Source: Candidatus Pacearchaeota archaeon (GTDB lineage: Archaea; Nanobdellota; Nanobdellia; Pacearchaeales; GW2011-AR1). From it: DNA of 64,000 nt. The translations under genes and the position numbers were made by a program. Positions 1 through 64,000 of the stretch are shown here, one piece after another (position 1 is the first letter of the stretch; each line of letters begins with the position of its first letter). The stretch is taken from NCBI GenBank assembly GCA_018304105.1, contig JAGVWX010000007.1, positions 1-64,000 of the forward strand. The letters run 5' to 3'. The notes beneath the pieces are model-generated. The model was given only the letters and a program-made list of their open reading frames with translations, was not told the DNA's origin and did no database searches.

Positions 1-34
1 TGATGGAAGACTGATGTTTTGCCGTCGTGGGAAG

Positions 35-89
35 CCGCACTCCGCCGAAGGCGGATTTGACTCCGTAGAGTCAAACCTTTAGGGTGCGG
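35..89 (+). repeat. Three-way-junction-like structured intergenic element (outer stem CCGCAC/GTGCGG, hairpins CCGCC-GAA-GGCGG and GACTC-CGTA-GAGTC)
   Basis: Inverted repeats read directly: 35-40 with 84-89; 42-54; 59-72. Confidence 0.55.
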
Positions 90-118
90 AGGATGTCACA
101 AAGTTTTATTCTTTTAGC

Positions 119-304
119 TTGATGAAACTTTCCTTGAATAGCGTTACTTGTATCGGATGTGGGCTTTGTAGTGACATCTGTGGAGAAACTTTCGGAATGA
201 AAGATGGAAAGGCAATTTTGAAAAAGAAGGTTTGTGAGGATAACGGTCGTGAAAAGGAAGCAATTATTTCTTGTCCGACGAATGCTATTAGCGTGTCTAA
301 ATAA
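119..304 (+). CDS. Ferredoxin, single [4Fe-4S] type
   Basis: CIGCGLC...C plus distal SCPTNAI motif. Confidence 0.85.
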   Translation: MMKLSLNSVTCIGCGLCSDICGETFGMKDGKAILKKKVCEDNGREKEAIISCPTNAISVSK

Positions 305-392
305 TTTTCTTTACAGTACTACAAATATTTTATGCTCCTGGCATATTATATCATTGGTCCTGTTTCTGTAGAGTTTTGGAGAGTTATAAAGT

Positions 393-1148
393 TTACTCGA
401 GCAAGATTAATAGAGCCATAATTGCAATGCCTGCGAGGAATGTTAAAAGTTGCAGGAAGGATTTGCTTAATGTGTCGGAGTGCTTGTGGAGCTGAGGGAT
501 GAGATCCGAAGAAGCAATGTAGACGAAACCACCTATTGCGATTGGGACAAGGAGCGTTTCCAAGTTGGCTATTGAGCTGCCGAGCCAGAGAGTTAAAAGC
601 GTGCCAAGAACTGCGAACAGGGCGGAAACAAAATTGAGCGCGAGAGCTTTGGATTTTGAGAAGCCTCCGTGGAGAAGAACGCCGAAATCCCCTATTTCCT
701 GAGGGATTTCATGGAATATGACTGCGAGAGTTGTTGCGACGCCTGCAGGAACTGAAATCAAGTAAGATGCGGCGATTATCATTCCGTCGAGGAAGTTGTG
801 GAGCGCATCGCCAACTAAATTTATGTAAGCGAAAGGATGAACATGATGGTGTTCTGTTATTGTGCCGTGGCAATGCTGCCAATGGATGAACTTTTCAAGG
901 ATGAAGAAGATGACGATTCCTGCCAAGATGGATAATGAGATGTTTAAAGTTAGCCCGAAATTTTCAATGGCCTTTGGAAGAAGATGAATAAAAGCGTCGC
1001 CAAGCAATGTTCCTGCGGAGAAGCTGATTAGGTAAATTAAGAACGCTTTTAACTTTTTTGTGTTGATTGAGAAAGTTAGAACTCCAATTAGGGAGATTAG
1101 TGAGACAATGAATACGCTAACAAGGGAATAGAGCCAGACTTGTTCCAT
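393..1148 (-). CDS. ZIP family metal transporter
   Basis: Multi-TM, HNFLDG and HEIPQEIGDFGVLLHGG motifs of ZIP TM4/TM5. Confidence 0.85.
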   Translation of the reverse strand: MEQVWLYSLVSVFIVSLISLIGVLTFSINTKKLKAFLIYLISFSAGTLLGDAFIHLLPKAIENFGLTLNISLSILAGIVIFFILEKFIHWQHCHGTITEHHHVHPFAYINLVGDALHNFLDGMIIAASYLISVPAGVATTLAVIFHEIPQEIGDFGVLLHGGFSKSKALALNFVSALFAVLGTLLTLWLGSSIANLETLLVPIAIGGFVYIASSDLIPQLHKHSDTLSKSFLQLLTFLAGIAIMALLILLE

Positions 1149-1421
1149 GAAGTAGTTAATGAAAGAAGGTATTTAGTTTTTCTGATTACTCACATAAATT
1201 CCAACCTTGAAAAATTCAAAATAGCTTAAGTTTTCAAAATTAATGTTATGATGATAGTTTGGAAGGGAATGGGATGAAAAGGGAAATTATCTTAGATAAA
1301 TGATTTTACTATTCCGTAAATTAGGATGACGGCTGCGAAGATGCCGATGGCCCATGCAATATAATAAAGAATTTTTAATGTCTTTTTGTTCATGATAATG
1401 TTAAGTAAACTAAATTTATAA

Positions 1422-1649
1422 TTATTTCTTCTTGGATATTTTTACGGCAAAGTAATAGATTAATGCGCCGAGGATTTGAAGTAGTACGACGACGAGAATC
1501 CAGACGATTTTGTCATTTTCTTTTTTGAAGTCGCGTCTTGCGCAGTCAATAATCATCCAAATCCAGAATGCGAAGGCAAGGACTACGATTGCTACGATTA
1601 AAAATACGATGAGAATAATCAAGGAGATTATCATTGCTTCTGCTGCCAT
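1422..1649 (-). CDS. PLDc_N-like small membrane protein
   Basis: FWIWMIIDCARRDF...ILGALIYYF pattern typical of PLDc_N domain. Confidence 0.65.
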   Translation of the reverse strand: MAAEAMIISLIILIVFLIVAIVVLAFAFWIWMIIDCARRDFKKENDKIVWILVVVLLQILGALIYYFAVKISKKK

Positions 1650-1684
1650 GTTTGGATTAAGGAAAAGGAATATTTAAATGTTTT

Positions 1685-2212
1685 TTATAATCCTGATTTA
1701 TTAGGATGTTTTCCCGAGATATTGTTCAGAACAAATTCTCTTATCCTTTCTGCTGTGTCTATATCGACTCCCGGAATATATCCTTCGGCTAGAGTTCCAC
1801 CACCCTTGTGGTATCCGGAGTATCCTGCTGTTTGGATGTTCACTGTTGAGAAACCGAAAATTCTTGCGATAATTCCACGAGTGATATCGACGTTTTGGAC
1901 TCTTTCATATGGAACGTTGCTATATCTCTTCCAAATAATTCCTCTTTCTATTTTGAGTTCTCGGGGCGTAAACTCATACCCCCAGTTTGCATATGCTAAC
2001 TGAGCATAAATTTCTCCAAAGATTATTATTAATGCCAACATTCCAATTGCGACGATTGTAATGTATACGCTAAGATTATCTCCCGACCTAAAACTTAAGA
2101 ATAGGCCTGCTGGAACTAACAAAGCGTATGTCAAAATAATTACAAGGACAATGCTTCCAAAATATCCGCTAATCCTAAAAAGCCATTTTGTAGCTGGATG
2201 TAATTTGTTCAT
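1685..2212 (-). CDS. PH domain-containing membrane protein (bPH2/YdbS-like)
   Basis: Two TM segments then ELKIERGIIWKRYSNVPYERVQNVDITRGIIARIFG. Confidence 0.75.
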   Translation of the reverse strand: MNKLHPATKWLFRISGYFGSIVLVIILTYALLVPAGLFLSFRSGDNLSVYITIVAIGMLALIIIFGEIYAQLAYANWGYEFTPRELKIERGIIWKRYSNVPYERVQNVDITRGIIARIFGFSTVNIQTAGYSGYHKGGGTLAEGYIPGVDIDTAERIREFVLNNISGKHPNKSGL

Positions 2213-2242
2213 TTTAACAGAACGATATAATTATTTATAAAC

Positions 2243-3781
2243 CTATTTAACAACTTTTCCGGCATGTTCGAATTCGATGTCTCCGTTGATGAGCTGGCGG
2301 ATTGTGTGACGGAGGTTTGCGATTGGAACTCTGATTTGCTTTTCAGTATCACGGTCTCTCACGGTGACGTCGTTTTTTTCTATTGAGTCGAAGTCAATTG
2401 TGATTGCGAGAGGGGTTCCTGCTGTTGCTGAACGCAAGTAACGACGACCAATCGAGCCGGATTCGTCATAGTCGACTATAAAGTCTCTTTCGAGCTCTTC
2501 TTTTACATCTAACGCGATTTTGAACAGCTCTGGTTTTTTGATTAGAGGGAAGACCGAAACATCTATCGGAGCCATGTGATAAGGAATTGAGAAAGTCGTT
2601 TTGCCTTCTCCCAAGCCTTTTTTTTCGTAGAATAAATCGATTAACGCATAAGTTGGGCGGTCTGAACCAAATGCGATTTCTAAGATGTGGGGAGTGAACG
2701 CTTCGCCGGTCTCGTTTTTGAATTCTAATTTCTGTCCGGAGAACTTCGAGTGCTGTTTCAAGTCGTAATCTGTTCTGTCGTGAACGCCACACATTTCGAA
2801 CCAGCCGTAATTATTGAGTTTTACTTCGATGTCCCAAGCGTCGTCGGCATAGAATGCTTTTTCATCTGGATGATGCTGTCTTAGACGGATTTTTTCTTTC
2901 GGAATTCCGAAGTTGACGAATTGCATGTAAGCTAAGTAAATGCACCAGCCGTAAGCCTGAGAATTGATGAATTTCTTTTTGAGAGCGTCTTCAATGGAAA
3001 TTGGTTTAACGCTCTCCTCGGATTTTTCCTGGCTTTTGTAATCCCAAAATGGAAGGATTTCTTTTTTGATTGGCTCGTACTTGTCCCAAGAGTTTTTTGT
3101 TTTTGGGTCAACAAAGATTTGGCCTTCGGCTTGAGTGAATTCCCTCCCCCTTAGGACGTGCTGCCTTGGAGAGATTTCATTTCTGTAAGCTTTGCCTATT
3201 TGGAAAACTCCGAAAGGAAGTTTTTTTCTGAAGTAAGAAACGAATCTTGGGAAAGGCAAGTAAGTTGTTGTTGCAGTTTCCGGCCTTAAAGACGCGTCTT
3301 CGCCTGCGACTTTTGTTTTCATCATTAAATTTTGTCGGGTAATGTCTTTTTCAAGCTGGCCTTTGCAACTTGGACAGATAATGCTGTTCTTTTCTATGAA
3401 CTCAAGGAGTTTTTTGTCGGAAAAAGAATCTGCGGAAACATCAAATTTTTCTTCTATTAATTTGTCTGCGCGGAAAACTGATTTGCATTTTGAGCAGAGG
3501 ATTATTCTGTCGGAGAATGTTTCCAAATGTCCTGATGCTTTCCAAACGATGTCTGGAAGAATTGTTGGGGCTTCGACTTCTCTCAGGCCTTGGGAATTGA
3601 ACACGCGCCTTATGGAGTTTTCAACTTTGTTTTTGAGGAGCTTTCCGAGGGGGCCGTATTCGTAGAAACCTGCGAAACCGCCGTAAATTTCGGGAGATGG
3701 GCCCCAGACGAGGCCGGCTTCCTTGATGAACGCGAGAAATTCTTTTTCCTTTTCTGAATTCTCTTTTTCTTGTTTTGACAT
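2243..3781 (-). CDS. glyS: Glycine--tRNA ligase
   Basis: Class II aaRS motifs: SFRPETATTTYL-like, FQIGKAYRNEISPR, REFTQAEGQIFVDP, archaeal/eukaryotic-type GlyRS. Confidence 0.93.
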   Translation of the reverse strand: MSKQEKENSEKEKEFLAFIKEAGLVWGPSPEIYGGFAGFYEYGPLGKLLKNKVENSIRRVFNSQGLREVEAPTILPDIVWKASGHLETFSDRIILCSKCKSVFRADKLIEEKFDVSADSFSDKKLLEFIEKNSIICPSCKGQLEKDITRQNLMMKTKVAGEDASLRPETATTTYLPFPRFVSYFRKKLPFGVFQIGKAYRNEISPRQHVLRGREFTQAEGQIFVDPKTKNSWDKYEPIKKEILPFWDYKSQEKSEESVKPISIEDALKKKFINSQAYGWCIYLAYMQFVNFGIPKEKIRLRQHHPDEKAFYADDAWDIEVKLNNYGWFEMCGVHDRTDYDLKQHSKFSGQKLEFKNETGEAFTPHILEIAFGSDRPTYALIDLFYEKKGLGEGKTTFSIPYHMAPIDVSVFPLIKKPELFKIALDVKEELERDFIVDYDESGSIGRRYLRSATAGTPLAITIDFDSIEKNDVTVRDRDTEKQIRVPIANLRHTIRQLINGDIEFEHAGKVVK

Positions 3782-3837
3782 TCTAGAATCTAGAAATGCT
3801 CATATTTAAAATTAGTGAAAAAAAATAAATTGCAGGG

Positions 3838-4032
3838 TTAGAAGCCTTTTTTAGCCTCTCCGGCTTTGATAGCCTTCATTGCGTTTTCTTCAGACATCAT
3901 TGCACAAACGGTTATGCCTGTTTCAGGGCATTTGCCTTTTGCAATATATCCGCCCCTTGATGTTTTTTCTATAACAGGGTGCTGGATATTGACTTTCTTT
4001 TTTGCTTTAACGCTGTATCCTTGAATTGCCAT
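3838..4032 (-). CDS. DUF5679-like small protein
   Basis: YSVKAKKKVNIQHPVIEKTSRGGYIAKGKCPETGITVC pattern. Confidence 0.6.
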   Translation of the reverse strand: MAIQGYSVKAKKKVNIQHPVIEKTSRGGYIAKGKCPETGITVCAMMSEENAMKAIKAGEAKKGF

Positions 4033-4085
4033 GTGGTCCTCCTTGTATGATTTTTTTAAGAAAAGGAGGATTATAAAGTTATTTG

Positions 4086-4553
4086 TTACGCGTGTTGAAT
4101 TAATGTTCTGGTTAAAGAAGGGATTTGTTGACGATATTTATCGTGAAAAGGAGACTTTTCGTCCCATGGAAAAATTATTCTGCCTCGTTGCTTTGCTGCA
4201 TAAAACCCTGAAGGCTCACGTTCAGAAGATACCAACACGGCTCTTTGCACCCTCGTTATTCCAGCCGCATGAAGTTTTGGCTCTGCAAGAAAGTAAGATA
4301 ACTCGTCCGTCCTATCATTAATCAAGATGACATCATTTACATCCTTGCTCGGTCTGAATGCTCGGCTTGACAATACGAGCCCTGACGGAATTCCGAGCTC
4401 TCTTGCGACGAGGTGGGCTGGGGCATATCCACTGGGATGGATGCCAACGACTGCGTCAGGATTTACCTTTTTCCCCCTGATTTGTTCTGCAAGATCGTAT
4501 GAGAGTTGAACAACTTCTTCCCAACTTAACATGGTTCGTTTTCTTAATCCCAC
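4086..4553 (-). CDS. Phosphoribosyltransferase family protein
   Basis: VVGIHPSGYAPAHLVARELGIPSGLVLSS, type I PRTase-like fold. Confidence 0.65.
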   Translation of the reverse strand: MGLRKRTMLSWEEVVQLSYDLAEQIRGKKVNPDAVVGIHPSGYAPAHLVARELGIPSGLVLSSRAFRPSKDVNDVILINDRTDELSYFLAEPKLHAAGITRVQRAVLVSSEREPSGFYAAKQRGRIIFPWDEKSPFHDKYRQQIPSLTRTLIQHA

Positions 4554-4645
4554 CTTTTTGCGCAGGATAAGGGGTTTTTATATTTATTGAGAAACTGCGA
4601 AGAGCCATACTGTCCCGTCATTCGCTTGACTGTTATCGAATGAAA

Positions 4646-4718
4646 GCACGGACCCGGGTTCGAACCGGGGGAATACTCGGGCTGCAGCCGAGCGCGTTAA
4701 CCACTTCGCCATCCGTGC
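4646..4718 (-). tRNA. tRNA-Cys (GCA)
   Basis: Acceptor GCACGGA/TCCGTGC, anticodon arm CTCGG-CTGCAGC-CCGAG, T arm CCGGGTTCGAACCCGG (minus strand). Confidence 0.93.
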
Positions 4719-4861
4719 GTGCATTGTAATGGTGATTGAGAATGCTTCGCATTCGATTTCGCCATCCGTGTGTTTGTTAGGAAAATGTAATAGTTATTTA
4801 AAGATATTGTCCTTTGCATGTATGAATACACTTAAAAAGGAATTCTTTTTCATTATCACAT

Positions 4862-4936
4862 GGCCTCGTAGCTCAGCCTGGATAGAGCGACGGACTTCTA
4901 ATCCGTAGGTCGCAGGTTCAAATCCTGTCGGGGCCG
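4862..4936 (+). tRNA. tRNA-Arg (TCT)
   Basis: Acceptor GGCCTCG/CGGGGCC, anticodon arm ACGGA-CTTCTAA-TCCGT, T loop GGTTCAAATCC. Confidence 0.92.
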
Positions 4937-5057
4937 TTTGAATAAGGTATCTTTGATTTGCTATCACTGTGGGCTTGCTCGCTTCGCTGTGCAGCTCCTC
5001 GCATCTGCAAACAAAGATGTCAGTAAAGTTTAAAAACCGCTTTGAAGAGTAATAATT

Positions 5058-5300
5058 ATGGAAATTGTAAAAGGCGAGAAGGGAGACATTGAACTGAAGA
5101 CGAATGACGTAACTCTTGTAGAAATTCTTAGGGTTTATCTGAATAAAGAAGGAGTTGATTTTGCAGCGTGGAGAAGGGAGCACCCGGACAGACCGGTAAT
5201 TATGAAGATTCAGAGCAAGGATGTAAAGAAAGATGTTTCTAATGCGGTTAAGGCAATAAAGAAAGATTTAGATTCTATTGTTAAGGTTGTGAAGAAGTAA
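5058..5300 (+). CDS. rpoL: DNA-directed RNA polymerase subunit L (Rpo11)
   Basis: DIELKTNDVTLVEILRVYLNKEGVDFAAWRREHPDRPVIMKI, Rpb11/RpoL-like. Confidence 0.75.
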   Translation: MEIVKGEKGDIELKTNDVTLVEILRVYLNKEGVDFAAWRREHPDRPVIMKIQSKDVKKDVSNAVKAIKKDLDSIVKVVKK

Positions 5301-5314
5301 TTTTATCTACTATC

Positions 5315-6154
5315 TTATTCTTCTAGGGGTTTACAATTTTGATTGCATCTATCGGCATTCGGGCATGCTAGACCTTCAGAGTTTAAGGGATTCAGCGAGT
5401 CACCAGGGTTATTCGGATCTTCACACCAACATGTTTGGATTCCAGATGTTGAAGTGTCGTGGTCTGCACAAATCATTGACTGATTGCACATTAACCAGCT
5501 GTTTGCTAGAGTAGCAACGAAATAATCGGTGTCACCACCATTTGGATAGAGACCATAACAATTAAAATCCATATTTACGAGGTCGCAGTCTGAGTGTTCT
5601 GTATTATAAATATCTGGTGTAGTTAATGCTTGTACGAATACCTGTATATCGTTAACAAAAGTAGGTAATTCGCAGAGATTTCCACCAAAGCCTTCTTTGC
5701 AGATTACCTTTCTTGAAATTGGGCAGACAATGTTCTTTGATTTGTCTTGGTTGTAAACTATTGGAGAAGCGATTGCATAGGCCGGTTGCTTTTTCATGGT
5801 TGTTAGCGGAACAATTTTCTTCGTTTCTAAGATATTTATTGGCTTTAAGTTTTGTATTGCAGACGTTCCATCTTCTGAGTAATATGCGACTCTAATTTCT
5901 GTGGAGTCTCCCTGTTTTAATTTTACGAAGCCCGTCACTAAAAAAATATTTCCCGAGAGAGTCTGAAGAGGTCCGCCGTAATCGCAGCTCTGCAGTTCGG
6001 TTTCTATGACATAACATTTTTCCTGCATTTGAACTCTTTCGGAAGATTCTGTTATAGATGAGCGGACGTAAAACCAAATTAAGAGTGCTGCGATGATGGT
6101 CATTAGAATGATGAAAACTGTGGCTACGACGTTGCTTAATCCTCTTTTTTTCAT
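5315..6154 (-). CDS. Archaeal type IV pilin/archaellin N-terminal domain protein
   Basis: MKKRGLSNVVATVFIILMTIIAALLIWFYV class III-like prepilin signal; likely start is internal MKKRG rather than the ORF start at 6202. Confidence 0.7.
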   Translation of the reverse strand: MKKRGLSNVVATVFIILMTIIAALLIWFYVRSSITESSERVQMQEKCYVIETELQSCDYGGPLQTLSGNIFLVTGFVKLKQGDSTEIRVAYYSEDGTSAIQNLKPINILETKKIVPLTTMKKQPAYAIASPIVYNQDKSKNIVCPISRKVICKEGFGGNLCELPTFVNDIQVFVQALTTPDIYNTEHSDCDLVNMDFNCYGLYPNGGDTDYFVATLANSWLMCNQSMICADHDTSTSGIQTCWCEDPNNPGDSLNPLNSEGLACPNADRCNQNCKPLEE

Positions 6155-6174
6155 TCTTTGTTTTGGGCTGTATT

Positions 6175-6300
6175 GGACGCCTGTGCACTGACGAAGTCTC
6201 ACGATATTCTTCGTGAGAGGCAGCCAGCTGGCGTCTTGATTGGTCGGCTTATTTCTTTCGCTTCAATAGGACTTGCTGTTCAAAAGGCTGCATGTCTTAA
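6175..6300 (+). repeat. Two consecutive covarying GGAC...GTCT hairpins (GGACGCC/GGCGTCT and GGACTTGC/GCATGTCT)
   Basis: GGACGCC 6175-6181 / GGCGTCT 6230-6236; GGACTTGC 6269-6276 / GCATGTCT 6290-6297. Confidence 0.75.
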
Positions 6301-6483
6301 TTATTTGGCTCACTACGTTCGCCTTATCACTACCCCACCCAAAAAATATCATACTATCTCTTCAAACCGAGAAGTGTGAGTTGCTAATTGTTCTTTTCAG
6401 ATTAAAAGAAAACTTGTTAGTCAATAGAATGAATTTTGATAGTTTTATATATTCTTGATTTCTTTTATAGTTGGAGGTGACAT

Positions 6484-6681
6484 ATGTGTAAAAGTTGGTG
6501 TGAGCTTGTTATCGGGCTTGTTATTGCGTTGGTTGCGCTGTTTGCCTGGAATACGACATATTCTAAGTGGGTAATAGTGATTGCTGCAATAGCCTTGATA
6601 ATTCACTCGTTTACGTGCAAGAAATGTTTTTACTGCGAATGCAAAGAAGAACCTGAGATGAAGAAGCGCAAGAGAAGATAA
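6484..6681 (+). CDS. Small membrane protein with CKKCFYCEC tail
   Basis: ORF after AGGAGG-like RBS (ttggaggtgacat), two hydrophobic segments. Confidence 0.6.
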   Translation: MCKSWCELVIGLVIALVALFAWNTTYSKWVIVIAAIALIIHSFTCKKCFYCECKEEPEMKKRKRR

Positions 6682-6789
6682 AGGCATGTTTTCATTTATT
6701 TTAATTAATTGTTTTACTTGTAGGAGGAAATGAATTTCATTTGCGAGGTTAGCGTTTTGGTTATTGTTCATCCCTAATCTGGTCCAATA

Positions 6790-6819
6790 GGACTCGCTGT
6801 GCTTTGAGGCTGCGAGTCT
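6790..6819 (+). repeat. GGACTCGC/GCGAGTCT hairpin element
   Basis: CAATAGGACTCGC...GCGAGTCTTGATAATTT. Confidence 0.8.
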
Positions 6820-6980
6820 TGATAATTTACTCGCTGACGCTCGTTTAAATTATTATCCCACACTGACGAGGTTAAATCTTTCCAGTTATCGGGGCAGCCA
6901 AATCGACTTGAGCGTCTGTTATCTTTTAGATGGAAATTTTTTATTTTAATTAGTTTTATATATTTAAGATATCGTGGATT

Positions 6981-7676
6981 TTGATGGCAAAAGTCAGCGC
7001 GGGAAGTTACGATTTGAATACGTGGCTGTATGGGGGATACGAGAACGATATTGTGACTGTGATTTATGGGGGGGCGGGAAGCGGGAAGACTAATCTCTGT
7101 TTGTTGGCTGCGGTTTCACAGGCAAGAAAAGGGAAGAAGATAATCTTTATTGACACTGAAGGGGGATTTAGCGTTGAAAGAGTTAAACAACTCGTTGGAG
7201 AGAAAGACGGGGTCGAGGAAGTGCTGAAGAATATCTTTCTTTTGAAGCCGACGAATTTTGAGGAGCAGAAAAAAGCTTTCATTGAATTGAACAAGAGGTT
7301 GAAGGACCAGGTTGACTTGATTGTTGTTGACGGAATGACTATTCTTTACAGGCTGGATTTTGCGGATGCGAGGGATGATAGCGAAGGAGCGATACAGACG
7401 ATAAACTCTGAGTTGGCGAAGCAAATGAAAACCCTTGCGGAAATCGCGAGAAAGAGAGAAATTCCTGTTCTTGTGACGAATCAGGTTTACAGGTGGGAGA
7501 ATGAAGACAGGATGGTTGGTGGAGACATCTTGAGATATTGGGGGAAATGCTTGATTGAACTTGTGAATGACAAAGGAAGGCGGACTGCATATTTGCGTAA
7601 ACACAGGTCTCTGCCTGAGAAGAGTTTGGATTTTGTAATTGATAATAAAGGCGTTAGGAAGAGAGGGTGGATTTAG
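6981..7676 (+). CDS. radB: DNA repair and recombination protein RadB
   Basis: RecA-fold Walker A GGAGSGKTN, FIDTEGGFSVERVKQL, short RadB-like length; start likely MAKVSAGSYDL. Confidence 0.88.
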   Translation: MMAKVSAGSYDLNTWLYGGYENDIVTVIYGGAGSGKTNLCLLAAVSQARKGKKIIFIDTEGGFSVERVKQLVGEKDGVEEVLKNIFLLKPTNFEEQKKAFIELNKRLKDQVDLIVVDGMTILYRLDFADARDDSEGAIQTINSELAKQMKTLAEIARKREIPVLVTNQVYRWENEDRMVGGDILRYWGKCLIELVNDKGRRTAYLRKHRSLPEKSLDFVIDNKGVRKRGWI

Positions 7677-7722
7677 GAGAGTTATTTTGCTTGCTTCTAA
7701 ATCTCGCTGATTTTAGAATTCA

Positions 7723-8091
7723 TTAAAATTCACAATCCTTGCAGTCTTTTTCTCCGCATATTTTATTATCTTTTTTCCACATTAAACTCCATCTTTTAAT
7801 GTTCTTTATAATACCTATAAAATCTTTTCCTGCCTTAGTCAGTTTATATTCTGATTTTATTGGGGATTTTTTTATACTAACTCTTTTTTCTATCAAATTT
7901 TCTATTTTTAGTTCTTTCAATCTTATAGAAAGAATTTTAGAAGTGATATTGTCAAGATTTCTTTTAATCTGAGAGAATCTTTTCCATTCAGACTTCCCTT
8001 TATATAGTTCTAATAATATTAACAGAGTCCATCTTTTACCTAAAAAATTAACAGCTTTTCTGATACTGCATTCTTCTTTCATGGTATACAT
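7723..8091 (-). CDS. HxlR family winged-helix transcriptional regulator
   Basis: LGKRWTLLILLELYKGKSEWKRFSQIKRNLDNITSKILSIRLKELKIENLIEKRV. Confidence 0.88.
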   Translation of the reverse strand: MYTMKEECSIRKAVNFLGKRWTLLILLELYKGKSEWKRFSQIKRNLDNITSKILSIRLKELKIENLIEKRVSIKKSPIKSEYKLTKAGKDFIGIIKNIKRWSLMWKKDNKICGEKDCKDCEF

Positions 8092-8099
8092 TCTGAAAC

Positions 8100-8657
8100 T
8101 TGCAGATATATAACGGTATCTTTTTTATACCAAGTATACAAATTTGCCATAAATTTGCCAAAATTATGCTTGAAAAATTATTTGAACTTGCTGTACCCTA
8201 TCTTGAGAAAAACGATTTCGGAGCAGCGCATACAAGAAGAGTCTTCGAAATAGCGGGAAAGCATTTTGATATTCCTAAGGGGATAGAAGAACTTACCTTA
8301 GCAAGCGTAGTACTGCATGATATAGGCGGAAGCACTATAAAAGACCAATATGAGAAAGGACCAGAAATAGCAAGAAATGTTTTATTTCAACTAGGATATG
8401 GATCGGATTTTATTCAAGAAGTGTGTGGGATAATCAGAACTCACCATGATCATCCAGAATCTCCTTCTTTAAGCTTTAAAATTCTGTATGATTCTGACAG
8501 ATTGGTAATGTTATCTCCAGAAGAGTTTCCTCATTACAACTCAAGACCAGGTTTCAATTGGGGAGATATCATAGGTTTAATTTATCATGAGCATATCAGA
8601 TGTTTAGCAAAAAGGTCCTTGCAAGAAAGAAGAACAATACTTTCTTATGAGATATAA
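8100..8657 (+). CDS. HD domain-containing protein
   Basis: AHTRRVFEIAGKHF...LASVVLHDIGG...IIRTHHDHPE; start probably at the internal Met (8166). Confidence 0.8.
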   Translation: MQIYNGIFFIPSIQICHKFAKIMLEKLFELAVPYLEKNDFGAAHTRRVFEIAGKHFDIPKGIEELTLASVVLHDIGGSTIKDQYEKGPEIARNVLFQLGYGSDFIQEVCGIIRTHHDHPESPSLSFKILYDSDRLVMLSPEEFPHYNSRPGFNWGDIIGLIYHEHIRCLAKRSLQERRTILSYEI

Positions 8658-8678
8658 AATGAAACGACCAAGATAAAA

Positions 8679-10061
8679 ATGATAGAAAGATATGATGCTG
8701 AAGTTGTTGGAGGAACTCACGGGGTTACTTGCGTGTTCCCAACATTGCGCAGTGTGATAGATTATGAAGAAAAAAAGAAAGTTCCTAATCAAGGATATCC
8801 GCGCTTCATAACACATCCGTTTGTTGTTTCTGTCCAAAATAGGCATAAGAGAGATGGCCAAGAAGTTATAGCAGTTCAGAGTCCGGAAGCAGCAGAATTT
8901 GTGCATTTAAATTATTTTGACGATGATACGAGAAACCACTCTGGTGTTGAATCTCACAACGATAGTGGAAATAAATATGGGCTAATCTATGTGGGTCAAG
9001 AACATGCCCAATGTGCGCGCGATAGTGTAACTAATGCTGGCGTCGTCCTTAATTCACGAAAAGCTCAAAGAATATTAGAAAATCGCGAACCACCTAAACA
9101 ATCTGAATCACTGCCAAGAACATTAAGTGATTTAGAAAAAGGATCTAGCCCGGGTTTAACTTTTATCTATACAAGCGGGATGGCTGCAGTTTATGATGTA
9201 GTTAGCGGCTTTTTGGAAAGAGGAACAAGCGCAGCCGTCGTTGGAAATACTTATGTTGATTCTGGAAAGATTTTTCGAAAGCTGCCTGAAAGATTTCCTT
9301 ATAAGCCCACTACTTTCCATACAAGCGATGGCCAAATTTCATTGCCAGATTTCACTAGTCTTGTATTTTTAGAAATTCCAACTAACCCTTTACTAAAAGT
9401 AGCAAATCTAGAGTCAATTGTAAGGGCAGCCCATAATAAAGGAGCAGTTGTTATTGTTGACAGCACTATTGCATCTCCTTATCATTTCTCGCCTTTTGAA
9501 TTTGGTGCGGATATAATAGTACATAGCACAACAAAATCTTTAAGCGGTAAAAATAACCACATGGGCGGTGTTCTGTTTGTTAATCCGCGTTCTCCTAGTC
9601 TGGTTAAAAAAATTCGTCATTCTCTATTTGTGATTGATGAAGAAGAAAGTTTAATACTTGAAGAAAATCTTAAAAGTTTTCCTGACAGAATCAAAAGAAT
9701 GGCAAACAATGCAGAAGAAGTTGCAGAGTATCTTTTACATAATAAAAATATTAGCAGAGTATATTATCCTGAAGGATTAAAGAACGGGGGCGGACATGTG
9801 ATTAGTTTTGAATTAAAGGGGGATGATTTTAGAATTGCCGAATTATTTTATGATAATTGCACCCTGCCGACTAAAGGGCCAAGTATGGGATATGAAAGGA
9901 CAATGTTGATGCCTTATACACTTATCACACATTTCTCAGATAGTGATGGGGATATTGCCAAAATTGGACTGAAGAGATATCTAATGAGATTATCCGTAGG
10001 TACAGAGAGTGCTGATGAAATTATTGGACACTTATCTAGAGGGATTCGAGTTTTGGGATAA
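8679..10061 (+). CDS. Cys/Met metabolism PLP-dependent enzyme family protein (cystathionine gamma-synthase-like)
   Basis: YTSGMAAVYDVV, VIVDSTIASPYHFSPFEFGADIIVHSTTKSLSGKNNHMGG PLP lysine motif. Confidence 0.85.
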   Translation: MIERYDAEVVGGTHGVTCVFPTLRSVIDYEEKKKVPNQGYPRFITHPFVVSVQNRHKRDGQEVIAVQSPEAAEFVHLNYFDDDTRNHSGVESHNDSGNKYGLIYVGQEHAQCARDSVTNAGVVLNSRKAQRILENREPPKQSESLPRTLSDLEKGSSPGLTFIYTSGMAAVYDVVSGFLERGTSAAVVGNTYVDSGKIFRKLPERFPYKPTTFHTSDGQISLPDFTSLVFLEIPTNPLLKVANLESIVRAAHNKGAVVIVDSTIASPYHFSPFEFGADIIVHSTTKSLSGKNNHMGGVLFVNPRSPSLVKKIRHSLFVIDEEESLILEENLKSFPDRIKRMANNAEEVAEYLLHNKNISRVYYPEGLKNGGGHVISFELKGDDFRIAELFYDNCTLPTKGPSMGYERTMLMPYTLITHFSDSDGDIAKIGLKRYLMRLSVGTESADEIIGHLSRGIRVLG

Positions 10062-10140
10062 AGAGGAATGTAATTTAAGATAGAAAGTCTTATAGAAAAA
10101 TATAAGATGTCAGACAAAAGCTCAACGGCTGTGTAAGAGA

Positions 10141-10656
10141 TTACTGTCTTCGATTTATCGTATCATACTCTTTATGAGTTTTTATCCAGTCGGCGACTTT
10201 TTTGTTTGAGGATGTGAATGTTGTTTCGTCCCAAACTTGGCCGAATTTTTTGCTTATGTGATAAGCGGCTTCGCGGCACAAGACGAAATATCTTTTGTTT
10301 GGATATTTGTGGTGGTGGTCTATCGCGACGTGATGGTCTATGCAAATAAGGCAAGAGCCGAAGGATTTTTTTGTTTCGAAATCATAACATTTTGTTTCTT
10401 CCAAATTGTAAGCATCTTCTCTTTTTTTCAATTTCATTAATTCGTTTTCATTGACTTCGAACAGAACTCCGTTAATGAAATTCTTTTTTGATTTTTCAAG
10501 ATTGAGGACATCCGGGTCTTTGCTTTTGTAGTCCATTACATCGAAGACTCTTTTGTAGCCTTTGATTATTACAGGATGAAAGTGCTTATTGTGGAGGGTT
10601 CTTTTCAGGGATTTGTGGCTAAGCAAACTTCCATAACCGACCATGAGATGTTTCAT
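10141..10656 (-). CDS. Gamma-glutamylcyclotransferase-like (AIG2/GGCT) protein
   Basis: MVGYGSLLSHKSL N-terminal motif, GVLFEVNENELMKLKKREDAYN. Confidence 0.7.
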   Translation of the reverse strand: MKHLMVGYGSLLSHKSLKRTLHNKHFHPVIIKGYKRVFDVMDYKSKDPDVLNLEKSKKNFINGVLFEVNENELMKLKKREDAYNLEETKCYDFETKKSFGSCLICIDHHVAIDHHHKYPNKRYFVLCREAAYHISKKFGQVWDETTFTSSNKKVADWIKTHKEYDTINRRQ

Positions 10657-10692
10657 TTTGATTCTTATGAACTGAAGAATTTAAAGTTTTGT

Positions 10693-11220
10693 TTAACCCA
10701 TATGAACTTTTTTATTTAAGGAGAATTTTGGTTTTTTTCCGTAAACTGAGATTGCATAATGAAAGTATTTTTCTTTTTTTTGCTGGTTGTGCCAGCGTTT
10801 GTTTAGCTCGTCATATGAAAGATAAGTTCTGAGCGGGGAAGAGGGATCCTCGAAGTAGAGTTTGTTTTTGTCATAGCCAATCGCGACTACATAGTGGCCG
10901 TCTTTCCAATCTTTCTCCCAATCAATTTTCTTTTTGTTCGTCCAAGCCTGTAAAATCAGGATTACGGGATGACCTTCATCAATTTGTTTTTTTATTTTTT
11001 CAATTTCGAGTTCGCCTGCGTGAAATTTTAATTTGAAATTTTCCAAGGTTTTTATTACGCCTTTTATTGAAGTGCCGTCTTTTTTGTTTGTGCCCGCAAG
11101 TTTTATTATTTTTTCTTCTTCAACATCGAAACCATAATAATCAAGGATTGCTTCGATAGCTGTGGCGCCACAGTCATAACTAAATGTTTGTTTTAGCCCG
11201 GGGAATTCAAGTATTTTCAT
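10693..11220 (-). CDS. C39-like cysteine peptidase family protein
   Basis: QTFSYDCGATAIEAILDYYG...GHPVILILQAW...GHYVVAIGYDKNKLYFEDPSS. Confidence 0.82.
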   Translation of the reverse strand: MKILEFPGLKQTFSYDCGATAIEAILDYYGFDVEEEKIIKLAGTNKKDGTSIKGVIKTLENFKLKFHAGELEIEKIKKQIDEGHPVILILQAWTNKKKIDWEKDWKDGHYVVAIGYDKNKLYFEDPSSPLRTYLSYDELNKRWHNQQKKEKYFHYAISVYGKKPKFSLNKKVHMG

Positions 11221-11275
11221 ATTTATTGAAGTTGACTTGTGGATTTAAAGTTTTTGAGTTCTTTTGCTGTCAATT

Positions 11276-11459
11276 GGAAGCCAATTGTCAGTGCGGCTTG
11301 TCTTAATTTATTGGCTTGTTGGCGCTCGCTCGGAAATTAATAATCGCCACCCAACTTACCGACTTGTGAATCGTGATTTTAATTAAATGAATGTGCTCAG
11401 CCCCTAACCTCTCCTGCCAAAAATATCATCCCCAACCCCCAAACCGAGAAGTGTGAGTT
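11276..11459 (+). repeat. Degenerate hairpin element with conserved tail AAACCGAGAAGTGTGAGTT
   Basis: CAATTGGAAGCC...GGCTTGTCTTAATT; tail 11441-11459 identical to 6364-6382. Confidence 0.6.
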
Positions 11460-11540
11460 TCTATTTTTATTAATAGTTAATGAGAGTTATTTTTCAAAGA
11501 GCTATGTTTTAAGAAAGTATAAATACTAATCTGAGCTTTT

Positions 11541-13274
11541 TTGATAATGGCAAAAGGGGAGATGAAATATTCGGATTTTGTTGAAGTTTATGAGGAACTT
11601 TATGCGACGACTAAAAGATTGGAGAAGGAAACTATTCTTGCAGGGTTTTTGAAGAAACTGGCGAAGGAAGGGGAGCCGGAGTGGATTTATCTTCTTAGGG
11701 GAAAGGTGACGCCAGATTATGACGATAGGATTCTTGGCCTTTCTGATAAGCTGGCGATGAAGGCGATTGGAAAGACATTTGGAATTAAGGATGAGGAAAT
11801 TGCTAAGAGGTACAGGAAGATTGGGGACATTGGAGAACTTGCTGAAGAATTTGCGGGGAGGAAAAGGCAGACGAGTTTATTTGCAAGGAAGCTGACTGTT
11901 GAAAAAGTTTTTTCTAATCTTAGGAAAGTTATGGAAGTTGAAGGGAAGGGCGCAGTTACGGGAAAGACGGCATTGATTTCTGAATTGCTTGGAAATGCTA
12001 GCGGAAAAGAAGCGAAGTATATTGTTAGAATGCTTGTTGGACAGTTGAGAGTCGGGGTTGCGGATGCGACTTTAAGAGAAGCGATTGCAGAAGCGTTGTT
12101 TCCGGAAGAGAAGCAGGAAATGGGAAAGAAACTTGAAGTTGCTTATGACATGGCGAATGATTTTGCGATTGTATTTGAAGCGGCTTCGAAGGGAAAAAAG
12201 GAACTTGACAAGATAGATATTGTCGTTGGAAGGCCGATGAATGTAATGCTGCCTGTGAAAGTGACTGAAATTGGAGAGGCATTTAGGATTTGCGGGAAGC
12301 CTGCGGCGATCGAGCATAAATACGATGGATTTAGAGTTGTGATAAATAAAATAGGGAATGATGTGAAGCTTTTCACTCGAAGGTTGGAGAACGTAACAAA
12401 TCAGTTTCCTGATGTTGTGCAAACGATAAAGAAGTTCATCAAGGCGAAGGAAGTTATTCTTGACAGCGAGGTTGTTGGTTATGAGCCGAAGACGAAAAGG
12501 CAGAGACCGTTTGAAGCGATTTCGCAGAGAATAAAGAGAAAGTATGATATTGAGAAATTGGAGAAAGAACTTCCTGTTGAAGTGAATGTGTTTGATATTA
12601 TTTATCATAACGGAGAGAGCCTGATGCAGAAGCCGTTTAGCGAGAGAAGGAAAGTTTTGGAGAAGATTATTCCGTATGAAAAATGGAAGATAAGGCTGAG
12701 CATGCAGATTGTGACTGATAGCGAAGAAGTTGCTTTGAAGTTTTACAATGAAGCGTTGAAAGCGGGAGAGGAAGGAATTATGATAAAGAACCTAAACGCA
12801 GGGTACCAGCAAGGAAGGAGAGTTGGATATATTGTAAAGATGAAGCCTGCTGCGAATGATTTGGACTTTGTGATAACTGGGGCGGAGTATGGAAGCGGGA
12901 AAAGGGGAGGCATGTTGACTTCATACATTGTTGCTTGTCGTGAAGGCGAAAAGTATTTGGAAGTTGGGAAAGTTTCTTCTGGGTTGAAGGAATTGGAGCA
13001 AGAGGGTGGGACGACTTATGAAGAGATGACAGCATTGCTTAAGCCGCTGATTGAAAGCGAGAAAGGAAAGGTTGTGAAGGTCAAACCAAAGATAATTGTT
13101 TCAGTTACTTATCAGAATATTCAGGGGAGTCCGAGTTATGATTCTGGTTTTGCAATGAGGTTTCCGAGAATAACTAATTACAGACCGGATTATCATTTGA
13201 AGGATATTGCTACTTTGGACGACATTAAGATGGAAGTTGAGAAAGCGAAGAAGGGGATGTCACATCTGGGGTGA
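11541..13274 (+). CDS. lig: ATP-dependent DNA ligase
   Basis: EHKYDGFRVVI (KxDG), ILDSEVVGY, EGIMIKNL, YIVKMKP motifs. Confidence 0.95.
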   Translation: MIMAKGEMKYSDFVEVYEELYATTKRLEKETILAGFLKKLAKEGEPEWIYLLRGKVTPDYDDRILGLSDKLAMKAIGKTFGIKDEEIAKRYRKIGDIGELAEEFAGRKRQTSLFARKLTVEKVFSNLRKVMEVEGKGAVTGKTALISELLGNASGKEAKYIVRMLVGQLRVGVADATLREAIAEALFPEEKQEMGKKLEVAYDMANDFAIVFEAASKGKKELDKIDIVVGRPMNVMLPVKVTEIGEAFRICGKPAAIEHKYDGFRVVINKIGNDVKLFTRRLENVTNQFPDVVQTIKKFIKAKEVILDSEVVGYEPKTKRQRPFEAISQRIKRKYDIEKLEKELPVEVNVFDIIYHNGESLMQKPFSERRKVLEKIIPYEKWKIRLSMQIVTDSEEVALKFYNEALKAGEEGIMIKNLNAGYQQGRRVGYIVKMKPAANDLDFVITGAEYGSGKRGGMLTSYIVACREGEKYLEVGKVSSGLKELEQEGGTTYEEMTALLKPLIESEKGKVVKVKPKIIVSVTYQNIQGSPSYDSGFAMRFPRITNYRPDYHLKDIATLDDIKMEVEKAKKGMSHLG

Positions 13275-13344
13275 GTTCCAGAAAAAGTTTGCCCATTTCA
13301 AAACTAAAAAGTTATTTAAAGATAATAACTGTTTACCAATTACC

Positions 13345-13545
13345 ATGAAAATAGAAATAGACAGAGAAGTAGATGCAGCATATATCTATGCCAAATCACA
13401 TATAGGCGAGGGCGAGGCCGTCAAGACTATTGAAGTTAATGAAGATATAATTTTAGACTTTGATGTAAATGGGAAGCTTATAGGTATTGAAATTTTAAAT
13501 GCGAGCAAGAATCTAACAAAGGATTTTCTAAATTCAATTGCATAA
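13345..13545 (+). CDS. DUF2283 domain-containing protein
   Basis: MKIEIDREVDAAYIYAK...VNEDIILDFDVNGKLIGIEILNASK; internal start of listed ORF 13207. Confidence 0.85.
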   Translation: MKIEIDREVDAAYIYAKSHIGEGEAVKTIEVNEDIILDFDVNGKLIGIEILNASKNLTKDFLNSIA

Positions 13546-13570
13546 ACTGAATAAGTAAAGAGGGTTGTGG

Positions 13571-14179
13571 TTAAATCTCGTCGTCATCAATAATATCAAT
13601 ATCTTTGCCTACGATGTCCTTATAAGCTTCCACGCGGCTTGTGCTGCTTCTTGATTTTGCTTGTGAGGTTTTGTCTTTGTTGTCTTTGTCTGCGGTTGCT
13701 GCTTTTTGCATCATTTCGTCCATTGAAAGGTCGAACTGCTTGCCGTCTTTTCTTAGATTGATGTTGAAGAATTTTTGAAGTTTGTTTATGAGGACGAAGT
13801 CGTTTGACGGAAGCCTGCCGGACTCGAGAACTTGAACCTGCTCTTCTGGAATATTTATCATTCGCGCGAATTGTTTTCTTGAGAGGCCGCGAACTCTTCT
13901 ATTGTAACGGATTTGCCAGTGGAAGTTGTCAACTAATTCGGAGATTACTTGTTTTTCTCTCCAGTCAGGCTTGAGGCGAATGTAATTGTCTAGAGGGACG
14001 GCGTGGGAAGTATGGCGCTCTTTTTTCTCGAGCATGTAAGACGGAGTAAGAGTTTTCTGCGCTTCTATCGGCGCTTTCTTGAGAATTAAAAGGCCTTCTC
14101 TTCTTGCGTATTGTTCTGGAACTTTGACTATGCGGCCCTCTTCAATTGCTTCTACAAGGTCTTTTTGCTCAAATTCCAT
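13571..14179 (-). CDS. Helix-turn-helix (MBF1-like XRE) protein
   Basis: IRYNRRVRGLSRKQFARMINIPEEQVQVLESGRLPSNDFVLINKLQKFFNINL. Confidence 0.72.
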   Translation of the reverse strand: MEFEQKDLVEAIEEGRIVKVPEQYARREGLLILKKAPIEAQKTLTPSYMLEKKERHTSHAVPLDNYIRLKPDWREKQVISELVDNFHWQIRYNRRVRGLSRKQFARMINIPEEQVQVLESGRLPSNDFVLINKLQKFFNINLRKDGKQFDLSMDEMMQKAATADKDNKDKTSQAKSRSSTSRVEAYKDIVGKDIDIIDDDEI

Positions 14180-14230
14180 GCCAGATGGCGGTAAGTTCGC
14201 TTTTTATTGTTTATTGTTGTGGGGGATACA

Positions 14231-14917
14231 TTAATTTTTGAATCTATATTTCAATAAAGTCCAAATTGCCTGAAGGCCGTCTTTCCAGTTTATTTTTTTG
14301 CCTTCTTCAATTGTTCTTGGGCTGTAGGAAATTGGAATTTCTTTTATTTTTATTCCTTTTTTCAGAAGTTTTGCGGTTATTTCTGGTTCGATATCAAAAT
14401 GATTTGCTTCTATCTGCAGATTTTTTATTATGTCTTTGCGGAAAACTTTATAGCAAGTTTCCATGTCTGTGATTTTCGCATGGTAAAGGATTTTTGTAAT
14501 GAAAGTCAGGAACTTGTTTCCCAAGAAATATATTTTGTAAAGCGGGTGGTGTTTTTTTAGAAACCTTGAGCCGTAAACTACCTGCGCTTTTTTTTCAATA
14601 ATGGGTTTTATCAGTTTTTTGTAGTCTTCAGGGCTGTATTCAAGGTCTGCATCCTGGATTGTTATTATGTCTCCGGTTGCAATTTTGAATCCGAGCTTTA
14701 CTGCAGAGCCTTTGCCGCCATTTTCTTTTTTTATTAAGCCGTAAATTTTTTTATTTTTAATGTATTCTTTTATTTTAGCGAAAGAATTGTCGGTGCTGCC
14801 ATCGTCAATTATAAGTATTTCTTTTTCCACAGGAAGCTTTGTTTTTTCGAGCCTGGAAAGTATCTCCAATATTGTTTTTTCTTCATTATAAACTGGGACG
14901 ATAATTGTAAGTCTCAT
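14231..14917 (-). CDS. Glycosyltransferase family 2 (dolichyl-phosphate mannose synthase-like)
   Basis: IIVPVYNEEKTILEIL, EILIIDDGSTDNS, GKGSAVKLGFKIATGDIITIQDADLEYSP. Confidence 0.9.
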   Translation of the reverse strand: MRLTIIVPVYNEEKTILEILSRLEKTKLPVEKEILIIDDGSTDNSFAKIKEYIKNKKIYGLIKKENGGKGSAVKLGFKIATGDIITIQDADLEYSPEDYKKLIKPIIEKKAQVVYGSRFLKKHHPLYKIYFLGNKFLTFITKILYHAKITDMETCYKVFRKDIIKNLQIEANHFDIEPEITAKLLKKGIKIKEIPISYSPRTIEEGKKINWKDGLQAIWTLLKYRFKN

Positions 14918-16386
14918 TTTTTGTTAAATGCAAGACAGATTTTTTTTGAGATGTTTTTAATCGATGGATTTTCAATTTTTAAGTCCACTATTTCACAGGT
15001 TTCAGGCAGCATCGGTCCATCCCAACCCGATCTCTTTAAGCAGTTTGACGAGCTGTAATTTTTATTTGCGACAATTAGCAGGTCATCGTTTTCAAATATT
15101 GTTTTGTCTGATTCTGCGCTGATTTCATCCAGATGGTCTTCGGATGCGAGATTGTTTTTGAAGATTAGCACGGCTTGATTGTCAGACATAGCAGCGCGCA
15201 CGCCATAAAGATAATACGCATTATTTGTGTAGTAATACATGGGAATCCAGTGGGATGTGCGAATTGCGCAGTGAGTCAGATTGAGTTCTTCTATTTTCTC
15301 GGAGGCATCAACATAAATTTTTCCATAATCGTCGAGGTTTTTTATTTGGTATATTGAAATAACAGAAACAATAGAGAATATGAAAATCAGGAAAAGAAAA
15401 GACGCTACTAGCTTGTTTATTTTTGGAAATTTTTCTTTTAGGTAAAGAATGGCCATCGTGGAGAAGAACGCAGCGGGAAGCGAAATGCTGAAGAGGTATC
15501 TTGCAATTTTAAATGGCGTTGTGGCATAATCGTAAATTATAACAGCAAGAATTGTTAAAAATAAAAGGGGGATTAAAGATTGTTTTTTGTTAGTTCTGAA
15601 GCTTTTTAGCGCAATGAATATTCCAATTATCATAAGCGGGATTGTCCAGTTTAGCGAGAGAAGAATGTCGTAAAAGTTGAATGGCTGCACAAGGTCTTGT
15701 CTTGAGAAAACATTCAGGAAATATGAATCTACAATGCTTGTGAAGAAATTGCCCCATTTTACGTAATTAAATACAAGCCATGGAAGGAGAACCGCGAAGA
15801 AAAGAAGGACGTTCAAGATGATTTTTTTTGGTTTTTTGTTGAATAATTGCAATGGGAAAAATATCATGAAGTTGTAACGAGACAAAACTGCGAGTGCCAG
15901 AAAATGACCGGAGTATTTGTTTGCTATGAAGTAAGCAAGAAAGAGCTCGAAGAAAGAGAGCGCTAAAAGCTCGGTGCCGACCAATGTGCCGTGGAAAATA
16001 ACAAATCCGTTTAAACTTAAAATATAGAAGATGGTCCTGAGCTGCTCTTTCGATGTGTTATATTTGTAAAAATATTTTTGATGAAGAGAATCGCTTAGCT
16101 TAGTATTTGCGATTAGGAAAAGCACTGAGACAAAGAAGACGTAAACGAATTCACCGAGTTTGCCGAATATTAACAACGGACCGAGAAGAAGACTTGCGAG
16201 CGGCGCGCGATAGACTTCCATGTAGTCGCCGCCATGAAAAAAATACTTAGCATTTATGACATATGCGGCGAAGTCCCAACTCAAATCCCAATAGTGCTGA
16301 ACAAGAAAAAAAGCTGTAGTTAAAACAAAGACTAGAAGTAAAAATTTATTTTTTGAAGCAAAGCTTTTCGCATTTTGAAAATTCAT
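14914..16386 (-). CDS. Multi-TM GT-C/ArnT-like glycosyltransferase
   Basis: About 10 hydrophobic segments; WDLSWDFAAYVINAKYFF...YRAPLASLLLGP; 4-bp overlap with GT2. Confidence 0.6.
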   Translation of the reverse strand: MNFQNAKSFASKNKFLLLVFVLTTAFFLVQHYWDLSWDFAAYVINAKYFFHGGDYMEVYRAPLASLLLGPLLIFGKLGEFVYVFFVSVLFLIANTKLSDSLHQKYFYKYNTSKEQLRTIFYILSLNGFVIFHGTLVGTELLALSFFELFLAYFIANKYSGHFLALAVLSRYNFMIFFPLQLFNKKPKKIILNVLLFFAVLLPWLVFNYVKWGNFFTSIVDSYFLNVFSRQDLVQPFNFYDILLSLNWTIPLMIIGIFIALKSFRTNKKQSLIPLLFLTILAVIIYDYATTPFKIARYLFSISLPAAFFSTMAILYLKEKFPKINKLVASFLFLIFIFSIVSVISIYQIKNLDDYGKIYVDASEKIEELNLTHCAIRTSHWIPMYYYTNNAYYLYGVRAAMSDNQAVLIFKNNLASEDHLDEISAESDKTIFENDDLLIVANKNYSSSNCLKRSGWDGPMLPETCEIVDLKIENPSIKNISKKICLAFNKK

Positions 16387-16408
16387 TAATTAGTCTATTC
16401 TTTTCAGT

Positions 16409-17065
16409 TTATAAATTATTTCTGGATTTAAGGAGATATGCCTCTAGTTCGGCCGCGTTTGCTGGAGTGAAATTAATTTTCTGTTCATCCAGCACGACTG
16501 TGACGCAAGAATCTGCGCCGTATTTCTTTTTTAGAAAGTCTATAATGTCAGAGTTCAAATCTATGTCAAATGAGTAAACCCTCACAAAGTCGTATTTGTT
16601 CCTGATGTATGCCAAAATTGTAGATATTTCCTTTGTTGGAGTGTGGCATTTTTCACCATTTGAGTAAAAATAGAAGAAGACGGAATATTTTTGTGCGCAT
16701 TGCTTATTTCGCTGGCTTATCAACAGATAGTGCCTTGTTTCTAAAACTGTGTAAATTTTTTTAAGCCCTAGGACTTCCTGGTCATTTTTTCCTTTTTTTT
16801 GCTCGAGTGTTGTTATTAATTCTCCAAGATTGTCGAGTTTGCTTGAAGTGATGTCAAGCGCTTCGGTGTTGCACTGGAATTGTGAATCAAGAAGGTAAAT
16901 TGTTTCTAATTCGATTATTTCATTTCTTGCTGTTTCTTCTAATGTTAATGATGCTCCCTGAATGTATTCTTTTGCTACATAACCGGCGAGCAAGCCAAAT
17001 GCAAAAAGAAACACGGCTATTAAAAAAGCTAATGTTATTCTCGGCCAGTTAAATTTTCTTTCCAT
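16409..17065 (-). CDS. Membrane-anchored hypothetical protein, possible thioredoxin-like fold
   Basis: N-terminal TM then FFYFYSNGEKCHTPTKEISTILAYIRNKYDFVRVYSFDID. Confidence 0.5.
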   Translation of the reverse strand: MERKFNWPRITLAFLIAVFLFAFGLLAGYVAKEYIQGASLTLEETARNEIIELETIYLLDSQFQCNTEALDITSSKLDNLGELITTLEQKKGKNDQEVLGLKKIYTVLETRHYLLISQRNKQCAQKYSVFFYFYSNGEKCHTPTKEISTILAYIRNKYDFVRVYSFDIDLNSDIIDFLKKKYGADSCVTVVLDEQKINFTPANAAELEAYLLKSRNNL

Positions 17066-17066
17066 T

Positions 17067-18311
17067 TTACCATTCTATTTTCTTGCTTGTGAAGTAATAT
17101 ACTATCGATATCAGCCACCAAAAGGAAAATAGTAAACTGTAGAAAATCATAAAAAATATGTAGTTTATAAATGTTGAGACGGGGCGGTCCACCGATTTGA
17201 CTTTTTTGTTTATGTATATCAGAAGCAGGACGGAGAAGACAGCGAAGAATAACCCGAATAAGACTAGTGTCTCAGAAAGGAGCCTGTAAAAGCTTAACGA
17301 AAAGATGTAGGACTTAAACTCAAAGTTATTGATGAAGTCGTAGTTGATTAACGAGTAAAGGCTTAGATTTTCGATTGCGTCTGAGATTCCCCTGAAAATG
17401 AAGTAACTGGTTATAATCATAACTGTCAGTATTGAAAAGAGAGCAAGAGGAAGGATGATGACGCCGAGCTCGCCGTATTTTTTGCCGAATATGTTTCTGT
17501 ATTTGTTGAAATTGAAGAGCATTCCGAAATACCATCGCCTTCTTTGTCGGGTCAATTCTCTTATTTTGCCTGGAGAAATTGTGTAAACCAGCGATTTTGG
17601 TGAGTTGGCGATTTTGTAATTGAGGCTTTGGATGCGCATTGCTATTTCCATATCTTCGGTGATGTTGCTCTCGTCGTAACCGCCGTGTTTTTCGAAGAAG
17701 ATTTTTCTGTAGGCAGAGAATGGACCGGGAGTTACGTGAATGGCATTTAAATTGGAAAACGCTTTTCTTAGGAAGATTCCAAGGTCGTATTCAATTGCCT
17801 GCACTCTTTGTAAAATGCCGCGAGGTTTGTAAACTTTTAATGCGGGTGCAACGCTCATCACTTCAGGGTCTGCAAAATACGGAATCATATATATCAAAGC
17901 ATTTTCAGTCACCATAGAATCTGCGTCTAAGCTTAGAACAATTTCGCCTTTTGCTTTTTTTATTCCAAAGTTGAGCGCAGAACCTTTGCCGCCGTTCTTT
18001 TTTGTAAATGCACGAACATTGCCGTATTTATTTTCTAAATTTTTGGCGATTTCTTCTGTTTTGTCTTTGCTTCCATCGTTGACAATTATGATTTCATATT
18101 TTTCTTTTGGGTAATTTAGTTTGAGAACGCTTTCAACTGTTTTGGCAAGAGAATCCTCTTCGTTGTACGCCGGAATAATAATTGAACAAAAAGGAAGTTC
18201 CTTTATTGGTTTGAAACTTTTTTTTCTGTCTAAAAAACTGAGAAGATAATACGCTGCAGTGAAAAATCCGATGAAGATGCTGAGATAAATTAGGATTCTT
18301 ATAATGTCCAT
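17067..18311 (-). CDS. Glycosyltransferase family 2 (processive, IcaA/BcsA-like) membrane protein
   Basis: CSIIIPAYNEEDSLAKTVESVL, VNDGSKDKT, LDADS, TEDMEIAMRIQ, RQRRRWYFG. Confidence 0.9.
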   Translation of the reverse strand: MDIIRILIYLSIFIGFFTAAYYLLSFLDRKKSFKPIKELPFCSIIIPAYNEEDSLAKTVESVLKLNYPKEKYEIIIVNDGSKDKTEEIAKNLENKYGNVRAFTKKNGGKGSALNFGIKKAKGEIVLSLDADSMVTENALIYMIPYFADPEVMSVAPALKVYKPRGILQRVQAIEYDLGIFLRKAFSNLNAIHVTPGPFSAYRKIFFEKHGGYDESNITEDMEIAMRIQSLNYKIANSPKSLVYTISPGKIRELTRQRRRWYFGMLFNFNKYRNIFGKKYGELGVIILPLALFSILTVMIITSYFIFRGISDAIENLSLYSLINYDFINNFEFKSYIFSLSFYRLLSETLVLFGLFFAVFSVLLLIYINKKVKSVDRPVSTFINYIFFMIFYSLLFSFWWLISIVYYFTSKKIEW

Positions 18312-18312
18312 T

Positions 18313-18837
18313 TTAATCTTCGGAGAGCGGGTCTCCTTTGTTGAGGTGGAAATAATCGTAGAATTTTTCTGTCAGGGAAAGTTCTGAGGTGTGGCCTGTC
18401 TTTTTTTTGTTTAATAAACCGAGTTCGACAAATCGCTTGATGTGGTCGTATCCTTTGTTGCCGCGGATTTTGATTATGACTGATTGTTTTATCGGTTGCT
18501 TGAAAGCAATCATTGCGAGAGTTTCCTGCTCTGCTCTTGCGAATTCGCTTGAGCCCGTTGCGAGCTTGTTTACCATGTCAATGAAGTCTTCAGCGATGTC
18601 CATTTTCCAAGTGTTTTCCTGCCGGACAACATTGATTCCGGAGTCTTTGTACTTATCCTGGAGGTCGGCAAGGAGTTTTTTTAGGAGGATTGGGTTGACA
18701 TCTGTTAAGGTGATTAGTTCCTGGAGAGTCATAAACCTGCCAGAAAGAAAGAGGGCTGCTTCTATTTTCCGCAGGTTTTCTGTTTCTATTTCGCTGTCTA
18801 ATTCTTCAACATTTCTCTCTGTTAAATGGGATTCCAT
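18313..18837 (-). CDS. scpB: Segregation and condensation protein ScpB
   Basis: EAALFLSGRFMTLQEL...LATGSSEFARAEQETLAMIAFKQPIKQSVIIKIRG...YDHIKRFVELGLL. Confidence 0.88.
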   Translation of the reverse strand: MESHLTERNVEELDSEIETENLRKIEAALFLSGRFMTLQELITLTDVNPILLKKLLADLQDKYKDSGINVVRQENTWKMDIAEDFIDMVNKLATGSSEFARAEQETLAMIAFKQPIKQSVIIKIRGNKGYDHIKRFVELGLLNKKKTGHTSELSLTEKFYDYFHLNKGDPLSED

Positions 18838-18992
18838 TGTTTTATCTGGAAAGGGAAGTTTTAAAGTTTTGTTATGAAAGATTTATCTGTTTATTGCCCC
18901 CGCCCCTCCCGAAAAGTTATTACACCAACTGTCCCTTACCGAGTTGTTGTGAGATTCTATTTTTATTGTGTTTCTGAATTATTTTACGGTTT

Positions 18993-19613
18993 TTAACTCA
19001 GCAACCCAATCAAAATTCCTTCGATGATTGCTGCGACTATCAGTAATGGGACGATTATTACTAGGAAAACGTTTATTGAATTGTAGAACCGCCTTTTGAA
19101 TTCAGCAACGCGATGTTTTCTGTTTATGAAAAACGAGAAGCCGAGTTTTATGCCGAGGCCGAACGATATGAAAATTGCGGGGAGTTCGAAAATTCCATGA
19201 GGGAGGATGCGCCACCAGGAAGCTATGCCTGCGACTTCAGATGATTTCGAGAGAACGTAGCCGAGAATTATGCCGTTGGTGAAGTCGCTTATGATTGGGA
19301 AGATTCCTAAAAAAATTCCTCCGAGCATTGAAAGGAAAGAGCTTTGAAGATTGTTCTGAAGGATAAAGAAAGTCATTTCGAAAGTGTTCAGGCCGGATGT
19401 TTTGTTTAGAAGGTCTTTGAGAATTTCGTTAATCATCACGGCGAGTTCGTTCTGGAATAAGACACCGATAAAGATGCCGAGGACGAACAAGATTAGTGAG
19501 ATGAAGATGAATTGTTTTGACTCTCTGATGTAAGAAGTTGCTTCTTTGAATTGGACTTTTAACGAGAGCTCTTTTGCGGGAAGTTTAGACTTATTTATTT
19601 TTTTCTTTTTCAT
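18993..19613 (-). CDS. Stage II sporulation protein M (SpoIIM)-family membrane protein
   Basis: SMLGGIFLGIFPIISDFTNGIILGYV...ILPHGIFELPAIFISFGLGIKLG; listed ORF start extends into repeat element. Confidence 0.85.
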   Translation of the reverse strand: MKKKKINKSKLPAKELSLKVQFKEATSYIRESKQFIFISLILFVLGIFIGVLFQNELAVMINEILKDLLNKTSGLNTFEMTFFILQNNLQSSFLSMLGGIFLGIFPIISDFTNGIILGYVLSKSSEVAGIASWWRILPHGIFELPAIFISFGLGIKLGFSFFINRKHRVAEFKRRFYNSINVFLVIIVPLLIVAAIIEGILIGLLS

Positions 19614-19628
19614 TGTGATTATTTTTGG

Positions 19629-19800
19629 CTTTGTTGAAATTTTTTGTGAATTGTTTGCTACTCGCAGCCACGCTCGTGATTTGTTTGCCGGTTTACTCTC
19701 GCGTAACTGCTCGCCCACCCCCCCGCCCAGATAGTTTCGGCTCGTAAATAATTAAAGCCGAATTATTTTTCGCAAACAATTCCTACTTTTTCAATAAAGC
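19629..19800 (+). mobile_element. MITE-like structured element (family B) with GCTTTGTTGAAA...TTTTTCAATAAAGC ends
   Basis: Terminal inverted repeats; internal CTCGCAGCCACGCTCG, CTCGCGTAAC, TTCGGCT/AGCCGAA. Confidence 0.55.
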
Positions 19801-19860
19801 TTAATGGGATTTTGTGTATAAAAGGATTTGTAAGTTGTTGATTTTTACCTGCCCAATTGG

Positions 19861-19890
19861 ACTCGCTATTTTTTGCTGCTGCGAGTCTTG
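19861..19890 (+). repeat. GGACTCGC/GCGAGTCT hairpin element
   Basis: CAATTGGACTCGC...GCGAGTCTTGATTATTTG. Confidence 0.8.
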
Positions 19891-20041
19891 ATTATTTGCA
19901 ACTTCGCTCGCAGTGCTCGCTCGTTGTTATGCCCCCTTCATCTCGCCGAAAGTTATGATACCTACCAGACCGACTTGGGAATAGGTTTCTTGACAATATT
20001 AATATTAATTAATTTTATTTTGGAATTGTAAATTATAAAAT

Positions 20042-20746
20042 TTATCTGAACATCTTTTGAAGCTTGGCGACTTTTCTCTGATATTTCATTCTAAGAAATA
20101 GTCCGTAGACGATGCCAGCGAGGAAGCCGCCGAAATGGGCGACGTTACCGATTGGCCAGTTTGCGAAAATGGAAATCGCCCAGACCACGAAGAGGACTAG
20201 CGGAACCATGATATATGCGGGAAGAGAGAAGAACGGGAGGAAGATAATCATGAATTTTAATTTTGGCAGGAGCATTACGTAGAGGCCTGCGATTGCGAAG
20301 ATTGCGCCAGATGCCCCGACCATGAACATGTCTGGAGAGCCGAATATTCTTTCGCCCCAAAGAGTACTGCCAAATTGAGCTGAGAGAGCCACGGAAAGTA
20401 TACCTGCGAAAATTCCTGAAAGAATGTAAAACCAAAGAAAGCGTTTTCTGCCGATTATCCTCTCGCATAAACTGCCGAGGGAGAAAAGGACGAACATGTT
20501 TATCAAGAGGTGGCCGATTCCGCTGTGAATGAACATATGAGTGATAAGTGTCCAGAGGAATTTGCCTTGCATTATGTTTGAAGGTTTTAGAGCGAGATAG
20601 TCAATATAATCGGGAAAAAATGCAAAGATGATTCGACCAATCAATGAAATAAATATAGTGATGACGATAAGCCAGGCTACTGTTGAAAACGAATTCAATA
20701 GCACCGAAAGGCTGCTTCCGGTTTTTTTTATTTTATAGCGGTTCAT
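20042..20746 (-). CDS. Rhomboid family intramembrane serine protease
   Basis: HMFIHSGIGHLLINM, GASGAIFAIAGL, NVAHFGGFLAGIVYGL. Confidence 0.93.
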   Translation of the reverse strand: MNRYKIKKTGSSLSVLLNSFSTVAWLIVITIFISLIGRIIFAFFPDYIDYLALKPSNIMQGKFLWTLITHMFIHSGIGHLLINMFVLFSLGSLCERIIGRKRFLWFYILSGIFAGILSVALSAQFGSTLWGERIFGSPDMFMVGASGAIFAIAGLYVMLLPKLKFMIIFLPFFSLPAYIMVPLVLFVVWAISIFANWPIGNVAHFGGFLAGIVYGLFLRMKYQRKVAKLQKMFR

Positions 20747-20810
20747 TTTTTCTTAGCTATGCCAAATTTTTCTTTAGCAGGTTTACTTTCCTTTTCTCTT
20801 TCTCGAATTT

Positions 20811-20837
20811 GGATGCCCGTATTTGCGGCTGGCATCA
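20811..20837 (+). repeat. GGATGCC/GGCATCA hairpin element (covariant stem)
   Basis: AATTTGGATGCC...GCTGGCATCATAATTATCTGCAACTTCGC. Confidence 0.65.
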
Positions 20838-20894
20838 TAATTATCTGCAACTTCGCTACGCTCGCTGCCCTCGGTAATAGTAAACCTGCGTTTA

Positions 20895-21725
20895 TTATTT
20901 TTTCGACATAGTTTTTTTCTTTGAGAATTTTTTTATCGCCTTATGCTTCGGAGAATTTTTCTTAGAATGCTTTTTTATCGCCTTATGCTTCGGAGAATTT
21001 TTCTTCTTAATGGTTTTTTTGCCGGCCTTTTTCTTTTTACCTTTTGTCTTCTGCCTTTTTTTCTCTTGTGGTTTCTTCTTTAACTTCTTGGCTTCTTTTG
21101 CTTTTTCTTTGTCTCTCTGAACTTTTCTTAACCTTCTTTCTTCTTCTTTTTGTTTCTTTTCTTCTTTCAATCTTTTTTCTTTTACTTTTCCTTCTTTTGC
21201 TTCTATTTCTGCAACATCAACGTCGATAACCAGGACTTGCTTTTCTATTTCTTTTATTTCATTTTTTATTTTTTCTACTTCTGGAAGGTTGTTTTTTAGC
21301 TGGAGGACTTCGCCGGTTTCGGGACAGACGTAGTCGTTGAGGATAGCTTCCTCTTCGGTATATTCTAAATCTGCGGAAGGGCTGTAGTAAAATCTTTCTT
21401 TTTGCCGTTTCTTTAACTGCTCTTCTAATTTTCTGGATTCTTCAAGGAGCCTTTCTTTGTATTTTAAAAGGCAGCGCTTTACCTTGAGGGTCCAGAAATA
21501 AGTATACCATCCACCTTTTTTCTTGTCTTTTTTTCTGATGAACTGGACGAGGCCGGAGTCGGCGAGCTTGTAGAGCATATTTCTGGTTTGGTTTATGGTG
21601 AGGTTGAGCCTTTTAGCGATGAGGAACTCGTTTACGTTTTGTTTGTTGTAAAGAAGGTCGACTATCTTTTCAGCATCCATGCCCGCGTATTCCGAGATAA
21701 TTTTTTTTAGAAGTTTTTCTTGCAT
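20895..21725 (-). CDS. tfe: Transcription factor E alpha (TFE)-like protein with long Lys-rich C-terminal tail
   Basis: NEFLIAKRLNLTINQTRNMLYKLADSGLVQFIRKKDKKKGGWYTYFWTL winged helix; basic tail with SPKHKAIKK repeats. Confidence 0.8.
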   Translation of the reverse strand: MQEKLLKKIISEYAGMDAEKIVDLLYNKQNVNEFLIAKRLNLTINQTRNMLYKLADSGLVQFIRKKDKKKGGWYTYFWTLKVKRCLLKYKERLLEESRKLEEQLKKRQKERFYYSPSADLEYTEEEAILNDYVCPETGEVLQLKNNLPEVEKIKNEIKEIEKQVLVIDVDVAEIEAKEGKVKEKRLKEEKKQKEEERRLRKVQRDKEKAKEAKKLKKKPQEKKRQKTKGKKKKAGKKTIKKKNSPKHKAIKKHSKKNSPKHKAIKKFSKKKTMSKK

Positions 21726-21841
21726 ATATATCCTTGAAAAAGAATAATTAAAAAGCTTTCTGTTTTTATTGTCGGCGTGAATTGCGTTTTTGTTACCTTT
21801 TGAAAGTTAATATAAACTTATATAAACAAAATTCCAAATTT

Positions 21842-22474
21842 ATGAATATGTTTTTTGGAAAAAAAGAGAATAAAGCCGAGCTTCCAGATTTACCGCCATT
21901 GCCTCCTTTGCCGAGGAAGGACCAGCAGGTTGTTTCGAACGCCGGGGGAGTGCCCGAATTTCCTGAGTCGCCTGGGGAGTCGTCTTTTGGGATGATGCAG
22001 CTTCCGGGAAGGAAAGATGCTTTTTTGAATCAGCCAATGGAAGAAAAGAAGGTTAAGGTTGTTGAAATGGAAGAGTGGCATCCGCATGGTTCGGAGCCGG
22101 AAGAATCGGATGAGGAATATGAGATGGAGCTTCCAGAGGTTCCACATCTGCCGAGAATTTCTGAGTCAGAATCTGAAATGACCCGCAGGCCAATGGGACA
22201 GTTGCCGATGTCGAGGAGAATGTATGTTCAGCACAAGACGATTCAGCCCCAGCAAGTAGATGATGTTTTTGTAAGGATTGACAAGTTTCACACTGCGAGA
22301 AAATCTTTGAGCGAGATCCAGAACAAACTTAACGATATTGATGAGCTGGTTAGAAGAATTAGGGATACCAAGCTAAAGGAAGAGCAGGAGCTGGCGAATT
22401 GGGAAAAGGAGTTGATGCAGATTAAATCCAAGGTGCAGACCGTAACAGAAAATATTTTTGAGAAGGTGGAGTAG
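21842..22474 (+). CDS. Hypothetical protein with Pro/Leu-rich N-terminus and C-terminal coiled coil
   Basis: ELPDLPPLPPLPRKD; internal ATG of ORF 21782. Confidence 0.6.
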   Translation: MNMFFGKKENKAELPDLPPLPPLPRKDQQVVSNAGGVPEFPESPGESSFGMMQLPGRKDAFLNQPMEEKKVKVVEMEEWHPHGSEPEESDEEYEMELPEVPHLPRISESESEMTRRPMGQLPMSRRMYVQHKTIQPQQVDDVFVRIDKFHTARKSLSEIQNKLNDIDELVRRIRDTKLKEEQELANWEKELMQIKSKVQTVTENIFEKVE

Positions 22475-22478
22475 TAGG

Positions 22479-22616
22479 ATGTTAAATAAAAAATGCCTTG
22501 AGCATCTTGGAAAAGTAAAATTGAATGTGGATTGTTATCAAAACGATTTAATAATAGTTAATAATTTTAGATTTATTTCCTGGGCTATTTTTGGGGCTGG
22601 CGGGGGGGCAAGATGA
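22479..22616 (+). CDS. Possible 45-aa small protein, translationally coupled (ATGA) to the next ORF
   Basis: Own reading: MLNKKCLEHLGKVKLNVDCYQNDLIIVNNFRFISWAIFGAGGGAR; stop overlaps ATG at 22613. Confidence 0.35.
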   Translation: MLNKKCLEHLGKVKLNVDCYQNDLIIVNNFRFISWAIFGAGGGAR

Positions 22617-22957
22617 CAAATGCAGAATATGTCAAGCTGTCTCCATCAGAGAGTAATTTTGGACAGGCGAATCTTCTTGGCGCGCAATTGGAACTTTTGA
22701 AGTTGATACAGAGTTTTCATAAGTTCAGGGTATTGAGAGATGAGGAGCTTATTCTGAAAATTACTTTGAAGAATTATCTTGAAGGAACGTCAAAGGAAGT
22801 TGTTAAGTTGGAAAGGCTTTTGCCGAAGGCGGATTACAAGGAAGATCGGGGCGAGGACGATTCTGAGAATGCTGCTGAGAAGCATAAAAGATTGTCGCTC
22901 GAAGAAGAGATTGAAAAAGTTCGAGCGAAGCTGAGCATGTTGAGAGATGAGATTTAG
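22613..22957 (+). CDS. Hypothetical protein
   Basis: ORF with amphipathic helical/coiled-coil character, same strand as neighbours. Confidence 0.6.
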   Translation: MTNAEYVKLSPSESNFGQANLLGAQLELLKLIQSFHKFRVLRDEELILKITLKNYLEGTSKEVVKLERLLPKADYKEDRGEDDSENAAEKHKRLSLEEEIEKVRAKLSMLRDEI

Positions 22958-23001
22958 GTTTCTTGAGATAATTTTATAAAAACCCTTTATTCTAAATTTA
23001 T

Positions 23002-23334
23002 ATGGAAAAGGAAGAAATAATTGAGGGGATACTTTATCTGCTGCAAGGAGACAATTCAAATTTTGATGGGTTTGGGTATACTCTGGAAGAGGTAAGGACT
23101 TTTCTTAAGTTCAATAAAGTTGGTGAATTTAAGGAGAATGGTGATTTAACGGATTTCTTGCATGAGATGGAACAAGACGGCTTAATTGAAGAAAGACATT
23201 TCGATTTTAGCGGAAAAGATTTAGGAAGGATTGATTATAGCATTGAAAATATTGGAATAAAGAAAATTGAAGAAATAAAGAAGAGTCTGAAAGTTAGGGG
23301 GATTAAACTGGAAGACAAATGGAAAATTGCCTAG
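23002..23334 (+). CDS. Hypothetical protein (winged-helix-like)
   Basis: ORF 110 aa, compact start after TTTATA-rich promoter region. Confidence 0.55.
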   Translation: MEKEEIIEGILYLLQGDNSNFDGFGYTLEEVRTFLKFNKVGEFKENGDLTDFLHEMEQDGLIEERHFDFSGKDLGRIDYSIENIGIKKIEEIKKSLKVRGIKLEDKWKIA

Positions 23335-23385
23335 ATTTTAATTAAATAAAATGTCCAACAGTTTTATAAATTCCTTTGAGCTTTC

Positions 23386-24093
23386 TTGGTTATGGGCAGC
23401 GAGATAAAAAATAAGGCTGTTGTTATAACAGGAGCCAGTAGCGGAATAGGCAGGTCAATTGCGGAAGCTTTCTTAGAGAAAGGGGCTAAAGTTATAGTTT
23501 TTGGAATGAACCAGCCCAAGACCGATGTGGAATTTCATAAGGTTGATGTGTCCAAAGAAGACGAGATTAAGTTTGCGTTATCTAAAGTCAAGAATATTGA
23601 TTTTTTAATCAATAATGCAGGCATTGCAAAGATTGAGAGTGTTGAAAAAATGTCTACTAAAGATATGAATGAAATGATAGATATTAATTTCAAGGGTATT
23701 TTCTGGATGTCTAAATATTCTATTCCTAAAATTAAGGATGGCGGATGTATTATTAATATTAGCTCTCTGGCGGGATTAAAAAGTTTTGAGAAATATGGAA
23801 TCTATTGTGCGACTAAATCTGCGGTAATCAGCCTAACTAAAACTCTTGCTTTAGAATTAGCTCAGAGAAAAATTAGAGTTAATTGTATTGCTCCAGGAGT
23901 AGTTGATACAGGAATATGGGAAAAGATGTATGGCAGGAATGGCAGAAAGGAGTTGAAAGATTGCGAAGACTCTATACCATTGAAGAGAGTTGGAAAGCCG
24001 AATGAGATAGCGCATGCGGCCTTATTTTTTTGCGAGAATGAATTTGTGAACGGTCAGACAATAAGCGTTGACGGTGGAGAGAGTATAGATTAA
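23386..24093 (+). CDS. SDR family oxidoreductase
   Basis: VITGASSGIGRSIAEAFLEKG, NNAG, YCATKSAVISLTKTLALEL, SVDGG; start may be 23392. Confidence 0.94.
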   Translation: MVMGSEIKNKAVVITGASSGIGRSIAEAFLEKGAKVIVFGMNQPKTDVEFHKVDVSKEDEIKFALSKVKNIDFLINNAGIAKIESVEKMSTKDMNEMIDINFKGIFWMSKYSIPKIKDGGCIINISSLAGLKSFEKYGIYCATKSAVISLTKTLALELAQRKIRVNCIAPGVVDTGIWEKMYGRNGRKELKDCEDSIPLKRVGKPNEIAHAALFFCENEFVNGQTISVDGGESID

Positions 24094-24094
24094 T

Positions 24095-25882
24095 ATGGAA
24101 ATAAAAACGAGATGGGAACTGATAAAGAAATATATTGAGTTCTTTAGGAGCAAGGGGCATCATGAAATTCCTTCGGCTTCGCTGATTCCGGAGAATGATC
24201 CAACTGTGCTGTTTACGACTGCAGGAATGCATCCGCTTGTGCCGTTTTTGCAGGGGGAAAGGCATCCGCATGGGAAGAGGCTTGTTGATGTGCAGAAGTG
24301 CATTAGAACGGGCGATATTGAAGATGTTGGAGACGAAGTTCATCACACTTTCTTCGAGATGCTTGGGAATTGGTCGCTTGGAGATTATTGGAAAAAGGAA
24401 GCGATTGAATGGAGCTATGAATTTCTTACTTCGGAAGAATGGCTTGGGATTCCAAAAGAGAAACTTGCGGTTAGCTGTTTTGTCGGAGAAGAATCGATGG
24501 GAGTGAAGAAAGATATTGAGAGCTCGGAGCATTGGCTGAAGATGGGAATTCCTGAAAAGAGAATTGCTTTTCTTAGCAGGTCGCAGAATTGGTGGGGGCT
24601 GGCTGGAGAGAGCGGACCATGTGGGCCAGATACGGAAATGTTTTATTGGGTTGGGAAGGGAGACGCGCCAGAAAAGTTTGAGCCAGAAGATAAAAGATGG
24701 GTTGAAATATGGAATGATGTTTTTATGCAATACAGTAAGAAAAAAGACGGAGGGTACGAACTTTTGGAACACAAGAATGTTGACACTGGAATGGGAGTTG
24801 AAAGGACGATTGCAGTTTTGCTCGGGCTTGATGATAATTACAAAACGCCCGGTTTCACGCCGATAATTGCGGAGATTGAGAAATTGTCAGGAAAGAAGTA
24901 TGATGAAAATAAAAAAGCGTTTAGGATTATTGCGGACCATTTGAGAGCGAGTGTTTTTATTCTTGGAGACGAAAGAGGAGTGAAGCCGGGAAATCTTGGG
25001 CAGGGTTATGTTTTGCGAAGGTTGATTAGAAGAGCGATTAGGTATGGAAATATTCTGGGGATTGAGCAGGATTTTACTGTCCAGATTGCGAGGGCGATTT
25101 TACCGGTTTATCCGGATTATCAAGAACTGCATAGGAATCATAAGACGATTTGCGACGAGTTGCAAGCGGAAGAAGAGAGATTTAGGAAGACGCTTGAGAA
25201 AGGGCTTAAAATTTTTGAGAAGATTGCGCATGATGATATTATCACGGGAAGAGAGGCGTTCTTGCTTTTCCAATCGTATGGATTTCCGATTGAGATGACT
25301 GTTGAGCTGGCGAATGAGAAAGGCGCGCAGATTGATTTGGAAGAGTATAATTCGGAATTTAAGAGACATCAGGATTTGTCGAGGACTTCAAGCGCTGGGC
25401 AGTTTAAGTCTGGATTGGCAGACGATTCTGAACAGACGAAGAAGCTGCACACTGCGACGCACATGCTTCTTGAGGCGCTGAAAAGAGTTTTGAATTCAGA
25501 CATTAGGCAAAGAGGTTCGAATATTACTCCTACAAGGTCGAGGTTTGATTTTTCTTACGAGAGGAAATTGAGCGATGAAGAAAGGAAAGAAGTTGAGGAG
25601 ATGGTTAATGGAAAGATTCGCGCGGGGCTGGAAGTTGAAAGGGAAGAGCTGCCATTGCAGGAAGCGTTTAGCTCTGGGGCGATGGGAGAATTTGGAGCGA
25701 AGTATCCAGACATTGTTTCAGTTTACACGGTTCTTGATCCTAATGAACCAAGAGGATATTTCAGCAAGGAGATTTGCACAGGACCGCATGTTCATAATAC
25801 GAAAGAGTTAGGGAAATTTAAAATATTAAAAGAAGAAAGTGTGAGTGCTGGTGTGAGAAGGATTAAGAGTGTTGTGGAGTAA
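24095..25882 (+). CDS. alaS: Alanine--tRNA ligase, short form
   Basis: TTAGMHPLVPFLQG, DVGDEVHHTFFEMLGNWSLGDYWK, HTATHMLLEAL, CTGPHVHNTKELG; ends at about 595 aa. Confidence 0.93.
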   Translation: MEIKTRWELIKKYIEFFRSKGHHEIPSASLIPENDPTVLFTTAGMHPLVPFLQGERHPHGKRLVDVQKCIRTGDIEDVGDEVHHTFFEMLGNWSLGDYWKKEAIEWSYEFLTSEEWLGIPKEKLAVSCFVGEESMGVKKDIESSEHWLKMGIPEKRIAFLSRSQNWWGLAGESGPCGPDTEMFYWVGKGDAPEKFEPEDKRWVEIWNDVFMQYSKKKDGGYELLEHKNVDTGMGVERTIAVLLGLDDNYKTPGFTPIIAEIEKLSGKKYDENKKAFRIIADHLRASVFILGDERGVKPGNLGQGYVLRRLIRRAIRYGNILGIEQDFTVQIARAILPVYPDYQELHRNHKTICDELQAEEERFRKTLEKGLKIFEKIAHDDIITGREAFLLFQSYGFPIEMTVELANEKGAQIDLEEYNSEFKRHQDLSRTSSAGQFKSGLADDSEQTKKLHTATHMLLEALKRVLNSDIRQRGSNITPTRSRFDFSYERKLSDEERKEVEEMVNGKIRAGLEVEREELPLQEAFSSGAMGEFGAKYPDIVSVYTVLDPNEPRGYFSKEICTGPHVHNTKELGKFKILKEESVSAGVRRIKSVVE

Positions 25883-26012
25883 GATTTATAATTGAGTGGT
25901 TGTTTATTATATTAAAATGAAAAGAAAGTCTTCTAAGAAATCGTCAAGGGAGAGCAAAATTTCTGCTAAAAAAAGAGCGTGAAGAGACCCAAAAAAGGAT
26001 GGGGACGCTCTT

Positions 26013-26462
26013 ATGGATACTGACCTTGTCATTCTGATTATTCAGGCGACGTCTTCAGTTATAGCCCTAATTTCAGTTGTCGTGCTTTATCTGACGATAA
26101 ACAGCAATAGGAAAATTAACTAAAGGCTTCTTTTTAATGAGGTTGTAAAACAAGAAAGAGAACTGAGGGTTAAACTAAGTGAGTATAGAGAAGAGATTCA
26201 TAAAAGAGAAAGCAAATCCAAAAAGGAAGAAGATTTTATTGAGATAAAATTGGATTACGACACCTTGCTGTTTAATTATTATGAATATCTTGCTATTTGC
26301 GTTTATCAGAGACTTGTTAATGAACAGGAAACAAAACTTTATTTTAAAGATTTGTTGGTTGGGGTTAGGCAGAAGTTTGAGAATTCTGTTTTATTCATGG
26401 AACATTATGCCGAGAGAAGTCAATACGGGGCTCTTCGTTGGTTGTTTAGACATTGGGACTGA
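26013..26462 (+). pseudogene. Membrane-anchored hypothetical protein interrupted by one in-frame TAA (26121-26123)
   Basis: MDTDLVILIIQATSSVIALISVVVLYLTINSNRKIN*RLLFNEVVKQERELRVKLSEYREEIH...YGALRWLFRHWD continuous in one frame. Confidence 0.65.
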
Positions 26463-26517
26463 ATGATTAGTTATTGGTTCTCAAAAAGTTTAAATAGTTT
26501 CCTACTTTGGGTAGGAA

Positions 26518-26793
26518 ATGGTAGAACTAAAGGTAAGACTTGGGCCAAAGGGGCAGGTTGTAATTCCAAAGATATTCAGAAATATGTTCAAGATGCACCC
26601 AGGCAGCGAGATAATAATCACGTTTGAGAAAGATAAAGGGGTTGTAATTAAGAAAACAGAAGGCAGGATTGCCGAGAAATTTAAGGAAATTGCGACGGAA
26701 GTATCGAAGGAGAGGAAAGGCAAGAAGTTTTCTTATAATAAAAATGAGTTTTATGAGCAATATGAAAAGAGAGAAAAAAGAGCAGGACTCTGA
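26518..26793 (+). CDS. AbrB/VapB-type antitoxin
   Basis: VRLGPKGQVVIPKIFRNMFKMHPGSEIIITFE, SpoVT-AbrB fold. Confidence 0.88.
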   Translation: MVELKVRLGPKGQVVIPKIFRNMFKMHPGSEIIITFEKDKGVVIKKTEGRIAEKFKEIATEVSKERKGKKFSYNKNEFYEQYEKREKRAGL

Positions 26794-27205
26794 GCTGGAA
26801 GATTTGTATCTGGACGCGAATGTTTTTATTTATTCTATTTTGGACGATAGTTTTGTTGGAAACAACGCTAGAAGAATATTAGAAAAAATTGAAAATGGAG
26901 TTTATCAAGGATTCACTTCGGTGCTGACGGTTGACGAGGTTTTATGGAAGATTCAAAAAGTTGTTGGAAAAGAGAAGGCTGCAGGCATAGCCAGGGATTT
27001 TTTGGGCTTGGCGAATCTTGAATTTGTGCCTGCCGATAATTCTGTAATAACAAAAGCACTGGAAATCTATATGAGCGAGAAATTGGACCCGAGAGACTCA
27101 ATACATTTGGCTTGCATGCAAATTAAAAAGCTTAAAGTAATCGCAAGCTCGGATATTGATTTCGACAGAGTAAAATGGATAAGAAGAATTGATTTCTCTA
27201 AGTAA
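26762..27205 (+). CDS. PIN domain toxin (VapC-like)
   Basis: LYLDANVFIYSIL...TVDEVLWKI...LDPRDSIHLACM; overlaps antitoxin 3' end. Confidence 0.88.
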   Translation: MKREKKEQDSELEDLYLDANVFIYSILDDSFVGNNARRILEKIENGVYQGFTSVLTVDEVLWKIQKVVGKEKAAGIARDFLGLANLEFVPADNSVITKALEIYMSEKLDPRDSIHLACMQIKKLKVIASSDIDFDRVKWIRRIDFSK

Positions 27206-27595
27206 CTAGTTAACAAAAATCGTGCTATTGATTTTTCTTATGAGATTTGCGCCTTTCTTCAGCTGGCCTGTGGCGTTGAAGGTTGGGAGGGCCATGGCAT
27301 TTTTGCCGTCGGATGTGTTAAGGTAAACGTAGCCATCGTAAAGGCCTATTGAATATTCTTTGCCGGCAATTGTATTTGGAATGTCAAATTCCCTGGTGTA
27401 ACCGTCTGTTGATTTTGCTGCAATGTTTATTTCATTTTGAATATCTAATGCTAATTCGGTTATTATTATGTTTCTTTGCTCTGCACTTTTCTCCGCGATT
27501 CTTCCCTGGAAAATTCCTACAAAGACTATCACGAAAAAAAAGACTGCTCCAACTAAGAGCATGAATTCGATTGCGGACTGGGCTCTTTTATTCAT
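27206..27595 (-). CDS. Class III signal peptide pilin-like protein
   Basis: MNKRAQSAIEFMLLVGAVFFFVIVFVGIFQGR. Confidence 0.82.
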   Translation of the reverse strand: MNKRAQSAIEFMLLVGAVFFFVIVFVGIFQGRIAEKSAEQRNIIITELALDIQNEINIAAKSTDGYTREFDIPNTIAGKEYSIGLYDGYVYLNTSDGKNAMALPTFNATGQLKKGANLIRKINSTIFVN

Positions 27596-27748
27596 AAGAT
27601 TGTTAGAATCTAAGCGTATATATTGTTTTTGCAAGGATAATAAATTATGATGTCCTACCCGCCCAATTGTCCGCAAACATTGAGGCTGCGGCAATTATTT
27701 GCAACTTCGCCTATTCGCAGATTTTTGGCATTGTTTTTTACCCGCCCA

Positions 27749-27852
27749 ACTCGCAGCCACGCTCGAAATTTGCTAATTATTTGCACTCGCGTAACATGCT
27801 CGCCCACCCGATGCGATGTTGCCTTAGATATCTTGGCGTCTGGCAACATCGC
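27749..27852 (+). repeat. Structured intergenic element: CTCGCAGCCACGCTCG...CTCGCGTAAC motif plus 11-bp perfect hairpin GCGATGTTGCC/GGCAACATCGC
   Basis: 27813-27823 with 27842-27852 perfect inverted repeat; motif shared with other family B copies. Confidence 0.65.
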
Positions 27853-28022
27853 CTAATGCCAAAAAATCGTTATGCGCTCGTTGCTTTGCCGCCTCTTCGC
27901 TCCGCCAAGAAATATCATCCCAAATCCACCAGACCGAGAAGAGTGGGAAAAGGTAGACTTGAGAACAGTTTTTTATTTAAAAGGAATTGAATTTTATTGG
28001 CACGAGATTGGTTTTTTTCATC

Positions 28023-28652
28023 TTAATCAGAAAGGACGACTGCGTTTGAGGTTGCGTTCAAATAAATCACTCTCAAGCCGGAAGTTGTTCTGATGTTTCC
28101 TGTGAGGTTGACGTTGCTCTTGTAAGCTGTGACGGAATTGCCTGAACTTGTCGAGACGTTGAAGACAATGTAGTAATCCATTATTCTGATTTCATTGATG
28201 CCGTCGGGGAGATATGCTTTGACGGTTGTTCTTGCCGGATAGCCGGAGTAAAAGACTGTTTCTGACTGGGAAACTATTTTTTGTGAGAAACTTTCTATCT
28301 GGTTGAATTTCATTGTGTCTTTTATTTGTGATGAGTATGTGAGTGCGATGCCAAGAGCGGTTAAGACTATGAAAAGGACGAAAGAAATTACTATGAGATA
28401 TTCTGTGCTGATTTGTCCTTTGTTGAAGATATTTTGGAATTGTTTGCACCCACCCAACTCGCGGTCACGCTCGGGTTGCTTGCTAATTCGCTCGCGTAAC
28501 GCGCTCGCCCGCCCAGATAGTTTTGACTTGCAGTTAACTGACGAAGTCTCACGATATTCTTCGTGAGAGGCAGCCAGGCAAGCTAAATTATTTCTCGCAA
28601 ACAATTCTGGTTTTTCAACAGAATTATTTATTTGTCCTCTTTTGTTTTGCAT
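28023..28652 (-). CDS. Class III signal peptide pilin with in-frame element insertion in its signal peptide
   Basis: MQNKRGQI-[73 aa]-STEYLIVISFVLFIVLTALGIALTYSSQ; see mobile element 28420-28629. Confidence 0.75.
   Translation of the reverse strand: MQNKRGQINNSVEKPELFARNNLACLAASHEEYRETSSVNCKSKLSGRASALRERISKQPERDRELGGCKQFQNIFNKGQISTEYLIVISFVLFIVLTALGIALTYSSQIKDTMKFNQIESFSQKIVSQSETVFYSGYPARTTVKAYLPDGINEIRIMDYYIVFNVSTSSGNSVTAYKSNVNLTGNIRTTSGLRVIYLNATSNAVVLSD
28420..28629 (+). mobile_element. MITE-like structured element (family B) inserted in the pilin gene, flanked by 9-bp direct repeats ATTTGTCCT
   Basis: ATTTGTCCT at 28411-28419 and 28630-28638; ends TTGTTGAAGATATTTTGGAATTGTTTGC / GCAAACAATTCTGGTTTTTCAACA. 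Confidence 0.75.
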
Positions 28653-28719
28653 AACTCTCGGAAGGAAAAGAGATTATTAAAGTTAGTGATTAGTCCGAAG
28701 GATTGTTTATACCTCAATA

Positions 28720-28747
28720 GGACGCCAATTGAGAATGGCTGGCGTCT
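28720..28747 (+). repeat. GGACGCCA/TGGCGTCT hairpin element
   Basis: CAATAGGACGCCA...TGGCGTCTTGATTAG. Confidence 0.8.
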
Positions 28748-28902
28748 TGATTAGTTGGCTCACTTCGTTCGCAAGTTATCATGCCGACTCCGTTAACCGA
28801 TAAGTTGTGGGCTGTCTTTTATTATTTAAGTTTGATTTAGCCGATAACATACGATATTTTTGCTTTTATTAGTTCTTTAACGAAGTTAGTTTACCAATAA
28901 AG

Positions 28903-29010
28903 TTTTAAAATAAAACTTAAGAAATCCTATAATAATTATAGTTAAGATTTTAAAATAAAACTTAAGAAATCCTATAATAATTATAGTTAAGATTTTAAAA
29001 TAAAACTTAA
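28903..29010 (+). repeat. 45-bp tandem repeat, about 2.4 copies
   Basis: TTTTAAAATAAAACTTAAGAAATCCTATAATAATTATAGTTAAGA at 28903, 28948 and partial at 28993. Confidence 0.95.
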
Positions 29011-29072
29011 ATGTTTACATGCATTTACATGCAATTAGTTAAAGTTTTAAAGGTTCATGCTTACTAATAATT

Positions 29073-29630
29073 ATGAAAAGCAGGCTGACTTTCTTAAGTG
29101 TATTTTTAGTGTTTTTGGTAATTGTTGCGCTCGCCCACATGTTCATTCAGATTGCCTTTTACGGAACGGGATATAAGGGTTTTGCGGAGAAAGGGATAAC
29201 TGGGCTGGCAGTTGAAGGGAGTGAGGCGAATGGGCTGCCGATTTCGGAGGTTATTTTGTTTTTGGAATGGGGCTTGATTTTTTTGGGAGTGGTTTTTGTT
29301 TACGCGAAGCATAATATTGACTTGAAGAAGGAGTACACTTATTTGGCTTTGCTAAAAGAAAAGAAACATTTTTCCGGGGGAACTGAGTTGGACAGGTTCT
29401 ACGAACTTTTGAAAGAAATGAAACATTTCAGGCTTGCGACGGCTGCGAAAGTTTTTGATGTTGACACGGAAATTGTAGAAGACTGGGCGCAGAGTCTTGA
29501 GTCGAGCAAGGTTGCAGAGCTGACTTATCCTAGAATTGGCGGGCCGGAAATTAAATTAATTGAAGGAGCTTTACCAAGGAATGAAGAAAGTGAAGAAGGT
29601 TCGGAAGAGGAAAAGGAGGCAAAAAAGTAG
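29073..29630 (+). CDS. Membrane protein, pilus-locus associated, with ITGLAV motif
   Basis: Two TM segments; first gene of the secretion ATPase operon. Confidence 0.65.
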   Translation: MKSRLTFLSVFLVFLVIVALAHMFIQIAFYGTGYKGFAEKGITGLAVEGSEANGLPISEVILFLEWGLIFLGVVFVYAKHNIDLKKEYTYLALLKEKKHFSGGTELDRFYELLKEMKHFRLATAAKVFDVDTEIVEDWAQSLESSKVAELTYPRIGGPEIKLIEGALPRNEESEEGSEEEKEAKK

Positions 29631-29634
29631 GTGA

Positions 29635-31827
29635 ATGGGAATAGATTTTTTTAACAAGAGAGGTGAAGCGCAAATGCCTGAGATGCCCGGATTGCCGAAG
29701 TTGCCATCACTGCCAAAGAGCAGCGATGAAGAAACGGTAAAGGAAGTAAAGAGCGTTTTGTTTAAGAAGCCGGATGATGAATTTATAAAAAGACATGAGA
29801 AAAGTCATAAAATAAAGGAAGAGGTTAAGAAAAGTCAGAAGATAAAAAGAGGAGCAGGGAAGGGTCATAAAATTAAAAGAAAGAAGTTGAAACATATGCC
29901 GAGAAAGCTGCCTAAGAAATCACGCCGCGAAATTAAAAAAGAAATGAAGAAGCTGGGCCATGAAATTAAAAAGAAGAAGCGGAATGAGCACGGAAAAGAA
30001 AAAGAGCTGGAAGCGAACAGCGCTAAGGCGTTTGTTAAGAAAGGCTCGCTGGTAAAGATTGCGCCAGAGAAATCAAAGAACAGCGAAAAGGTCGAAGGGT
30101 ACCGCTTGGAAGTTGATGGCGCTTATGCAGATGTCGAGTTGAGAAAAGATGAAGAAGGGCTGACTTACCATCTTTCTATTCCGGAGATAAGCACGGTAAC
30201 TTCTATTTTTCTGGATGAGATAAGGAATGAACTTATAAGCGCGACGACGGTCAGCATGAAAGAGCTTACCGACCCGACGCTGTTTTACAGGATTAAGAGA
30301 AGATTTTTGGAAGATTCAAGAAAGCTGCTCAAGGAGAAACTGCCCCATACTGAAAAAGCGGTTGAAGATTTTCTTGTTGGGACGCTGATGCAGGAAATGC
30401 TGGGTTTGGGAAAGATAGAATATCTTATCTCGGACCCGAATCTTGAGGAGATTGTCATTCCGTCTGCGAAAGAGCCAATAAGAATTTATTTTAAGAAATA
30501 TGGGTGGCTGATTACGAATATCAGAATTGACAGAGAAGACGAGATTGTTAATTATGCGAATATAATTTCAAGAAGAATTGGAAGGCAGATAACGGTGTTG
30601 AATCCGCTGCTTGACGCGCATCTCGTCACAGGAGACAGAATCAACGCCGTCTTGTATCCCGTGAGCACGAAGGGAAACACGATTACTATCAGGAAGTTCG
30701 CGAGAGATCCATTCACAATGATTGACATGATAACCGGGAAGACCTGCAATCTTGAAGTTGCGGCACTATTGTGGCTGGCGATTGAGTACGAGATGAACGT
30801 CCTGATTTCAGGCGGAACCGGAAGCGGGAAAACTTCTTTCCTGAATGCGTGCATGCCTTTCATTCCGCCGAACCAGAGAATCATAAGCATTGAGGACACG
30901 CGGGAACTGATGCTGCCGGAATTTTTGTATTGGGCGCCGTTAGTTACGAGAACTCCGAATCCAGAAGGAAAGGGCGAGGTCAGCATGCTCGATTTATTGG
31001 TAAATTCTTTGCGTATGCGCCCCGACAGAATTGTCCTCGGTGAAATGAGAAAACAGCAGGAAGCGATGGTTCTGTTTGAGGCGATGCATACAGGGCATAG
31101 CGTTTATTCTACAGTTCATGCGGATTCTGCTGCCGAGACTATTTCCAGGCTGGTAAATCCACCGCTGAATGTTCCGCCGAATCTGCTGAAGTCCGTGAAT
31201 TTGAATGTTGTTATGTTCAGGGATAGGAGAATGAATAAAAGGAGAGTTTTGCAAGTTGCTGAGTTTGAGGCGGACAAGGGCGGGGCGAAGGCAAATATTC
31301 TTTATAGGCTTATTCCGGACAGGGATGAAATTGTAAAGCACGCCGAGAGTTCGAGATTTTTTGAAGATGTGACTCGAAATACGGGCATGTCTGATGTAGA
31401 AGTCAATGAAGCGCTGAAGGAAAAGATGCGAATCCTTGAATGGATGATAAAAAATGGCTTGCGAAGCCTGGAGGAAATGGGAAGGGTGACGAACCTTTAT
31501 TACAGAAACAAAGAATTGCTGATGAAAGCGATCCAGCAGAATAATAAAAATTTGGTTATGAAGCAGGTTAAGAAGGAAGAGGAGAAGGCGAATAAGATAA
31601 TTGCAATTGAGAGAGAAGATAAATTTGTTTTGGCAGAAGAAAAGAAAGAGATGCCTGCAGAAGGAAAGAAAGAGATGCCTGCAGAAGAAAAGAAAGAGAT
31701 GCCTGCAGAAGAAAAGAAAAGCTCTGGTGAATTAGAGAATAAACAGACAATTGCCAAGCTTGACGAGCAGAAAGCAGTTGAAAAAATTCTAGGCAAAGAT
31801 TTTAAACAAAAATTGGCTTGGAAGTGA
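29635..31827 (+). CDS. Type II/IV secretion system ATPase (PilB/TadA/ArlI family)
   Basis: LISGGTGSGKTSFLNACMPFIPPNQRIISIEDTREL, LRMRPDRIVLGEMR, AMHTGHSVYSTVHADSA. Confidence 0.95.
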   Translation: MGIDFFNKRGEAQMPEMPGLPKLPSLPKSSDEETVKEVKSVLFKKPDDEFIKRHEKSHKIKEEVKKSQKIKRGAGKGHKIKRKKLKHMPRKLPKKSRREIKKEMKKLGHEIKKKKRNEHGKEKELEANSAKAFVKKGSLVKIAPEKSKNSEKVEGYRLEVDGAYADVELRKDEEGLTYHLSIPEISTVTSIFLDEIRNELISATTVSMKELTDPTLFYRIKRRFLEDSRKLLKEKLPHTEKAVEDFLVGTLMQEMLGLGKIEYLISDPNLEEIVIPSAKEPIRIYFKKYGWLITNIRIDREDEIVNYANIISRRIGRQITVLNPLLDAHLVTGDRINAVLYPVSTKGNTITIRKFARDPFTMIDMITGKTCNLEVAALLWLAIEYEMNVLISGGTGSGKTSFLNACMPFIPPNQRIISIEDTRELMLPEFLYWAPLVTRTPNPEGKGEVSMLDLLVNSLRMRPDRIVLGEMRKQQEAMVLFEAMHTGHSVYSTVHADSAAETISRLVNPPLNVPPNLLKSVNLNVVMFRDRRMNKRRVLQVAEFEADKGGAKANILYRLIPDRDEIVKHAESSRFFEDVTRNTGMSDVEVNEALKEKMRILEWMIKNGLRSLEEMGRVTNLYYRNKELLMKAIQQNNKNLVMKQVKKEEEKANKIIAIEREDKFVLAEEKKEMPAEGKKEMPAEEKKEMPAEEKKSSGELENKQTIAKLDEQKAVEKILGKDFKQKLAWK

Positions 31828-31831
31828 TAAA

Positions 31832-32767
31832 ATGAAATTTAATAATAGTTCTAGTTCTTTTTTGGTTGGGAAGAAGCCGAAGAGGATGCCCTTTAGAGTG
31901 CCGTTTTCTTTTTCTCAATTAGACAAGCTAAAAAAGCGTTCTGCTGTTTTTAAGAGATTTGCCGGATACAAGCGAGACACTTTACTTTTTAAGAATTTGA
32001 AAAATGCCGGAGTCGATTTGACGAGAGAAGAGTATCTCGCAATTTGCGTCGGAGGATTTGTTATCTCGTTTTTATCTTTGTTCATTTTGTCTTCGACTCT
32101 TTTGATTGTGATGCAGGTTGAGAGAGCATTAGTTCTTGCTCTGGGCTTTGCTTTTCTGTTCGGGGGTTTTGTTTTTTTCAGCCGACTGATTTATCCGAAG
32201 GTTTACAACAACAGAAAGCAGAGAAACATCGAGAGGAATCTTATTCCGGCATTGCAGGACATGCTGGTTCAGCTTTATTCGGGAGTTCCTTTGTTCACGA
32301 TTATGATTAATATTTCTCTCGCGGATTATGAGGAATTGAGCGAGCAGTTCAAGAAAGCGGTGAAAGGAATAAATGCGGGAAGGCCGCAGATAGAAGTTTT
32401 GGAAGAGTTGGGAAAGGATAATCCTTCTGAGTTTTTCAAGAAAGCACTTTGGCAGATAAGCAATGGGATGAGGGCAGGAAGCGATATTTCGATTGTTATT
32501 CAAGACACAGTGAAGTCTTTGAGCGAGGAACAGTACATCCAGATTCAGGAATATGGAAACAAGCTGAATCCGGCAATTATGTTTTATATGCTGTCTTCGG
32601 TGATTTTGCCAGCGCTGGCTATAACTTTTCTTACGATTATCTCTTCGATAGTTGGCCTTTCTGAGGCGCTGACGCAGATGATTTTTCTTGGAATGTTTGT
32701 CGGAGTTGTAGTTATTCAAATATTGTTTTTGGGAGTTATAAAATCAGTGAGGCCGAGTTTGCTGTAA
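31832..32767 (+). CDS. Type II secretion system F/TadC/ArlJ-like membrane protein 1
   Basis: Follows ATPase; LIPALQDMLVQLYSGVPLFTIMINI..., multi-TM. Confidence 0.85.
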   Translation: MKFNNSSSSFLVGKKPKRMPFRVPFSFSQLDKLKKRSAVFKRFAGYKRDTLLFKNLKNAGVDLTREEYLAICVGGFVISFLSLFILSSTLLIVMQVERALVLALGFAFLFGGFVFFSRLIYPKVYNNRKQRNIERNLIPALQDMLVQLYSGVPLFTIMINISLADYEELSEQFKKAVKGINAGRPQIEVLEELGKDNPSEFFKKALWQISNGMRAGSDISIVIQDTVKSLSEEQYIQIQEYGNKLNPAIMFYMLSSVILPALAITFLTIISSIVGLSEALTQMIFLGMFVGVVVIQILFLGVIKSVRPSLL

Positions 32768-33973
32768 ATGGAAAAGGAAGAAGGTAGAAAGAAGCACGAG
32801 AAAAAAATGGGCGAGCTAATGGAGGAAATAGTGCGAGCTGAAAAGAATAAAGCTAAAGGAGAAAGAGCTGCGGATAAAAAAGCCGAAGTGAAGAAAGTTG
32901 CGGAAAAAACAGTTTTTAATGAAAAAATTGCAGACAGGACGGCAAATAAAAAAGTTGAGGACAAATTTGTTTTACCTGAAAAGAAACCTGAAGAAAAAAT
33001 AGCTTCTGAAAAGAAAATTCCTGAAGCAGTTAAAGCTAAAACCCTGGAGAATCAGGCTCCGGCTAGAAAATTTGGAAAAAAATATTCTGAGAAGACGACG
33101 ACACTAAAACTATTTGCTTATTTTTTGATGGCAATGCTGGTTTTGACTATGCTTTATTATCTTGCTACGAAGAATGCTCGGAATTCGTTTGTGATTTTTT
33201 CCGTGGCGATTTTGCTCTTTAGTGTTTATTTAGTTATGAGAAAGCGGCTGAAGAGATATTACGAAATTAAAAAAATGGAGGATGTTTTCCCAGACTTTAT
33301 TTCTCTGATGTCGTCGAATTTGAGGGCGGGAATGACAGTTGACAGGGCTTTGATTCTTAGCGCTCGGAAGGAATTTTATCCGTTGGACAAGGAAATTATG
33401 CAGGTCGGAAAGGATATTTTGACTGCGAGGGAAATAAGCGGGGCGTTGTATGAAATGGGCCAGAGAATAGGCTCTGATGAAATTAGAAAGACGATTCAGC
33501 TGCTGATTTCAGGAATAAGGTCTGGAGGGAATTTGTCGGTCTTGCTGGAACAGACGTCGAACAACATGAGGGAAAGGGGATTTGTAAAGAAGAGGGCAGC
33601 CTCAAATGTTTTGATGTATGTTATTTTTATTTTCTTTGCTGTTGCAATCGGGGCGCCGATGCTGTTTTCTCTTTCTTCTGTTCTGGTTGAAATGATGACT
33701 ACTATCTTTGCGGATGTTCCCATGAGTGAAACGGCTACAAACATGCCATTCACAATCAGCTCGATAAATATTTCGCTTAATTTTGTAATTTATTTTTCTG
33801 CGGCTTTCATAATCGTGTCTGCGATTTTGGCTTCGCTGATACTTGGGCTGGTGAGCAATGGGAACGAGAAAGACGGCTTGAAATATATGATACCTCTAAT
33901 CCTGATAGGACTTGTTGTTTTCTTCTCGTCAAGAATGGTTTTGGCAGGATATTTTGCCAGGGCGTTTGGTTAG
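32768..33973 (+). CDS. Type II secretion system F/TadC-like membrane protein 2 with Lys/Glu-rich N-terminus
   Basis: VFPDFISLMSSNLRAGMTVDRALILSARKEFYPLDKEI, multi-TM. Confidence 0.87.
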   Translation: MEKEEGRKKHEKKMGELMEEIVRAEKNKAKGERAADKKAEVKKVAEKTVFNEKIADRTANKKVEDKFVLPEKKPEEKIASEKKIPEAVKAKTLENQAPARKFGKKYSEKTTTLKLFAYFLMAMLVLTMLYYLATKNARNSFVIFSVAILLFSVYLVMRKRLKRYYEIKKMEDVFPDFISLMSSNLRAGMTVDRALILSARKEFYPLDKEIMQVGKDILTAREISGALYEMGQRIGSDEIRKTIQLLISGIRSGGNLSVLLEQTSNNMRERGFVKKRAASNVLMYVIFIFFAVAIGAPMLFSLSSVLVEMMTTIFADVPMSETATNMPFTISSINISLNFVIYFSAAFIIVSAILASLILGLVSNGNEKDGLKYMIPLILIGLVVFFSSRMVLAGYFARAFG

Positions 33974-34006
33974 ACTTTGTTAATCTTGTTTGCCTTTTCT
34001 TTAATT

Positions 34007-34092
34007 AGACTTGCCATTTCTGAAACTGCAAGTCTTAATTATTGCTCGCTTAACTCCGCCCAATAGGACGCCAATTTTTGCGGCTGGCGTCT
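34007..34092 (+). repeat. Two hairpin elements: AGACTTGC/GCAAGTCT and GGACGCCA/TGGCGTCT
   Basis: 34007-34014 with 34028-34035; 34066-34073 with 34085-34092. Confidence 0.78.
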
Positions 34093-34280
34093 TAATTATC
34101 TGCAACTTCGCTCATTTCATTCTGCTCGCGATCAAGCGTCTAAGTAATCTTATTTTTGTGACGCTTGGTACGCTCGCTTGTTGCCTTAGTTATCGGCAAT
34201 GGTTGGTTTTCAACAGAATCGTCTGGTTAGTTAAGTTTTTATATTGTTTCTGGCTTGTAGTATATAAAATACGGGCGTTG

Positions 34281-34354
34281 TGCGGCGCAATAGGACTCGC
34301 TTTTCAAGAAGATGCGAGTCTTGATTTGCTGATGCGCTTCGCGCTAGCGCCGCA
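34281..34354 (+). repeat. Three-way-junction element: outer stem TGCGGCGC/GCGCCGCA, hairpin GGACTCGC/GCGAGTCT, hairpin GCGC-TTC-GCGC
   Basis: All stems perfect inverted repeats read directly. Confidence 0.85.
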
Positions 34355-34427
34355 ATAAATTTATGAAAATGAAAAAGAGTGAAATAAATTTCCCACGCTT
34401 TCCATTCAACTTGGGAGGAAGCTAAGA

Positions 34428-35249
34428 ATGAAAAAGAGTATGAGACATAAACATAATCGGGCAGGGCATGAAGTGAAACATCATGCTGCTCACATAACGC
34501 ATGCTTCGCACGCCGGAAAGCATTTGCATTTCGCTCACAGAGATGTTATTGGTAAAAGAGTGCAGACATGGATTCCGCAATTTGACCATTTGATTCAGGG
34601 CGGGTTTGTGAAAGATTCCACGAATCTTCTTGTTGGGGGGAGCGGAAGCGGGAAGTCAATTTTTGCAACGCAGTTTCTTGTTGAAGCGATGAATCGTGGA
34701 GAGAAAGGGCTTTATGTTACGTTTGAAGAAAAGAAAAAGCAGTTTTATGAGAATATGCTGTCTTTGGGCTGGGACCTGGCAGATTACGAAAAAAAGGGGT
34801 TGTTTACTTTTCTAGAATATACTCCGATAAAAGTTAAGACTATGCTTGAAGAAGGCGGCGGCTCTATTGAAAGCATTATTGTAAACAAGAAAGTAAGCAG
34901 GATGGTGATTGACAGCATAACTTCCTTTGCCTTGCTGTTCAGCGATGAGCTTTCCCAGAGAGAGGCAGCGCTTGCGCTTTTCAGCATGATAAGAGATTGG
35001 GATTGCACTTCACTGCTGACTTTGGAGGAAGATCCGCTGGACAAGAATAAGTCAACTTCAAATGCCCTTGAGTTTGAAGTCGATTCGATTATTACTATTT
35101 ATTATGTCAGGGAAGCAAGGGAAAGGCAAAGGTATCTAGAGATTTTAAAAATGAGGGGAACAAATCATTCTAACAAAGTTTATCCATTTAGCATTGGAAA
35201 GAAAGGATTGGTTATAAGGAATTCGCCAGTTTCGAGAGTTTTTGGATAA
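34428..35249 (+). CDS. KaiC/RecA-superfamily ATPase with His-rich N-terminal tail
   Basis: LLVGGSGSGKSIFATQFLVEAMNRGEKGLYVTFEE, VSRMVIDSITSFALLF. Confidence 0.85.
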   Translation: MKKSMRHKHNRAGHEVKHHAAHITHASHAGKHLHFAHRDVIGKRVQTWIPQFDHLIQGGFVKDSTNLLVGGSGSGKSIFATQFLVEAMNRGEKGLYVTFEEKKKQFYENMLSLGWDLADYEKKGLFTFLEYTPIKVKTMLEEGGGSIESIIVNKKVSRMVIDSITSFALLFSDELSQREAALALFSMIRDWDCTSLLTLEEDPLDKNKSTSNALEFEVDSIITIYYVREARERQRYLEILKMRGTNHSNKVYPFSIGKKGLVIRNSPVSRVFG

Positions 35250-35354
35250 TATCTTGGTTTGTGTATTAGAACCGATATATATATATATTATTTTGCCTGA
35301 AGAAAGTAACTAGTGTTAAGCTAGTTGATGATAGGTAATTGAAAGGAGGATGAG

Positions 35355-35912
35355 ATGGAAGGAAAACAAAATTTAACAATAGTTGCGATTTCTTTGGTTG
35401 TCGCATTGGTAGTCTCACTGGTTGTCTCGCTGGGCGTTGCATCAAATGGTGGTTCTAACGTATATTTGAGCTCAAACTATACTGGGAATTCTTCGACAGG
35501 TAATATAAGCAGTGGAAGTAGAACCTGGAGTTATCCAGACTTGATTGCACAAAGATATGTGCCTGCGACAGTTGGCAAGGCAAACTCTACGGGGAATGAT
35601 ACTATGTGTAATGTGCGAATGTCGGCCGCTGTTAGAAATATTGGAAATGCAAGCGCAAATTATAGCTATACTTGGCTGCAGGCCGATTATGGGGGTTCAT
35701 ATGTCTATACCGTGCCTTTGGCCCCACAGCAAGCTACCGCAGTAAGCACATACTTTATTCTGCCTCCTGGAGCACACTCAGGCCTTGCATATGCTGATGC
35801 AATGGGCAATGTTGTCGAATCAAATGAATATAACAACGACTATCTGATGAACTTTACAGTTCCAGCGAATTGCGGAGTTGCGAAAGTCAGCAAGGTTATA
35901 ATTGCACCATAA
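35355..35912 (+). CDS. Secreted/anchored CARDB-like domain protein
   Basis: RBS AAAGGAGG; N-terminal TM; AVRNIGNASANYSYTW...AYADAMGNVVESNEYNNDYLMNF. Confidence 0.7.
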   Translation: MEGKQNLTIVAISLVVALVVSLVVSLGVASNGGSNVYLSSNYTGNSSTGNISSGSRTWSYPDLIAQRYVPATVGKANSTGNDTMCNVRMSAAVRNIGNASANYSYTWLQADYGGSYVYTVPLAPQQATAVSTYFILPPGAHSGLAYADAMGNVVESNEYNNDYLMNFTVPANCGVAKVSKVIIAP

Positions 35913-35947
35913 AGATCATAAATTTTTATTTTTTTATTTTTTTAATT

Positions 35948-36035
35948 GGACGCCAGACTTGATGGTTGGCGTCTTGATTATTTTACTTGCTTCTTTTGTT
36001 TTAATTGGACTCGCAATTTTGGAAGATGCGAGTCT
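35948..36035 (+). repeat. Two tandem hairpin elements GGACGCCA/TGGCGTCT and GGACTCGC/GCGAGTCT
   Basis: 35948-35955 with 35967-35974; 36007-36014 with 36028-36035. Confidence 0.82.
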
Positions 36036-36169
36036 TAATTCTATTAGCTCACTTCGTTCGCTTAATTATCATACTGTCATCTTGTGCTGAAGGGTTGTGG
36101 GTTTTCTATTAATTGTTCTAAGGATTAACTTTTAATATCTGAAGTTTCTAACTGATTATGAGGTAATAT

Positions 36170-36631
36170 ATGAAAAAAGAGGGACAGGCATGGGGATTTG
36201 ATTTAGTTATTGGAATGGTCATTTTTATAATTGGCATTTTTTCTTTTTATCTTTATACTATAAATCTTTCTGGAGGCGGGGGCGAGGTAATTCAGCAGTT
36301 GGAGCAGAACGGGGAGTTGATTGCAGATAGTTTGATGTCTGAAGGAAGCCCATTGGACTGGAACGCAGGGAATGTTGTAAGAATAGGACTGTTGTCTGAA
36401 GACAGAATAAACCAAACGAAGCTGGATGGTTTCAGGACGTTAGCAGGCGCGGACTATGCCCGCACGAAAAGTTTGTTCAGAATAAATAATGAATATTTTG
36501 TTTATCTTGATAATGATTTTGCGGGCGGAATCGGAAGAGATTCATCGAACGCAAATAATTTGTTTAAGATTTCGAGGGTTATTGTATATGATCAGAAAGT
36601 TACGACTTTGAATGTTTATTCATGGAATTGA
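36170..36631 (+). CDS. Minor pilin-like protein
   Basis: MKKEGQAWGFDLVIGMVIFIIGIFSFYLYTINL N-terminus. Confidence 0.65.
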   Translation: MKKEGQAWGFDLVIGMVIFIIGIFSFYLYTINLSGGGGEVIQQLEQNGELIADSLMSEGSPLDWNAGNVVRIGLLSEDRINQTKLDGFRTLAGADYARTKSLFRINNEYFVYLDNDFAGGIGRDSSNANNLFKISRVIVYDQKVTTLNVYSWN

Positions 36632-36833
36632 AAAAGAAAATTAGTGATTTGGAAAGATTCAATGATGAGCAGGTTTTGGAGTCTGACAAGGATTTCACCT
36701 TCGGTGAAAAATTCTGCTCACAAGTTGACTCGCAAATTGTTGTTCGCCCACCCTCCCAAAACAGGCTCGTCAACTTGCTCACTCTTCCATCCCAACCCCG
36801 CCTCCATAAAGTTAGTAAACTCGATAGACTTCG

Positions 36834-39359
36834 ATGGAGGTTTCTATGAAAAAAGATATTACTCGCAGGTTATTTTCTAACAAAATTTCTTATAACTTTT
36901 TGAGACGTTCTAACAGGGCTGGCGCGTTTTTTAGCACGGATGCTTTGATAGCATTGATAATAATCTTTTTTATTATTTTGGCTGCGAGACCTTTGTTTAA
37001 TTATGTCCAGCCGGATTCAGAAATTAATTCGGACATTTTGACTGCGCTGTCCACGCTGAAGGTCTCTGAGCTGGACGATGCGAGCGTTCAGGCGATGATT
37101 TCTGACGGAACTATCAAGAATCCTGATAAAACTCTGATTGAGCAAATTGGGGAGTTTTATGTTTTTGATTACCCGGACATGACAAGAGCGAGAAATCTTG
37201 CTGGAATTGCCTTGAAAGAGATAAACACCACTCAGAATTTTGGAATCTGGTACGGAGACAGTTTAATTCTTTCTAAAAACATGACGGCAATTGAAACAGC
37301 GGCGAAAGTTGATGTTGCAAAACGAAGAATTTCAGGCGTTCAGGCGGGGGAAAGTTCTGTCGGATATTCTGCGAGGGCATTCTTGTCGAGCAATTCCAGG
37401 ACGAAGTATTTTTATTTTGGCGGGTATGTAGGCGATGGGAACATCTCAGTCTTAGCTAACTACGATGGAGAAATTTCTGACAATTTGGTAATTGAGATTG
37501 CGGTGAATAAAGAATTTGATTTGTATATCAATAATATTTCGTATGGCCATTTTGACAAGACGACCAGTTCGGTTTATGAGCCAGAAAGATATATTGTTAA
37601 TACCAGTTTGTTTTCGCCCGGAACGAACATTTTAGAATTCAGGGGAGACAGGCTGTTTATTGCCGGAGGATATGTAAAAATATCTTATAGAACAGATAAT
37701 TATTCTGCTGGAGAAGATTATAATTTTCCCGGAATAGACGGATTGGTAAATTTGTATGACGCTCTTTATGTTTCGGAGGATTTGGAAGGAATGGAAGTTA
37801 TGCTGCATGCAAATATCACTTATCCGTTTTTCTTTAATTTCGGAAATGTCACGCTTTACAATGGAACTACAATAGGGGAGCAGTATATCACGCTTGATAA
37901 CTCCGAAATTTCCTCTTTGATTGGTGATTACGGCAACATTGAAGGAAAAATGGTACCTCTGAGGCTCGGGCTGGAAGAATTGACGGAGTATTTTTATAGG
38001 ACAATAGATGTTTTTACAGTCACTGATTTGTCTTCAAGCATGAACAGACCTTGCGGCGGGTGCAGTTCTCCCAAGCCGACCTTATTTGAACTTGCCAAGG
38101 ATGCTAACCGCGCTTTCATAAGAGGCGTCTTGAATTACAGCGGCAATCGCGTTGGCTTGGTTGGTTATTCTGATGAAGCTTATCCAGCATTTTATCATAG
38201 CCTTTCAAACAATACGCAATCACTGAATGGTACAATAAACAGCTGGAATACGGTGAATAATAACTGCATTTGCTGTGGGATTAACCGGGCGGTTGAAGGT
38301 TTGACCGAAGAATCGAGCGGGTCTAAAAAAATTATGGTGGTGATGGGCGACGGAAGGCCGCAAGGAATGTGCGCAGAGCAGAATACTGGAAGCGCGGATA
38401 CCGATGCGATAGAAGCCGCAAGGCAGGCTTGCGAGTATTACGGGATTGTGACGCACACTGTTGGATTTGGGCCCATCGTTGATGAAACAGTTATGATAGC
38501 AATAGCTAATGCGGGGTGCGATGGCTCTTATTATTATTCTGAAGATTCGCAGATTGTTCAGGTTTACCAAACAATCGCCCAGGATTTGATAACTTCTTAT
38601 GCTGAACAGACAGTAAGTGCTGAAGGGCTCTACACAAAATTATATCCGGATTCTTATGTCAAGTTTTCGCATAATGCGAGCACTCTTCCCTTTGGGCTGT
38701 TTGTTACATCAGAAGTGTTGTTTGATGACGAAAACGGAGGCAGTTTTTCCATTCCGGCTGATTCTTTGCCTTTAGAAACAACAATCGTTTCTTATTCTGG
38801 AGCAAGGTGGACTGCAGAAGCCAAATTAAACGGGAACTCTGTGTTTAATCTGACTAAATATGGAACTAATTATGTTTTAATTGGCGATCCTTATCAAATA
38901 ACTCTAAAGGATTCGATAGTCTTGCCTGGTTCGAATAACTATGTTAATATAACAACAGGGGTTTCGGTGACTAACAGGTCGTCTGGGTCGGCGTTCGATA
39001 AGATAATTTATACAATCTTGAAAAATGCCAGTTCGTATTCTGAAATTAAGCCAACAGCCCAGGGTTGCATATGGAATATACAATTCGAGGACGGTTCTTA
39101 TCTTTCTAATTTAAGAGTTCCTTCCGACTATCTCGACGCGGACAACTGCGTTTATGATAGCGTAGGCCTTGGAGAAATAGCCAATAGCAACGACGTTTAT
39201 CAACTGGCGGTGCTCTCTCTTTTAAGGGACGTTGATTTAGACGATGATGGGATGGTTGACATATTTCTGAACGAAAGAGATTTGGATATTACGCTGAGCG
39301 AGATAGACGGAATTCCTTTTCCTTTTGATACGGAGGTGCAGGTAAGAACATGGTCGTGA
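36834..39359 (+). CDS. VWA domain surface/pilus protein
   Basis: FTVTDLSSSMNRPC (MIDAS DxSxS), KIMVVMGDGRPQ, N-terminal TM; start probably 36846. Confidence 0.8.
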   Translation: MEVSMKKDITRRLFSNKISYNFLRRSNRAGAFFSTDALIALIIIFFIILAARPLFNYVQPDSEINSDILTALSTLKVSELDDASVQAMISDGTIKNPDKTLIEQIGEFYVFDYPDMTRARNLAGIALKEINTTQNFGIWYGDSLILSKNMTAIETAAKVDVAKRRISGVQAGESSVGYSARAFLSSNSRTKYFYFGGYVGDGNISVLANYDGEISDNLVIEIAVNKEFDLYINNISYGHFDKTTSSVYEPERYIVNTSLFSPGTNILEFRGDRLFIAGGYVKISYRTDNYSAGEDYNFPGIDGLVNLYDALYVSEDLEGMEVMLHANITYPFFFNFGNVTLYNGTTIGEQYITLDNSEISSLIGDYGNIEGKMVPLRLGLEELTEYFYRTIDVFTVTDLSSSMNRPCGGCSSPKPTLFELAKDANRAFIRGVLNYSGNRVGLVGYSDEAYPAFYHSLSNNTQSLNGTINSWNTVNNNCICCGINRAVEGLTEESSGSKKIMVVMGDGRPQGMCAEQNTGSADTDAIEAARQACEYYGIVTHTVGFGPIVDETVMIAIANAGCDGSYYYSEDSQIVQVYQTIAQDLITSYAEQTVSAEGLYTKLYPDSYVKFSHNASTLPFGLFVTSEVLFDDENGGSFSIPADSLPLETTIVSYSGARWTAEAKLNGNSVFNLTKYGTNYVLIGDPYQITLKDSIVLPGSNNYVNITTGVSVTNRSSGSAFDKIIYTILKNASSYSEIKPTAQGCIWNIQFEDGSYLSNLRVPSDYLDADNCVYDSVGLGEIANSNDVYQLAVLSLLRDVDLDDDGMVDIFLNERDLDITLSEIDGIPFPFDTEVQVRTWS

Positions 39360-40288
39360 AAAATAAAAAAGGGATTTTCTTTTTGATGCTGACTTTGATT
39401 ATAATCTCTCTTTTTCTTTTGTCGGTGACTTTCTTTTCAGAGATGGCTTTGAGAAAGAGCGTGCAGAAAAGAGTTGAAACGCTGAGCGATTTTGTCAAGG
39501 CAACCGAAGACGATTTGCCAAGGCAGCTTTTCATAACAGGATTCAGGACGGTTTTTGTTGTTCAGAGAAATATTGTTGCAAGCGGAAATTATCCGAGTGA
39601 AACTGTTGAGGAAACTTTTAAGGAAGCATTTTTTAATGGAACTGTCGAAGGCAATGCCGAACCCATTCTGTTTGGAGCAACGTATGATGATTTGGTTTCT
39701 GATGTGCAGAGCCGGGCGAGGGAGATAAGCGCGGATGTTCAGTTTTCCAACGCAAGTGTTTCTCTCAGCCAGGAAGATCCTTGGAATATTAAGATAGATT
39801 TTGTTGCTGGCTTTTATGCTTCTGATATAAATCATCTGGCTTCATGGAACAAAACACTGCATTCTGTTTCTTATATTCGAATCAGCAATTTTTCTGACCC
39901 GCTTTATTTGCTGAACGGCTTTCAGGAAAGAAAAATTATTGAGACGCCTTATCTGAATTTTCCTTCGGAACTGCAACAGCATGTGGGCGATTGCGGGGCG
40001 GAATGTTCTTATTATATGGCCCGCGTTGGAGCGCCGAGCTTCATTGACAGACTTGAAGGCAATTATTTGGTTCTAAAATATCCGAATGAAGGGATAGAAT
40101 CTCTCGTTTATTTCCCGGCGTTTCCGAATCCACCAGGACCTCCGTATAATTCAAGGTCGGTGGTTGATTATCTTTATTTCAATGATCCTACTTCTGGAGA
40201 TTGTTCTCTTCCGGGGGTTTATTCCTGGTTTTGGCTGGACACTGAGCATCTGGATGATTATGGTTTTACTCTGAGTGATTGCTCTTAA
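39350..40288 (+). CDS. Pilus-locus membrane-anchored protein
   Basis: MVVKNKKGIFFLMLTLIIISLFLLSVTFFSEM N-terminus, overlaps preceding CDS. Confidence 0.65.
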   Translation: MVVKNKKGIFFLMLTLIIISLFLLSVTFFSEMALRKSVQKRVETLSDFVKATEDDLPRQLFITGFRTVFVVQRNIVASGNYPSETVEETFKEAFFNGTVEGNAEPILFGATYDDLVSDVQSRAREISADVQFSNASVSLSQEDPWNIKIDFVAGFYASDINHLASWNKTLHSVSYIRISNFSDPLYLLNGFQERKIIETPYLNFPSELQQHVGDCGAECSYYMARVGAPSFIDRLEGNYLVLKYPNEGIESLVYFPAFPNPPGPPYNSRSVVDYLYFNDPTSGDCSLPGVYSWFWLDTEHLDDYGFTLSDCS

Positions 40289-40305
40289 TTGTTTTGAGTT
40301 TTACG

Positions 40306-40977
40306 CTAAGTTGTGCAAACCAGTTTTGTTGGAATTGTTTCTTTTATTGAGTTGCATGTCAAGTTTTTGTCTGCATTCTCTCCTTGGAATTCCATAGATT
40401 TCCTGAATGTTTCAATCTCCCTGGGAGAAAGGGTTTGAGACACTAAGGCTGAATCAAGAATGTTGCTTTCTGTTTCAAAGAAGTTGAATCTTATTTCAAA
40501 CAGGCCTGTTGCATCGCGGTCCAGATTTTGCACAGTAAGAGCGCAGTCTACAGTTTTTTTAGCGCATGTTGGGCCTTGGTATTCTGTGCAATTTGAGAAT
40601 TTTGAAGGATTTGTAAGTGAGTATGAAATTAATGTTTCCTGGCAATTTGATGAAGAGCTGGAGTCGCTTGCAGTGCTGCCAGAGCTTTCACCACCGCTGC
40701 TGCTACCGCTTGAACTGCTGCCGCCCCCGCCGCCGGAACCCGAGCCAGAATTTTGCGAGCCATCTTCTGAGTTTTCATTGCCTGAATTGGAGTTGCTCAA
40801 GGAATCCTGGCCGTCATTTTTTGAAGAAAACACTTTTTGTATGGATTCGTCAAGGTTTAATTTCAGGGAAATGTAAAGAAGTCCAGCTAGGATTATTAAC
40901 ACTAAACCGACAATAACATATGACTTTCTCATCTCTTTCTGTTTTTTGAGGGAAAGGCGGTTAAAAAATGTTTTCAA
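40306..40977 (-). CDS. Secreted protein with Ser/Gly-rich linker
   Basis: N-terminal TM; SGSGSGGGGGSSSSGSSSGGESSGS. Confidence 0.6.
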   Translation of the reverse strand: MKTFFNRLSLKKQKEMRKSYVIVGLVLIILAGLLYISLKLNLDESIQKVFSSKNDGQDSLSNSNSGNENSEDGSQNSGSGSGGGGGSSSSGSSSGGESSGSTASDSSSSSNCQETLISYSLTNPSKFSNCTEYQGPTCAKKTVDCALTVQNLDRDATGLFEIRFNFFETESNILDSALVSQTLSPREIETFRKSMEFQGENADKNLTCNSIKETIPTKLVCTT

Positions 40978-40983
40978 TGATGC

Positions 40984-41142
40984 AGCTTTGTTGAAAATCT
41001 TTTAGAATTATTTTACTCGCAGCCACGCTCGAAATTTATTTATTGAGTGCTCTCGCGTAACTGCTCGCCCTATCCTCGCCCAAATTCCTTCGCCCCTAAT
41101 CAATATAATAAAACCTACAACTTAGACTTTTTTAACAAAGCT
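40984..41142 (+). mobile_element. MITE-like structured element (family B)
   Basis: AGCTTTGTTGAAAATC ... GACTTTTTTAACAAAGCT ends; CTCGCAGCCACGCTCG and CTCGCGTAAC internal motifs. Confidence 0.55.
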
Positions 41143-41244
41143 CGAAGACGATAGAAACATTTTTTCATTCTTGAAAAATCAAAATATTTATAAACTGGAA
41201 ATCCTTTTGGAAACCAGATAATCAATAATCAAAAGGAGGTAAAT

Positions 41245-41668
41245 ATGAAAACAAAAGGACAGGCTTGTCATTGGAGTTCTGGCTATTTACTTTAGGCCTA
41301 GTAATCTTGTTTCGGAGACAGCTTTATTAAATGCGCCATTCAATGTGGTCTCTCAAGTTGTCACACCGACTGAATTCGATGTGGAATTTAGAAATGGGGG
41401 TGGAGAAACTTATACTACTATGAGTGTTGCTTTTACTTTCAATAGTCCAAGCACAATAACTTGTGTGCCGACGCCGGTTTTATCAGCTACCCAAGGTGGT
41501 ACGGCAGTAACAACGATGACGTCTGGACAAACAGCGTTTATACGTTGCACTTATAGTGCTGCGCAAACTGCAGGGACTACGATTGATGGAGACTTAGCCA
41601 TAACATACACAAGGCCTGGTGCTACTATACCTTTGACTACAACAGGGACCGTCACAGGAAAGGCATAA
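41245..41668 (+). pseudogene. Pilin-like gene with apparent frameshift after MKTKGQA
   Basis: AAAGGAGGTAAATATG RBS/start; MKTKGQA then LVIGVLAIYFRPSNLVSETALLNAPFNVVSQ... in another frame, continuing to the stop at 41668. Confidence 0.65.
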
Positions 41669-41805
41669 ATTTAATTTATTTTTTATTTTTAATTCGTTAA
41701 TAAATATTGAAGGAAAGAGCCAATGATATGAGGCGAAAAGTAGTTTTTCTGGATTGTTGGTTGTTGTTCTGAGTTGTTGAATGAAGGAAACAACGTGTGC
41801 TTGTG

Positions 41806-42180
41806 TTAATGCTTATATCCAAAGACTTTATCGTAGTCTTTATGGTCATAGATGTCAAGAACGAAAGTAATTATTTCAATTTGGTTTCCCGTTATTGTGT
41901 AAACCAATCTCCACCTATTTGCCAACTCAATTCTCCAGATATTTTCCGCATCGTATCTTTCAGAATATTTGCGTGGCATTTGCCTCTTTGGAACTTGGTC
42001 TCCTGCAAACGGATTTTCTTTAAGCAAAGTTCTTACTCTTAAAATTGATCTAAGCAAAGTTTGATGAAACGAGCTTTCGATTCCTTTTTGTCTCTCTTCT
42101 TTAACAAGTTTATCTAGCTCTTCAAACATTTCATTTGCTTCTTCAGAAAGTTTTACAATAACCTCTTTTCCTTGAAACAT
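41806..42180 (-). CDS. RelE/ParE-superfamily toxin-like protein
   Basis: WRIELANRWRLVYTITGNQIEIITFVLDIYDHKDYDKVFG. Confidence 0.75.
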   Translation of the reverse strand: MFQGKEVIVKLSEEANEMFEELDKLVKEERQKGIESSFHQTLLRSILRVRTLLKENPFAGDQVPKRQMPRKYSERYDAENIWRIELANRWRLVYTITGNQIEIITFVLDIYDHKDYDKVFGYKH

Positions 42181-42449
42181 TATATTTCTCTTCCTTTTTC
42201 TATTTCTTTTTTGAGTTTGGGGCTTGGATTGTAAACCCAGAGAATTCCTTTATGGCTATCAGCAATAAAGCCCTTCTCTTCCAAATATTGAAGGATTAAG
42301 TTAAGAGTTTGGTGCATTATCTTTACGGGTAGCCTTCTTTTTATTTCTTCTCTGTCTATGGAAGTATCTGCTTCTTTCAGTACTTTTTCTACCATTAGCA
42401 TTGTCTTCAATGTTGGATAATGGATTATGCTTTTATTATATAAGTCCAT
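42180..42449 (-). CDS. Winged-helix putative antitoxin
   Basis: Overlaps toxin start; VLKEADTSIDREEIKRRLPVKIMHQTLNLILQYLEEKGFI. Confidence 0.65.
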   Translation of the reverse strand: MDLYNKSIIHYPTLKTMLMVEKVLKEADTSIDREEIKRRLPVKIMHQTLNLILQYLEEKGFIADSHKGILWVYNPSPKLKKEIEKGREI

Positions 42450-42666
42450 ATTATATTTTATATGTATTCATATATAAACGTTTTGTTCTACGAGTTTCGT
42501 CCACCTAGCCTTACACGAAAAGATACCATACTAACTTGCAGTCATATGCTGAGATTGATTGGATTTTGGTGGTACATAACGCGCTTATTGCTTCAATATT
42601 GGAAGAGCGAGTTTTTCAAAAGTCGTTAAAGACAAAATATAAAAAGAGTTTCTAATTAGTTTTTTT

Positions 42667-43005
42667 ATGGCGGATAAAATTGGACGTGAGGATTTTGCGA
42701 AGCTGGATTTGAGAGTTGGGGAGATAAAAAGCGTTGAAGCGCACCCGAATGCGGACAAGCTGCTTGTGCTCAAAGTTGACCTTGGAGAGGGAGAAGAAAG
42801 AACGATTGTTGCTGGATTGAAGAAGTATTACGAGACAGACGAGCTTATTGGGAAGAAAGCAATTTTTGTTGCGAATTTAGAGTCCGCTAAATTGCGCGGA
42901 ATTGAAAGCAATGGAATGATTCTTGCGGCAGTTAACGAAGACCATTCTGAAGTTAAAATATTAATGGTTGATGGTGACATGGAGCCTGGGACCAGGATTA
43001 GTTAG
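42667..43005 (+). CDS. tRNA-binding domain protein (MetRS beta/C-terminal domain-like)
   Basis: FAKLDLRVGEIKSVEAHPNADKLLVLKVDLG...IVAGLKKYY...ESNGMILAA. Confidence 0.9.
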   Translation: MADKIGREDFAKLDLRVGEIKSVEAHPNADKLLVLKVDLGEGEERTIVAGLKKYYETDELIGKKAIFVANLESAKLRGIESNGMILAAVNEDHSEVKILMVDGDMEPGTRIS

Positions 43006-43035
43006 GTTTTTATATTATTATCTTGTGGGTTTTTC

Positions 43036-43350
43036 ATGATATTGAAACCAACGAGAGATATTGTTGAGAAAGTTGCTGGAGCAGTCTTAAGGGCAGATAA
43101 AAAATTAGAAGATGCAAGAGGAGAATTGCAAGATGATTATTTTCGTTTGAGATCTTATTTGGCAAATGGTCTTGGGGAGAATGGCCAGGTTTTTGTATGC
43201 AGGGTGCGGGCAAGATATAATTCCGGAAGCAGAAATTTTTATTACAGGTTTGCAGGAGAATGGGCTCAAAGAAATTATGACCTTTGTTGGCATGCATTAG
43301 GTTTTGCGCTGAAACAGAATCAAGACCGTGTTGGGGTGCCAGGGATTTAG
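43036..43350 (+). CDS. Hypothetical protein
   Basis: ORF only. Confidence 0.45.
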   Translation: MILKPTRDIVEKVAGAVLRADKKLEDARGELQDDYFRLRSYLANGLGENGQVFVCRVRARYNSGSRNFYYRFAGEWAQRNYDLCWHALGFALKQNQDRVGVPGI

Positions 43351-44105
43351 TATTTTCCGAATAATCTGTCGAAGAAGCTTGGCCTACCGTCGTACTGAAT
43401 GCCTTCCATTCTCGCGGCGATTCTTTTGTAAGCAAGAGCTGGGCGGGATTTTGGAAATGTATGAACGAGAGCGTCTTTCATGACGAGAGATTGCTGGACT
43501 CTTTCGTCTTCAGGAATGACTCCAAGAATTGGGAGCTCGAGCATTTCTGCGATGTTCGAAATAGGCATTTGGGTTTTGGAATTGTATTTTACCCTTGCCA
43601 CGATGACTCCCTTGACTGTTTTTCCAAGCTGTTCTATTAATTTAGAAGTTTTTAGAGCGTCAGTGACTGCTGGGATTTCAGGGTTTGTGACGATTATTAA
43701 TTCATCTGCTGCCTCCATCGCAGCGATTGCTTCTTCTCCAAGGCCTGCAGCGGAGTCGAAAATTATGATGTCTGCCATTTTTCTTAGTTTTTTCCCGACT
43801 TCTTTCAATCTTTTATGGTTTATTCTCCTTAGTTCGTTTACTGAAAGAGAAGAGGGGATTATTTTTGTGCCTGATTCGTGCTCATAAATCGCGTCTTCAA
43901 TCTTTGCTTTTCCAAGAAGGACGTGGTTTAAACTTATCGGGACTATTGGTGCGCCTAAATGGAGGCCGACATTGGGAGTTGTTAGGTTTGCATCTACAAT
44001 TATTACATTTTTTCCGAAGGAATTAAGGGCAGCTGCGAGATTTATAGAGGTAGTTGTTTTCCCAACGCCGCCTTTTCCAGATGTTATCGTTATAAGTTTG
44101 CTCAT
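43347..44105 (-). CDS. minD: MinD/ParA-family ATPase
   Basis: ITSGKGGVGKTTTSINLAAAL deviant Walker A; FDSAAGLGEEAIAAM. Confidence 0.92.
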   Translation of the reverse strand: MSKLITITSGKGGVGKTTTSINLAAALNSFGKNVIIVDANLTTPNVGLHLGAPIVPISLNHVLLGKAKIEDAIYEHESGTKIIPSSLSVNELRRINHKRLKEVGKKLRKMADIIIFDSAAGLGEEAIAAMEAADELIIVTNPEIPAVTDALKTSKLIEQLGKTVKGVIVARVKYNSKTQMPISNIAEMLELPILGVIPEDERVQQSLVMKDALVHTFPKSRPALAYKRIAARMEGIQYDGRPSFFDRLFGKY

Positions 44106-44139
44106 TCTGTATACTAGTTCTACCTAGAAGTAAGACAAC

Positions 44140-44490
44140 TTATTTGATATAGCTTATAAACCTTTCTAGCGTCGCTGCGTATTCTTTCAGTTGATTGAGA
44201 TTTATATTTACGATTTTATCTCGGTAAGTTACCTTGAGGTTCACGCCTTTTCTGAATTCGTTTTCGCGGAAAATGCTTTTCAGCTGGATTAGTTTTGCTC
44301 TCGGCGCATCCGGAATTGGTTTCCATTTTTTATCTTTTTTGGCTTTTGCGACTAGGCGGTCCATGCCTTGTTCTATCATATTTTTCCATCTTGAAAGTAA
44401 ATTAATAATTACGTCACAAGTTTTTGTGTATTTCAGACTTACGTAAAGAAGATGGTCGGCGCTTATTTTTTCTTTTATGATTGCTTCCAT
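44140..44490 (-). CDS. Hypothetical protein
   Basis: ORF 116 aa adjacent to and co-directional with minD. Confidence 0.55.
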   Translation of the reverse strand: MEAIIKEKISADHLLYVSLKYTKTCDVIINLLSRWKNMIEQGMDRLVAKAKKDKKWKPIPDAPRAKLIQLKSIFRENEFRKGVNLKVTYRDKIVNINLNQLKEYAATLERFISYIK

Positions 44491-44576
44491 TAGAAAGATA
44501 TCTCTACAAAAAATCCATTTTTTAGGTAGGAATACTAGAGTAATAGTTGTTTAAATAGTTTTCGCGAAGAGGAGAT

Positions 44577-44702
44577 TAGTTGAAAATCTTTTTAATTAAT
44601 TATTTTGCACCCACCCTCCCGCCCAGATTGTCCGCAAAGCTATCGCTTTTCGGTAATTCATTGCAAAATAATATGTTTGTCTGTGACTTTTTCAACAAAG
44701 AC
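44577..44702 (+). mobile_element. MITE-like structured element (family B, short)
   Basis: GTTGAAAATC ... GACTTTTTCAACA; CACCCACCCTCCCGCCCAGATTGTCCGC. Confidence 0.5.
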
Positions 44703-44713
44703 TCTGGGAGATT

Positions 44714-46561
44714 TTAGATTTTCTTTAATTTTCTTGCGAGATTTTCTGTTTCGTTTAAGAGAGATTCAATTTCGTTTAGTCCTTGAAGCCAGAAATCTTT
44801 TTTTGAAATGTCAATTCCAAGATTTAAGAAGATGTTTTTTGGAGAGTCTGAAGTTCCCGCGGAAAGGAACTCTTTGACCTTTTCTATGAACTTAGGATTT
44901 TGTTTGACTTTTGACTGGAGGGATTTTGAAATCAGCTCGCCCGAGACGTAAGAGTAAACGTAGAAAATGTATCTGAAGTGCGGGACGTAAATCCACCAAT
45001 TGTCCGACGATGAAGTGTCGACGAATTCTCCCAGATATGAGGACATATGCTCTTTGAATAATTCTCCAATGTTTTCTTTTGAGAGGTATCCTTTTTTTCT
45101 GAACTCTCCATGGAGTTGGGTTTCAAAATTATAAAATGCAGTTTGTCGAAAGATTGAAGCGATTTCGCCGTTGAGTTTTTCCATGAGAATTGAGAGCCTT
45201 GTTTCTTCGTCCGATTCTTTAAGGAGCTCTTGCAAGACGAAGTCTTCCATGAAAGTTGAAGCGACTTCTGCCGTTGACTTCGGAGTTTCGAAATACAGCG
45301 AATGTTGTTTTTCTCTCATCAGCTCATTGTTGATGCCGTGACCGACTTCGTGAGCGATTGTTGTAACGTCTTTTAGGGAGTTAGTGTGATTTAACATTAT
45401 GTAAGTCGGCTGTGTTATGAGCATGTGAGTGCAGAAAGCACCGTTTCTTTTTCCTTTTCTTGGAAATGCGTCAATCTGGCCGTTTTTCAGATACATTTCG
45501 AAAATATCCAGGAATTTTTTGTCTAAAGATGAGAAAGTTTTTTTGACAAGTTCAATCGATTCTTCGAATTTGTATTTGGCTTTTTTCTTTCCGTAAGGAA
45601 TATTTTTTTCGTAATATTGAAGTTTTTTTAAACCGAGCAATTTAGCTTTGAGCTTGTAAAATCTTTTTGAAATGTCGAATCGGGAAGTGACTGCTTGAAT
45701 CACCGTGTCAACGATTTCGGTTTCGATGTCGTCGTCCAGATGTCTTGCCTGGTCTGCACGGGAGAATTTTCTCAGCGAGTCGTTTGTTTTTTTGTTTGAG
45801 AGGATTGCATTGATTTCAGGTTCTGCTATTTCGGCGTATTGTTCGAAAATTTCCATTAACGCTTTGTTTGCTTCTTTCCTTGTCTCTTGGTTTGTATCGT
45901 CAAGCAATCCGAGAAGGTCTGAGAAATTTTTTGTTTGTTTTTTCCCTTCCATCATTATTTCTCTTTCTTGTTTGGCTAACAAGCCAGAAGTTAGTCTTTC
46001 CCAGAAATCATGAGAAGTAGATTCTTTTAACGTTAAAACTTTTTCTTCGCCTTCTGACAAGAGATGTTTAGCTTCCTGGAAAGCTCTTTCTAGATGATGC
46101 TTGTAATCTTTGAGTTCTTCTGAAGAAAGGAATTTTTGCTGGTCTTTTTCTGGAATTTTAGCAATGTTAAGCATGAAGAACTTTTTTGAATTTCTCAATT
46201 CTTTTTCGAGCTCTTCTATTTTGTTGAGCTTTGCTTTTATTTCCGGATTTGCCTGGTCTAATTCGTATTTGAGGGCGAAATAAAATCCAGGAGAGCCGGA
46301 GTTTCCGAAGTTTCTTGAAAGCTCCTCGAGTTCATCAAGAGATTGTTTTAGGATTTTTGGCTCTTGAAGATAATCTTGCCTTTTGGACCATTTTTGAACA
46401 AACTTGGAGTTTGCTTGTTTTACCTTCTCGAGTTCTGTTTCTATTCTTGGGTCGTTGTCTGAATTGAGAAGCGGGGAAAGATCCCAAGATGTTTGCCACG
46501 GGCAAACTTCGCGACGTTTTCCGATGGAAACACGTCCAGATGTTTTTATTTGAGGAGCCAT
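44714..46561 (-). CDS. pepF: M3 family oligoendopeptidase (PepF-like)
   Basis: TTIAHEVGHGINNELM (HExxH), EVASTFMEDFV, HFRYIFYVYSYVSGELI. Confidence 0.93.
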   Translation of the reverse strand: MAPQIKTSGRVSIGKRREVCPWQTSWDLSPLLNSDNDPRIETELEKVKQANSKFVQKWSKRQDYLQEPKILKQSLDELEELSRNFGNSGSPGFYFALKYELDQANPEIKAKLNKIEELEKELRNSKKFFMLNIAKIPEKDQQKFLSSEELKDYKHHLERAFQEAKHLLSEGEEKVLTLKESTSHDFWERLTSGLLAKQEREIMMEGKKQTKNFSDLLGLLDDTNQETRKEANKALMEIFEQYAEIAEPEINAILSNKKTNDSLRKFSRADQARHLDDDIETEIVDTVIQAVTSRFDISKRFYKLKAKLLGLKKLQYYEKNIPYGKKKAKYKFEESIELVKKTFSSLDKKFLDIFEMYLKNGQIDAFPRKGKRNGAFCTHMLITQPTYIMLNHTNSLKDVTTIAHEVGHGINNELMREKQHSLYFETPKSTAEVASTFMEDFVLQELLKESDEETRLSILMEKLNGEIASIFRQTAFYNFETQLHGEFRKKGYLSKENIGELFKEHMSSYLGEFVDTSSSDNWWIYVPHFRYIFYVYSYVSGELISKSLQSKVKQNPKFIEKVKEFLSAGTSDSPKNIFLNLGIDISKKDFWLQGLNEIESLLNETENLARKLKKI

Positions 46562-46725
46562 TTGCTAATGAAAGCAGAAGAGTTTATAAAAATTGGTAAT
46601 TCTGAGATGAAGATAATTAGAACAAAATAGCCAAAATATTTGTAATGCCGACGGTAATTACTGATAACGTTCTTGTCAGATGTCCCAGTATTTTGAGATT
46701 AATTTGGATATTTTTGTCTTTTGGT

Positions 46726-47084
46726 TTTGTTGAAAATCTTTTTTCGAGTTGGTTGCACCCACCCACCCGCCCAGATAGTTTCGATTTGTATTAATAAATC
46801 TCTCAAATCGAATCATTTGTCGCAATTCCACTATACAAGACACCTACGGTTTCTTCTATGAAATTTTCCCTTAGTATACTGCTCAGGGCTGGTGTGAAAA
46901 ACCCTACTCGCAGCCACGCATCTTAATTGAATAAATTATTGGTAATGCGTAACATGCTCGCTCGCGACCACGTGCGAAATAATTTACTAAATACTCGTCA
47001 CGTAGTGCGCTCGCCCTAATCATCCGAATCCACGCACTTCCAATCAATATAGTAAAACCTGCAACTTGGACTTTTTCAACAGAG
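46726..47084 (+). mobile_element. Composite MITE-like element (family B, long)
   Basis: TTTGTTGAAAATC ... GACTTTTTCAACAGAG; first 99 bp identical to 56440-56538. Confidence 0.5.
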
Positions 47085-47111
47085 CATCATCTTTTAAGAA
47101 AATTATTCTAA

Positions 47112-47456
47112 TTAATCTTCAGATAATTTCATAATTGCTTCGGCGATGTCGCCTTTAGTTTCTTCGAGAGCGGAGCGGGCGTCTTCTTCGGAACTTGATG
47201 TTTTTTCTGCGACAAGTTTTATATCGTCTTCTGAGAAAGATTCCGCTGATTCTTCTTTTATGTCGCCGGTGACTTGAAATGACTCCTGACCCTGCATCGT
47301 TATTTTTTGGATTGACGGATTTTCGATTACTATTTTTGAGCCGTCTGTCTTTTCAATAGTAACTCTTTCGGCATCGATGTCTTCCTGGTTTATACCTAGC
47401 TGCTTCATCATGCCTTTCATTTTTGCGGGATTCATGCCGCCTAATCCTGGAAACAT
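47112..47456 (-). CDS. nac: Nascent polypeptide-associated complex protein
   Basis: NPAKMKGMMKQLGI...VIENPSIQKITMQGQESFQVTG + C-terminal UBA. Confidence 0.92.
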   Translation of the reverse strand: MFPGLGGMNPAKMKGMMKQLGINQEDIDAERVTIEKTDGSKIVIENPSIQKITMQGQESFQVTGDIKEESAESFSEDDIKLVAEKTSSSEEDARSALEETKGDIAEAIMKLSED

Positions 47457-47492
47457 AATTTGAATGAGAATGAGAGTTATTTATATTTTTGC

Positions 47493-47855
47493 CTAGACTG
47501 CAAAATATTTGATATCTACTCTGTCGAATCTGCATCTGCTTGGAAAGTAACCGCCCATTGAAATTGGATCTTCCTTAGGGTTTGTCAGATTATGGAATCT
47601 TTCTTCAGATAACCAGACGTCGTATCTTGTTCTTTCTTTTGGAGATGCGTTTCTTGGTTTTGCGGTAACATGAAATCCAGATTCTTCACCAAGCTGGTAC
47701 CAAGAGTTTGGAACATTTCTTACGATGTGAACGACTAATCTTGGTTTCTGCCATTCGGGCATTACGTATTCTATTCTCTTTTTTTTCTCGCCCTTTTCTT
47801 TGTCAGCAAGATATAATGTTATATCTAATCCGCCTTGGTAAGATGATGCACGCAT
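47493..47855 (-). CDS. Hypothetical protein
   Basis: ORF 120 aa co-directional with nac. Confidence 0.55.
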   Translation of the reverse strand: MRASSYQGGLDITLYLADKEKGEKKKRIEYVMPEWQKPRLVVHIVRNVPNSWYQLGEESGFHVTAKPRNASPKERTRYDVWLSEERFHNLTNPKEDPISMGGYFPSRCRFDRVDIKYFAV

Positions 47856-47901
47856 GAAACTTCATAATTTGAATGGTTAAAAGGATAATTGTGCTGGAAA
47901 G

Positions 47902-48072
47902 TTATTGCACTATCGGGAAAAAGAGTTTCATTCCCAGAACAATCAGAAGGATTGCCACTAAAAATACTATGACCTGTCCGGGCGTGATTATGAATCTAGA
48001 GTTGAATTCTTCATCGTACCTCATGAGGCCGCCGAAGGCGCCTGGCATGTGGATTTTATTGTCTTTTGCCAT
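47902..48072 (-). CDS. Preprotein translocase subunit Sec61beta
   Basis: MPGAFGGLMRYDEEFNSRFIITPGQVIVFLVAILLIVLG; internal start of ORF 48114. Confidence 0.85.
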   Translation of the reverse strand: MAKDNKIHMPGAFGGLMRYDEEFNSRFIITPGQVIVFLVAILLIVLGMKLFFPIVQ

Positions 48073-48106
48073 GATTAGGAGAATGAGGGGGGGTATAAAA
48101 AGTTTT

Positions 48107-48451
48107 TCATGCAACCTTTCTTTCTAATTCTGGTTCTGCTAGCTCTACGCCTATTTTATAGAAGTGGTCTCTTGTGTTGGTAACTTCAAGGAGCCTTTCA
48201 AATTTTTCCGGAGCACTTATGATAGAGATTCTGCTTGTTACGTTCTGCAAATTTCTCACAATCAAAACCATTTCCGCGATGAAGGTGCTGTCGAGATGAG
48301 TAACGCCTCCCAAGTCAAAAACAACACGATCGCCAGGTTTAATGTATGGAATGGTGTGGCCAGCGAGATCTATTCGGCGTTTATATGTGAAATCTCCAGA
48401 AAGGGCAAAAATTTGTTTTCCAAGGATTTCACGATAATCCACATGAGACAT
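48107..48451 (-). CDS. STAS domain-like protein
   Basis: PGDRVVFDLGGVTHLDSTFIAEMVLIVRNLQNVTSRISIISAPEKFERLLEVT. Confidence 0.7.
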   Translation of the reverse strand: MSHVDYREILGKQIFALSGDFTYKRRIDLAGHTIPYIKPGDRVVFDLGGVTHLDSTFIAEMVLIVRNLQNVTSRISIISAPEKFERLLEVTNTRDHFYKIGVELAEPELERKVA

Positions 48452-48475
48452 TGGTAAAAGAGAATATCTTTGTTT

Positions 48476-49090
48476 TTAATCTTTTAGTTTTGCCAGAAAT
48501 CTCTTCTTATCTCTTCCTGGAACGTCTTTGCCCCAGAGGACGAAAATTCTGTTGATTTTGCTCCAGTATTTTTTTGGCACTAGTTTTTGCAAGGTGAGTT
48601 CTGTTTCATGAGGTGTCTTAGTGCGAACAAGGCCGAGAATATTAGAAATTCTGTGAACGTGAGTGTCGACGGTGATTCCTGGTTTTTTGTGTATTTCTGT
48701 AAGAATTAAGTTTGCTGTTTTCCTTCCGACGCCCGGCAAGGTGACGAGGTCTTCAATCGTGTTTGGAACTTTGCCATTGAAATTTTTAATGAGCATTTGC
48801 GCGGTGGCTTTAGAATTTTTGGATTTGGTTTTGTAGTAGTTGATTTTTTTTGTTAGTGATTTGATTTTTGATAATGGAGCTTTGCTCCAGGAGCTTAATG
48901 TGGGCAAAGAGCGAAATGCGTTTGTCATTACAGGAATTGTGGTTTCATCCCTGCTTTGGGCGGAGTAGATTGTCGTTATGAGAGTTTGCCAGTCGTGCTT
49001 CCAGCCTTCTCCAGCTAGGCGCTTCTTGGATTTGGAATATTTTTTTTGGGCGAGCTTGAAGATGTGAAGGAATTTTTGTTTGGAATTCAT
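48476..49090 (-). CDS. nth: Endonuclease III
   Basis: LITTIYSAQSRDETT, LPGVGRKTANLIL, VDTHVHRISNILGLV; no C-terminal 4Fe-4S Cys cluster visible. Confidence 0.9.
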   Translation of the reverse strand: MNSKQKFLHIFKLAQKKYSKSKKRLAGEGWKHDWQTLITTIYSAQSRDETTIPVMTNAFRSLPTLSSWSKAPLSKIKSLTKKINYYKTKSKNSKATAQMLIKNFNGKVPNTIEDLVTLPGVGRKTANLILTEIHKKPGITVDTHVHRISNILGLVRTKTPHETELTLQKLVPKKYWSKINRIFVLWGKDVPGRDKKRFLAKLKD

Positions 49091-49125
49091 CAGGTAAAAA
49101 GAAAAAAGAAGTTAATAAGGTTTGT

Positions 49126-49803
49126 CTAGCGCTTCGCTTTCACGAAGAGAAGAACCAAAAAAATTATCAAGAGCATTGAGAGAGCCAGGAGAAGACTTGG
49201 GGCGAGTTTGTTTTGTTGCGGCAAAGGATTTGTGTTCTTGGACGAGAGTTTAATTTCATTTTGCGGGAAGTTGTAATTTATTTCCTGGAAGTTTTCTTTG
49301 GACGGTTCTGTTGAAGATTGAGAAGTCCAGACAATATTATTGGATGAACCTCCTGAACTGCCAGAGCTTTTAGACGAGGAAGTTTTGTTTTCAATAGGTC
49401 GCTCGTTGGTTTCTCCGGAAATTGAGACCTTAAGCCAGACTGCGAACTGGACGATTGAATTGCCGACTTCGCCTTGGCGGAAGACTAATGTGCCACGGTA
49501 ACTTCCTGGTTTTGAGCCGGACAAGCAGACTTCTATTTCTTTTTGGTTTGGGTTTATTTCGTTTGGATAACTTATGCTTATTCTGTGGGTTTGAGAAGAA
49601 GTTTGAAAATTTGAAATGGACCATTCCTGAGAAGAAAATTGTGCCCAGACGTCTTTGATTGTTGTTTGGGATTCTACTTCAAAGTTTATTTTCTTGCATG
49701 AGATTTGATTTTTTTCCAGATTGAATTCTAGACTTGTTGGGGAAAATTGTAATGCTGAAGTTATGGGGATTAATAATAGAATTAGAAAAATTAATTTTCT
49801 CAT
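49126..49803 (-). CDS. Secreted, C-terminally membrane-anchored protein
   Basis: Signal peptide MRKLIFLILLLIPITSA and C-terminal TM LLLALSMLLIIFLVLLFVKAKR. Confidence 0.65.
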   Translation of the reverse strand: MRKLIFLILLLIPITSALQFSPTSLEFNLEKNQISCKKINFEVESQTTIKDVWAQFSSQEWSISNFQTSSQTHRISISYPNEINPNQKEIEVCLSGSKPGSYRGTLVFRQGEVGNSIVQFAVWLKVSISGETNERPIENKTSSSKSSGSSGGSSNNIVWTSQSSTEPSKENFQEINYNFPQNEIKLSSKNTNPLPQQNKLAPSLLLALSMLLIIFLVLLFVKAKR

Positions 49804-50684
49804 TGCGGAGGCAGACCTGTTACGGTGTAAGTTATGATGCCTTGATTGTGCCCCGGTTGTGCGTCTTCGGGAATGTCGAGCGTGGGGAATGCTATTTGAA
49901 TTGGTGAAGTATAATTGATTATCCAAAAGCTTCCGGTTGCTGGTTGGCCGTCGATTTTTAATCCTTGGTTGAATGGAAAACCAAAGACTTCTGTTATTTC
50001 GACCTGGGCATCGGCAGTTGAACCAGTTATGTTAAATATAATTGGACCGTTTGTGGCAGGATTGTTTTGTGAGCCGGGCTGAACAAAGCCGAATTCTAAA
50101 TTCCTCGGCAAGACTTGGAATGCGACTGTTCCAGTTATGGTAACATTGAGGTCTTGCTGATTCTGGGGCGTGACTCCGTTTTCTGCATTGTAAGTGCATT
50201 CTGTTTTTATGAAATCGTTCTTGTCAATTCCTGTATCTTGGCCGTTTGGAATTCTTGCTAAACATTCATCTGAGAAACTGTCAGCATTGCCGTCGGGAGC
50301 GTTATCTGTGATATTGCCATCATTCCAAGTTCCGTGTGCTACTGAATCAACCAAAACTCCTTCTGAATTGTAAAGCGTGATTTGTCCGTCATCTTTTTGG
50401 TCGCCTGTCGGATTTAAAATTGTAAAATATTTATTGGGCTGAATTATTCCCTCTAAATGTACAGTTACATTTGTACCATCTGTGAGGTTTAATGTCCAGC
50501 CCGAAAGATTGACAGGATTGCTATCTGGATTGTATAATTCAAACCATTCATCGCTGCCAGTTGTTTTGTTATCACCGTTCCGGTCAGTTTGAGGGTCGGT
50601 TGTGAATTCGTTGATGACAATCGCTGAGGAGAAAGATGCTAGGAAGACTGTAAGAATTAGGAATGATATTATCCTCTTTTTCAT
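49800..50684 (-). CDS. Lamin tail domain (LTD) secreted protein
   Basis: VINEFTTDP...DEWFELYNPDSNPVNLSGWTL...ILNPTGDQ. Confidence 0.82.
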   Translation of the reverse strand: MKKRIISFLILTVFLASFSSAIVINEFTTDPQTDRNGDNKTTGSDEWFELYNPDSNPVNLSGWTLNLTDGTNVTVHLEGIIQPNKYFTILNPTGDQKDDGQITLYNSEGVLVDSVAHGTWNDGNITDNAPDGNADSFSDECLARIPNGQDTGIDKNDFIKTECTYNAENGVTPQNQQDLNVTITGTVAFQVLPRNLEFGFVQPGSQNNPATNGPIIFNITGSTADAQVEITEVFGFPFNQGLKIDGQPATGSFWIINYTSPIQIAFPTLDIPEDAQPGHNQGIITYTVTGLPPQ

Positions 50685-50771
50685 TTTATTTTGAGTTAAC
50701 TTATGTTTATAAACTTTGTTGAATTTTGGTGTTTGGAAAAGGTTTAAAAATAACCGGTGTTTATTGTTGCT

Positions 50772-50999
50772 ATGAATTTGCCGAGAGATTACAATCGAGC
50801 GGATGCTGTTGAGCAAGTGGCGGACAGGGTAAGGAAGGGTGAACTGATAGATGTTGGTAGAGTGGCTGCAGATTATAAAGTGCCTCCGAGCGAGGCGAGA
50901 GCGTTATTCTACTGTGCAAAATCAGTGGCGGGTCAAAAGCCTCAAGAGTTTCTGAAAAGATATGTTCCTAATAAAGATAGGGATAATGGAAACTGCTAA
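50772..50999 (+). CDS. Hypothetical small protein
   Basis: MNLPRDYNRADAVEQVADRVRKGELIDVGRVAADYKVPPSEARALFYC; HTH-like. Confidence 0.5.
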   Translation: MNLPRDYNRADAVEQVADRVRKGELIDVGRVAADYKVPPSEARALFYCAKSVAGQKPQEFLKRYVPNKDRDNGNC

Positions 51000-51218
51000 T
51001 CGAGTTTAAATAATATTTTCTAACTCTTTTTTAATTTAGTGATGATAATACGAAAGCTAATGAGCCAATACTGATGAAGTCAACTTCTTTCAGTCGTTGA
51101 GGCAGCCGACCGACTTGCGAATAGTCTTTTACTGGCGATTATTTAAGGATTCTGACTTTTTCAAAAAACTAATCTAACACAAAAACCTTAAAACCACGCA
51201 CTTCTTGAGTTTTCTATT

Positions 51219-53564
51219 ATGGGTAAGAATCAACTTGACATAAAAGCGATTGAAGAAAAGTGGAGAAGGTATTGGGAGAGAGAAGAGATTTACAAGTTTA
51301 ATCCGCACTCGAAAAAGAAAGTTTATTCTGTTGACACGCCGCCGCCGACGGTTTCGGGGGATATGCACATCGGGCATGCGTCATCTTATTCGCATGATGA
51401 CTTTATTGTGAGGTATAAGAGAATGAATGGGTTTGAAGTTTTGTATCCTTTCGGAACGGACGATAACGGGCTGCCGACTGAAAGATTAATTGAAAGGCTA
51501 AAGAATGTTAAAAGCAAGAATATGTCGCGGGCGGAATTTATTGAACTTTGTTTGAAAACATTGAAAGAGATAACACCGGCGTTTGTCCAGGACTGGAAGA
51601 ATCTTGGAATTTCTTGTGATTACGACGTGCATTATTCAACAATTGATGAGCATTCAAGAAAAATGTCGCAGGCTTCGTTTATTGAATTGTATAAGAAAGG
51701 ATTGGTTTACAGAGAAAAGTTTCCGACGATTTATTGTCCAGAATGCCAGACGCCGGTTGCGCAGGCAGAACTTGAAGACAAGAACAAGGATACTTTGTTT
51801 ACTACCTTGAAATTTCTAACGGAGAACGGAACTAGTTTACCGATTGCTACAACAAGGCCTGAACTTTTGGGAGCGTGCGTTGCGATTTTTGTTAATCCAG
51901 ACGATAAAAGATATAAAAATCAAATTGGAAGGAAGGCGACAGTTCCGTTGTTTGAGTATGATGTCCCGATAATCGCTGACAAGTCGGCGGATATTGAGAA
52001 AGGCACAGGAGTCTTGATGGTTTGTTCTTATGGAGACAAGTACGATGTTGATGCAATCAAACGATACAAATTGGAACCGAGAGTTATTTTTTCGCTGGAT
52101 GGAAAAGTCAAGGCAGGGAAATATGCTGGGCTGACGATTCTTGAGACAAGGAAGAAAACGCTTCAGGATTTGAAAGAGAGAAATTTAATTTTGGAGCAGA
52201 AGAGCATAACGCATGCCGTAAATGTTCATGACAAGTGCGGAACCGGAATTGAGTTTTTGCCGACGGAGCAATGGTTCATTAAAATTCTTGACAAGAAGAA
52301 AGAATTGATTGAGCAGGGTAAGAAGATTAAATGGCATCCGGAATATATGTTCAAGAGATATGAAAATTGGATTCACGGACTTGAATGGGACTGGAGCATT
52401 TCGAGAGAGAGGCATTTTGGAATTCCGATACCGGTTTGGATTTGCGAGAAATGCAACGAAATAATTTTGCCTGAGGAAAAAGAATTGCCTGTTGATCCGA
52501 TGCAGAAAAATAAGAAATGTCCTAAGTGCAAAATTGATGCTAAACCAGAGACTAGGGTTTTGGACACTTGGGCGACTTCATCTCTGACGCCGCAAATTGT
52601 TTCTTCACTCGTTAAAGAAAAAGTTAAAGTTCCTTATTCATTGAGACCGCAGGCGCATGACATAATTAGGACTTGGGCGTTTTATACAATTGTCAAGTCA
52701 CTGTATCACGAAAAGAAAATTCCTTGGGAAGAAATTGCGATTTCGGGATTTGTTACGCTTGGAGGAGAGAAAATGTCGAAGTCTAAGGGAAATGTTGTCA
52801 AGCCAAAAGAAGTGATTGAAAGTTTTGGGAGCGACGCATTGAGGTATTGGGCGGCTACGGCAAAACTCGGAGATGACGTAGATTATCAGGAAAATGATTT
52901 GGTTGCCGGAAAGAAATTCGTTACTAAACTTTTGAATGCAAGCAGATTTGTTTTTATGAATTTGAAACATCAAAGCAAGAAGCCGAAGTTGCTTGAAGCA
53001 GACAGATTATTTTTAACGCAGGTTAACAAATTGGTAAAAGGCGCGAGTGAAGCTTTTGAAGATTATAATTATGCTAAAGCCAAGCTTGACACGGAAAGAT
53101 TTTTTTGGCAGGTTTTCGCGGATAATTATCTTGAGATTGTAAAGAACAGAGTTTATAACGGAAGCGACGAAGAAAAAGCGTCGGCGTTTTATGCACTTTA
53201 TCAGGGCCTGTTGGCGATTGTGAAATTAATGGCTCCGATTACGCCTTACATAACTGAAGAAGTTTATCAGAATCATTTTAAGAAATACGAAAAGGAAAAG
53301 TCTGTTCATATCTCGAGTTGGCCGGGGAAAATTGAAGTAGGTAAGGGAAAGAACGATGAGAAAATTTGGAACGATTTTTTGAATCTGATTGCGAGGGTCA
53401 GGCAGGCAAAATCCGAGAATCAGAAGGCGATGAATTCTAAAATTGTTTTGACTTTGAACCAAAGAGAGCAGGATGAATTGAAAGATGTTATGCAAGATTT
53501 TAAATCGGTGATGAATATTGCTGAGCTGAAGAGCGGAGAGTTTAAAGTGGATTTTGTGGAATAA
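51219..53564 (+). CDS. valS: Valine--tRNA ligase
   Basis: PPPTVSGDMHIGHASSY, GTDDNGLPTER, ATTRPELLGACVAIFVNP, GGEKMSKSKGNVVKP. Confidence 0.95.
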   Translation: MGKNQLDIKAIEEKWRRYWEREEIYKFNPHSKKKVYSVDTPPPTVSGDMHIGHASSYSHDDFIVRYKRMNGFEVLYPFGTDDNGLPTERLIERLKNVKSKNMSRAEFIELCLKTLKEITPAFVQDWKNLGISCDYDVHYSTIDEHSRKMSQASFIELYKKGLVYREKFPTIYCPECQTPVAQAELEDKNKDTLFTTLKFLTENGTSLPIATTRPELLGACVAIFVNPDDKRYKNQIGRKATVPLFEYDVPIIADKSADIEKGTGVLMVCSYGDKYDVDAIKRYKLEPRVIFSLDGKVKAGKYAGLTILETRKKTLQDLKERNLILEQKSITHAVNVHDKCGTGIEFLPTEQWFIKILDKKKELIEQGKKIKWHPEYMFKRYENWIHGLEWDWSISRERHFGIPIPVWICEKCNEIILPEEKELPVDPMQKNKKCPKCKIDAKPETRVLDTWATSSLTPQIVSSLVKEKVKVPYSLRPQAHDIIRTWAFYTIVKSLYHEKKIPWEEIAISGFVTLGGEKMSKSKGNVVKPKEVIESFGSDALRYWAATAKLGDDVDYQENDLVAGKKFVTKLLNASRFVFMNLKHQSKKPKLLEADRLFLTQVNKLVKGASEAFEDYNYAKAKLDTERFFWQVFADNYLEIVKNRVYNGSDEEKASAFYALYQGLLAIVKLMAPITPYITEEVYQNHFKKYEKEKSVHISSWPGKIEVGKGKNDEKIWNDFLNLIARVRQAKSENQKAMNSKIVLTLNQREQDELKDVMQDFKSVMNIAELKSGEFKVDFVE

Positions 53565-53598
53565 GAAATTTTATAAACTCTTCTTGTTTTTAATTAGT

Positions 53599-53838
53599 AT
53601 GAGGGGCGATGGTTTTCTATTTGGCGACGTTCATCCTAAAGGATTATTTGGACAGCAGGCGGTGCGGACCGGAGATTCTGTTTTTGACAATAGTGGTTAT
53701 GTTGAGTCGGCAAGGGCGGATGCTGCTGGACAAAGGTATATTCCTTTTCAGGAACCTGAAGTTGACATAAATGGAAATCGAATGTTATTTGCCGGAAGAG
53801 TTTTGCATGATGAGAACGGCCGAAGTTATGACGCGTGA
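53599..53838 (+). CDS. Hypothetical small protein
   Basis: MRGDGFLFGDVHPKGLFGQQ..., internal ATG of ORF 53554. Confidence 0.45.
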   Translation: MRGDGFLFGDVHPKGLFGQQAVRTGDSVFDNSGYVESARADAAGQRYIPFQEPEVDINGNRMLFAGRVLHDENGRSYDA

Positions 53839-53897
53839 CGCTTAGATTTATTAACGTTAATTCTTAATATAAAATATCGATGTTGCGCGGCGCAATA

Positions 53898-53960
53898 GGA
53901 CACCCCTATTCGTGGCTGGTGTCACAAATATTTGACTCGCCGTTGGAATTGCTGCGAGTC
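53898..53960 (+). repeat. Two hairpin elements GGACACC/GGTGTC and GACTCGC/GCGAGTC
   Basis: 53898-53904 with 53918-53923; 53934-53940 with 53954-53960. Confidence 0.75.
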
Positions 53961-54010
53961 TTAATTTGTTGGCTCATTGCATTTGCCGTGTGATGCGATA
54001 ACAAACTAAA

Positions 54011-56410
54011 ATGACACATGTTATTGACCCGAAAGAAAAACAGAAGCTTGAAGATTTGATTGAACTACTTGGAAGTATAAAAGGAAGACACACGGAGCTT
54101 GTTACTGTTTTGATTCCTGCCGGGGCGAACATTAACTTGATTCAGAGACAGCTCGAAGGCGAGAAGTCGACGGCTTCGAACATTAAGTCTGCTTCGACGA
54201 GGAAGAATGTTATTTCTGCGCTCGATATGATAATTCGAGAGATGAAAGGAATAAGGCAAACGCCGCCTAATGGGCTTGCGCTTTTTTGCGGGAACATCTC
54301 AGAGAAAGAAGGCTTTCCAGACATTCAGTTGTGGAATTATGAACCGCCAAAGCCGTTGAATGTAAAGATTTACAGATGTGATCAGGAATTTATTATTGAA
54401 CCTTTGAAGGAAATGGTTGCGATTGATGAAGTTTATGGATTGATTGTTATTGACCGGCAGCAGGCGACGATTGGCTTGCTCGAGGGAAGTCAGATAAAAG
54501 TTTTGCAGAAGCTGACTTCGGGAGTTCCGGGGAAAGTTAGGGCTGGAGGACAGTGTTTGTCGCCAGATACTCTGATAATGAAAGAAGACGGAGGGATAGT
54601 GCCAATAAAAAATGTCCATAACCCTATGATTATTATCACGGAAAATTTTAATCAAGAAAAAACTGAAGAGGCTCCCATAATTGCTAAATGGGAAAATGAA
54701 AAAGAAGTTTATCAGATAACAACAGCCTATCCAAAATTAAATATTCGAGCGTCTAAAGACCACACTTTTTTTGTTAGAACTGAAAAGGGCGTTATAGAAA
54801 AAGTTCTTTCGGAAATTAAGGAAGGGGATTATCTGCTCATGCCTGAAAAAATAAATCTCAACCTAGAAGAGCAGAAGATAGATTTTAAGCCATTGATTAA
54901 ACAAGAATTTAATATGAAACAAGTCAATATACCAGAAAAACTAACTGCCGGTGTTGCTAAAATATTCGGCTATTACCTTGGCGATGGTAATTATGAATTA
55001 GATAGAATTTCTTTTTCAGAACAAAGAAAGGAAGTTGCAGAATATTATAAGAAATTGATTGAAGAGTGTTTCGAAACCGAAGTAAAAATAAAGTTTAGAG
55101 AAAATAAAGGTTACTACCAATTACGAGCAGGGAGCAGAATTTTATCCCAGTTCTTTAGGAATGTATTCGATGAAAAAGAAAAAACGTTAAATGCAAGCAT
55201 ACCCTTGATTGTTTTAAAATCTCCAGATGAAATTGTAGCTTCTTTTATTGGTGGTTTTTTCGATGCTGAGGGGTACGTTTCAAAAAACAGGGTCGCTTTT
55301 GGAATTAACAACCAATTACTCGCAAGGCAGGTGCAGTTTGTATTATTAAGACTGGGTATTATATCTTCAATTAATGAATATGATAATAGAAAAAATCCTT
55401 ATTCAAAAAAAACACGATATACTCTCGCTATCGACGATTTGGAGTCTCTTAAAAAGTTCTACGCGCTAATAGGATTTGCTTCGGGTGAAAAACAAAAAAA
55501 GGTTGCCGGGCTTATTTCAATCAGAGGCAACCGCAATAAAGTAAGGCAAATTGTCGTCAATGGAAGAGAAATTGCACAGATAATCCATAATTCTGGCATG
55601 AACACCCGACAGTTTAATTGCCCAGACTTCTTTGTCAATAAGAAACAAATGAGCAAAGAAGTATTTAAGAAAAATATTTTGGATAAAATTCAAGACTCTG
55701 AATTAAGACGAAGGCTAGAGTTGTTTTATTTATCCAATCTTATTGCGGTTAAAATATCCTCTATTAAGTCGTGTGGTTTCCAAAAGACAGTCGATATCGA
55801 AACAAAAAACCATAACTTTATTGCAAACGGAATTTTGGTGCACAATTCAAGCCAGAGATTTCATCGTATTACTGAAGGATTGGCGAAAGAATTTTTCAGG
55901 CGGGTTGCTGAAGATATGAAAAAGATTTTTTTTGACATGCCTAAGCTGAAAGGGATTTTGGTTGGAGGACCGATTCCGACGAAAGAAGATTTTCTTGATG
56001 AGGGACAGTTGGTTACGAAGCTGAAGGAGAAGATTATTGCGATAAAGGACCTTGGGTATGTTGATGAGCATGGGTTGGAACTTTTAGTTGAAGCTTCGCA
56101 GGAAGAAATGCAAGAACAAGAATTGGTAAAGGAGAAAAAAATTCTTGAACGATTTTTTGAGACTCTTGGGAAAGATAGGAAAAAGGCGGCTTACAAAGAG
56201 CCGGAAGTTCGGCTTGCTTTGGAACGAGGAGCAGTTGATGTCTTGTTAATTTCTAAAAAGTTTGACAGAGATAAACAGAAAGAATTTGAGCAGATGGCGG
56301 AGAATATTGGGTCGAGTATTGTATTGATTGGGGCAGACCATACCGATGGGGAGCAGTTTTGGAATTTGACTGAAGGGGTTGGGGCAATTTTAAGATTTAG
56401 TTTGGATTAG
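54011..56410 (+). CDS. prf1: Peptide chain release factor aRF1 with intein
   Basis: ELVTVLIPAGANINLI, NIKSASTRKNV, GKVRAGGQ | intein | SSQRFHRITEGLAKEFFRRVAE. Confidence 0.95.
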   Translation: MTHVIDPKEKQKLEDLIELLGSIKGRHTELVTVLIPAGANINLIQRQLEGEKSTASNIKSASTRKNVISALDMIIREMKGIRQTPPNGLALFCGNISEKEGFPDIQLWNYEPPKPLNVKIYRCDQEFIIEPLKEMVAIDEVYGLIVIDRQQATIGLLEGSQIKVLQKLTSGVPGKVRAGGQCLSPDTLIMKEDGGIVPIKNVHNPMIIITENFNQEKTEEAPIIAKWENEKEVYQITTAYPKLNIRASKDHTFFVRTEKGVIEKVLSEIKEGDYLLMPEKINLNLEEQKIDFKPLIKQEFNMKQVNIPEKLTAGVAKIFGYYLGDGNYELDRISFSEQRKEVAEYYKKLIEECFETEVKIKFRENKGYYQLRAGSRILSQFFRNVFDEKEKTLNASIPLIVLKSPDEIVASFIGGFFDAEGYVSKNRVAFGINNQLLARQVQFVLLRLGIISSINEYDNRKNPYSKKTRYTLAIDDLESLKKFYALIGFASGEKQKKVAGLISIRGNRNKVRQIVVNGREIAQIIHNSGMNTRQFNCPDFFVNKKQMSKEVFKKNILDKIQDSELRRRLELFYLSNLIAVKISSIKSCGFQKTVDIETKNHNFIANGILVHNSSQRFHRITEGLAKEFFRRVAEDMKKIFFDMPKLKGILVGGPIPTKEDFLDEGQLVTKLKEKIIAIKDLGYVDEHGLELLVEASQEEMQEQELVKEKKILERFFETLGKDRKKAAYKEPEVRLALERGAVDVLLISKKFDRDKQKEFEQMAENIGSSIVLIGADHTDGEQFWNLTEGVGAILRFSLD
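54554..55846 (+). other. Intein (431 aa) with LAGLIDADG homing endonuclease, inserted between GGQ and SSQRF of aRF1
   Basis: Starts CLSPDTLI, block B-like ASKDHTFFV, DOD motifs GYYLGDG and GGFFDAEG, ends NHNFIANGILVHN followed by Ser. Confidence 0.95.
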
Positions 56411-56439
56411 TTTTGGTTTATTTATTATTTGTTTTTTGA

Positions 56440-56702
56440 TTTGTTGAAAATCTTTTTTCGAGTTGGTTGCACCCACCCACCCGCCCAGATAGTTTCGATT
56501 TGTATTAATAAATCTCTCAAATCGAATCATTTGTCGCATTAGGATTCCCACAAACTTTTCGCTTACAGCGAAAATCCCAACTCGCAGCCACGCTCGAAAT
56601 CAATCAGGACATTACTCTCGCGTAACATGCTCGCCCTATCCACTATGCCACTTTACCCCAATAAATTAGTAAACCAATATTTTGATTTTTTCAATAAATT
56701 TT
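56440..56702 (+). mobile_element. MITE-like structured element (family B)
   Basis: TTTGTTGAAAATC ... GATTTTTTCAATAAA; 99-bp identity to 46726-46824. Confidence 0.55.
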
Positions 56703-56823
56703 TTCTTATTTTTCTGAATTTTTGATTCTTCTCTTTCTTTTGATAATCTTTATCATACATATTAAGTAAACTTCTGTGTAAAACAGATAGATTTATAAGG
56801 TAAAAGTCACACAAAATAAGTAT

Positions 56824-57205
56824 CCTAGGGTGTGTGTTGTGGTAACTGAATTAGTAGTTACAAAAGTAGAAGACTCAGTTAGCGAATTAGGTAGTTTTCA
56901 GAGTCTTACTAGTGATAATTTTAAACGGTTAATGCAGCGCAATTGGACACCAATTTTTGCGGCTGGTGTCTTAATTGTTGGTCTCGCTGCGCTCGTCATG
57001 CGCTGCATTTTTTCTATCAAATTTTTTAAACAGGAGTCGTCCACACACACCCTAGGAACCACAACACACACCCTAGTTGGACGACTCTCTGTTTCTTCTT
57101 TATCATATTTTTTGGACGGGCTGCCTAGCCACAACACATACCTTGGGAAAACACACACCCTAGAATTAGGCAGCCCTGTTTTCCTTTTCTTTCAGGAGGT
57201 GAATT
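56824..57205 (+). promoter_or_regulatory. Structured leader of the giant surface protein gene with CACACACCCTAG repeats
   Basis: CCTAGGGTGTGTGTTGTGGT (56824-56843), reverse complement at 57058-57076; two perfect 10-bp stems; RBS AGGAGG before 57206. Confidence 0.6.
56931..57009 (+). repeat. Three-way-junction element: outer stem AATGCAGCGCA/TGCGCTGCATT with GGACACCA/TGGTGTCT hairpin
   Basis: 11-bp perfect outer inverted repeat; inner stem 56945-56952 with 56964-56971. Confidence 0.88.
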
Positions 57206-60200
57206 ATGCATTTTGATTTAGATAATTTGGAAAAAAAGAGGAAGGAACTGCAAGAGAAAATTGGGCAGTTTGAGGCGCAGAAGAAATTTGTTAGGTCTGC
57301 GATTGAGAAGCTGACTGCGAGATACAATATCGGGGAGATAAAGTTTGATGAGTACAAAGAAGAGTATAAGAGAATTTTCAAGGACAAGACACCGGAACAG
57401 TGGACTAACTACTACAATATCCAAATCAAGTCTTGCAACGCGCAGCTGGATTGGTATGATTCTGAAATCAGAAAAGCGAGAAGTCGATTTGGGAAGAAAG
57501 CGCTAGCTGAAAGAGAGAAAGAAGAAAGGCAGAAAGCGATTCAAGAAAGGATACAAACGGCGGAGGGATACAAGAAGAGCGTTATTGGGAACGTTCAGGA
57601 ACTTGTAAAGAAGTACAACGCGAGAGAGCTGACTTATGAGCAGTATCAAAGCGAAACGAAGAAACTTTACCAGGGAAATGAGCCGCAGAAACTTGTTGAT
57701 TATTATGACGATTATATAAAGAAAGCAAAGAGCTTGAGCAGTTACGAGCCGAGAAAGAGCAAAGTAAAGACTAAATTAATTATGGTGCTGCCTCTGCTTT
57801 TGATTTTTGGATTGGCAATCTTCTTTTTGTTTGGTTTTGTTTTGAGACCGCAGTTTACCGGACTGACTGTTGAGATGGTTGATGAAGTTCATACGACAAC
57901 TTACAATGCTGTCTTGAATGAAAGCACGATTTATGATTTTGATTTGTCTGATGAAGGAAGTTTGAATTGGATTAAGTTTAATGGGGCGATAAGCAAGAAA
58001 GGAACAGTGAAAGTTTATTTGGATGATATTTTAATTTTGGATTCGGCAGATTTGGAAAGCGACGAACAATTTTCTGTTACTGGAAGTTTGATTAGTGGTT
58101 TTGCGAGTGAAGGAAGCGATGCGGCCGATAGCGGAACCGACCCTAGTTCTGAAGGTGCTGATTCTGGAAGTTCAGATGGCGGGAGTTCAACTGAGCAAGC
58201 GAGTGAAAGTTCAGGCACAGAAAGTTCGGGAGAAGAATCTGCTGGTAGTTCAGGAGAAGAACCAACTGGAGGGCCTAGTGCGGAGGAAGGCAGTCAAACT
58301 GGAGAAATCTCTGGAGGAACCGAGACAATGCAGACCGGTTCTGAAACTGGAAGCAACGAAAGCAACGAAAGTCCAAATGAAGAGACGAATGAAACTGAGC
58401 AAGAACCTGCGGGAAAGAATAATGAGACAGAAACTGCTGGAAATGAAACTGTTGTAGAAGAGCCTGGAGAAGAAACAGAGATTGTTGAAAAGATAAAGCT
58501 TGAAAATTATTGCAAGGAATCGTGTGACTTGAAAGAGCTCGGATTGAACAAGAGTTCTTACAAATTGAGGATTGAAATTGAAAACGCGGAGTTTGAACTG
58601 GGCGAGTTGAATTACGAAATTAGTGTTGAGAAGGAAGCCGGCGTGGAAGAGAATGCCACGATAACCGAGCCGCCGGTTATGACAAAAGAAATTCCGAATA
58701 TTGTTGTTGGGAAGAACGGATATTATGAACTGGATGTTAATGAATATTTCACCGGAGCGAGCGAATATTATTTGAAACAAACAGATAACCTTTCGACGAG
58801 TGTTTCAGGCAGCGTGATTAGAATTCAGCCAAGCGAGAATTTTATAGGAATAAGGGAAAGCAGAATTGTTGTTGTTAATGAATTTGGAAGTTCCGGAAGC
58901 AATTTGTTTAACATTACGGTTTCTGAAAATGAAAGTGCTGTTGAAGAGCTGTTAAATATTACAGGCAATGCGACGTTTAATCTTACAACGAGACAGTATA
59001 AAGCGATAATCAATCGGCCTGTTAAATGGGTGAAGAAGATTGAACTTGGGAATTTGGAAGACGCGGGCAATCTGATTTTGGAAATTCCTAAGGAGTCTAC
59101 GAATATTTCTATTAAGACTGGAGAGGAAGCAGAAGCGGCTTTGCAGGAAGCAGAAGATTATGAAGAAGCTGTTAACGATGCTGAACGGGAAGAAATTGTT
59201 GGAGGAGGAATTACTGGAAATGTTGTTAGCGACTTGCGAGGAAGAAAGGGAATTGTCACAAGAATTATAGAATGGTTTAAAGGATTTGGAATAACTGGAA
59301 ACGTAATCAGCGAAGATGAGCTGGGCGGGAGAATAACTGAAAGCAGCAACAGCAAGATTATTGACGTTAAGAAAATAGCCGAGCAGACTAACGAGAATGA
59401 AATCGCTGTCGAGTATTATACGCAGGCGCCTGGCGCGATTGAGGAAGATATAACACGAGGAAAGAGGATTACAGTTTCAGCTCCGGATGAACTTGGCTAC
59501 ACAGATATTCTGGCTTATACGGCTTTGGACAATTCTCTGCAGATGGAAAATTCTAATTCCTTGAAAGTTTACTGGCATGCATCTTACGAAGACGCAGTTG
59601 CTTACGGGTATATCAATGAAACTAAGGAAAAGAAAGTTAAGAAAAATACTGAAGAAGGCACGGAAGAAAATATTGCGGAAGAAGATGCTGAAGAAAATGT
59701 TTCTGAAAACGCCGATATTGGAATTGCAAATGGAAGCTCTTTCCTTACGGGATTTGCTGTTTCGGGAAATGATAAAAAATCCGGCGGGGATAATTCTAGA
59801 GATGTTCCTGTTAAAGGAACACAGGATTATTATCTTATTCCAATGGGCAGGGAAGTTTATGACATTGACGGCGACGGAAGAGTTGATTATGTTGAATGGG
59901 TTGTGCCGCACTTAAGCAATCAGACATTTGAGATAATAATAACTGATGCAGAACATCTTGATGAAAATAAGAACTTTGTAGAAAATATTTTTGACTATGT
60001 TAATGAGATAGACGGAATAAATTATAATATTCCTGAAAATCATTACGCAAGAGCATATTTTGAAAGAGAGCTAACCAGTGATAACGTTATTGATATTGTT
60101 GTAAACAGCTCTAATTCAACCACGATTGAAGTTTATGAAAAAGATTCTAATGTTTTAGTTGGTAAAATGGAAAACGTTACTCAAGGATTTTATTACACTT

Positions 60201-63200
60201 CTTTGAATTTTTCCGGCTCGCAATCAGTGTTTGACTTAAAGTCAGTTGGGGGTGATGTAAACTATGATTATATTCATGATGCAGCGAAAACTCTAGCTTC
60301 TGTTGCAATGTCAACTTCGCCATCGGGGAACATGAGCATTTTTGTTGGGGGCAATTTCACAATGACTTGCACTCCAGCTTGTACAGGGTCTGGGTCGACT
60401 CCGACTGTTACAAACAATTATGTATATTCAACAACAGCATGGTGTGCGGGCAGCAATATAAACATAAATTCAAGCGGGGTGCTGACAAATCTTTCTGTTA
60501 ATCCTGGTTCAGGCGCAAGCTGTGGGGCAACAACCGCAACAATTTATGCAAATTCAGCAGGGACAGTTTATGTAAGATGTAATTCAACAGAAGGTACACG
60601 TGTTGCTGTAAGCCCGCAATGTTATAACATTACTGTTAGCGCAGATACGGCTGCTCCTAACGTGAATATAACTTATCCTTTGAATATAACTTATAATATA
60701 AATGTTAGCGCATTAAATTACACCGTAAGCGATACTGACGCATTAAGCGCATGCTGGTATAGTTTGAATGGCGGGGCGGCGAACACGACGATAACCTGTG
60801 GAGATAATGTTACAGGATTGACTTCTACAGAAGGAAGCAATACTTGGAAAGTTTGGGCAAACGACAGCGCGAATAATGTTAATGTAAGTTCTGTAACTTT
60901 TTTGAAAGACACAGCTTATCCGATATTCTCTGCTTATTACGACAACAACGCAACTTTGACTGGAAGCGGAACAGGATTGTTCAATGTTACTCTTACGAAT
61001 ACAAACGGAACTGTTTTCTTGGAGATTAACAATACGAACTACACTGCTCTAAATGTTACTTCAAATGTTTATAATGTTTCTGTTTCATTGACGAACGGAA
61101 CGTATTCATATTATTGGGGAAGCTGGGGAAATGGAACTTCTTATCTTTACAATACCTCTGGAATGAGAAGTTATACTGTAAATGCAAGCAGCGCCACTGG
61201 AACAAATGTCTGGATATCTGCATCTGCTCAATTATTTACTAATGCGACTGCTTGGTCTCTTGGGCGCGTGCCAGTCGCCGGTGACGATGTAATATTCAAT
61301 GGAACTGGAATAGGGAGCGTAAATATCACAAACAACACAATGCCGCAGGATTTGAATTCATTCACTGTCGAAAATAATTATCCCGGAAAGATTTATTTTG
61401 CGCCTTTATTTGCCGTAGGAACTTGGGGTTCGAATGCGGGAACGCTGTTGTGGAATGTTACAAATAATATTAACATTTCAAACGGAACAATGTATGTTTA
61501 TGGCGATGGATATAATATCACTGAAACTTGGATGAATAATCCCGGTATGCATAATATAACTGATGATGGACATGGACAAGAGTGGCGTTCAGTGAACGGG
61601 AATATTACAATCGAAGCGAATGGGAAAATTGAAGGGGTTGGTTTGGGATTTGGACCTTGGATAGGACCGGGAGCACAATCTGGAAAATCAGGTACATACG
61701 GGGGCAGGGGAAATTTAAATACTGCAGACCCCTATGGGAATGCTACTGCCCCAACAAGTTTAGGAAGCGGTGGAGATTGCGTTGGTGCTGCGGCAATAAA
61801 ATTGGATTCACAAAATATTGAATTAAATGGGCAAGTAAATATGAGCGGCGCTTCATGTAGCGCAGATTCAGCTTCTGGCGGAAGTATTTGGATAAAAAGT
61901 AATTCCATAGTAGGTAACGGAGTTCTGCGAGCAGATAGCGGTTCAAGCGGTATAAGGGGTGGTGGTGGTGGAAGAATAAGATTGGAATATGGAAATTCAA
62001 TGAATTACACGGGCACAACTTCTATGATGGGGGCGAGAGTTGGAACTACTTCAGGAAGAGAGGGGACTTTAACATTTACTAATAACACTTGGCCTTCTAA
62101 TTGGGATTTAAAAGGAAATATAGGGTTGCTTGGAGGGAATTATGGCGACGGAAGCGTTGTAAACATTTTGGGAGATTTCAATACAAATAATTTTAATGTG
62201 ACAATCTATGGAGACTGCTTTTACAATAAGACAAATCCAATAACGTGCCATAATACAACATCAGATGGAAAAGGAATTTGGCTTAATGCAAGTGGAAATA
62301 TCACAATATCATCTTCTTCAATGTTAGATGGGATTGGATTAGGTTTCCCAGCTTCTACTGGACCTGGAACTAGCACGGGGGGTTCTTACGGAGGCAAGGC
62401 GGTTACTGGTGGTTCAACTTATGGAAATGAAACAATGCCGGTAAGCCTAGGAAGTGGGGGGGGAACTTCTGGAGGTTCTGCAGTGACAATAGAAGCACTC
62501 GGTTTTGTAAGAATGGATGGAAAAATTAATGTTTCGGGCACAGATAATGGTGGAGCCTACAATGGTGCTGGCGGTTCAATCTGGATAAAAGCCAGTAATA
62601 TTACTGGAACTGGAGTTTTGATTGCAGTTGGCGGCGGAATATATGGCGGAGGAGGAGGAGGAAGAATTGCACTTACTTCAACAAACATTATAGATTATGG
62701 TGGAATAATACTTAATACCGGTGGAATCTCAACTTCGAATAAAGATGGTTCAGGCGGCACGGTCTACATAAATGCAAGCACATCAATAATAATCTCTGGA
62801 AATATTTCTGTTGTGGGAAGAAATGGAACTTCTGGAAGTGGGCAGACAATTAATGTTACTGCTCCTCTTTTGACTTTGTCAGGAATATATAATGCATCTA
62901 GGATAAATCAAAGTGTTGCAGGAACAAGCGAAGGCAGAATAACTTTGAATTATACAGACTGTTCTTCAAACTTCACGAACGCTGTTTTTAATCCCGATGT
63001 AATTTGGTTGAATACAACTGCTTGTGGAGGGGGTACGACATATTCACTTTATCTTCCTTCCTATATAACATCTAACTTCCAAGTTAATGGTTCTGTTAAT
63101 GTATCGCTTGTAAACGGCTCCTCGTATACTGACGACCAGTTTGTTAATTTCACTAACGCAACTTACGGAAAAAGACTGCAGATTTATGGACAATTTTCTT

Positions 63201-64000
63201 CGGGAAATGTAGACTTAACGAATATGACTCTTAATATGACTGATACAAAAACGGTTGTGGATTTATCTACGGTTTCCGGAATTGCAACGAACCATACGAT
63301 ATTTATTCCAAACAACCGCAATGCAGGAGTTGATATATGCCCGTCAGCCAAAACTCTCTCGGATTTAAACGTCAGCTGTCCGAATAAACTAAGCTTTAGT
63401 TATGCGGAACTTTCTGCTGGAACATGGAAGAGTGGGATTTTGGCGAGCGTGGAAGGAACATTGTATAAGATTGAGAATCTAACCGGTTCTGGCGGAGGAG
63501 AAGACTTTACGCCACCGAATATAAATTTCACAAATCCGACGCTGAGCAACGGAACAGCGCAGACGGCAAATTCAATTTATGTTAATGTTTCTTCATCTGA
63601 CGCAAGCGACCATTACACATTTGCTGATTTTGACAGAAATGTCTTGCTGTGGATGAGAATGGATGATACGAATAGTTCTGGAGATCCAACAGATATTTCT
63701 TCATGGAGCAATAACGGAAGCAAAGTTGGAGGAGCAGTAATTAATTCTACTTCCGGGAAATTTGGAAATGGGACTTATTTTGATGGAAGCAACGATTTAA
63801 TTAATGTTTCCAATAGCGCATCGCTGGCTTTCAATGCCGCAGGAAATTATACATGGTCTATGTGGGTGTATCCGACGACAGTGGACGCTTCACATGGCGG
63901 AATTCTTCAAAAATGTGTTGCAACCGGCAGTGGCCAGAAAGGATATAGTATTTATTTAGAAAATCAGGGAGGAGTTAAGCTCTTTTTTGGGGATTGTGGT
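57206..64000 (+). CDS. Giant surface protein (partial, at least 2265 aa; cytoplasmic coiled-coil repeats, TM, Asn/Ser/Gly-rich ectodomain, LamG-like domain near window end)
   Basis: Own translation from ATG 57206 (MHFDLDNLEKKRKELQEKIGQFEAQKK...) stays open to the window end; RBS AGGAGGTGAATTATG. Confidence 0.85.
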   Translation, partial: MHFDLDNLEKKRKELQEKIGQFEAQKKFVRSAIEKLTARYNIGEIKFDEYKEEYKRIFKDKTPEQWTNYYNIQIKSCNAQLDWYDSEIRKARSRFGKKALAEREKEERQKAIQERIQTAEGYKKSVIGNVQELVKKYNARELTYEQYQSETKKLYQGNEPQKLVDYYDDYIKKAKSLSSYEPRKSKVKTKLIMVLPLLLIFGLAIFFLFGFVLRPQFTGLTVEMVDEVHTTTYNAVLNESTIYDFDLSDEGSLNWIKFNGAISKKGTVKVYLDDILILDSADLESDEQFSVTGSLISGFASEGSDAADSGTDPSSEGADSGSSDGGSSTEQASESSGTESSGEESAGSSGEEPTGGPSAEEGSQTGEISGGTETMQTGSETGSNESNESPNEETNETEQEPAGKNNETETAGNETVVEEPGEETEIVEKIKLENYCKESCDLKELGLNKSSYKLRIEIENAEFELGELNYEISVEKEAGVEENATITEPPVMTKEIPNIVVGKNGYYELDVNEYFTGASEYYLKQTDNLSTSVSGSVIRIQPSENFIGIRESRIVVVNEFGSSGSNLFNITVSENESAVEELLNITGNATFNLTTRQYKAIINRPVKWVKKIELGNLEDAGNLILEIPKESTNISIKTGEEAEAALQEAEDYEEAVNDAEREEIVGGGITGNVVSDLRGRKGIVTRIIEWFKGFGITGNVISEDELGGRITESSNSKIIDVKKIAEQTNENEIAVEYYTQAPGAIEEDITRGKRITVSAPDELGYTDILAYTALDNSLQMENSNSLKVYWHASYEDAVAYGYINETKEKKVKKNTEEGTEENIAEEDAEENVSENADIGIANGSSFLTGFAVSGNDKKSGGDNSRDVPVKGTQDYYLIPMGREVYDIDGDGRVDYVEWVVPHLSNQTFEIIITDAEHLDENKNFVENIFDYVNEIDGINYNIPENHYARAYFERELTSDNVIDIVVNSSNSTTIEVYEKDSNVLVGKMENVTQGFYYTSLNFSGSQSVFDLKSVGGDVNYDYIHDAAKTLASVAMSTSPSGNMSIFVGGNFTMTCTPACTGSGSTPTVTNNYVYSTTAWCAGSNININSSGVLTNLSVNPGSGASCGATTATIYANSAGTVYVRCNSTEGTRVAVSPQCYNITVSADTAAPNVNITYPLNITYNINVSALNYTVSDTDALSACWYSLNGGAANTTITCGDNVTGLTSTEGSNTWKVWANDSANNVNVSSVTFLKDTAYPIFSAYYDNNATLTGSGTGLFNVTLTNTNGTVFLEINNTNYTALNVTSNVYNVSVSLTNGTYSYYWGSWGNGTSYLYNTSGMRSYTVNASSATGTNVWISASAQLFTNATAWSLGRVPVAGDDVIFNGTGIGSVNITNNTMPQDLNSFTVENNYPGKIYFAPLFAVGTWGSNAGTLLWNVTNNINISNGTMYVYGDGYNITETWMNNPGMHNITDDGHGQEWRSVNGNITIEANGKIEGVGLGFGPWIGPGAQSGKSGTYGGRGNLNTADPYGNATAPTSLGSGGDCVGAAAIKLDSQNIELNGQVNMSGASCSADSASGGSIWIKSNSIVGNGVLRADSGSSGIRGGGGGRIRLEYGNSMNYTGTTSMMGARVGTTSGREGTLTFTNNTWPSNWDLKGNIGLLGGNYGDGSVVNILGDFNTNNFNVTIYGDCFYNKTNPITCHNTTSDGKGIWLNASGNITISSSSMLDGIGLGFPASTGPGTSTGGSYGGKAVTGGSTYGNETMPVSLGSGGGTSGGSAVTIEALGFVRMDGKINVSGTDNGGAYNGAGGSIWIKASNITGTGVLIAVGGGIYGGGGGGRIALTSTNIIDYGGIILNTGGISTSNKDGSGGTVYINASTSIIISGNISVVGRNGTSGSGQTINVTAPLLTLSGIYNASRINQSVAGTSEGRITLNYTDCSSNFTNAVFNPDVIWLNTTACGGGTTYSLYLPSYITSNFQVNGSVNVSLVNGSSYTDDQFVNFTNATYGKRLQIYGQFSSGNVDLTNMTLNMTDTKTVVDLSTVSGIATNHTIFIPNNRNAGVDICPSAKTLSDLNVSCPNKLSFSYAELSAGTWKSGILASVEGTLYKIENLTGSGGGEDFTPPNINFTNPTLSNGTAQTANSIYVNVSSSDASDHYTFADFDRNVLLWMRMDDTNSSGDPTDISSWSNNGSKVGGAVINSTSGKFGNGTYFDGSNDLINVSNSASLAFNAAGNYTWSMWVYPTTVDASHGGILQKCVATGSGQKGYSIYLENQGGVKLFFGDCG

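What the first reader, a model, noticed from the sequence alone, without database searches (positions are those of the whole stretch)
28411..28638. Structured element inserted in frame into the signal peptide of a pilin, with 9-bp direct repeats
The minus-strand ORF reads MQNKRGQI-[73 aa]-STEYLIVISFVLFIVLTALG. Removing 219 nt restores MQNKRGQISTEYLIV, a textbook class III prepilin signal. The insert is bounded by direct repeats ATTTGTCCT (28411-28419, 28630-28638) and has inverted ends TTGTTGAAGATATTTTGGAATTGTTTGC / GCAAACAATTCTGGTTTTTCAACA. This looks like a target-site duplication and gives the family mobile (MITE-like) character. The 210-bp element is a multiple of 3 and has no stop in this frame, so the gene stays open. 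Inference: either a tolerated N-terminal extension, a new TTG start inside the element (near ELGGC), excision at DNA or RNA level, or a dying gene.
Basis: partly seen in the sequence, partly recalled or inferred. Interest (0 to 1): 0.82.

Follow-up and report, generated by a model that had tools for sequence, protein, structure and literature searches.

The report
In-frame MITE inside archaeal pilin leader
A small non-autonomous jumping element, of a family found only in one genus of tiny uncultured archaea, has landed inside the very start of a pilus-protein gene without breaking the reading frame, so the cell probably makes the pilin with a 73-residue junk leader that the normal leader-cutting enzyme could still remove.

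Summary
A net 219-bp insert splits the class III prepilin signal of a minus-strand pilin gene (ORF 28023-28652). Pilin orthologues in at least six genomes of the same genus have the uninterrupted signal, so the insert is lineage-specific. It belongs to a dispersed palindromic family: about 20 cores in this 1.05-Mb MAG, found in 5 of 10 genomes of the genus and in none of 35 other genera of the family. Its ends match those of an intact 873-bp IS5-family insertion sequence in a sister genome, which has an exact 9-bp target duplication and a 224-bp MITE beside it. So it is an IS5-derived MITE. The insert is in frame, stop-free and rebuilds KG|QISTEY, the peptidase site. The pilin body shows purifying selection and no acceleration. 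The likeliest outcome is a tolerated leader extension cleaved off by the prepilin peptidase (inferred). Beyond the finding, the family core (two covarying stems and a G-tract motif) also rides in a second MITE with unrelated ends. A second gene (LPG_synthase_TM) carries an in-frame insert containing one of the family's nested hairpins.

The parts
28023..28652 (-). Type IV pilin-like gene with interrupted class III prepilin signal; ancestral ATG at 28650-28652
   Evidence: orthologues; the secretion ATPase T2SSE and T2SSF genes lie at 29635-32767
28416..28625 (-). MITE copy by family termini (AATTCTGTTGAAAAA ... TTCAACAAAGGA), 210 bp
   Evidence: termini aligned with the G008 IS5-family IS and with G001 minimal copies
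28630..28638 (.).
28411..28419 (.).
28407..28415 (.). Target duplication copy in the family register, CAAATCAGC on the minus strand; partner is CAAATAAAT at 28626-28634
   Evidence: register 0 supported family-wide
28597..28607 (-). Core stem P1, 5' arm GAATTGTTTGC
28437..28447 (-). Core stem P1, 3' arm GCAAACAATTC
28522..28587 (-). Core stem P2 (28578-28587 with 28522-28531), carrying nested hairpin module A in its loop
28537..28577 (-). Nested hairpin module A, 41 bp, identical to 6187-6227
28456..28507 (-). Nested module B, lying between G-tracts GGGCGGG (28508-28514) and GGGTGGG (28449-28455)
28455..28457 (-). In-frame TTG, possible alternative start (14-residue leader MGGCKQFQNIFNKG)
   Evidence: sequence
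28653..29072 (.). Expanded 420-bp divergent intergenic region (about 50 bp in G008) with dispersed hairpin module C; TATA-like TTTAATAA at 28674-28681

Best explanation
A non-autonomous IS5-family MITE, moved in trans by a transposase like the one intact in the sister genome G008, inserted into codons 7-9 of the pilin gene and generated a 9-bp target duplication. Net length 219 bp is a multiple of 3, one sense frame of this copy has no stop, and the right junction reads F-N-K-G-Q-I-S-T-E-Y, so the prepilin peptidase site (KG|Q, Glu at +5) is recreated. Translation most likely still begins at the ancestral ATG and gives a roughly 80-residue, probably disordered leader ending at the same cleavage point, which the prepilin peptidase removes, so the mature pilin is unchanged. 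Shown: the insertion, family, ends, frame, site and purifying selection on the gene body. Inferred: translation from the ATG, cleavage and function (about 0.5 for this route, 0.2 internal TTG, 0.25 loss of function, 0.05 excision).
For: Orthologues with an uninterrupted signal at 75% and 65% identity and below. Copies across the genome and genus. Terminal pattern GGCTTTGTTGAAAAA 55 hits against 11 for the reversed control, many in inverted pairs. 9-bp flank identity 4.1 of 9 against 2.4 in shuffles, no shuffle of 20,000 as high, peak at register 0. Intact IS in G008 with the same ends, exact 9-bp duplication TGCAGAACC and an adjacent 224-bp MITE; transposase NF033579 IS5, E 4e-43, above cut-off. 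EppA-type sites RAQI/KGQI/KGQV need +1 Gln (PMC4371748). Prepilin peptidase PF01478 in the same genome. dN 0.16 against dS 2.3 (saturated) versus G008, and G000 is closer to outgroup G002 (64%) than G008 is (56.5%). Extension modelled at pLDDT below 50, long helix plus beta domain from residue 83.
Against: No transposase of this type was found in the own genome (the MAG is 89% complete). In the family's register the target duplication matches only 6 of 9. Archaeal prepilin leaders are usually 6-12 residues (PMC4187195), so a leader of about 80 residues is unusual. The gene's promoter region has also been enlarged. Purifying selection may date from before the insertion. No fold match to solved pilins.
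Confidence: 0.75

Rival explanations
1. Same MITE, but translation starts at the TTG inside the element (28455-28457), giving a 14-residue leader MGGCKQFQNIFNKG|QISTEY of near-normal length.
For: In-frame TTG 14 codons before the cleavage point with a GTGA 7 nt upstream; normal leaders are 6-12 residues.
Against: The ancestral ATG is kept with a TATA-like box about 29 nt upstream; a TTG start needs internal initiation on a structured RNA.
Confidence: 0.2
2. The insertion disables the pilin and the gene is decaying.
For: Unusually long leader; the intergenic region is expanded from about 50 to 420 bp with further repeats.
Against: ORF open over 209 codons; no relaxed rate; frame and cleavage site kept although a random insert would keep the frame open in about 1% of cases (times one third for length).
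Confidence: 0.25
3. The segment is removed from DNA or RNA before translation.
For: Direct repeats would allow precise excision; inverted ends form a stem.
Against: No bulge-helix-bulge or intron-like structure at the ends; no Rfam match; no transposase of this type found in the genome.
Confidence: 0.05
4. Rickettsia-palindromic-element-like coding repeat: a family selected to be inserted in reading frames.
For: In-frame, open, palindromic; a second gene (LPG_synthase_TM, own contig C17) carries an in-frame insert containing nested module B, absent in G008, G003 and G009.
Against: The pilin frame is open in only 3 of 13 family copies; none of the other core copies clearly spans a recognisable gene.
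Confidence: 0.1

Closest known systems
IS5-family insertion sequences and their MITEs
   Same: DDE_Tnp_1/IS5 transposase, GGCTYTGTTGAAAA ends (recalled as similar to the IS903 end), 9-bp target duplication, short non-autonomous copies with the same ends
   Different: Interior is not a deleted IS but a structured core with nested hairpins; genus-restricted
Rickettsia palindromic elements (RPE)
   Same: About 150-bp palindromes inserted in frame into unrelated protein genes (review PMC10969869)
   Different: No conserved coding frame in this family, which is mainly intergenic; ends and transposase partner are identified. Sequence relation was not tested
Coxiella QMITE1/QMITE2
   Same: MITEs giving in-frame extensions of proteins (PMC5896051)
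   Different: Different host domain; the cases described there are not a prepilin leader
Sulfolobus and Haloquadratum MITEs
   Same: Archaeal MITEs (listed in PMC10969869)
   Different: DPANN host; in-frame placement in a prepilin signal; no DPANN MITE report turned up in the held library

Membership tests
MITE (non-autonomous IS derivative) | Terminal inverted repeats | tested here: met
MITE (non-autonomous IS derivative) | Target-site duplication | tested here: met
   Family-wide at 9 bp and exact in G008; for the pilin copy the register is ambiguous (9/9 offset by 4 bp, or 6/9 in register)
MITE (non-autonomous IS derivative) | Multiple dispersed copies, no transposase gene | tested here: met
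MITE (non-autonomous IS derivative) | Autonomous partner with the same ends | tested here: met
   G008 C154 IS, in a sister genome only
MITE (non-autonomous IS derivative) | Demonstrated mobilisation | not testable with these tools
   Relatives without the insert show past insertion only
IS5-family derived | IS5-type transposase bounded by these ends | tested here: met
   NF033579 above cut-off for the IS whose ends are shared; action on the MITE itself not shown
Rickettsia palindromic element | Conserved open frame shared by copies | tested here: not met
   3 of 13 copies open in the pilin frame
Rickettsia palindromic element | Frequent in-frame insertion in genes | tested here: not met
   One clear core copy of about 20 in a gene, plus one insert containing nested module B
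Class III prepilin (EppA-type substrate) | K/R-G|Q, Glu at +5, hydrophobic stretch | tested here: met
   sequence
Class III prepilin (EppA-type substrate) | Short leader of about 6-12 residues | tested here: not met
   79 residues from the ancestral ATG, 14 from the internal TTG
Archaeal intron | Bulge-helix-bulge at the junctions | tested here: not met
   by inspection of predicted folds

The most novel reading that the evidence does not exclude
The core (stem P1, stem P2, conserved AAACTATCTGGG and four G-tracts able in principle to form a G-quadruplex) is an independent, structurally selected nucleic-acid module, specific to one archaeal genus, that has been taken up by at least two MITE carriers with unrelated ends and in turn collects further hairpins in its loops.
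Probability: 0.35. Interest if true: 0.72.

Novelty: new variant of a known kind. Interest (0 to 1): 0.55.

Why it matters
It is a clean case, with relatives lacking the insert and an identified transposase partner, of a mobile palindrome entering a surface-filament gene at one of the few places where extra residues are discarded during maturation. It makes the tolerated-extension idea testable: how long a leader can an archaeal prepilin peptidase accept? The shared structured core in two carriers suggests that a selected DNA or RNA structure, not only the ends, helps these elements spread.

Tried and rejected
Rfam at gathering and at E-value threshold gave no RNA family for the element. Intron or RNA excision: no bulge-helix-bulge seen in the folds. 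RPE-like coding repeat: frame not conserved. The own genome has no detected IS5 transposase. Pfam gave no pilin model and the structure search no significant match; pilin identity rests on the signal, orthologues, neighbours and the predicted helix-plus-sheet architecture.

Full report
Observation. The minus-strand ORF 28023-28652 encodes MQNKRGQI followed by 73 residues and then STEYLIVISFVLFIVLTALG. ATTTGTCCT occurs exactly at 28411-28419 and 28630-28638. The inverted ends exist, and both strands fold better than dinucleotide shuffles. The net insert is 219 bp, with no stop in the pilin frame against 7 and 1 in the other sense frames.

The insert is lineage-specific. Six same-genus genomes in which the orthologue's N-terminus was read (G008, G002, G006, G004, G001, G005) have it intact, for example MQNMKRGQISTEYLIV in G008 at 75% identity and MQKEKRGQISTEYVII in G002 at 65%. 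More distant relatives also have an uninterrupted class III signal. The G008 site reads AGAGGCCAAATCAGCACAG, which contains one copy of the repeat with a single difference. These are other species, not strains of the same species.

It is a family. The insert matches 25 stretches of the 1.05-Mb genome and stretches in G001, G002 and G008. A covariance model of the core finds 20 matches here (one of them a palindrome's opposite strand), 12, 9, 5 and 5 in G001, G002, G003 and G008, none in the other five genomes of the genus, and none in 35 other genera of the taxonomic family. Counts are lower bounds, because only a limited number of candidates was scored per genome.

It moves by an IS5-type system (inferred from ends and partner). 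The terminal pattern GGCTTTGTTGAAAAA gives 55 hits in the own genome against 11 for the reversed control, often as inverted pairs 130-360 bp apart. In 18 such pairs the 9 bp outside the ends agree at 4.1 positions against 2.4 after shuffling, with a peak at register 0. In sister genome G008 an 873-bp element has GGCTCTGTTGAAAAAGTCT and GGCTTTGTTGAAAATCTCT ends, the exact 9-bp duplication TGCAGAACC, and a transposase that passes the NCBIfam IS5 cut-off. A 224-bp MITE with the same ends lies beside it, flanked by the same 9-mer. The resemblance of the ends to IS903 is recalled, not tested.

Register of the duplication. Aligned on the family ends, the pilin copy runs from AATTCTGTTGAAAAA to TTCAACAAAGGA (28416-28625), and the duplicated 9-mer is CAAATCAGC, its left copy changed to CAAATAAAT. 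I cannot decide between decay from the family register and an unusual insertion. Length, frame and conclusion are the same.

Anatomy of the copy. P1 is 28597-28607 with 28437-28447. P2 is 28578-28587 with 28522-28531. Module A, a 41-bp hairpin identical to 6187-6227, sits in the P2 loop, and module B separates the G-tract pairs. Across 14 copies 11 of 21 pairs change on both sides; across 35 distinct sequences 18 of 21 do. No shuffle of 500 reaches the covariation score and slid controls fail. The second alignment was fitted to the model and so leans towards it; the first was aligned without the structure, but after I had removed nested modules by hand, and the structure was drawn from the same sequences.

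Consequence for the pilin. At the right junction the protein reads NKG|QISTEY. The literature gives RAQI, KGQI and KGQV as EppA sites, with +1 Gln required (PMC4371748), and leaders of usually 6-12 residues (PMC4187195). The genome encodes a prepilin peptidase (PF01478). The body of the gene is conserved (dN 0.16, dS 2.3 and saturated, versus G008) and is nearer to the outgroup G002 than the uninterrupted G008 gene is, so there is no sign of relaxation, though this mostly averages over time before the insertion. The model puts residues 1-80 below or near pLDDT 50 and a long helix plus beta domain after residue 83. I favour translation from the ancestral ATG with removal of the extended leader; the in-frame TTG at 28455-28457 is the main alternative.

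Upstream. The divergent intergenic region is 420 bp against about 50 bp in G008, and it holds dispersed module C. A TATA-like TTTAATAA lies 29 nt before the ATG, about the distance seen in relatives. This is inspection only.

Wider context. In G001 and G002 the same core sits between other ends (CAGTATCTCCGCA...TGCGGAGATACTG; 16 and 20 exact 12-mer hits, none in controls). A second gene of this genome, an LPG_synthase_TM homologue on contig C17, has an in-frame insert of about 65 residues that includes module B and is absent in G008, G003 and G009, while G001 has a different insert at the same place. Known precedents for in-frame MITEs are RPEs (as reviewed in PMC10969869) and Coxiella QMITEs (PMC5896051); the family here is not filed as an RPE because its copies share no open frame.

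Noticed in passing
L152, L157, L161, L165, L170 (G002); L150, L164, L169, L172 (G001): The same two-stem, G-tract core lies in a second MITE with unrelated ends CAGTATCTCCGCA/TGCGGAGATACTG, several copies in G002 nearly identical and at contig ends, suggesting recent activity.
   Followed up: partly
A2 alignment; e.g. L143:1501-1588: Conserved GGGCGGGNGGGTGGG in the core is a G-quadruplex motif; about half of distinct copies keep four tracts.
   Followed up: partly
window 28537-28577, 6187-6227; L021 near 1220-1550: Small hairpin modules sit in the loops of other hairpins (Russian-doll palindromes), including module A in a module-C loop at 6187-6227.
   Followed up: partly
L006:969-2117 (own contig C17:41986-43134): LPG_synthase_TM homologue with an in-frame insert of about 65 residues containing module B, absent in G008, G003, G009; G001 has a different insert at the same place.
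   Followed up: partly
window 28898-29040: Tandem copies of TTAAGTTTTATTTTAAAATCTTAACTATAATTATTATAGGATTTC-like units between the pilin and the divergent gene.
   Followed up: no
window 27206-27694 (-) and 27719-27809: A second prepilin-like gene (MNKRAQSAIEFMLLV) follows, with a module-B repeat between the two pilin genes.
   Followed up: no

What the first reader, a model, noticed from the sequence alone, without database searches (positions are those of the whole stretch)
34281..34354. Three-way-junction version of the hairpin element
Outer stem TGCGGCGC/GCGCCGCA encloses the GGACTCGC/GCGAGTCT hairpin and a perfect GCGC-TTC-GCGC hairpin. The copy at 56931-57009 has a different outer stem (AATGCAGCGCA/TGCGCTGCATT, 11 bp perfect) around the GGACACCA hairpin, so the outer stem also covaries. 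This suggests the full unit is a roughly 75-80 nt cruciform or RNA junction.
Basis: seen in the sequence. Interest (0 to 1): 0.72.

Follow-up and report, generated by a model that had tools for sequence, protein, structure and literature searches.

The report
Replication-oriented mobile hairpin DNA in archaea
The three-way junction is real: it belongs to a family of short, foldable DNA repeats in a tiny-celled archaeal genus that look mobile, nest inside each other's hairpin loops, and always point the way the chromosome is copied, although no enzyme that moves them has been found.

Summary
Window 34281-34354 folds as an 8-bp outer stem around two hairpins, and 56931-57009 has a perfect 11-bp outer stem. 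Across 53 copies in ~365 kb of the same genome, outer stems of 9 bp or more occur 10 times against 1.65 expected from mispaired flanks (0 of 20,000 permutations). They mark a subclass; about 42 copies have none. In 19 copies from four species the arms all differ but stay Watson-Crick paired.

The RNA-junction reading is weaker. Stems almost never use G-T wobble (hairpin 1: 352 WC, 1 GT, 2 AC), and copies are not kept at orthologous sites. In every contig tested in two species (13 + 10 contigs, ~89 copies) all copies share one orientation, that of the G-rich leading strand, whatever the direction of neighbouring genes. Junction units sit inside hairpin loops of other units, in two cases with matching 3-nt duplications.

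Best explanation: genus-restricted small palindromic mobile DNA elements (Nanoarchaeota/Pacearchaeota-like) inserting into single-stranded or hairpin DNA on the lagging-strand template by an unidentified enzyme. They work like REP or IS200/IS605 elements but fail those membership tests. RNA function is not excluded: a phased TATA-like box precedes some copies.

The parts
34281..34354 (+). three-way-junction unit: outer stem 34281-34288/34347-34354, hairpin 1 34293-34300/34314-34320, hairpin 2 34334-34344
   Evidence: member of family model R1 (E 2e-11)
34261..34271 (+). TATATAAAATA, TATA-like box upstream of the outer arm; such words are phased 23-29 nt upstream of the core in 6 copies
   Evidence: conserved with the junction in species G004; absent with the junction from the G008 ortholog
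56931..57009 (+). second three-way-junction unit, 11-bp outer stem AATGCAGCGCA/TGCGCTGCATT
20777..20889 (+). family copy with a distant perfect 11-bp outer stem GCAGGTTTACT/AGTAAACCTGC
6260..6312 (+). family-1 hairpin core without outer stem
6781..6834 (+). family-1 hairpin core without outer stem
6166..6251 (+). family-1 hairpin with enlarged loop holding another hairpin module (ACTGACGAAGTC...GAGGCAGCCAG)
19850..19903 (+). family-1 hairpin core
28711..28762 (+). family-1 hairpin core
33998..34050 (+). family-1 hairpin core, first of the array upstream of the KaiC-like gene
34057..34107 (+). family-1 hairpin core, second of the array
33974..34200 (+). ~225 bp insertion relative to species G008, flanked by TGGTTAG direct repeats
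35939..36050 (+). two tandem family-1 hairpin cores
53889..53976 (+). two tandem family-1 hairpin cores with TATA-like box upstream
56423..56538 (+). family-2 composite element (TTGTTGAAAATC...; near-identical copy at 46709-46824), same polarity

Best explanation
The finding is one copy of a genus-restricted family of small palindromic mobile DNA elements in Nanoarchaeota/Pacearchaeota-like (DPANN) archaea. The junction unit (about 75-97 nt) consists of an outer stem that forms its two ends and two internal hairpins. Shown: the stems pair; they change sequence while staying Watson-Crick paired; copies differ in position between related species; every copy in a contig points the same way, matching the leading strand; junction units sit inside hairpin loops of other units. 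Inferred: the unit folds as single-stranded DNA on the lagging-strand template behind the fork and is copied or pasted into other single-stranded or hairpin-loop sites by an unidentified enzyme that reads structure more than sequence. Also inferred: DNA-level template switching between arms keeps the stems perfect while their sequence drifts.
For: Orientation: in the own genome every family-1 copy shares the sign of GC skew of its contig (per-contig concordance), while flanking genes are --17, -+16, ++16, +-1. The two contigs with flat GC skew (C9, C11) are resolved by third-position skew: their genes have sense GC3 skew -0.23 and -0.31, like lagging genes (-0.37 versus +0.40 for leading genes). 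Other intergenic repeat words are equally polar (13:0, 10:0, 10:0, 15:0). In species G004, 35 pattern copies (0 in the control) are concordant within all 10 contigs, and the 30 loci examined match local GC skew. Mobility: the orthologous intergenic region in G008 lacks the unit, and no copy was found at an orthologous position in the relatives compared. Nesting: in G004 TTGATGCG..CGCATCAA units sit at one spot of the hairpin-2 loop of hosts with different stems, with left/right CTC/CTC (L152) and CTT/CTT (L153). DNA rather than RNA: hairpin 1 352 WC / 1 GT / 2 AC over 54 copies; outer stem 204 / 4 / 3; G004 170 / 2 / 1 and 189 / 3 / 3. Five copies have a loop collapsed to 2 nt. Precedent: IS200/IS605 orientation recapitulates replication direction (PMC5371812); template switching creates and mends perfect hairpins (PMC8794818).
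Against: No mobilising enzyme was identified. G004 has at least 35 copies but no detectable Y1 (HUH) transposase (the assembly is 88% complete). Target duplications rest on two clean nested cases and could be tandem-duplication scars. A phased TATA-like box upstream of six own-genome copies, also seen in G004, suggests some copies are transcribed. GC skew is a proxy; no origin of replication was mapped. Members of one contig are not independent observations.
Confidence: 0.5

Rival explanations
1. The unit is a transcribed RNA: a TATA box about 25 nt upstream starts a transcript at the outer stem, giving a 5'-terminal three-way-junction leader or small RNA. Co-orientation with replication would be selected to avoid head-on collisions.
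For: Phased TATA-like words 23-29 nt upstream in six own-genome copies; TATA plus junction conserved together in G004; several junction copies lie 38-108 nt upstream of co-directional genes; predicted RNA fold z about -3 for the finding.
Against: Almost no G-U pairs in stems and no excess of GT over AC; 17 copies lie between genes that all run the other way; some TATA-bearing copies face a convergent gene or overlap an antisense ORF (L054, L056, L075); orthologous genes lack it in relatives; no Rfam match.
Confidence: 0.22
2. A replication-polar host signal: the hairpins are bound or used by the replisome (priming, pausing or segregation, in the manner of polar sequence motifs), and orientation is kept by selection.
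For: Complete polarity.
Against: Not conserved in position or present outside the genus (5 of 39 genomes, all same genus); strong sequence turnover; nested and tandem copies; several unrelated families share the polarity, which suits a shared insertion route better than one signal.
Confidence: 0.1
3. Ordinary MITEs moved in trans by a double-strand (DDE) transposase whose insertion orientation is set by the sliding clamp.
For: Terminal inverted repeats and possible 3-nt (junction units) or 7-nt (33974-34200, TGGTTAG) duplications; clamp-linked orientation bias is known for several IS families (PMC5371812).
Against: Terminal repeats differ from copy to copy (19 of 19 distinct arms), unlike sequence-recognised transposon ends; no autonomous partner with matching ends was found, although DDE families were not searched.
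Confidence: 0.13
4. Stem covariation is purely mutational: template switching perfects any inverted repeat, so the pairing says nothing about function, and the family is inert repeat debris.
For: Pairs change on both sides without wobble intermediates; template switching produces this pattern (PMC8794818; PMC7202029, listed).
Against: Does not explain conserved junction sequences (AATWGGAC, GTCTTRATT), spread to many sites, polarity, or insertion at one loop position.
Confidence: 0.15

Closest known systems
REP/REPIN sequences moved by RAYT (TnpA_REP, Y1 HUH) transposases
   Same: Short, intergenic, palindromic, with alternative complementary stem residues and clustered copies; linked to single-strand DNA processing (PMC3733652, PMC6006769, PMC3116915).
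   Different: No GTAG or CGTC foot in the consensus; no RAYT hit above cut-off; wobble nearly absent, whereas GT pairs are often seen in REPs; strictly replication-oriented; two hairpins closed by a variable outer stem.
IS200/IS605 family and derived elements
   Same: Hairpin ends; orientation follows replication because the lagging-strand template is used (PMC5371812).
   Different: G004 has many copies but no detectable Y1 transposase; the single TnpA of the own genome lies in its own element whose flanks do not resemble the family.
Double-hairpin elements / repetitive hairpin-forming elements of mitochondrial DNA, and yeast GC clusters
   Same: Small, non-coding, hairpin-forming, mobile, merge into larger structures, short target duplications, no known dedicated enzyme (PMC2800124, PMC4478555).
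   Different: Archaeal chromosome; strict replication polarity; stems vary strongly here, whereas sponge elements keep stems and vary loops.
Integron attC sites (from general knowledge)
   Same: Single-strand hairpins recognised by structure.
   Different: No attC core sites in the consensus; not in cassette arrays.

Membership tests
REP/RAYT | GTAG or CGTC tetranucleotide at the foot of the hairpin | tested here: not met
   Consensus feet are AATWGG and TTRATT
REP/RAYT | RAYT (REP-associated Y1 transposase) in the genome | tested here: not met
   Own genome: one Y1 gene, IS200/IS605 type (83.5 bits; RAYT model 21.2 versus cut-off 80); none detected in G004 or G003, which carry copies (draft genomes)
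IS200/IS605 derivative | shares ends with an autonomous TnpA element of the host | tested here: not met
   L006 flanks read by eye; no Y1 gene detected in G004
IS200/IS605 derivative | orientation follows replication direction | tested here: met
MITE | terminal inverted repeats shared in sequence among family members | tested here: not met
   19 distinct arms in 19 copies
MITE | target-site duplication | tested here: inconclusive
   CTC/CTC and CTT/CTT in two nested cases, CTT/CTC in others
Double-hairpin / repetitive hairpin-forming element | small non-coding mobile hairpin DNA without a dedicated gene | tested here: met
   sequence homology to any mitochondrial element not tested
Known RNA family (Rfam) | match at gathering score | tested here: not met
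   Only a tRNA is found in the window
Integron attC | conserved R'/R'' core sites | tested here: not met
   Absent from consensus A1, judged from general knowledge of the cores; integrase genes were not searched

The most novel reading that the evidence does not exclude
An archaeal system in which hairpin elements spread through single-stranded DNA at the replication fork by structure alone: an unknown enzyme recognises a three-way junction rather than a sequence, inserts it into hairpin loops on the lagging-strand template, and so grows branched, nested structures.
Probability: 0.25. Interest if true: 0.85.

Novelty: new variant of a known kind. Interest (0 to 1): 0.63.

Why it matters
A repeat family with complete replication polarity, freely changing but always paired stems, and insertion into hairpin loops would make single-strand DNA transposition in archaea directly testable, and could expose an unknown mobilising enzyme. 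Its orientation can also serve as a marker of replication direction in fragmented DPANN assemblies. It is also a warning: stem covariation, usually taken as proof of functional RNA, can arise in a DNA element.

Tried and rejected
Chance pairing of the outer stem was rejected by mispaired-flank controls. Known RNA: no Rfam match. RAYT/REP: no foot motif, no RAYT. SINE-like spread by the host reverse transcriptase: RT genes exist in all five element-bearing genomes tested. The own-genome one has a stop in the match and looked like a diversity-generating-retroelement RT by eye; no genomes lacking elements were tested, so this is neither supported nor excluded. Conserved 5' leader of the KaiC-like gene: the G008, G006 and G002 orthologs lack it, and G004 has a different copy further upstream. 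A covariance model of the whole junction was not built because MAFFT misaligned the variable arms. One apparent + copy on a - contig (L062:17569, E 0.012) read as the reverse complement of a family-2 hairpin and was set aside. Literature searches found no description of such repeats in DPANN archaea; absence in that library is not proof.

Full report
WHAT IS THERE. The unit at 34281-34354 is exactly as described: outer stem TGCGGCGC/GCGCCGCA, hairpin 1 GGACTCGC/GCGAGTC, hairpin 2 GCGC-TTC-GCGC. The copy at 56931-57009 has a perfect 11-bp outer stem. RNA folding of 34281-34354 gives z -3.2 on both strands; for 56931-57009 the + strand gives -1.8 and the - strand -2.75. DNA-parameter folding recovers the junction for 34281-34354; for 56931-57009 it gives the outer stem and hairpin 1 but not a second hairpin.

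THE FAMILY. A 53-position covariance model of hairpin 1 (13 window copies) finds about 50 copies in the 1.055-Mb, 23-contig genome. Among 39 related genomes including the own one, only five of the same genus match. Hairpin 1 covaries: 96.7% of cells paired, 5 of 7 pairs with changes on both sides, 0 of 500 shuffles reach the covariation score. A valyl-tRNA synthetase search puts the lineage among Nanoarchaeota/Pacearchaeota-like MAGs.

OUTER STEM. Over 53 copies, perfect outer stems of at least 9 bp occur 10 times, against 1.65 expected when flanks of different copies are combined, and of at least 11 bp 5 times against 0.1; no permutation of 20,000 reaches these counts. At the 8-bp threshold the excess is weaker (266 of 20,000). 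About 42 copies have no such stem, so it marks a subclass. Nineteen junction copies from four species have nineteen different 5' arms with 204 WC, 4 GT and 3 AC pairs.

DNA RATHER THAN RNA. Hairpin 1 over 54 copies has 352 WC, 1 GT and 2 AC pairs in 29 stem variants, counting rows with gaps. In G004 the counts are 170/2/1 for hairpin 1 and 189/3/3 for outer stems. An RNA stem evolving through G-U intermediates should show many GT cells on the transcribed strand; REP families do show GT pairs often (PMC3733652). Equal and tiny GT and AC counts mean neither strand is favoured. Template switching can replace both arms at once and creates perfect hairpins (PMC8794818), so covariation alone does not prove selected structure. 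Five copies have the loop reduced to two bases.

REPLICATION POLARITY. All copies in a contig point the same way, and the sign equals the GC skew of the contig. Flanking genes, read in element orientation, are -- 17, -+ 16, ++ 16 and +- 1, so gene direction does not set it. Two contigs with flat overall skew are resolved by third-codon-position skew of their genes. Other interspersed words of the same intergenic regions are also one-sided. In species G004, 35 pattern matches with none in the control are concordant within all ten contigs, and the 30 loci read agree with local skew. IS200/IS605 elements show such orientation because they use the lagging-strand template (PMC5371812).

MOBILITY AND NESTING. 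In G008 the interval between the secretion gene and the KaiC-like gene lacks the array (33974-34200, flanked by TGGTTAG) and the junction unit with its TATA-like box (about 34261-34362). At other orthologous intervals relatives have different elements or none. In G004, units bounded by TTGATGCG...CGCATCAA sit at one position of the hairpin-2 loop of other units with different stems, with CTC/CTC or CTT/CTT on the two sides in the cleanest cases, and one case is nested three deep. In those nested cases the insert begins exactly at the outer arm, so the outer stem is the end of the unit. A shared composite copying as one piece cannot be fully excluded, but the hosts differ in outer stem and hairpin 1.

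TATA-LIKE BOX. Six own-genome copies have a TATA-like word 23-29 nt upstream of the core, and G004 base-level copies share TATATAAAWTATAT-TTCGGCACGC. This keeps the RNA reading alive. Against a simple leader role, some such copies face a convergent gene or overlap an antisense ORF (L054, L056, L075). The AT-rich stretch is also nearly palindromic and could be another hairpin or a target.

ENZYME. One IS200/IS605 transposase is present in the own genome, but none is detected in G004 or G003, which carry the family. Reverse transcriptases occur in all five element-bearing genomes tested, without a control set. DDE, Cas1-like and other families were not searched.

VERDICT. Shown: real paired and covarying outer stem in a subclass, absence of wobble, replication polarity (by GC-skew proxy), non-conserved positions, nesting. 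Inferred: single-strand folding on the lagging-strand template, insertion by an unidentified structure-reading enzyme, stem upkeep by template switching.

Noticed in passing
window 57034-57087 and 57118-57176: Two perfect 10-bp inverted repeats (GAGTCGTCCA/TGGACGACTC and GGGCTGCCTA/TAGGCAGCCC) whose loops hold CACACACCCTAG repeats; the complementary word CCTAGGGTGTGTGTTGTGG lies at about 56823. Next to junction copy 56931.
   Followed up: no
window 46709-46824 and 56423-56538: 116-nt near-identical (95%) copies of a second, larger polar element (family 2) with ends like CTTTGTTGAAAA...TTTTCAACAAAG and C-rich CCCACCC core.
   Followed up: partly
window 6190-6235 and 28535-28580; L064, L070: Another hairpin module with conserved GACGARGTC...GAGGCAGC flanking a variable stem, found inside loops of other hairpins and in tandem.
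   Followed up: partly
own genome C5:16211-16576 (L079): Reverse transcriptase fragment resembling a diversity-generating retroelement RT by eye, with a stop in the match beside a run of C; possibly broken or a sequencing error.
   Followed up: no
whole own genome: Very strong third-position GC skew between genes on the two strands (median +0.41 versus -0.37), which makes replication direction readable gene by gene.
   Followed up: partly
window 31633-31743: 24-nt tandem repeats within an ORF (GCAGAAGAAAAGAAAGAGATGCCT).
   Followed up: no
L064:19317, L063:11534, L067:7622, L064:236, L069:5050: Copies with the loop collapsed to AA (GACTCGCAAGCGAGTC), as expected from loss of a hairpin loop at the DNA level.
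   Followed up: partly
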